From Blepharisma japonicum (taxonomy: Eukaryota; Ciliophora; Heterotrichea; Heterotrichida; Blepharismidae): 29,013 nt of DNA. The translations under genes were made by a program, and so were the position numbers. The notes under the pieces are model-generated. The model was not told the origin of the DNA. It searched no databases and saw only the letters and a list, made by a program, of their open reading frames with translations. Of this stretch, positions 1-29,013 are shown piece by piece. Numbering within the stretch: position 1 is the first letter of the stretch; each line of letters begins with the position of its first letter. The stretch is taken from the NCBI GenBank assembly GCA_949751835.1, contig CATKHK010000177.1, positions 1 through 29,013 on the forward strand, written 5' to 3'.

Positions 1-281
1 GACTCTTTCTCAACAATTCCTTATAAATTTGCAGAATATAAAAGAAAGATCCTGATTAATGCAGAGAGACTGTATTTGATTGAATGCGATAATGGATCCA
101 TCTATGAAAGCGAAATTGGAGGTTATATGGATTGGAGACAATAGGAAAATCAGCAATCAATCATCTTGGTCAAGTGTATTATTCATATAATAAAGGAGGA
201 ATATACATTGGCTGCGAAGATTCTTTAGATGCTGAATGCTTCAAGTTCGATTTGAATAAAAAGCTAATCAGTCAATTCTAA
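1..281 (+). pseudogene. 3' end of a Kelch-type gene, cut by the window edge and frameshifted
   Basis: The translation matches the last ~90 residues of the Kelch domains elsewhere in this window: a stretch with KILINAERLYLIEC and GSIYESE, then YNKGGIYIG, and the ending FKFDLNKKLISQF before TAA at 279-281. After the codons for MDWR (about position 138) the frame runs into TAG. The match resumes in another frame (TIGKSAINHLGQVYYSYNKGG), so one base seems to be missing in a short A run. This is either the tail of a pseudogene or a one-base sequence error in a real gene whose start lies left of the window. The closest relative inside the window is the decayed B-box/Kelch copy at 21790-22918, which shares the FDLNKK ending. 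Confidence 0.75.
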
Positions 282-594
282 GATATTTTTTATCAAATAG
301 ATTGTTTAAAATATTTTTATGACTTTTTAATTCTTCAGCTTGAAAATTAAAAGCTCCTACCCAATATAATTTATATGTAAAAAAATAATAATAAGTATTA
401 AAATTATAGGCTTATAAAAATGTAAGCACTTGGATAAATCCTTAAGCCTGATTTATATTTAATGAGCTATAAGATATATATTTCTTTTGTAGCTGTTTTA
501 TATATCAAAATATGCCTATGATAATTGCAATTCAAAATTGTATGAATAATTGAGAAATCAATGAGTTTTTGCATATTATTTATTTGATAAAGCC

Positions 595-1149
595 ATGATT
601 TCGAGAACGTATATTTAGCTTAGGGACTATCTTGCGAAAATTGTAATAATAGGAGGCAATCGTGGTGGCAAGTCATGTTTAGTGCTTTCAAATAGTGGCG
701 AAGGTTTTTCTGAAAATTACATAAATACGGCTGGAGTTAATTATGTAACTTCATCAATAGAATTGCATGGAAAATTTATAGAGGTCTGCTTATTAGACAC
801 TGCAGGGCAAGCAATGCAGACTTCGATAGCATCTGCATGCTTTAGGGGTGTAAATGGGTTTATAATTGTAATAGACTTAACAAATCGAAAAGCACTAAAT
901 ACTGTCACCTTCTGAAAAGCTGAGATCGATAGCAGTTATTTAGATGGATATGCACCAATCTTTCTTATTGGAACCAAAGCAGACCTTCAGGATGAAAGAA
1001 AGGTAAATTATGATGAAGCCAAAATACTTGCAGATGAATTAGGGATTTTCTACATAGAAACCTCTGCTAAGACAAGAAAAAATGTGATTAAAGCATTTGA
1101 AATTCATATAAGAAGCATTATATATAATGTAAAGAGAAAGCATTTATAA
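595..1149 (+). CDS. Rab-like small GTPase with one 15-nt intron
   Basis: Joining 595-608 and 624-1149 gives a 179-aa protein beginning MISRTDYLAKIVIIGG, the usual Rab opening. Visible GTPase motifs are the P-loop GGNRGGKS (a Rab normally has GDxxVGKS), a switch I stretch YINTAGVNY (normally YxxTIGxDF), the Walker B/switch II start LLDTAGQ, the guanine motif GTKAD in place of GNKxD, and ETSAK. TGA at 913-915 is read as Trp. The protein ends NVKRKHL with no C-terminal cysteine, so classical geranylgeranylation is not expected. The switch II tail after DTAGQ (AMQTS) is also unlike the usual ERFRS, suggesting a divergent, perhaps atypically regulated member. It is a paralogue of the Rab at 20668-21222. 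Rab proteins act as membrane-traffic switches; the target membrane of this one cannot be read from sequence. Confidence 0.88.
609..623 (+). other. 15-nt spliceosomal intron in the Rab-like gene
   Basis: The intron is GTATATTTAGCTTAG. It contains an in-frame TAG, and its removal restores TDYLAKIVIIGG, the normal beta-1 strand just before the P-loop. Length and borders match the two introns in the second Rab gene. Confidence 0.8.
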
Positions 1150-1455
1150 TAATTTTTAATTAAAATACCATAAAATCAGGCTTCAATAAGTAAAGTCCAA
1201 AATAGCTAAGATTTTAAAAACTTTTAGAGCCTCCATATGAGCTCAAAAGAAAAACTCTACTATTTCGTACTGAATTCGGAATAAAAGTGTTGCTGCCATT
1301 GATGAGCTTGTTAGAAGAACCTAGAAAATTGATCTCGAAGTAACTTAATAGCCAAGAGAAATTGATATTAAATTTTAAGCTTCACTGAAATCAAAGGAAA
1401 ATTCTTTGCAAAGTAATTATTGAAAATGATTAGAAAATGATCTTTATTAATAAAT
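1150..1455 (+). other. Gap between Rab and Kelch genes with a possible coding relic
   Basis: This 306-base stretch has no intact gene. With TGA as Trp, one frame stays open for about 45 codons up to TAG near 1319-1321 and looks protein-like (for example NKSVAAIDELVRR). Beyond it several TAA and TAG codons interrupt the same frame. A second frame is also open over part of it, so this may be a decayed exon or chance. The last ~65 bases from 1388 are shared with the leader of the next tandem gene and probably hold its promoter/5' leader. Confidence 0.35.
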
Positions 1456-2346
1456 ATGATTAAGCTTAAGTCAAAACGACAAGAGAATCCTAATGAAGGC
1501 AAATACTTGATTAATTTATCAAGCAATTACAATAGCACGGATATCGAAATAAGCATCATCGACTTAGATGTTATAAAAGAAGAAAAAAGATACCTCAAAC
1601 TTACAAGGTCGACAAAAAGTTATCCATTCATGATTCAATTGCCAAATAATCAATTGTTTTTTATTGGGCATTACTTTGGGACGAGAATAAACTCTGAAGA
1701 TGATACCCATGATGAATACTTTATATGCATTGCCGATTTTTTAACTGGAAAAATAAAAAGATTCACAAATATGCATAAAGAATTCTATACTATATCTGGA
1801 ATGAAATATTGAAAGAATTCTGTTTATATCTACTTCTCTAATATTGAAAATGAGCAAGGCTCAAGCTTATGGAGATATGACTTAAATAGGCATAAATTAT
1901 CAAGACTAGCGACTTTCAAATTTGTGTTGAATCCGAGCAGTTGCATTTATTTTGAAGATAAAATATTGGTTGGACTTTCCTATTGTGACATCTATTTATA
2001 CGATTTATATGCAAACAGTTATTCTACGAATCGACTTGCACCTGGATATGGGACTATAATGCTTGCGTCAGGAAAAACGAATGCTTATTATATAGAAAGT
2101 CGTGGGTATATTTATGAAAGCGGATATAGGAATCCTTACAATTGAAATAGTATTGGAGTTTCAATGTGGGAAGATTCTTTGCTATATATGATGTCATGGG
2201 CATATAATAATGATTTGATATTTCTGAGAGAAAGTAAAATATTAGAAAATAATTTGCAAGCAGATAATTCTTATTATGTGCTAAACTTAGGCACAAAAAA
2301 ATTCAAAAGAAAAAATCTTTCCAAGATAAATTGCCATGTGTTTTAG
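1456..2346 (+). CDS. Kelch/beta-propeller-like protein, tandem copy A
   Basis: A single reading frame of 297 codons encodes 296 aa ending in TAG, with TGA at 1810-1812 and 2143-2145 read as Trp. It corresponds to the Kelch part of the larger B-box and kinase proteins in this window: NYNSTDIEISIIDLD aligns with their NKTNLLIYDTE segment, LPNNQLFFIG with LPxxNLFCFG, and GYIYESG with GSVYESE. No zinc finger, kinase or coiled coil precedes it. The classical GG of Kelch repeats is mostly lost, so it is a divergent propeller. The start ATG lies in the context TAATAAATATG, which is shared with its paralogues at 2539, 7832 and 8473. Function is unknown; such domains usually bind proteins. Confidence 0.8.
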
Positions 2347-2538
2347 AAATTTTTATTTAATAGATGCTTGCTTTAATCATAGTAAATAGATATAATTAAT
2401 TTTATATTATTAGCATTGCTATTAAATTTTTATAAAGCAAATTAAATTATTATCTAAAGTAAATAAATCACTTCATAATAATTCACCTACTCAAATCAAA
2501 GGAAAATTCTTTGCAAAGTAATAATAATAATAATAAAT

Positions 2539-3438
2539 ATGATTAAGCTTAAGTCAAAAGAACGGCAAGGGAATCCTAATGAAAGCAAATACTTGATTAA
2601 TTTATCAAGCAATTACAATAGCAAGGATATACTAATAAACATCATCGACTTAGACGCTATAAAAGAAAAAAAAAGATGCCTCAAACTTACAAGACCGACA
2701 AAATTTTATCCATCCATGATTCAATTGCCAAATAATCAATTGTTTTTTATTGGGTATTACTTTGGGACGAGAATATTTTCTGAAAATGATGCCTATGATG
2801 AATACTTTATATGCATTGCCGATTTTTTAACTGGAAAAATAAAAAGATTCACAAAAATGCATAAACTAGTCATTACTATATCTGGAATGATATATTGAAA
2901 GAATTCTGTTTATATCTACTTCTCTAATATTGAAGATGATGGCTTTAGCCTATGGAGATATGACTTAAATAGGCATAAATTAGCAAGACTAGCGACTTTC
3001 CCATTTGTGTTGCATTCGAGCAGTTGCATTTATTTTGAAGATAAAATATTGGTTGGACTTTCCTATTGTGACTATTGTGACATCTATTTATACGATTTAT
3101 ATGCAAACAGTTATTCTATGAATCGACTTGCACCTGGATATGGGACTATAATGCTTGCGTCAGGAAAAGCGAATGCTTATTATATAAAAAGTCGTGGGTA
3201 TATCTATGAAAGCGGATATAGGAATCCTTACGATTGGAATGGTGTTGGGGTTTCAATGTGGGAAGATTCTTTGCTATATATGATGTCATGGGCATATAAT
3301 AATGATTTGATATTTCTGAGAGAAAATAAAATTTTAGGAAGGAATTTGAAAGCAGATAATTCTTATTATGTGCTAAACTTAGGCACAAAAAATTTCAAAA
3401 GAAAAAATCTTTCCAAGATAAATTGCCATGTGTTTTAG
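2539..3438 (+). CDS. Kelch/beta-propeller-like protein, tandem copy B
   Basis: The frame of 300 codons gives 299 aa ending in TAG, with TGA at 2896-2898 read as Trp. It is a close duplicate of the preceding gene over its whole length, including both flanks. Where copy A has TGA in RNPYN-x-NSIG, this copy has TGG in RNPYDWNGVG, which is direct evidence that TGA means Trp. A tandem repeat of TATTGTGAC expands YCD to YCDYCD near residue 180. Most changes between the copies are substitutions that leave the frame open, so both are probably functional. No partner or pathway can be named. Confidence 0.8.
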
Positions 3439-3549
3439 AAATTTTTATTTAATAGATGCTTGTTTTAATCATAGTAAATAGATATAATTATTTTTATATT
3501 ATTAGTATTGCTATTAAATTTTTATAAAATAAATTAAATTATTATCTAA

Positions 3550-5055
3550 CTACCCCATCCTTAGCATATTTTTATTTATAATAATAACAAATACAATAAT
3601 ATCAGAAATGAAGACTAACCTATAGCATTGTAAAAACCCATATCCAAGTGAATGATATATTATTTCATAGGTATTGATTTTATTTTGTAGCTAATGCCGA
3701 CATAATGAATTTGATTTCAGATTTAAGAACTCAGAATATGAAAAATATTTAAATTTTTAACTAATCATTGGGTCATCCAATAGAAACTCTAGAGCAAGGC
3801 AGTAAAAAGGCAAGAATCTATTTAGCAAGCCAAAGAGATGCATCTTATTTGATTTCCTCTAATCAGCACATCTATATTTACATAGACAGAAATTTATTAG
3901 AAATATTTAAACAAAATGATATGGATTTTGTGAGAAATTTAGTGATAATTTTTGTTTTTTAAGTAGAAAGAGGATTGAATTTATGGTTTTGGATATAGTT
4001 TTAATTTAATATTTTTATGAGGTTATTGTAGAAGCAAAATCAATATCAATGCTTAATTTTAAAATTGATCAAATTCTTCGTGGTGCAAGACTCAATCTAT
4101 CCATCAGCTGTCTTGGAAGATTTGTTTTTGATTCGCATCATAAACTTCAATTAAAGCTTTTGGATTCACATTCTAGTTAAGACGCTATTTTTCATGATAA
4201 GATTGAAACTGGAATATTCAAAAAAATGCTTTTATATCATCGATAGTTGAGCAGTATGCATTGAATAAGCTTGAGAAATTAGTATATATATTAAATTTAA
4301 GAGAAAAATAAAATTCTGTTGCTATTTAGTTTTGGTGCAGGATTATTTTAATTTATTGTATCAGGATATCATAGTAGAGCAAGCTATGCTTTCTCTGTAT
4401 ATTTCACTAACCATCCCATCCGAGTACATTCTGCCAAATTCTTCAAGGCGCATTTTTAGTATATAGTAAGGCAAAATAAAGCTGAAGTCAAGTAGCTATT
4501 ATTCGATGCTTTTTCCTGTAAATTATCTTCAGACTGCAAAAAAGGCCTTTAAAGTACCAAAGATTCAGGATAAAACCCTGTTAAGCAATTTCTCCATCAA
4601 AGGTTATTCTTTTCGCAATAAAAGCTCAAGAAAGACCTGAGTAAATTAGCTATTATTATGTAAAGATATAAATTTAAATAAGTTAATAAAGCAATAAGCA
4701 TTATCTTGACTTTATTAGAATCTTGAAAATTAGACATTAATTAAAATCTGATCTATTAAAAACATCCTATTAAACTTCAGATAAATTTCAAAAATAAATG
4801 TATATATTTAGGCTTAGAACCTCAAATATAATTTCAATTAGCATTATTTGCCTTTTATTAAAGTTATTTTTAATAAAATCTATTTTATTAATTTTTTAGA
4901 TTGAAATTAAAGTGTTTTCTATTATTTATGAAGAAGCAAAGTGTATTGTTGAGCATATTCTCTTAACATGAAAAATTATTAAAAGAAGCTTTTGCTCAAT
5001 GAATTTCAAATCCACAGATTAGAACATTTATAAAATGATATTTTCTTAATTTTAT
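3550..5055. other. 1.5-kb stretch without a recognisable gene
   Basis: I find no gene with a recognisable family here. Three plus-strand frames stay open for 56-66 codons but lack an early ATG: 3765-3962 (contains KARIYLASQRDASYL), 4010-4180 (contains FKIDQILRGARLNL) and 4470-4649 (contains YLQTAKKAFKVPKIQDK, with TGA as Trp). They are somewhat richer in G+C than the surrounding DNA and could be relics of decayed genes or small exons. The remainder is AT-rich spacer between the Kelch pair and the end of the minus-strand cyclin-like gene. Confidence 0.4.
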
Positions 5056-5802
5056 TTATAAGTATTCTTCAAAAGCATAGTCATCAAGAACCATAGCGTC
5101 AACTCTTCTGATCATAAGCTCATCTTCATCTTTCATTTCTCTGATTTCCCTTGTGAGCTCTTTTGATCTTTCCACTATCTTATTAATACTATCATAGTCA
5201 ATCTCCCAGCTTGGGCTAGAATCGAATACTGACTTCACGATATCAAACACTGCTTCATACTTTTGCTCATCAATTTCATAGCTCAAATGTAACACATTTA
5301 AGTAGTCTTTCTCCATCTCATAAAGAACATAATCTGATAAATCATCGAAAAACAGCCCAAACTCATAATTGCTTATATGATTCTCGTTTGTGACCTTTTG
5401 AGAAATTAATGTTGCAGTGATTATGATTTTTTTTCAATTTTTTTTGAATAGTGGAATTTTTGATTCCTTCAAAAATTTTAGAGCATAAAAAAGCATACAT
5501 ATACAGCACTCTGCCCCAAAATTATGATATTGGTAAAGGCTGTATATAAATTTATATAATTTTTCTGAGGTTGGGTAATTATTTGGTAGGCTACTTGAGT
5601 AGGAAATTAAATGCTTGCTGTCAAAGAATAAATCGTGTGCAGATTTCAGATGTTCTGCTTTATTTTCTAAGTCTTCAATGATTTTAGCTTGCAGTATAAT
5701 TGAAGCACTAAAAGCTAAGTCATGAAGATAAGGATAAGAATTTATATTTCGATTTGAAAATTTTCCTGCTTCTATTGCAAACGTTTGGCTCAATAGTTTC
5801 AT
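5056..5802 (-). CDS. Cyclin-like protein (cyclin Y / PHO80-type cyclin box)
   Basis: The minus-strand frame encodes 248 aa with one TGA read as Trp (5434-5436). Residues ~90-190 fit a cyclin box of the PHO80/cyclin Y kind. AECCICMLFYALKFLKES matches the helix usually reading CxxxALIYLDRI, then IPLFKKNWKKIIITATLIS matches the xxNWRRxxLTAxLLASK helix, and YEFGLFFDDLSDYVLYEMEK-DYLNVLHL matches the LNxLExxFLxLLxF helices. The Trp of the conserved NW pair is the TGA codon. The C-terminus (~195-248) is acidic and charged. Such cyclins activate Pho85/CDK14-like kinases and often act at membranes or in nutrient signalling. The assignment rests on motif pattern, not on a search. No intron is needed to keep the frame open. 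A divergent gene relic starts 407 bases away at 6209. Confidence 0.65.
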
Positions 5803-6208
5803 GCTTTAATTATTAATTTGTTGGTTTTTTTTTAGTTTTGATATTTCGTATTAAAATTTGCAGATAAAAACAAAATGGTCGACAGAATTCGATTTTGTTG
5901 GGCAAAAGTTACAAAAAAGGGAGATTTAATTTAGAAATAAAAATTAATTTTTTTAAATGCTAGTTTTTATTTTTGAAGTGCTCTTATTAAATTTGAGCTT
6001 TTTATTTCTTCTGGATGGAGTGTTGAATTTTGTGTAAATAAATTATTTAATTTTATACTTCTGATTAAATAAAAAATTGATATTACAATATGACTAATCA
6101 GGTTAAAAGATCTTAAAAAATTTAGATTTTACATTAAAAGAATTTATTTATATAAAAAGTTGATCAGATACTTATATAAAAGTAGATAAAAATTAATTAA
6201 TACAAATT
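5803..6208. other. AT-rich divergent intergenic region
   Basis: About 400 bases of AT-rich DNA separate the starts of the minus-strand cyclin-like gene and the plus-strand kinase-Kelch relic. Promoters for both would have to lie here, but I see no distinct motif, repeat or RNA gene. Confidence 0.4.
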
Positions 6209-7798
6209 ATGCTATTCTTCCCAGATGAAATCACAAATGAATTTGAAGTTATCGATGATATTAATTTCGATTCTCTAGAGTTGCCTACAAAGTTAAGAGA
6301 ATTGGTAAGCATTATTTAGTTGATGGTAAAATCTATGCAATGAAAATAGTCGTAAAGAAGCATGGAGCTGCTAAGAGCTGAAAAGATGTGGAAAGAGAAA
6401 TAAATATATATGATAATTGATTACTGTGAAAATCATGATCTGCTTAAACTAATAGTTGATCAGATGGAAACTGGCATACCCTTCGAGGAACGCTAAACTG
6501 AAATATATTATTCAAAGTCTGCTTTTGCTTGGAATGCTTGAACTTAAATGGCTATATTCATAGAGACATAAAGCCAGAAAATATTTTACTAGGCAAAACA
6601 ATAATATTAAGATCGGATATTTTGGGCTTTCCAGATATTTAACTACTTCCTCTTGTGAGGTGCTCCTTTTTACTATTTTTCAGAAATATGAAGAGGAGTT
6701 TCAATCCAAGAAAAGTGACATATGAGCTCTTGGGAATGTTTTATATTTTCTTTGCCAGTTTGAGCATCCATTTGAAGGGAATGCATATAAGGCTCAGATT
6801 GAAAATTATCCACCTATTAGAGATGAGCACTCAAATGAATAAAATATATAGATGATTGGTACATGAAGAAAGAATTGAGTGAAAGGCCTCAATAATTTGA
6901 CATTAAGCCAAAATTTTGTGATTAAAAAATTAAATGCATTGGGAATCAAAATTTCTTCACTTTCTATTGTTCAGCGTCTCTTGAGAAGCAATAACTTTGA
7001 AGAGGAGAAAAGTCTTTCATGTATCAAAACTACCTCTTCACATGGTTCTAATGAGCTTTTGTTTATAAAATTATATAAAAATCAGCTGTTCATGGTAAAC
7101 TTGGAATCTAGATAATGCACAAAACTGATTGATTGCCTCACGGTTTATTTTCTTATGGATCTGCATATATCCCTGCATTTTTTCTATTAACGATATTTCT
7201 ATGGTAGAATCACAGGAAAGGCATTTATAATTGATAAAACCAAAAATTATTTTAACTCTCTACAGGTGCAAGCACGCATGGGGTTGGCTTAGTATATTAT
7301 AACAATTTTATATACCCATTTGGAGGGCATGTTCATATAACATCAAGCAAATACAATTTATTAACTAATAGATGGGAATCATGTGAAGCTCTCACAAGAG
7401 GAGGAGAATATCCTGATGCTTGTGCTGCTGTATTTCAAGATTGCTCTAATAGTTGCTTGATACTTTTCGAAGTTGCTAAGTTATGATATAAGGCAGAATC
7501 GCATCCAAGAAAAATACCAAACCTAACTTTGAACGGTCTCTATCGCAAAGAAATTTTTTCATATGACAATAGAGCTTATATATGTGAGTTTCTAGGAAAC
7601 ACATATCAAAGTAAGATAAACGATTCCACTGCATGGGAAAAAAATTGCAGAAAATACAACCTCAGATTTCGCTATTATCTCTCATGCTACGAAGGTCATT
7701 GAAATCTTTTATTTGTTAGGAATCAAGAATCGGACATGCCTATGGTAGTAAAATTTAATCTCAAAGAAAAGAGTTTGTGCCGCTTTAAAAAGTTATAA
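6209..7798 (+). pseudogene. Decayed kinase-Kelch gene
   Basis: This is a broken relative of the kinase/coiled-coil/Kelch gene at 23527-25587. It opens with MLFFPDEITNEFEV (paralogue MSLFPEELTNVFEV), then needs a frame change near 6272 to read KIYAMKIVVKK (the ATP-binding Lys). It continues through SWKDVEREI, jumps by an internal deletion near 6410 to IIDYCENHDLL, then HRDIKPENILL, YFGLSRYL in place of DFG, FEHPFEGNAYK and KKELSERP. Several frames are used. From about 7130 the Kelch part follows: LPHGLFSYGS, YYNNFIYPFGG, NRWESCEAL and a final KFNLKEKSLCRF before TAA at 7796-7798. The coiled-coil linker is much reduced. The original HRDIKPEN motif is more canonical than HRDLHPQN of the living paralogue. 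At least six frame changes make this a clear pseudogene. Confidence 0.85.
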
Positions 7799-7831
7799 TC
7801 TAGCTTTAATATTTAAAGCTATTTAATAAAT

Positions 7832-8340
7832 ATGATAATTCCACAAAGAACACCAAAATTAGGAGAAAACTATTATGAGAATTTATGCAAAATTACAAAT
7901 CTAAAGAAAGATTTACTTCTTGTTAGTTTTAGGGTAATTTATTAGAAGAAATGCTGATGTTTTTGGCCTCTGAGAAGCTAAATCATTCTGAGAAGATAAA
8001 TATTGCAAAAAATCGATTGAAGACGATAGAAGCTTCCCCAGAGAATCTTATAGCTGCTCGTGTGTCTTTTATAAATATTCTATTTTTAATGAAGAAGTAA
8101 AATAACTCAATAATTTCATATAATAATTATGGAATACAAATGTCTTTAATATAGAAAGCAAAATTCATAACAATGAAAAATATTGAGGATTAATACTCTT
8201 GAGTATTAGTGGTAAATCTTTTCTAAAAGTCTATTATCAAATTTTCTGAATACTGGCTAAGATTCAATCTATATTAACGATTATTAGAATATAATGTCAG
8301 TCCCATTTTATAGTTTTGATATATACAGCAAACAGTTATG
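7832..8340 (+). pseudogene. Truncated copy of the adjacent small Kelch-like gene
   Basis: The start (MIIPQRTPKLGENYYENLCKI after TAATAAATATG) matches the intact gene at 8473 (MKIQQIIPKFNENAYENLCKI). The copy then skips most of the first half. It resumes near 7930 with a stretch like VYVFGRTK, near 8005 with KNRLKTIEASPENLIAA (compare ENRWTKLANLPEGIIDC), and near 8180 with bases matching IEDEYSW of the intact gene. Stops and frameshifts interrupt every block. It is a tandem duplicate that has decayed by internal deletions. Confidence 0.75.
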
Positions 8341-8472
8341 TCTGTTTAGAAATATGGATCATAAAGAGATTTTACAAAATTAGCATTTATATCATTAATC
8401 AATTTATTTTCTGTCTTGGGATATTAAATTTTAAAGTATTTAAAATTTTCATAATAAATTTAACTAATAAAT

Positions 8473-9285
8473 ATGAAAATTCAACAAATAATACCAAAAT
8501 TCAACGAAAATGCTTATGAGAATCTATGCAAAATTTACCAGAGTGAAGAGAAATGCACTGCCTTTCAGGTTTATAATACTAACACAAATACAGAAATAAA
8601 CGATATGACCCCATTGCCAGGCAATTTAGATAATTCAACACGCTTTATACAGATTTCAAATAATGAGCTGTTTTTTGTAGGGTCTAAGACATCTCTTAAT
8701 AGAGGTGTAGGAATAATTGATTTAGCAAACCAAACAATAGTAAGAAGTTTCCCTTCATTAACAGATTATTTCTTCAGTTTTGGGCTGATTTATTGAGATC
8801 AGCATGTTTATGTTTTTGGCCGGACTAAAAATAGGGAAAACTCAAATCATGCTAATAAGCTTTGTTTTGCAGAAAATCGATGGACCAAGCTGGCAAATCT
8901 TCCAGAAGGCATAATTGATTGCTCGTGTGTGTTTTTTAGGCACTCCATTCTCATAGTAGGATGAGGTAAAGATTCAATATATCAATATAATATTGATCTA
9001 AATAGCTATTCGAAGATTACAGGCATCGTTTGTCCTTATGCAAAGTCGATGTTTGTGGCTGAATCAAGAGTTTATGTGATAGAAACTAAAGGAAATATTA
9101 TTGAAAGTGGTATTGAGGATGAATACTCTTGAAATATTATTGGAAAATCTCCTCTAAAAGTCAGTTTTCAAATGCTCTGAATATGTAATAAAAAATCGAT
9201 CTATATTAGTGGGTATTCAAAATACGGCAGCAATATACCTCTTTACAGGTTTAATATAAATAGAAAAGAATTTTCTCAATCTTAA
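8473..9285 (+). CDS. Small Kelch/beta-propeller-like protein
   Basis: One frame of 271 codons encodes 270 aa ending in TAA, with four TGA codons read as Trp (8794-8796 and three later ones). The order of segments is that of the shared C-terminal domain: ISNNELFFVGS, VYVFGRTKNRE, ENRWTKLANLPEG, VFFRHSILIVGWG, RVYVIETKGNIIESG, SIYISGY and LYRFNINRKEFSQS. It has no zinc finger, kinase or coiled coil. The ATG is in the TAATAAATATG context common to the family. A decayed tandem copy lies immediately upstream. Molecular function is unknown; a protein-binding propeller is the likeliest reading. Confidence 0.8.
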
Positions 9286-10302
9286 TTTTTGATGAGCATT
9301 TATTATAAATTATCCATCAACTGGGCTATTAGCTTATTTAAACTTAGTGAAATTAAATCTTAAAATTAAATGCATTAAGTGATTATTATTATAAGTCAAT
9401 CCAATCTATTTTTAATTTATAAAATGGAGTAGCATAGGGAACGCTAATTCTATCTCAACATAATAATCCACAAATATTCTCAAAGCGCATTAAATACCAA
9501 TTCTGAAGCAATTAATCTTGAATATCCATACTAGTTTTTGATTCAATTTTAGCATATTTTAATTTTGAATTTTTACTAATTTTTTCCAAGAGAGTCTCCC
9601 TAGCCTTGCAATTTTCAAAAATAAAATTGTTATATTTTAGCTTAAAAAATTTTAATTTACTTTCAAGTTGATGTTTAAAAGATGAGGAAATTATTATGCA
9701 GAAGAGAGCCGACTACTCAAAGGCAGATGGGATTGATAGCTTATTAATACTTTAAATTTTGCTAAATTCAGAAAGATTCAGTTTTTAATATTATTTGAAA
9801 TCAAGATTTTAAAATTCAGATTTGAGTTGGGATTGACATTACTTTAGAATTTTATGTAAACGAATCATTATTAAATGCTATATTTGTACTAAGATGCCTT
9901 AAGAGTTTTCTATAATTATTTGAGAATTTTTAAATAGCATTTGGTGTAAGATATTAAGGCAAGCTATTTTTGAGGCATAAACATAGAATTAAATACAGTT
10001 AACGTGCAATCTTATTTAAGAAACAACTCTCTGTATTATGTATAAATTATTCAAAAAAATCATTCACCTCAAAGAGAGGTTGGACACATTAAAATTCTAA
10101 ACAAAGAATTATACTCAAAAATTGAAAATTTTACAGATATTTTTTCTATTTGAAGTGAGTGTATAAATATTATCAATTCAATTTCAAAAGCTTAAATGTA
10201 AAAGAATTAAAGAAGGATGAATGCATAATCTATTAATAACTCTTATTATATAATCAATTAATATTAAAATTTATTAAATTTAAAAGCATCTCTAAAGATT
10301 AT
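9286..10302. other. 1-kb AT-rich intergenic region
   Basis: No gene is recognisable. One plus-strand frame near 9766-9915 is open for ~49 codons with TGA as Trp (contains WVGIDITLEFYVNESLL) between TAA codons; it matches no family I know and has no ATG. No RNA gene or repeat was seen. The last ~100 bases should contain the promoter of the MAPK-like gene. Confidence 0.4.
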
Positions 10303-11418
10303 ATGCTTGACAGTTTTTCTGTGTCTTGTTTAAATTATAAAGTTAAAATGGAAGTGCCAATCCCAAAAGGCAAAACAAAATTTGTCTCAAATCATATCAC
10401 ATTTATAGTAGATGATCGCTATGAGTACATCAAACAACTGAGCTCAGGCTCTTTTGATGCAATTGCCTCTGCTATCGACCACAAAACCAACACAAAAGTT
10501 GCTATCAAAAAAATTTCAAACATATTTCAAGATCTGATTGATGCAAAAAATACTTTGTGAATGCTGAAAATACTCCGTTTCTTGCATCACCAGAACATTA
10601 CTAATTTGCTTGATATCCAGCTTTCTCAATCAATATTTGGAAATAATGATATCTATATAGTTATTGACCTAATGGAAACTAATTTGCATAGAGTCCTTCA
10701 TTCTAGACAAGAACTTACTGGCGAACATATTCAATACTTTATGTATCAGTTGCTAAGAGGAGTTTGCTATATTCATTCAGCCAATATAACACATAGGAAT
10801 ATATCCCCAACTCATATTCTTCTCAACGAAAACTGCGATCTTAAAATTTCTGGGTGGGGCTTTGCGAGGAGCTGCATTGAAAATACTAATAATTTAGAAG
10901 AATATGTTGGTAACAGATGATATCGAGCACCTGAGATTCTGCTAAATTCCTTTAGAAATACAAAGTCGATAGATATATGGAGCTGCGGCTGTGTTTTCGC
11001 TGAAATTCTTGGAAGAAAACCAGTGTTTCCTGGCAAAAACTACCTTGATCAGATTAAAATAATAGTGGAAGTTTTAGGGACTCCTATTCTTGAAGATATA
11101 AGCTTCGTTACCAACTCAGCTGCTAAAAGATTTGTTAAAAGCCTTCCAAAAACTGAAAAAATAGAATGATCTGCTTTGTTTCCTATAGCAAGCACGGATG
11201 CGTTGAATTTGCTTGATAAAATGCTTGTATTTAGCCCTGAGAAAAGATGAACTGCAGAGCAGTGTTTAGCTCATCCTTATTTTCAAGATTTACACGAGTC
11301 TCAGGAAATTCTTGCAGATAAGCAATTTGATGCCAACTTTGATGATTTTGAGCTAACAAGAGACCAGCTATCTAATTTGATATATGAAGAAGTTCTCCAA
11401 TTCCATCCAGATAGATAA
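10303..11418 (+). CDS. MAPK/CDK-like protein kinase fold lacking catalytic residues (pseudokinase)
   Basis: The 371-aa product has the layout of an ERK-type MAP kinase: DRYEYIKQLSSGSF (glycine-rich strand, ~39-51), VAIKK (ATP-binding Lys, residue 69), YFMYQLLRGVCYIHSA, a catalytic-loop position, the activation segment, NRWYRAPEILLN (~204-215), IDIWSCGCVFAEIL and the C-terminal PEKRWTAEQCLAHPYF. Key residues are replaced. HRDLKPxN reads HRNISPTH (Asp166 to Asn, also Lys and Asn lost). DFG reads GWG (184-186). The MAPK activation motif TEY reads EEY (199-201), an acidic residue where the phospho-Thr would be. The glycine loop is also weakened. Four TGA codons are read as Trp, including the family-invariant Trp of RWYRAPE. 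Catalysis by the normal mechanism looks impossible; a scaffold or allosteric role is inferred. A shorter start at MEVPIPKG (residue 16) is possible. Confidence 0.88.
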
Positions 11419-11584
11419 ACTAGGCCTATTATAAATTATTATGCGATTTTGCTTAATCATAATTTCATTATCTATTTCTTCTTTGATAAATTATACTAAA
11501 TTTTGATAAAGCCACTCTATCAATTCTTATTTTCTCCATTCTCAAAGTTTAATATTTTTTCTTAAATATTTATAAATAAGTAAG
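11419..11584. other. Short intergenic spacer
   Basis: AT-rich spacer after the MAPK-like gene. Nothing recognisable. Confidence 0.4.
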
Positions 11585-11872
11585 TAGGTGATGCTTGCCA
11601 ATCTGGATTCACTTTTGATGCTACAACAAAATCTTGTCTGTGCTCAATAAGCAACTGTAAAATTTGCTCAACAACTCATTATGGAAATTGCCAAGAATGC
11701 CAGTCAGTATTTAGTTGGGATACAACATCATATTCTTGCAAATGCTTAACTAACCAACTGTGAAACATGCTCAACTTCAAGTTATGGAAAATACGAAAAA
11801 TTTAAAGCAAATGCTGATTTAAAGAGTGTGGCTTGCAATTGCCTATCTATGAGTCAGGCTAAATTTGCTTAA
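11585..11872 (+). pseudogene. Fragment of a cysteine-rich (furin-like repeat) protein
   Basis: From about 11590 the plus strand encodes CQSGFTFD, SCLCSISNCKICST, YGNCQECQSVFSWDTTS and YSCKC, i.e. regularly spaced CxxC pairs like those of ciliate surface proteins with furin-like or EGF-like repeats. Near 11755 the frame breaks; one base later the pattern goes on as TNCETCSTSSYGKYEK and ends VACNCLS...FA at TAA near 11870. There is no start codon, signal peptide or membrane anchor within the piece, so it is a relic of a larger gene. Confidence 0.6.
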
Positions 11873-12097
11873 AATTCTTAAATAAAGCTACAAAAAATTA
11901 TTATGGCTCGATTAATACTTTAGTGATATAATCGGGATAGAAACCTCATTTAACATTACTAGGTCCTATTTTCTTATATTCAATATTTTATTTAAAGCTC
12001 CAAAATTTAAATAAATTAAAAAATTGCAATATTTGGGAAATATATGAGGATATTAAATCTATTAAGACAAATTATCATCTAAAAATTTATTCATAAA
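11873..12097. other. AT-rich spacer upstream of a Kelch gene
   Basis: No coding or RNA signal seen. The region should hold the promoter for the gene starting at 12098. Confidence 0.4.
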
Positions 12098-13216
12098 ATG
12101 GAAATCAAAGTTGGAAATAAGATCAGTCTGCTTAGCTATAAACTCAATCCAATTTTAGAAACTCAAAATAATGAAGCAATAGACTCTCAAAGTTATCTCA
12201 ATCGCAATTCTAGTAATCAATTATTAACTCCTCAGCTGTTAAGAGCTAAAAAATCTTCCCTTTTGAGTGGGGCCAATAGTGATCCAGAAACTGAGTGAGA
12301 CTTCAGGAGAACTGTCTTGTCATATAAAAGTAATTTTAATTGAAATTCAGAGCTCAAAAATGCTTATAAAGAATATCTCGAAGCTTATCACCAAGCCAAG
12401 TCCCTTTATCTTACTATGAAAGTTAAAAAATGAACTGGCTTGATTATATTTGACTCAGAAAGTGAAACAGAAGATATGAAAGTTTTAAACACGCCCGAGC
12501 CATTAAGCAATGGTACATGTGTAGCACAGCTTCCTAATGCTGAGTTATTCTGTTTTGGTAATGATTTATTATCTGGGATTACAATGATAATTGATAAGAA
12601 CTTAAAAGCACGCAAGCTACCATCTGGAATGCCTTGCCACTGATCGTCAGCTATATATTTTAAGAGAAATGTATATTGCTTTGGAGGATTGTATAAGAGC
12701 TTTACTTTGGCTCTATCTTTTAGATATGATCTAGATGAAAATCGATGGGTAGAGCTACTTTCAATGCCTGAGCCTGATGATAGATGCAACAGCATAATTT
12801 TTAATGGGAATATTTGGATTTCTGGGTATATTAGTATGCACATTTGGCTGTATTCAATTGATCTCGATTCTTTCTCAAAAATCGATTGTGTCTTTGGAAA
12901 TAATGTAAGAAAGAATCTTATAGCTACAAACGGGAGAATGTATTTGATAAGTGTTTACTTTAATGTGCTGATTTATGAAAGCAAAGATGGATATGCTTGG
13001 GAACTAGTCTATGACAAATTAATAAGTCAAAAGCCTGTGCAAATAAATTGTTTGTATAATAAAGGGGGAATATATATAAGATGCTCGAACAAATATGAAG
13101 GCAACTATCATTTCAAATTTCATTTGCAGGAAAATGTGCTTTCTCAAATTTTTTGTGAGGATAGTGATTCTGAATGTGAATGAAACATTAACACTAATTT
13201 GCATCTTAGATTTTAG
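12098..13216 (+). CDS. Kelch-domain protein with a short disordered N-terminus
   Basis: A frame of 373 codons encodes 372 aa, ending in TAG at 13214-13216. TGA is read as Trp at 12296, 12431, 12641, 13181 and other sites; the TGA at 13181 is therefore not the end, and the tail NINTNLHLRF follows. Residues 1-85 are polar (Asn/Ser/Leu-rich) and lack zinc-finger or kinase motifs. Residues ~90-120 contain NAYKEYLEAYHQAKSLYL, matching the linker QAYQDYNLAYRQKTSLYI of the B-box protein. The Kelch part has FDSESETEDMKVL, LPNAELFCFG, IYFKRNVYCFGG, ENRWVELLSMPEPDDRC, IIFNGNIWISGY, YNKGGIYI and a C-terminal acidic patch EDSDSECE. It is thus a family member with a third kind of front end. Its cellular role is unknown. 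Confidence 0.85.
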
Positions 13217-13538
13217 AGAGCACCAAAAATTGTTAATAATGTCAATAAATTCTTAAAATAAATTTTTGGGCTTCAATATTCTATTGAACCTATAAGTTTA
13301 AAATTTAATAAACTTATTATATTTCTGTTTTCTAACTTTTATATGAAAATATTACTGAAATCCAAACTGCATAATTAGCACAAAGGTGCTCTAGAAGTCA
13401 ATATTTAAAGAAATAAAAGGAAAGCACAAGAGATTGAGGTAAACAAGGACTTTGACTCTAATAATGAGCAAATGCAGGTTTTATTAATATGAACCTTATT
13501 TATGAATTGTCAGCTGGCATAGTCTAGATTGGCAGGAA
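13217..13538. other. Intergenic region between convergent genes
   Basis: About 320 bases follow the Kelch gene and precede the end of the LSM14-like relic on the other strand. The plus strand has a short open, charged stretch (KRKAQEIEVNKDFDSNNEQMQ, about 13417-13479) that matches nothing known to me and may be chance. No terminator-like element is evident. Confidence 0.35.
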
Positions 13539-13965
13539 TTAAGCTTCTTTTAAATTTTCATTCATATTCCCATGCAATTCGACATACGCTTCTGGGCGGC
13601 TATTTCTCGGGGCATAGCTTTGGCTTTGGTATTCTCTTTGTGGAGGAGGGTTTGATTTTTGGACTGGTTTGGCTGGACTTTTTAATTGACTCTGATTTTA
13701 TTATGGTGGGTCATTATTGGCAGCAGTAGACTGGATGACTGTAAGATCTTTAATATCAGACCCTCTAAAAATGATAAACTCATAGACCTCAGCTGAAGGC
13801 GGATTTCTTTATTATTTCCTCTGCGCCCTTCTGTGCCAAATGACTTGACATTTGAGAGTGAAACTGTGTTTTCATTTGGGTCAATGGTGTTGAGAGTTCC
13901 TTCATATCGAATATCAGACTTAAAATTAGGCTGATTTGGCTACCAATATAAGGAACCGAACTCAT
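13539..13965 (-). pseudogene. LSM14/RAP55/Scd6-like gene with frameshifts
   Basis: The minus strand from ATG at 13965 reads MSSVPYIGSQISLIL, then after one missing base SDIRYEGTLNTIDPNENTVS and LSNVKSFGTEGRR, then after another missing base [20 protein letters not shown]. This is the LSM14 N-terminal Sm-like domain almost motif for motif (YIGSxISLIS, IRYEGxLxTID, [16 protein letters not shown]). Such proteins bind mRNA and translation factors in P-bodies. After NNDPP two TAA codons (13698-13703) interrupt. The same frame continues with a Pro/Gln/Ser-rich linker (QSQLKSPAKPVQ, PPPQREYQSQSYAP) to TAA at 13539-13541. Family members continue with an FDF motif, which I do not find, so the copy is also truncated. 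Both frame breaks are single-base losses in short homopolymers. Confidence 0.8.
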
Positions 13966-13971
13966 GATGAT

Positions 13972-14714
13972 TTAAAATGCAAGTCTTTCCATGTTTAATT
14001 GATAGAGATTACTACCCATTAAGATAGTTTCAGCTCCTGGAAGTTCGTGGATCAGTTTTACAACGTTAGGGTCCCATAGTCAAAATCGGTCAGTTCCACT
14101 GACTGTGACCTTGCTTCTTCTGCTTTGTTGGAGCTCGTTGACTTTATTGCAGATCACTATACAACAGCCTCTGCAGGATTCACTTAAAATGACCTGGTCT
14201 TCTAAAGGTTCACCATCTTGCATAGGAGTCACTTTAAATAAAGGCTTTACACCGCCGTCAAGGATTCCACAGAGATATTGAATTATTTCTTTACTATAAA
14301 CATACTGGAGTGCTCTCTGATACTTTTAAAGCCGACTGGAAAGATGTTTCAGCCTAAGTGATAAGCAGTTCTGTCAGCGTCAATTAGTCCTAAATTGAGA
14401 ATTGTCAGACTGTTGTTTATTACTATTGGATAAATGACTTCTCCTTCTCCTTCTCCTTCTTCATCTTTAGAGATTATGAATTTTGAAAGCTTGATTTTCT
14501 TGGTTGGAGCTTGGATTTGGCCGTTCTCGTCAAACGGAAGCTCTTCTGAAGCTCGTTTCTTCTCGGATTTCTGCAGGTTGCTGACTGATCTGAAAAACTC
14601 GCATAAATATTGAAGCCTTCCTTCTGCTTCTTCATAAATGATAGAAATTCCTACAAATCCACAAACTGAAATATTTATCTTACAGATTTTTAAAATATTA
14701 ATGCCATCATTCAT
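13972..14714 (-). pseudogene. FYRN-FYRC domain protein with one frameshift
   Basis: The minus strand from ATG 14714 encodes ~120 aa with a basic patch (KSEKKRASEE, PTKKIKLSK), an acidic DEEGEGEGE run, then an FYRN domain: SLTILNLGLIDADRTAYHLG, TGA as Trp, NIFPVGFKSIREHSSM. Near 14285-14290 (an A-rich run) one base is missing. The frame then resumes with IIQYLCGILDGGVKPLFKV and the FYRC part, ending in DPNVVKLIHELPGAE and LAF at TAA 13972-13974. The order and spacing (IFPVGFKS, LDGGxKPLF, NPxVxxLIxxLPGA) are those of FYRN/FYRC domains in chromatin proteins such as TBRG1 and MLL-type methyltransferases. A nuclear role is inferred. The single one-base break could be a sequence error in a working gene of ~245 aa. 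Its stop is only 6 bases before the LSM14-like ATG, in the same frame. Confidence 0.8.
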
Positions 14715-14835
14715 GATAAAATAGCTAGATGAATAAAAATTATGTTCTAAATTATAATTGTGAAGAGTATTTTATTTGGCATGAAACAATATATTCAATT
14801 ATATTAATATAATTTTATATTCAATACATATTTAT

Positions 14836-15861
14836 CTAATAATGATCTTTTCTAAGAATTAATTTGATATCAAAATTCAGCCATCGAATCAGCCGAGCTG
14901 TAAATCTATTCAAATTAATAAGTCGTTTAATATCATCAAAATGCTGAATAAACTTATTTTTAGCTAGAAGCTCTTTAGCATTGTTTGGTGTTGTCCCATC
15001 TTCATTGTTTATATACCCCAGCATTACTTCAACATCTTTTCTATCTGTATAATTATTCCTAAAATTCTTAATAATTATTTCTTTATTTTTAATTCTTGTG
15101 AATTTAAGCTCTTTTTCCAATATAAAATGATAAACATATTTTTGAATTTTGCAACTTCCATAAACTAAGTTTAAAGTGTTTGGATTCACATCAAATTTTT
15201 GGTTTAATTCATCTTTTGAGTATAATTTAAATTTCATATTATAGTATCTGCATTCTTTGCATATATGCTTTTGCAATAATGGGCATCAAAATTTAGTATC
15301 TTTCATATATTTTCCACAGTCATAGCAAATGTATTGAGAAATATAAAGAAGTCTTAAATCAATCACATTCTTGGGTGAATTGCAACCAGAAGTAAATTGT
15401 CATAATTCTTTTTCTCAAGAAAGCTGATAAAACTCCTTACATGTTGGTGCAATTTTCACCCAATTGAATGGCGAAAGAAATTTGAAAACCTCAAGCCAAG
15501 CTCTTCTGTTTTTATATGAAAAATCATTTAATCTTTTTCGAAAATGTTGTGGGGTAGTAGAACTATATTCTAAAGGAATAAAATGAGAATTTCAGTTTTT
15601 AGCTCAGTCTTTTATTTCTTTCGTGATTTCTACATGCTTGTGTTTTTCTTTTCAGCATTTAATATCTCTTAGATTTATTGCTTGATTTAAACTTGGGATA
15701 AAGCATTGCAAATGAAAAATGTTGCGTTGTTTCAATTCTCTAATTTTAATTTTTTCTGTGATTGGCTTTCGGCATCTATCGCAATTGTTTTCAAGTAGAT
15801 CACAAGTTCTAACTAGATAAGCACTTAGCTTAGTTCGATCTAAAATTAGAACTTCTTCCAT
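14836..15861 (-). CDS. F-box-like protein with two zinc-binding modules
   Basis: One minus-strand frame encodes 341 aa, using several TGA codons as Trp. Residues 27-53 form C-x2-C-x19-H-x2-C (CDRC ... FHLQC), resembling LIM or PARP-type zinc fingers. Residues ~121-165 look like an F-box (AWLEVFKFLSPFNWVKIAPT then CKEFYQLSWEKELWQF). Residues 179-204 hold a second zinc site C-x2-C-x10-C-x7-C-x2-C (CYDCGK ... WCPLL ... CKEC). It is followed by FKLYSKDELNQKF, which recalls the segment after the zinc finger of XPA. F-box proteins recruit substrates to SCF ubiquitin ligases; the XPA resemblance could mean nucleic-acid binding or just a shared fold. The assignment is by motif only. The end lies 122 bases from the FYRN/FYRC start on the same strand. 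A decayed copy of its 3' end lies at 16130-16250. Confidence 0.7.
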
Positions 15862-16129
15862 TTATATAAATTATTTGCCCAAAGGGGCTTTAATGCAAAA
15901 ATTATTTGGATTAATATTAAATAGTTATAAAAAGATATCTATTTTAGTTATGTGGAGATATCTATGAAGCTAAAATAAATATTTTTTGGGGCTAGATATC
16001 GAACAACAAAGTACAAATGAAAGAAATCTCTATAATAAAAAAATTTATAGTGCTTGTTGAAAATATAAATTTAATCTAAAGATGGCCTATTAATTAATTA
16101 AATCACTTTTTTTCATCATTAGCAATCAA
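15862..16129. other. Upstream region of the F-box-like gene
   Basis: AT-rich; expected to hold the promoter of the minus-strand gene ending at 15861. Nothing specific recognised. Confidence 0.35.
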
Positions 16130-16250
16130 AATGTAGGTTTGCTTGAATTAAAAAGTTGTTTAATATCCTTAAAATACTAAATAAACTTATTTTTAACTAG
16201 TAACTTTTCAACATCATTTTGAGTTTTCCCATCTTCACTCTAAAATTTCT
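16130..16250 (-). pseudogene. Fragment of the F-box-like gene's 3' end
   Basis: The plus-strand bases here (…TTAATATCCTTAAAATACTA, AATAAACTTATTTTTAACTA and the following TTTTCCCATCTTCA) closely follow those at about 14915-15010, which encode the stretch around ELLAKNKFIQHFDDIKRL of the neighbouring gene. Frames are broken. It is a short duplicated and decayed piece. Confidence 0.65.
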
Positions 16251-16319
16251 CTATCTTAGCTATTTTTCGATTTTATAACAATTTAATATTATAAAATTAT
16301 AAAAATTAAATATTTTAAT

Positions 16320-16800
16320 TGCTATCAATTATTAAAGTATTCCAAGAAACTGGATAGCAATTGCTCCCGAAGGAGAATAGCTCACCATTTGGAAGTTTAG
16401 CAATGCATGTGATATAATTTAAAAATCCTGCAGGCTCTAAAACTTTCAACTCTTCTCTTTCACTTTCAGTGTCATAAATAATCAAATAGTTTTCTTGTCT
16501 GATCTATCAATAAGTTAAAGAGATACTATTTGATATAGGCTTTGACATATTCTTGATATGCTTGGGTCAATGGAAAATCAGAAACAGAATTCTGATTTCC
16601 ATATAATTTACATATTCTCCTAAAATCTTGCTCTGTTTTCAGGTTATTGGTTCTGTTTAAAATCACAGATGTTTTAGCTCTTAACTCTTCCATAGTCAGA
16701 ATTTGACCTACGAGATCTTGATTGGGTTGATTTATTGCTGGCTTTATTACGCTATTGAGATATATGTCTGAATTTCATTGAAAATTAAGCAAGCTAGCTT
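16320..16800 (-). pseudogene. Fragment of a coiled-coil/Kelch gene
   Basis: Reading the minus strand, MEELRAKTSVILNRTNNL, DFRRICKLYGNQ and PLTQAYQEYVKAY match the linker of the B-box/Kelch protein (LLQELRDKRVEILNKPND, KKFRKNC, IQQAYQDYNLAY). After a frame change near 16520 it continues YLIIYDTESEREELKVLEP and ITCIAKLPNGELFSFGSN, then stops at LIIDSN near 16320. The remaining Kelch repeats and the whole front end are missing. It sits directly beside the intact gene, suggesting a truncated local duplicate. Confidence 0.8.
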
Positions 16801-16827
16801 GATTTTTAACGTCTCATGAAAATAATA

Positions 16828-17443
16828 AATTGTATTGCTCAAATGCTCAAAAGGATTATATCTTCATGAAACAACTATCAATCACTCTATAATAATTAAT
16901 AAGAAACCGATGAGTAACTCCCGAGCTTATCTAATTAACTGCATAGCGGAGAGAAGAACCCTGCTAAAAATTTCTAGATTGAAGGCTCTATCAGAGGAAA
17001 ATGCTACAGATTGGGAATCTGCAAAAAAAATCACCCAAATGTGGATTTGAGGCAAATTCTGATATTTCATTTTGAAAATACTTCTCATTCATGGATTTCT
17101 GTAATTATTTAATTAATAAAATTATGTTTATAATACAAGTGATTATTTTCGTAAATTAGCATTTCAAAATCAATGCTTATGAGACCAATGAACATTCAAA
17201 AAACCTAAAATATATCGTCAAAAATTATTGGAATTAACAAGATGATTTCAGTTGAATAATTAAGAGGGAGAGAATTGTCAATTTCAAACGGCAGATTTAT
17301 TAATAATATTCTATGGACATTTGCAGCCCTAGCTTTGGCTAAATAAGTGTATGGCTATATAAACTATATTGATCAATTGATATAATTTTTAAAATTAATA
17401 GCCAAAGAGTATTAAAAGAGAACTATGCATTAAGCCACTTATT
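16828..17443. other. Conserved 3' flank of the B-box/Kelch gene, no assigned gene
   Basis: This region is duplicated at 23003-23526. On the plus strand a frame starting with TTG at 16835 is open for 71 codons (contains INCIAERRTLLKISRLKAL); in the other copy the same frame is cut by TAA after INCIASA and shifted, so a conserved protein is unlikely. The stretch TTTGCAGCCCTAGCTTTGGC near 17310 is unchanged in both copies. No tRNA or known RNA is recognised. Confidence 0.45.
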
Positions 17444-18514
17444 TTAAACTAGCCACTCTAATATCTTTTCTTTCAAATTAAACTTGAAGTATGCAATGTC
17501 ATCACGGTAACAATAAGCAATGTTTATTGCTCCTTTGTTGTATATGAGATATATTTGATTAAAATTATCAATTATTGAATGTCCAATCCTTCTCCAGACA
17601 GAGTCATTTGAAACCTCACTTTCATAAACTGATCCACCACATTCAATTAAATATGATCTCTCTGAATTTATTAGAATTTTGTCTTTCTTAATGGCAAAAT
17701 CATAAGGAATTGTCACGAAAGTGTTGCTAACAATTGAATATCGCAAAAGATTTTTATTTTTATATCCAGAAATCAAAATATTTCCATTAAATATTATATT
17801 TGTGCAGCTGTAATCAGCTTGCGGCAGTTGCTTTAACTTAATCCATTGCTTTTTATTCAAATCAAATCTCTCTGATAAAGTTAAAGCACGTTCATTGTAT
17901 CCTCCAAAGCAATAAACACTATTATTGAAATAGATAGATGATGAAACAGAGCATGGAATTCCAGATGGCAGATGTTGAATTATATAATTCTTGTCAATTA
18001 TCAAGCAAATGCCAGAAATAGGGATGTCACTACCAAAACAAAATAAATTGCCACCAGGCAGTTGAGCTATACATGTGTATTTGTTTAATGGTTCAGGAGT
18101 CTCTAACACTCTGACTTCTCTGCTTTTTCTTTCTGTATCATAAATGAACAAATTAGTTTTGTCATTAACTTGATTAATAATATAAAGTGATGTTTTTTGA
18201 CGGTAAGCAAGGTTATAATCTTGATATGCTTGCTGAATAGCTGAGTTGTTCATTCAGGTATGGCTTTTGTAGATTAAGCAATTTTTCCTAAATTTTTTTT
18301 CTAATTGTGGGTCATTTGGTTTATTTAAAATTTCTACTCTCTTGTCTCTTAATTCTTGAAGTAGATTTTGACTGTTTATAAGCTCGCTGATTTTTTTGAG
18401 ACCTTGATTTCTCTTGATTATTTGAGAATTATTTTGATCCATCTCATTTTCCATTTTTGAGTTTATTTCTTCTTTTAAGTTTTCGAGATTTTTGCAGCTT
18501 TTTTTATTCTCATT
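16828..18514. repeat. Segmental duplication, copy 1
   Basis: Similar along nearly its whole length to about 23003-24600. It covers ~0.6 kb of DNA beyond the 3' end of the B-box/Kelch gene, the whole Kelch coding part, and the linker up to the codons for NENKKSC. At 18514 similarity stops abruptly. Compared with copy 2 it has a 99-base insertion at 17040-17138 and lacks small insertions. Confidence 0.85.
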
Positions 18515-19543
18515 GTTTAGATTAGAAATAGTATCTTTGATGTTTGCTAATTCATTACCCATTGATTCAATAATCTTTTTATGCTCATCATTATTTGAAT
18601 TGATAGCTTTATTGTACTCTTTAAGAGTATTTTCTATGTAAGAAAATCTTTTACTTAAACCTTCAAATTTGTTATTACTTGAACATGTAGCTTTATTGTA
18701 CTCTTCAAGGATATTTTCTATGCTAGAAAATCTTCTACTTAAATCTTCAAATTTGTTATTGCTTGAATTGGTAGATTTATTGTACTCTTCAAGAGCATTT
18801 TCTATATTAGAGAATCTTGTATTTAAAATATCAAATTTGTTATTGCTCAAATTTGCAGCTTTATTGTGCTCTTTAAGGGTATTTTCTATGCTAAAAATTC
18901 TTTTATTTAAAGCTTCAAATTTTTCATTGCTTGAAATGGTAGATTTATTGTACTCTTCAAAAGTATTTTCTATACTGGAGAGTCTTTCATTTAAATAAGT
19001 TTGAAATTTGTCTTCGATAAAATGCCCAATCATTTTTTCAATTTTTAAGTTGAGCCCGCAAAATAATCTTGCATTGCTGTACAATTCTTGGTTAGCTGGG
19101 ATAATTTTTTTTAATTTCTCAATAGCTTCATCAGGCTGTAAACTCAGTAACCCTATAATAGGATCTTGCTCTGATTTTGATAATTTTTGAATTTGAGAAA
19201 TCTTTGTAAAATAATTGCTTAGCTCAGCTGAATTTGAATCCAAATCTTTTAAGAGTCCTTCAATGTCGCTCTCTGATTCAATCAAGCGTTGACTAAAGGA
19301 TGCTAGTATCTTTTCCTTCAGCTTGCTATTTTTTGACTGCTCTTTTGTAAAAAATCCGAGAATCGCTTCTTTTGTCCCTTTGCATGGTTCTACAAAAATT
19401 CTCTCAAAATCATGAGCCTTATCAGGCTGGGCTAAATGCTTTCCAAAATGCTTTTCACAGGATAAAATTTTAGGAGAATCGCATGGGCATGCATACATAA
19501 CCTCACGCTTGCACCCTTTCTCGAAACATTGCATAAGCTCCAT
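17444..19543 (-). CDS. B-box-like zinc finger / coiled-coil / Kelch protein
   Basis: A 2,100-base frame encodes 699 aa with one TGA (18254-18256) as Trp. Residues 6-44 form C-x4-C-x7-C-x-C-x7-C-x2-H-x3-H-x7-H, the spacing of a B-box-type zinc finger. Residues ~60-185 are helical. Residues 187-326 are five 28-residue coiled-coil repeats (consensus RFSxIENxLEEYNKSTxSSN plus NKFExLSK). Residues ~340-425 are more coiled coil and linker, with QAYQDYNLAYRQKTSLYI at ~436-453. The rest is the Kelch domain: LPGGNLFCFGSD, IYFNNSVYCFGG, KKQWIKLKQLP, IIFNGNILISGY, GSVYESEV, KFNLKEKILEWLV. The zinc finger-coil-propeller order recalls TRIM-type scaffolds but there is no RING, so ubiquitin-ligase activity is not implied. 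Oligomerisation through the coil and target binding through the propeller are inferred. Confidence 0.88.
18566..18985 (-). repeat. Five in-frame 84-base repeats inside the B-box/Kelch gene
   Basis: The motif AGC/ATTTATTGTACTCTT recurs at 18605, 18689, 18773, 18857 and 18941, a strict 84-base period. Each unit encodes 28 residues (four heptads), so unit number can change without breaking frame or coil register. The outer units are the most divergent. Confidence 0.92.
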
Positions 19544-20667
19544 ATAATTATTATAATTTTATCTTATTATAGTTAAATTTTAGTTATATGCTTTGATTAT
19601 ACTAAAGCTAATTAAAATTAATTCAGTCTTTAAGATTCATAAGCATTTATTGGCTTGATTTTTAGTAATTAAAAGCTCATTTCTTGCATTTTTTTATATG
19701 TTTTTGCTTATTAAAATGAGAATATTTTTTGCAATTTTTATGTGATTTTTATTTCATGTCTTTAGTGTTGCTTAATTTTTAAATTTAATTTATAGTGTTT
19801 GCAATAAATATAATGTTCACTATAAGTTTTTATATTTATTTTACAAGTTTCACAATCTATAGATTCTGTGCATCTTTCTAATCATCTCAATTTTTGATAG
19901 CATAAAATGCCATTGCTTGGCATTTTCATGGCATAAAATGTTTTTAAGTGCTTGAAAAATACTTTTCATTGATTTATGTGCTCTTTGAAAAATATTTAAC
20001 TTTAATTTTTATTTTGCAAGTGTCTAAAACAACTTAATTTGAAAAAATATGTTACAAATTAGTCCATAAGAATACGAGAGCCATAGAATTTATTAAATCC
20101 AGAATTATCATAATTTTTAATTCAATAGATGCAAAATCAATCCTAAAAAAAATGTCTTTTAACTGTAGGAAAGCTAATAGAACTATTAATTTGACAGAGT
20201 TTATATAACAACTTTGATAAATTCATTTAAAAATATCCATTTTAAATATTAAAATTGAATAAATTGCTTTTAAGCTTGATCCAGATAATATAAGCAATTT
20301 ATTTATTAATTTTTTATGCTATTTGAATTTTAGAATAAGAAGAAGTCATTCACATAAGAAAATATTAGAAATATCCAGCAACTTACTTTAATTTTTCTAT
20401 CTATAAACTTGAGAGTAGTTTTAAACTTTACATTTCCAAGGAGTTTGATCTATCAATTATTCTATCAAAGAAGATAATTATTTTCAATAAATGCTTGCAC
20501 CCTAGCATATATAAATATTTATTGAGTTTTTATCTATTTAATCATTTTCATGCTTTTAATTTTATGAATTAAAGAGCATACTATCATATATAAATTTAGC
20601 TAGAAAGAAAATCATTTTATCATATCAGTGCAGTTTCCATTTATTCTGTTCTGACTAGTTAAAATAA
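19544..20667. other. 1.1-kb divergent intergenic region
   Basis: Lies between the starts of the B-box/Kelch gene (-) and the second Rab gene (+), so both promoters should be here. It is very AT-rich. On the minus strand a ~77-codon frame near 19760-19995 has cysteine and histidine pairs (CTESIDCETCK, EHYIYCKH), but it lacks a clear start and stops are as frequent as chance on either side. No RNA gene or repeat recognised. Confidence 0.4.
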
Positions 20668-21222
20668 ATGGAAAAGGAATAGTAATATCAAAGTAGCGAT
20701 CATGTTTTAAGAGTTGTCTTAATAGGAGACTCTGCTGTTGGCAAATCATGCATCACGCATCGATTTGCTGATAATACCTACAACACGAGCTACTTATCCA
20801 CTGTAGGGGCTGATTTTGTAAAAATCATATAGAAAATTTCAATCATTTGTCGAAACGACTTGAACATAAAACTTATAATTTGGGACACAGCTGGACAAGA
20901 AAGATTTAGAGACATTGCTCTCAGTTACTATAGCGGTGCTAATGGATTCATAATCGTATTTGATGTAACCGACGCAGAATCATTTCGTTCCCTTTCCAAT
21001 AGGATAAATGATATTGATAATCATGCCTCAGCAAGAAAATCAGTCATTATAGTAGGAAATAAAGCGGATTTAGAAGCAGCAAGAAAAGTCTCATTTGATG
21101 AAGCCAAGAATTTTGCTGAAGGAAATGGAATGGGATATATAGAGGTTTCAGCAGCAACAGGGCACAATATACATCAGGCCTTTGAGTTAATTATCAGAGA
21201 GATGATTTCTAAGCTAACTTAA
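20668..21222 (+). CDS. Rab-family small GTPase with two 15-nt introns
   Basis: Exons 20668-20681, 20697-20817 and 20833-21222 join to a 174-aa protein. It opens [23 protein letters not shown], a classical Rab start with an intact P-loop (GDSAVGKS). Switch I is [10 protein letters not shown], switch [22 protein letters not shown], the guanine-binding motifs GNKADL and EVSAAT. With both introns removed the spacing between ADF and WDTAGQ equals the Rab standard. All GTPase residues needed for nucleotide binding are present, including the Gln of DTAGQ. The C-terminus ends EMISKLT without cysteines, and the hypervariable tail is nearly absent, so it should lack the prenyl anchor of typical Rabs. 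This makes a soluble or partner-tethered role more likely. It is related to the more divergent GTPase at 595-1149. Confidence 0.93.
20682..20696 (+). other. 15-nt intron 1 of the Rab gene
   Basis: GTAATATCAAAGTAG. Unspliced, the frame meets TAG and TAA at once; spliced, it gives [15 protein letters not shown] as in canonical Rabs. Confidence 0.88.
20818..20832 (+). other. 15-nt intron 2 of the Rab gene
   Basis: GTAAAAATCATATAG. It carries an in-frame TAG. Removal joins VGADF to KISIICRN and gives exactly 16 residues between DF and WDTAGQ, the usual number. Confidence 0.9.
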
Positions 21223-21789
21223 GTTTGAATTGAGCATAGATATTATATTGTTCTCGTATTACAGGGTAAATGTAAAGAAAAGATTACCATATAGAATAAA
21301 CTTTATAAGTAAATTCAGTTTCAAAATGTCATAAAACTCAATTTTTTTCTTAGAATATTTCTTGAAAGTTCTATATATAAGCTAAATTAATTCAAATATA
21401 ATCGGAGTGTACAAACTTTCCTGGTTAAAAAAGAAATTAATAAATTTACCGTATAAGTCTATTTAGATTATTGACTTAAGATTATGAAAGATTAAACTGT
21501 AGATCAATATTTATTGGCAAGCCGCAATCACGTATCTCTCCAAATTTTAGGTTTAAATATCATTTTGATAAGTAATTATTCGTGCATTAATTCGGATAAA
21601 TTACTTTTGCCAAAAAATCCTGAAGAAATCGAAATCTGATATTATTATATTAAAATTCATTAACATTTTTACCAAATAAACTGTAAGGATAAAGACTTTT
21701 AACTTTAAATATAAGGAATGAAAGAGCTATAGAAGTTTTTTAAAGCAATCTCGAACGTTAATACGTAAGAATACCTAATTTATGGATCT
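21223..21789. other. Intergenic region between convergent genes
   Basis: AT-rich. A plus-strand frame near 21501-21660 is open for ~50 codons (contains ASRNHVSLQILGLN and LLLPKNPEEIEIW) between TAA codons. It has no recognisable family and no intact start. Nothing else is evident. Confidence 0.4.
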
Positions 21790-22918
21790 TGCTAATTGAT
21801 TTTTTATTCAAATCGAACTTAAGACATTCGTAAAAATGCCTTCCTCGTTAATGGATCTGATGCCAATATATATTCCTCCTTTATTATATGGCCAATATAC
21901 TTGATCATACCTTTGACCTATTTTTGAGTCTGCTATTCGCGTTACTTCCAATTTCGCTTGAATTTATCAGAATCTTTCTATTATTCTCTCCGAACTCATA
22001 AGGAATCGTTGAGAAAGAGTTATTCTCAATTGAGTATAATAAAAATTTCTGTTATTATGTCCAGAAATCAAATATTCCATTGCATATTATACTTGCATCA
22101 AAAATCAGCTCTTGGCATTGGAGTTAATTGAATTCATTGATTTTGATCCAAATCAAATCTGCTCGACAGGGTTAATTGACCATTTTATATTTCTTCCTCC
22201 AAAGCAATAGATGCTGTTATTGAAATAGATACATGATGATTCTATGCAAGGAGTTCCAGATGGTAACACTTCGACTCCACCATTTATATCAATTAGCACT
22301 GTGATCCGAGAAAATAAGCAACTACCAAAACAGAGCAAATTGCCATTTGGAGTTGAGTTATGCAAGTGCCTGTGTCTAGAAATTCTGGAGTCTGCAAGAC
22401 TTTAATTTCTTCTTGGTTTTCAGTTTCAGTGTTATAAATGTAAAAATTAGTGCTGTCATTCGAAGTCTTTTGTAATATTATAAAGAGATGTTTTTTGTTT
22501 GTAAGCCCATAAGACAATCTTGATAAGCTTGCATTAGCGATGGATTAAACAGACTCGAATTCTTCTGATATTCAGAACAAGTTACTCTAAAACCATTTCT
22601 AATTCTGGATTATTTGGTCTACTCAAAATCTCAGCTGTTTTATTTCTTAAGGTGTTGATCAAATTTAAATCACTTTCTGTTTCTTTGAGTTCGCTGAATT
22701 TTGAATTCTCTTTTGGAAGGAATTCAATAATTGTGCCCTGTTGTCTCTTCGCAAGTCTGCATAAGTATTAATTCAAGGTTATGAGCTCTATTAGGCAAGC
22801 TTATATGCTTTTCGATATGTGCTTCGCAAGATAAAGTCTCAGGAGAAGAGCATGTGCATGAATATCCAACCTCATTCATACACCCTAGCTCAAAGCATTT
22901 CTTTGCTATCATATACAT
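21790..22918 (-). pseudogene. Decayed B-box/Kelch gene without its coiled coil
   Basis: From ATG at 22918 the minus strand encodes the B-box-like finger with the same spacing as the intact gene (CFELGC, YSCTC, SCEAHIEKH, AHNLELI). Almost at once the frame is lost and the whole 28-residue repeat region is missing. Fragments follow in changing frames: LMQAYQDC, IYNTETENQEEIKVLQTPEF, TPNGNLLCFGS, EVLPSGTPC, IYFNNSIYCFGG, ENNSFSTIPYEFGENN and the end FDLNKKSISKI near 21790. It is an old duplicate of a B-box/Kelch gene; its C-terminus is closer to the partial gene at the left window edge than to 17444-19543. Confidence 0.85.
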
Positions 22919-23002
22919 AATTATTAGATAGATGGCTTTTAAATCTATTTGCATTCTAGAAATTATGATTTTTAAACTAATTTAAATATATTGCTAAAAA
23001 TG

Positions 23003-24600
23003 TTATTGCTCCAATGCTCAAAAGGATTATATCTTCATGCAACAACTATCAATCAGTCTATAATAATTAATAAGAAAGCGATGAGTAACTCCTGTACTTG
23101 TCTAATTAACTGCATAGCATCCGCATAACGTGGAGAGAAGAACCCTGCTAAAAATTTCTTGATCGAAGGCACTATCAGAGGAAAATGCTACAGATTGGAC
23201 ATCTGCAACCAAAAATCACCCAAAGTGATTATTTTTCGAAAATTTGCATTTAAAATCAATGCTTATGAAACCAATGAACATTTAAAAAGCCTAAAATATC
23301 GTCAAAAATTATTGGAATTAACAAGATGATTTAAGTTGAGTAATTCAGCGGGAGAGAATTGTTAATTTCAAACGGTAGATCTATTAATAATATTCTATAG
23401 ACGTTTGCAGCCCTAGCTTTGGCTAAATAAGTGTATGGCTATATAAACTATATTGATCAATGATATAATTTTTAAAATTAATAGCCAAAGAGTAATAAAA
23501 GAGAACTATGCATTAAGCCACTTATTTTAAACTAGCTGCTCTAATGTTTTTTCTTTCAAATTAAACTTGAAGTATTTAATGTCACCACCGCAACAATGTG
23601 CAATGTTTATTGCTCCTTTGTTGTATATGACATATATTTGATTAAAATTATCACGTATTATTGAATCTCCAATCCTTCTCCAGACAGAGTCATTTGAAAC
23701 TTCACTTTCATAAATTGATCCATTTCAACATTCAATTAAATATAATCTCTCTGAATTTATTAGGATTTTTCTTTTCCCATTGGCAAAATCATAAGGAATT
23801 GTCACGAAAGTGTTGCTAACAATTGAATATCGCAAAAGATTTTTATTATTCTTTCCAGAAATCAAAATATTTTCATTAAATATTATATTCATGCAGCCAA
23901 AATCAGCTTGCGGCAGTGGCTTTAACTTAATCCATTGCTTTTCATATAAATCAAATCTCTCTGATAGAGTTAAAGCATTCTTGCTGCATCCTCCAAAGCA
24001 ATAAACACTATTATTTAAATAGATAGATGATGAAGATCAACATGGAGTTCCAGATGGCAGATGTTGAATTTTATAATTTTCGTCAATTATTAAGCAAATG
24101 CCAGAAATATCACGATTGCCAAAACAAAATAAATTGTCGAAAGGCAGTAGAGCTATACATGTGCCAAAGTCTAATGTTTCAGGAGTCTCTAGCACTCTGA
24201 CTTCTCTACTTTCTCTTTCTGTATCATAAATAAGCAAATTAGTTTTGTTATTAACTTTTTGAATACTATAAAGTGATGTTTTTTGACGGTAAGTCCGGTT
24301 ATAATCTTGATATGCTTGCTGAATAGGTGGGTCGTTAATACAGGTATGGCTTTGATAGACTGAGCAATTTTTCCTAAATTCTTTTTCTAATTCTGGGTCA
24401 TTTGGTTTATTTAAAATGTCTAATCTATTGTCTCTTAATTCTTGAAGTAGATTTTGAGGGTTTATAAGCTTATTGATTTTTTTGAAATCTTTATTTATAT
24501 CGATTATTTGAGAATTAATTTGATCCATCTCATTTTCCATTTTTGAGTTTATTTCTTCTTTTAATTTTTCGATATTTTTGCAGCTTTTTTTATTCTCATT
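23003..24600. repeat. Segmental duplication, copy 2
   Basis: Counterpart of 16828-18514. It holds the 3' flank, the Kelch domain and the linker of the kinase gene. Similarity ends at 24600, where the kinase-specific coil begins. The flank (23003-23526) has no gene of its own; relative to copy 1 it has a short insertion in the ATAGCATCCGCATAACGTGG stretch and lacks 99 bases after 23224. Confidence 0.85.
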
Positions 24601-25587
24601 TATTATTCCGTTTAAGCGAGCTATTTCTGCTCTAAGTCACTCAATTTCATTTTTTTGAACCATGTTCTCTTTTCTATATTCAAATAACTCCTTTTCAAGC
24701 CGTTCATTTTTTTCCCTTTCGTTTTTGAGTTGAATTTGGCAAATAGTTGCATTCATTGTAGATGTTTGTGGAATTTTAATGCCTAAGCTTAAAGTTTTGT
24801 TGACTATAAACTCATGAGCTAAGATATTAAGTATTGTTGGCCTTTCTGCTCTCTTCTTTTTTAAGCACCTATCAATGAAATCTCTTAGTTCATCTGAGTA
24901 TTCACTTCTTATTGGCACATGAGGATCATATTTTATTTTATTCACATTATCGCCAAAAGGATGTTCAAGGTTGCAGAGATAATATAAAATGCAGCCGACG
25001 GCCCAAACATCACTTTCTTTGGCTTGAGTGCCTCCACTATGAGATCTAGGAGACTGGTAAGCAGAAACCCCTTGAATTGTTTTTGTCGGCAAAGAGCGAG
25101 AAATGCCAAAGTCAGCTATTTTGATGTCTTTGTTTTCGTCTAAAAGGATATTTTGTGGATGAAGATCTCGATGAATAAATCCGTTGTAGTGCAAAGACTC
25201 GAGCCCAAAGCAGATCTGGATAAAATATTTTCAGATTTCGTCTTCTTTAAAGAGTTCATGAATGTGAATCTTGTCAGCTATGGCTGTAAGAAGGTCGCCA
25301 TTTCCACAATAATCTATGACCATAAAGAAAGTATTGCCACTCACAAAAAAGCTATCTAAGCGAAGCTTATATGGATTGGCCCATGAAAGTACTTGAATCT
25401 CAGTTTCAATGTCCTTCCAGCTTGACCCTTTGATAGCTCTGATGACAGCCTTCATTGCATAAATTTTTTGATTGCCTGAATACAAATTACTTCTCTTTAT
25501 GACTCTATAAATAGTTCCATATCCTCCAAAGTTAAGATGATCCTTAACTTCAAAAACATTTGTTAGCTCTTCAGGAAAAAGTGACAT
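23527..25587 (-). CDS. Protein kinase / coiled-coil / Kelch fusion protein
   Basis: A 2,061-base frame encodes 686 aa, with TGA codons (25231, 24637, 24037 and others) read as Trp. Residues ~13-275 are a Ser/Thr kinase domain: FGGYGTIYRV glycine loop, AMK with Lys46, HRDLHPQN (139-146), ADFGIS (158-163), SDVWAVGCILYYL, and ERPTILNILAHEF near the end. The catalytic Asp141 and DFG are kept. The Lys two after it in HRDLK is His143, and the APE motif reads SPR. Residues ~295-390 are charged coiled coil (NEREKNERLEKELFEYRKEN). From ~405 the Kelch domain follows (YDTERESREVRVLETPE, LPFDNLFCFGN, IYLNNSVYCFGG, FNLKEKTLEQLV). From residue ~330 onward it is nearly the B-box protein at 17444-19543. A kinase directed to targets by its propeller is the inferred role. 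Confidence 0.88.
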
Positions 25588-25934
25588 CGCTATATTATAA
25601 TTATCTACCGAAATAATGATTCAGAATAATTGCATAAATATTAGGTTTGAGAGCTATTAAACGAATGATTATTGTATTACTATTGTATTACTTAAGCTAT
25701 AAATTATTGTAGCAACAAATATGAAGGTAAAAAGATCTTTTAAGTCTTATAGTTTAAAGGTAAAAATGGTTCAATTTTGACTCCAAATTCTTTAAGTTCA
25801 ATAGATTTGTGATTGAACCTGCCTTTATGAATAAGCTGAGAGCTGAAGAATATTTAATTTTAAAATAACCTTTAAAGCAATGTAAAACTGAATTTTAGAT
25901 TAACAAAAAAACAATTTTTATCTCCAATAGTAGA
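25588..25934. other. Divergent intergenic region
   Basis: About 350 AT-rich bases between the kinase/Kelch gene start (-) and the coiled-coil gene (+). The direct repeat ATTGTATTACT-ATTGTATTACT occurs near 25671-25692. No other element seen. Confidence 0.45.
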
Positions 25935-27883
25935 ATGGGCTGTGCTTTAAATTGTATTTGATAATATCAGACTTCAACACGTCAAGTGTTAAAATCGATT
26001 TCAGAAGAGTCATATGGTCACTAAGTTCAGCTGTAGCTGAGAAAAATGCAAGATTCTTTGATTACTTTATCTCTAGAAAACCTTAAAAATATCCTCGGAA
26101 AATGTAGAACCGTCCCGACCAATATTGCAAAAGCACTAAAAGTGATTAACAAAGCAGGATCAGCCCAAAGAAGCCTGCCTTAGAAAATAGAATATCTTTA
26201 ATCCTTGGAAAATATAAAAGACAGAGCAATAAATCTTGCTGTGGATCAACACGAAGTGCAGCATTATCTAAAAGACCTCATTTTGAACTCAGAAAGATGT
26301 GCAGTAATGCTGGAGAGATGGCGCGGACAAGGACTAATTACTCTGTTGAGGAAAAAAGCAGATTTACTTGAAGGCGATCTCAATAAAAGAAAGTTGAAAG
26401 ACGCATATTTCTTAGCGTCTGATTTGGAAAAACTTAAAGAAAAATCTATAATAGAAGCTGATAATTTAAAAAGCAAATTAAGTGCTGCTACTAATGAAAA
26501 TTTAGATTTAAAATCAGAAACTCAAAGATTGAGTCTAAAATGTAGTGATTTAGAGAAAAGGCTTAGCTGAAACTGTCAGAAGTTCAAGTTTGCAAATGAA
26601 AATTGAAGAACTCAACAATCGAATAAACGGTTTAGAGAGTAAAGGAAAAGATTTAAGTGATAAAAATAATAATCTCAAAAAAAGTGCAGTCACTTGAAGA
26701 GCAAATACGCATTTCTAAAGAGGAAAATTCAATACTTCAATCAAAATTTTTAGAGCTCCTCTCAGAACAGAAGAAATTAGAGGAAAAATTGTTAGATTCA
26801 TCAAAAGAAATTGAATATTATATATTGCAAGCAGCACAACTTGATGCAAAAGTAAAAGAATTGCAAGGCAGCTTGGTATTATCGGAGGAGGACAATCAAT
26901 TTTTTGAAGGACGCATAGTGAAGCTGAAAGAAGAGATAAAAGAAAAAGATTCTCAGATTGATCAGCTAAATAATGGAAATAAAACACTTGAAAAGGAAAT
27001 TTCGGCTGTGAAACTTCTTCTTGAATATGAAATTCAGTCAAACAAAATCTTAACAGAGGAAAATCGATTTTTTGAAGGGTGCATAAAGAAAATGAATGAA
27101 GAGATAAAAGAAAAGATTCTCAAATTGATCAGCTAAATAATGGAAATAAAGCACTTGAAAAGGAAATTTCAGCTGTGAAACTTCTTCTTGAAAATGAAAT
27201 TCAGCCGAACAAAATCTTAACAGAGAACAATCGAATTTTTGAAGAATGCACAAAGAAGCTGAATGAAGAGATAAAGGAAAAAGAGTCTCAGATTGATCAG
27301 TTAAATAGCGGAAAAAAAGTATTGAAAAGATAATTTCGGATATAAGATTTCTTCTTGAAATGAAATTCAGTCACACAAAACCTTAACAAAGGCAAATGAA
27401 TTTAAACACCAAGAAGAGATTGACAAAGTTGCCCAATACTTTGAGAAAGTCAAGGACTCTGAGCTGCAGAGCTGTAAGAAAGTCTTCTAAAAAGAAAAGA
27501 TTTCAATCATCGGAAAATTCAGCATTGTTGTTGCTGCAATCAAAAATGTAAATGGAGTCAAAAACTCTGTTTTTCGCCAACTAAAAGCTGATATGAATGC
27601 CATTAGAGACAACTTACTGCAAGTTCAAGATTTTGTCAATGATTTTCTCACAAAAGAAATGAAAAATCTAATCGATCAAATAGAATATATGAACTCGAAA
27701 AACAAAATTGATACTGATTGGTATGCTAATCAAAACAAATTAAAGTTTGAATCTGCAGCTGAAGAGATCAAGGAAAATTTATTGAGCTTTGAAGAGCAAT
27801 GAGCTGAAGGTCTTAAAGAGTATCGCAATATGGGAAAATATGAGCTTGAGTCATTCGAAAAAAAAGAAAAATGCTTTAGCTAG
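25935..27883 (+). pseudogene. Coiled-coil protein with a helical-bundle-like N-terminus, frameshifted
   Basis: Coding is clear but split over frames. It may start MGCALN (an acylation-like N-terminus) at 25935. After an early change come WSLSSAVAEKNARFFD, then SLENLKNILGKCRTVPTNI and AKALKVINKAGSAQ, a break near 26186-26205, and an intact run ENIKDRAINLAVDQ ... YLKDLILNSERCAVMLERWR to ~26560. The pattern (L...C..LLERW...G......L..K.DLLEGDLNKR) recalls four-helix bundles such as the plant MCAfunc or MLKL-type domains; this is inference. A long coiled coil follows with three ~56-residue repeats. An intact C-terminal helical part runs from ~27505 to TAG at 27881 (contains VAAIKNVNGVKNSVFRQLKA and FEEQ-Trp-AEGLKEY with TGA as Trp). 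Breaks near 26560, 26680, 27110, 27325 and 27358 mostly sit in A runs, so decay or uncorrected homopolymer errors are both possible. Confidence 0.7.
26880..27385 (+). repeat. Three 168-base repeats in the coiled-coil gene
   Basis: TTTTTGAAG recurs ending at about 26908, 27076 and 27243, a period of 168 bases (167 where one A is missing). Each unit encodes about 56 residues with KLKEEIKEKDSQIDQLNNGN and LEKEISAVKLLLE. The frame is kept in unit 1 and lost in units 2 and 3 by single-base losses in A runs. Confidence 0.85.
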
Positions 27884-28090
27884 ATGTTTAACATTAGCTG
27901 TAGCTTTATTCTAGTAAATTAAAATCTATTGCTAAAGATATGCATGACAATTATAATTTATAAAAAAAAATAATCATATTATAAATGTCTTTAATAATGA
28001 GAGCTATAAACAAGAATCATTTAATTGAATACCAAATAATGAAACTTTTGAATGGGTTTTGAAAACGAAATTAACCAGCGTATCTTAATC
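27884..28090. other. Convergent intergenic spacer
   Basis: AT-rich, with a run of A near 27962. Nothing else recognised between the two coiled-coil genes. Confidence 0.35.
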
Positions 28091-28888
28091 CTAAACAAAT
28101 CTTTTTTTTGTATCATCTTTCTCAATATCATTATCCTTTCTTATGGTTCTTTTTAAGATTTTATGAACAACCAAGGTTAAATTGTCTATACTGTCATCTA
28201 TAGTGTGATCATATTCAATCTCTTCAAAATCGAATAATTTTTCTTTTATAATTTCTATTTTATTTTTTCTGTTTTTGATTTTCCACGTTCTGCTAACAAT
28301 TCATTGCTTAAATCTTCAATAATCTCTTTTAAAAAAAGTTTTCTTCTGAACTGAGATTGCAATGATTCATATTTTTAGTCAAATCCTCTGAATAATAATG
28401 CGTGCTTTCTATCATATTGAATGTTTTTATTTTTTTATTGGAAGGTTTTGACTTTCAGATGATTCTTCTGCTAGTTGAATGTTTAATCATTAAATTTTTT
28501 TCTTAATCTCTCATTTTCTATTGCTTTTGCTTCAAGTTCACTAATTCGATCTTTAATTTTTTATTTTATAGATTGATTTTTAGTTAAGAGACTAATCTTT
28601 TTCTCTTTAGCCTGCTCAACACCAGTTTTTAATTCTTTTAAATTATCCTTCAGATTAGAATTTTCTTGAGCTATTTGGTTATTTTCTTTTTCAAGTACTT
28701 TATTTTTTTGAGAAAGGATAAAACTCAATCTCAGCACACAGTTTTGTATTGTGGAATATATTTATCTGCTCTATAAGTTGTGTTTTATTATTTTCAAGAC
28801 TTTGGACTTCCTTTAAACAAAAATAGAAGAGGATGAATGGAAAATTAAGCTCGCAAACAGTTGAAAAATCGATTTTAAGACCATTCAT
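28091..28888 (-). pseudogene. Second coiled-coil protein gene, frameshifted
   Basis: The minus strand from ATG 28888 reads MNGLKIDFSTVCELNF and KEVQSLENNKTQLIEQINIF, then stops at TAA after PFSKK. In another frame it goes on as KVLEKENNQIAQENSNLKDN, KISLLTKNQSIK, a TAA, and KIKDRISELEAKAIENERLR. Further frame changes (at a T7 run and an A6 run) join IESTHYYSEDLTKNMNHC, LKEIIEDLSNELLAERGKSK and KIEIIKEKLFDFEEIEYD to the end KDDTKKRFV at TAG 28091-28093. It is a heptad-rich coiled coil with an acidic C-terminus. It converges on the other frameshifted coiled-coil gene and shows the same homopolymer-type damage. The family is unknown. Confidence 0.6.
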
Positions 28889-29013
28889 TACCTAATGAGA
28901 TGAAAAATCTGAAAGAACCTCTATCTAATAATCGTAGAAATCCACTTATGACTGTTCTATAACCCTCAAACTCTTTTTATATCATCCAGACTTAATAGAT
29001 AGAGTTTACAGTG
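28889..29013. other. Right window edge
   Basis: The last 125 bases lie upstream of the minus-strand coiled-coil gene. No feature can be supported; the open frames are short. Confidence 0.3.

Follow-up and report, generated by a model that had tools for sequence, protein, structure and literature searches.

In TRIM proteins, a zinc box is followed by a coil and then by a variable C-terminal binding domain, with a RING located N-terminal to the B-box, and the loops of TRIM5 are under positive selection. NEK8 and NEK9 carry a kinase joined to an RCC1 propeller. The target of a diversity-generating retroelement is characterized by a template repeat, A-specific variation, and a reverse transcriptase. 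Among the fungal NLR/STAND genes, HNWD of Podospora swaps N-terminal domains on near-identical following domains, and selection diversifies its beta-propeller repeats at the interaction surface (PMC4986451). In KLHL20, the substrate surface takes its shape from the BC and DA loops (PMC6720452), and the most conserved positions among orthologues of K13, KEAP1, KLHL2, KLHL3, and KLHL12 cluster in the BC/DA-loop pocket (PMC6650413). In Tetrahymena, the LRR genes with 90-bp exons form a large young family generated by ectopic recombination, with exon shuffling of LRR repeats, fusion of some members to a protein kinase, and Ka/Ks values mostly indicating purifying selection (PMC6564038). A kinase with Kelch in the same protein is described for T. 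brucei (PMC8519429), and Entamoeba kinases with Kelch are mentioned (PMC2939887); the pairing of kinase and Kelch in one protein, which with a coiled coil was called an unusual order in an earlier note on the DNA analyzed here, is thus not unprecedented.

The window analyzed here is the whole stretch of 29,013 nucleotides from Blepharisma japonicum (contig CATKHK010000177.1). It contains two genes that share a C-terminal Kelch module and differ in their N-terminal heads, and a broken relative:

17444 to 19543, minus strand: zinc-head, coil, and Kelch gene, 699 aa, one frame with TGA read as Trp
18541 to 19543, minus strand: zinc head type I and coil, with the Cys/His cluster C-x4-C-x7-C-x-C-x7-C-x2-H-x3-H-x7-H and a coil repeat with a period of 84 nt
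18257 to 18514, minus strand: alpha linker of the zinc gene, 86 aa
17447 to 18256, minus strand: alpha Kelch propeller of the zinc gene, 270 aa, assigned by Pfam, model, and Foldseek
16800 to 17443, minus strand: 3' non-coding flank of this Kelch, about 640 bp
23527 to 25587, minus strand: kinase, coil, and Kelch gene, 686 aa, one frame with TGA read as Trp
24601 to 25587, minus strand: NEK-like protein kinase head and coil (Pkinase 1.1e-45; AMK, HRD, and DFG motifs)
24343 to 24600, minus strand: alpha linker of the kinase gene
23530 to 24342, minus strand: alpha Kelch of the kinase gene (Kelch_1, 21.0 bits; cut-off 20.1)
22966 to 23526, minus strand: 3' non-coding flank of this Kelch
21865 to 22900, minus strand: decayed or intron-broken relative just 3' of the kinase gene, with a short zinc head, a divergent Kelch, and broken frames

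TGA occurs in frame in both genes, each of which is one open frame only when this codon is read as Trp. Because TGA and TGG replace each other at conserved Trp columns, the TGA at 18256-18254 is read as an amino acid, and the idea that the zinc gene has a premature stop or is a pseudogene was rejected. This codon usage and the CCCTAACA telomeres are consistent with a Blepharisma-like ciliate. The Kelch repeats of the zinc gene scored above the curated Pfam cut-offs (Kelch_6, 1.3e-6, 28.7 bits, cut-off 25.3; Kelch_1, 5.1e-5, 23.1 bits, cut-off 20.1), and the top Foldseek match was KLHL12 with a probability of 1.00 and a TM score of only 0.38. The kinase head, whose nearest solved structure is NEK1 (1.7e-31), is predicted to be a protein kinase of the active type by its catalytic Lys, HRD, and DFG (AMK, HRD, and DFG at residues 44, 139, and 159). 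In the zinc heads, the eight Cys/His positions are conserved or nearly so. The earlier note had named this head a B-box, which found no profile support: PF00643 did not match the window zinc protein at E<=1 and did not figure in the list of 25 families obtained for 18 zinc heads. Pfam likewise gave no RING match in this protein, and a profile search of the zinc head against PDB returned six weak, unrelated matches, none of them convincing; its single-sequence model (pLDDT 49) was set aside. The 28-residue unit described earlier as zinc-finger/coil exists as a coil-like direct repeat (period 84 nt, 18506-19009), but it is not the Cys/His-rich part.

The best local DNA alignment between the two genes joined 18514..16800 with 24600..22966 on the minus strand, with 1465 of 1749 columns identical (148 being gap columns), by which chance similarity was ruled out. 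The block takes in the 86-residue linker, all 270 residues of the Kelch, and non-coding DNA of about 0.6 kb on the 3' side, and is interrupted by an indel at approximately 17147-17028. Its first 60 columns at the head boundary were 97% identical, whereas the 200 nt upstream of this edge aligned no better than shuffled sequences (score 10.0; 300 shuffles gave a mean of 12.5, sd 4.7), and similarity ended just as sharply on the downstream side (3.0 versus 1.9, sd 5.0). These results bear out the earlier claims of a block shared through Kelch, linker, and 3' non-coding DNA and of an abrupt end instead of gradual decay. The window modules are about 10% apart in DNA, and their two alpha Kelch copies are 78% identical. 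The linkers of the window pair gave a dN/dS of 2.09, a value resting on two silent changes only and therefore set aside. Across the genome, the flank of about 640 bp was found as 26 pieces. These represent 22 loci, at complete or partial length, together with two second pieces and two scraps at contig starts (C10:4-196 and C103:1-48); apart from the scraps, an alpha Kelch lay beside the flank in 22 of 22 loci.

Heads were tabulated across the genome, as the earlier note had proposed. Within 1.6 kb upstream of 143 Kelch matches and on the same strand, the listed head was zinc in 74, WW in 16, kinase in 9, and U-box in 3 cases, nearness not being proof of one shared frame; the remaining 41 may be headless. 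The opposite strand and the downstream side, used as controls, gave 6/143 and 15/143, respectively. The tally took in every Kelch row but one (143 of 144; the C149 gene was counted once, without its second piece), all 150 listed zinc rows, 31 of 122 kinase rows (mostly best-listed), all 51 U-box rows, and 38 of at least 152 WW matches, namely the listed ones spanning the WW domain. The family counts are lower bounds, because the searches score only part of the candidates. On contigs longer than 100 kb, 36 of 57 Kelch matches were located no farther than 20 kb from a contig end, compared with about 8 expected, contig size being known for 73 of the 143; subtelomeric enrichment is not claimed, because contigs also break inside the Kelch family.

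Zinc-I heads were carried with alpha Kelch (C177, C103, and C19) and with gamma-clade Kelch (C98 and C170), and kinase heads with alpha Kelch (C177, C87, C156, and C67) and with gamma Kelch; thus, all four combinations exist. A 'beta' class, to which the Kelch of C98 and C170 had been assigned by identity, was discarded, as the Kelch tree puts both in the kinase-borne gamma clade. The Kelch-only tree (37 rows; rows with fewer than 250 filled columns, zI_C67b as a wrong gene, w22195, and kinD_C40 were omitted) required 9 head changes against a least number of 2. In the AU test on this tree, a single clade was rejected for zinc-I-borne (p 1.4e-39) and kinase-borne (p 8.9e-12) Kelch, and with it a single origin of the kinase/Kelch pairing as seen in Kelch. 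The zinc-I heads themselves formed one clade (100/99) with three kinds of tail. Among the kinase heads, the two of four alpha-bearing ones long enough to use (C177 and C87) grouped at 96/98, which would allow a single gain of alpha. The Kelch domains of the four kinase/alpha genes, however, did not group within alpha, with weak support. U-box and WW heads were also found 5' of Kelch, and kinase and zinc heads also with TPR tails. In one relative outside the window (L079), a U-box (8.5e-19) was in one frame with the linker and the Kelch start.

The crossovers of the two window genes were placed as follows:

18540 to 18549, minus strand: inferred crossover of the zinc gene, within TAGCAAACAT
24593 to 24605, minus strand: crossover of the kinase gene, within the 13-nt TAATAAATGAGAA

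TAGCAAACAT was present in zinc-I/gamma genes, the left parent type (C98 and C170), and in 11 of the 12 zinc-II/alpha genes examined, the right parent type (e.g., C221). The kinase/alpha crossover lies inside a stretch surviving in genes of both parent types: TAATAAATGAGAA was found in 4/4 kinase/alpha, 3/8 kinase/gamma (C36, C97, and C7), and 8/12 zinc-II/alpha genes. The junction reported previously at 18514 is the point at which the kinase gene stops matching, but the zinc gene's own crossover lies at approximately 18549-18540. Where head and module were both available, 31 of 37 genes read through the joint in one frame with no stop codon (for C88, the module was represented by the linker only). 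The frame was broken between head and Kelch in the other 6, and at least two further genes (C103 and C106) were truncated inside Kelch; part of the family therefore consists of pseudogenes or of genes with unmodelled tiny introns.

We consider it likely that the window pair comes from a large family of ciliate genes that arose by repeated joining of a Kelch cassette to different heads, forming a target-recognition repertoire with exchangeable effector heads. The cassette would comprise the coil/linker, the Kelch propeller, and the 3' flank of about 640 bp; recombination between paralogues, mostly within the A/T-rich coil, would have placed it in frame behind various N-terminal heads. In such a protein, the variable propeller face may bind variable targets, the coil may bring about oligomerization, and the output may come from the head, be it a kinase, a U-box, a zinc box, or a WW or TPR partner, so that a head swap would give a new output to an existing target specificity, or the reverse. 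The Kelch and head trees, the four combinations, and the crossovers between surviving parent types support the earlier proposal of a family recombining heads onto a common Kelch, which could be read as a modular signalling system. As the mechanism, ectopic recombination between paralogues with occasional non-homologous fusion describes the data better than a single segmental duplication would.

The alpha Kelch is a nearly invariant scaffold with hypervariable patches, which in the zinc gene are located as follows:

17501 to 18175, minus strand: span of the hypervariable loop patches, with limits that include some less variable residues
18175-18161, 18082-18077, 18028-18017, 17950-17945, and 17899-17885, minus strand: patches 1 to 5
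17812-17807, 17764-17759, 17689-17687, 17572-17558, and 17515-17501, minus strand: patches 6 to 10

The hypervariability set consisted of 17 alpha genes (kin_C156, kin_C67, and zII_C196a [broken], as well as C39 and C143, were omitted). In the same 11 genes, columns with an entropy of at least 1.9 numbered 0 of 188 in the zinc head, 1 of 82 in the linker, and 24 of 269 in Kelch. Cross-validated pN was 0.52-0.53 at hypervariable columns, and pN and pS of the scaffold were 0.04-0.06 and 0.08-0.09, respectively. In the modelled propeller, 22 of 25 hypervariable residues by strict strand limits (24 of 25 by looser limits) fell in the BC/DA loops and none in the 43 residues of the AB/CD loops (p 3e-5). 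The patches would thus lie on one propeller face, according to a middling model (pLDDT 67, pTM 0.61) in which strand roles were assigned after the variable positions were seen.

Three other readings of these data were weighed. Several contigs begin or end inside family genes at nearly one place (C16/C189 and C156/C67), and the assembly therefore does break at the Kelch family, as would be expected if the joints were assembly chimeras of near-identical repeats. However, four copies carry the same kinase/alpha joint, C87 and C177 share 89.9% identity over both head and Kelch, which is not the outcome of a misjoin, the window modules differ by the 10% given above, and the frame is kept in 31/37; we regard chimeras as highly improbable. 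A reading that accepts the exchange of heads takes the patches as surface loops free of constraint, in a family that is expanding and in part decaying, and gives the proteins no recognition role. The amino-acid/silent ratio of the whole Kelch, near 1 (0.87-0.96), the frame breaks in several copies, the silent changes elevated at and next to the patches, and a patch pN/pS of only 1.3-1.8 against the columns' own pS of 0.30-0.42 fit this reading. Against it, the AB/CD loops are free of hypervariable residues, patch pN is about six times scaffold pS, a neutral star simulation at the family's pS yielded a mean of 0.48 such columns (maximum 3 in 200 runs) instead of 24, and the scaffold, with a ratio of 0.46-0.69, is under purifying selection. 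Unconstrained loops seem unlikely.

The low pN/pS against their own pS means that selection on point mutations alone is insufficient for the hypervariable columns, and a local process, namely gene conversion or locally raised mutation in a diversity-generating style with selection secondary, could have produced the variation. Where codon positions 1 and 2 were equal, position 3 differed in 30.5% of pairs at the patches versus 5.8% in the scaffold, figures that include amino-acid-changing third positions, and the silent difference of same-residue pairs in the scaffold was 0.087 at 1-2 codons from a patch versus 0.033 beyond 10. On the other hand, codon positions 1 and 2 are still more variable than position 3 (0.60/0.55/0.37), the changed bases are not restricted to A as in retroelement-driven diversification, and a PHI-like test for recombination inside the alpha Kelch found no distance decay and was not significant (391/500 permutations as low). 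As the main source of the variation, this process is improbable. A repertoire of recognition modules on exchangeable heads remains our preferred reading. More tentatively, and with some doubt, at least 143 Kelch recognition modules with loops driven to diversify, possibly by local conversion or mutation, and with head-swapped outputs (kinase, ubiquitin ligase, zinc box, WW, and TPR) might form an immune-like or self/non-self system without LRR, NOD, or immunoglobulin parts.

Compared with TRIM proteins, the window zinc gene likewise has a zinc box, a coil, and a variable C-terminal domain, but its protein carries no RING or B-box match in Pfam and ends in Kelch, and the place of the zinc box can be taken by a kinase or U-box. 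NEK kinases are the nearest solved relatives of the window kinase head, whereas the Blepharisma tail is Kelch, not RCC1. Contrary to the A-specific change of diversity-generating retroelements, the variable codons at the patches use all bases. With the Tetrahymena LRR genes, the Blepharisma genes have in common that they appear to be a large young ciliate family built by ectopic recombination, in which some members carry a protein kinase; unlike the exon shuffling there, the Blepharisma heads are joined in the coil, without an apparent intron, to a Kelch cassette. Tb927.5.3150 of T. brucei and the Entamoeba kinases also combine kinase and Kelch in one protein; the former differs in being a membrane kinase (PMC8519429), and the cited parts of both papers mention no shuffled family (PMC8519429, PMC2939887).

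Foldseek placed the Kelch domains of KLHL12, KEAP1, and KLHL20 among its best matches to the alpha Kelch, and no BTB was found among the Pfam matches listed for the two window proteins and for a second set of ten proteins. The substrate-type BC/DA loops appear most variable and the heads conserved between paralogues in Blepharisma, in contrast to the Kelch pockets studied so far, which are most conserved between orthologues. The family appears like HNWD in its logic without being a member of it. It also swaps N-terminal domains on similar following domains, and its variable patches lie on a propeller, with the one-face placement taken from the middling model and an own-column pN/pS of 1.3-1.8. 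It differs in having Kelch, not WD40, in its kinase, U-box, WW, and zinc heads, and in variation that is between paralogues; no NACHT/NB-ARC was found among the Pfam matches listed for the same two sets of proteins. In the literature searched, no such receptor repertoire was found for the organism group of Blepharisma. Because parent types and recombinants coexist in one genome, the assembly of new signalling proteins can be read directly here, and the combination of variable loops with interchangeable enzymatic heads resembles the fungal receptor families.

The zinc gene (17444-19543) and the kinase gene (23527-25587), both on the reverse strand, share a block in which 18514..16800 aligns with 24600..22966 (1465/1749 columns) and which begins and ends abruptly; the earlier note had described this block and its sharp edge at the heads. 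The N-terminal head of the kinase gene matched Pkinase in Pfam (1.1e-45), with NEK1 as the closest solved structure (1.7e-31). The head of the zinc gene is Cys/His-rich, with eight Cys/His positions that are conserved or nearly so, and is followed by coil repeats of 84 nt; it matched no B-box profile, so that the B-box identity proposed in that note has no profile support. A PDB profile search with this head gave no convincing match. The dN and dS of the Kelch pair were 0.124 and 0.143, respectively, and the 3′ non-coding sequences differed by 0.047 over 234 aligned positions. Other Kelch relatives and neighbours in the window were as follows.

1-275, + strand: alpha-like Kelch fragment, inside which the contig starts
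619-1149 and 20833-21222, + strand: two Ras-family GTPase genes
1417-2346 and 2482-3438, + strand: headless, divergent Kelch-like tandem pair, with repeated stretches 92-95% identical in DNA
5056-5805, - strand: cyclin-like protein
10240-11418, + strand: protein kinase
12083-13216, + strand: headless member of the same Kelch family, short at its N-terminus; Pfam gave no match at 0.001
16318-16717, - strand: linker and Kelch piece downstream of the zinc gene
21865-22900, - strand: broken-frame relative with zinc head and Kelch; it lies immediately downstream of the kinase gene, in the orientation of the zinc and kinase genes
26888-27318, + strand: direct repeats with spacings of 168 and 167 nt, reading as coil-forming sequence

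The first tandem copy (1417-2346) had no Pfam match at 0.001, and silent change between the two copies was not above amino-acid change (pN 0.065, pS 0.061). The 1-base spacing difference within 26888-27318 would move the frame.

Continuous frames in both window genes require TGA to be read as Trp; in the kinase and Kelch families, conserved Trp columns hold TGA in some copies and TGG in others. The genome scanned (45.19 Mb, 224 contigs), in which the window makes up the entire contig C177, contains CCCTAACA telomere arrays; three repeats in a row were matched 77 times in forward and 91 times in reverse orientation. UGA as Trp, CCCTAACA telomeres and introns of 15-16 bp are reported for Blepharisma stoltei in the available text of PMC9942806. 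These traits make a Blepharisma-like heterotrich the probable source. Since assembly contigs break inside the Kelch family, no claim is made on chromosome position.

Genome-wide, at least 144 Kelch module matches were scored (1064 first-look candidates). For 143 of them, the same-strand heads listed up to 1.6 kb upstream were zinc (74), WW (16), kinase (9) and U-box (3), with none for 41; this pairing rests on nearness, which is not proof of one frame, and the controls gave 6/143 on the opposite strand and 15/143 downstream. Pfam confirmed one sequenced example each of the U-box (8.5e-19) and WW (5.2e-7) heads. Upstream sequence was read for 12 of the 60 Kelch modules lacking a listed head in an earlier pairing. 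Among these 12 are the Pfam-confirmed U-box and WW cases, one divergent zinc head, modules with a short head or none, and two (L077 and L085) whose N-termini look like remnants of the kinase head. Two further loci (L074 and L075) have a stop-rich stretch in common followed by open coil and linker, a candidate lost or other-frame head. Conversely, 76 of the 150 zinc heads listed had no listed Kelch within 1.6 kb. Contig C138 carries an 834-aa open stretch with kinase, zinc head and TPR, and C88 carries a zinc-I head and alpha linker, then TPR repeats, and a ZZ domain where the sequence continues (L072).

The exchange of heads on a common Kelch module, which the earlier note had proposed, was borne out by a tree built from Kelch alone (37 rows, 270 columns, three head labels), which needed 9 head-label changes where the least possible is 2. 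Single clades of zinc-I-borne and kinase-borne Kelch were rejected (p 1.4e-39 and 8.9e-12, respectively). Two zinc-I genes, C98 and C170, have a Kelch that branched within the kinase-borne gamma clade (99/89, 100/98), zinc-II gene C121 has one there too, and three other zinc-I genes carry alpha Kelch; together with kinase/alpha and kinase/gamma genes, all four combinations therefore exist. The zinc-I heads group in a single clade (100/99) that bears tails of three kinds, and in the kinase-head tree the alpha-bearing heads of the window and C87 (96/98) are nested among gamma-bearing heads. Within alpha, most branches of the Kelch tree were unresolved, and the four kinase-borne Kelch did not cluster together. 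Exchange is occasional rather than random, because head labels remain clustered on the Kelch tree (0/200 shuffles as low).

The kinase/alpha switch lies inside TAATAAATGAGAA, which was found in 4/4 kinase/alpha, 3/8 kinase/gamma and 8/12 zinc-II/alpha genes examined. Because the alpha and gamma linkers are related, this joint may owe as much to homologous recombination at the linker start as to true microhomology. In zinc-I/alpha genes the switch lies inside TAGCAAACAT, about 30 nt farther upstream. At the C88 joint, zinc-I/alpha sequence gives way to a copy of the TPR-ZZ gene next to it (93.4% identity across 1.4 kb; L041:1420-3564, L041:2-1318), and C88 is thus a fusion whose donor gene type still adjoins it. 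The kinase head of C138, which matches that of the window at 85.3% across 990 nt, passes in frame into sequence resembling the 5′ leader of a zinc-TPR gene (C67), starting 17 nt before its ATG, and the C31 kinase ends a few codons past the same boundary. The joint was open, with no frame break, in 31/37 genes with head and module. The ~640-bp 3′ flank occurs at 22 loci, excluding two contig-start scraps; a listed alpha Kelch adjoins 20, and the remaining two (C156 and C143) showed alpha Kelch sequence on reading, that of C143 being a truncated fragment.

Heads are under purifying selection (pN/pS 0.47-0.56 for zinc and 0.37 for kinase), and pN/pS of the whole Kelch was near 1 (0.94-0.96). Across one set of 11 zinc-II/alpha genes, the head had 0/188 hypervariable columns, the linker 1/82 and the Kelch 24/269; a neutral simulation averaged 0.48 and never exceeded 3 in 200 runs, and at a 1.5-fold higher mutation rate the mean was 3.6 and the maximum 11. 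With 17 genes split in two, one half to define such columns and the other to test them, their pN was 0.52-0.53 versus 0.04-0.06 in the remaining scaffold (scaffold pS 0.08-0.09), and their own pS of 0.30-0.42 gave pN/pS of 1.3-1.8. Differences at codon positions 1/2/3 were 0.60/0.55/0.37 in the patches of such columns and 0.045/0.036/0.061 in the scaffold. Cassette exchange and hypervariability limited to patches are both shown by these data. Silent change was raised at and beside the patches, an indication of something more than plain selection: local gene conversion, long-standing loop variants or a locally higher mutation rate. No distance decay emerged from a PHI-like test.

An AlphaFold model of the Kelch (seven sequences, pLDDT 67, pTM 0.61) had KLHL12, KEAP1 and designed Kelch as top structural matches. 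Of 25 hypervariable propeller residues, 22 fell in BC/DA loops, 0 in AB/CD loops and 3 in strands under strict strand limits, and 24/25 in BC/DA loops under looser limits; p values for this placement are only indicative, because strand roles were assigned after the variable columns were seen. In the available parts of the respective reports, the BC/DA loops give the KLHL20 substrate surface its shape (PMC6720452), and a pocket at these loops is where conservation peaks in K13, KEAP1, KLHL2, KLHL3 and KLHL12, their most conserved positions being clustered in it (PMC6650413). The contrast with the variable loops here is suggestive, but it sets paralogues against orthologues.

The variable propeller face would bind diverse targets, the coil would gather protein copies and the head would set the output; the targets could be non-self, mating-type or clonal self molecules. 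Among the open-licence titles and abstract starts listed, no paper on this Kelch family was found, and the word "kelch" is absent from the available text of PMC9942806. Single kinase-Kelch proteins are described for T. brucei (PMC8519429) and Entamoeba (PMC2939887) in the portions available, and a trypanosomatid kinome table has one T. brucei kinase with Kelch. BTB-Kelch proteins have the Kelch structure in common with the present family, whose listed Pfam matches include no BTB. Judging from the accessible sections, Tetrahymena LRR genes are another large shuffled ciliate family, some fused to kinase (PMC6564038), and fungal HNWD receptors (PMC4986451) follow the same logic as the present family, whose listed Pfam matches include no NOD domain.
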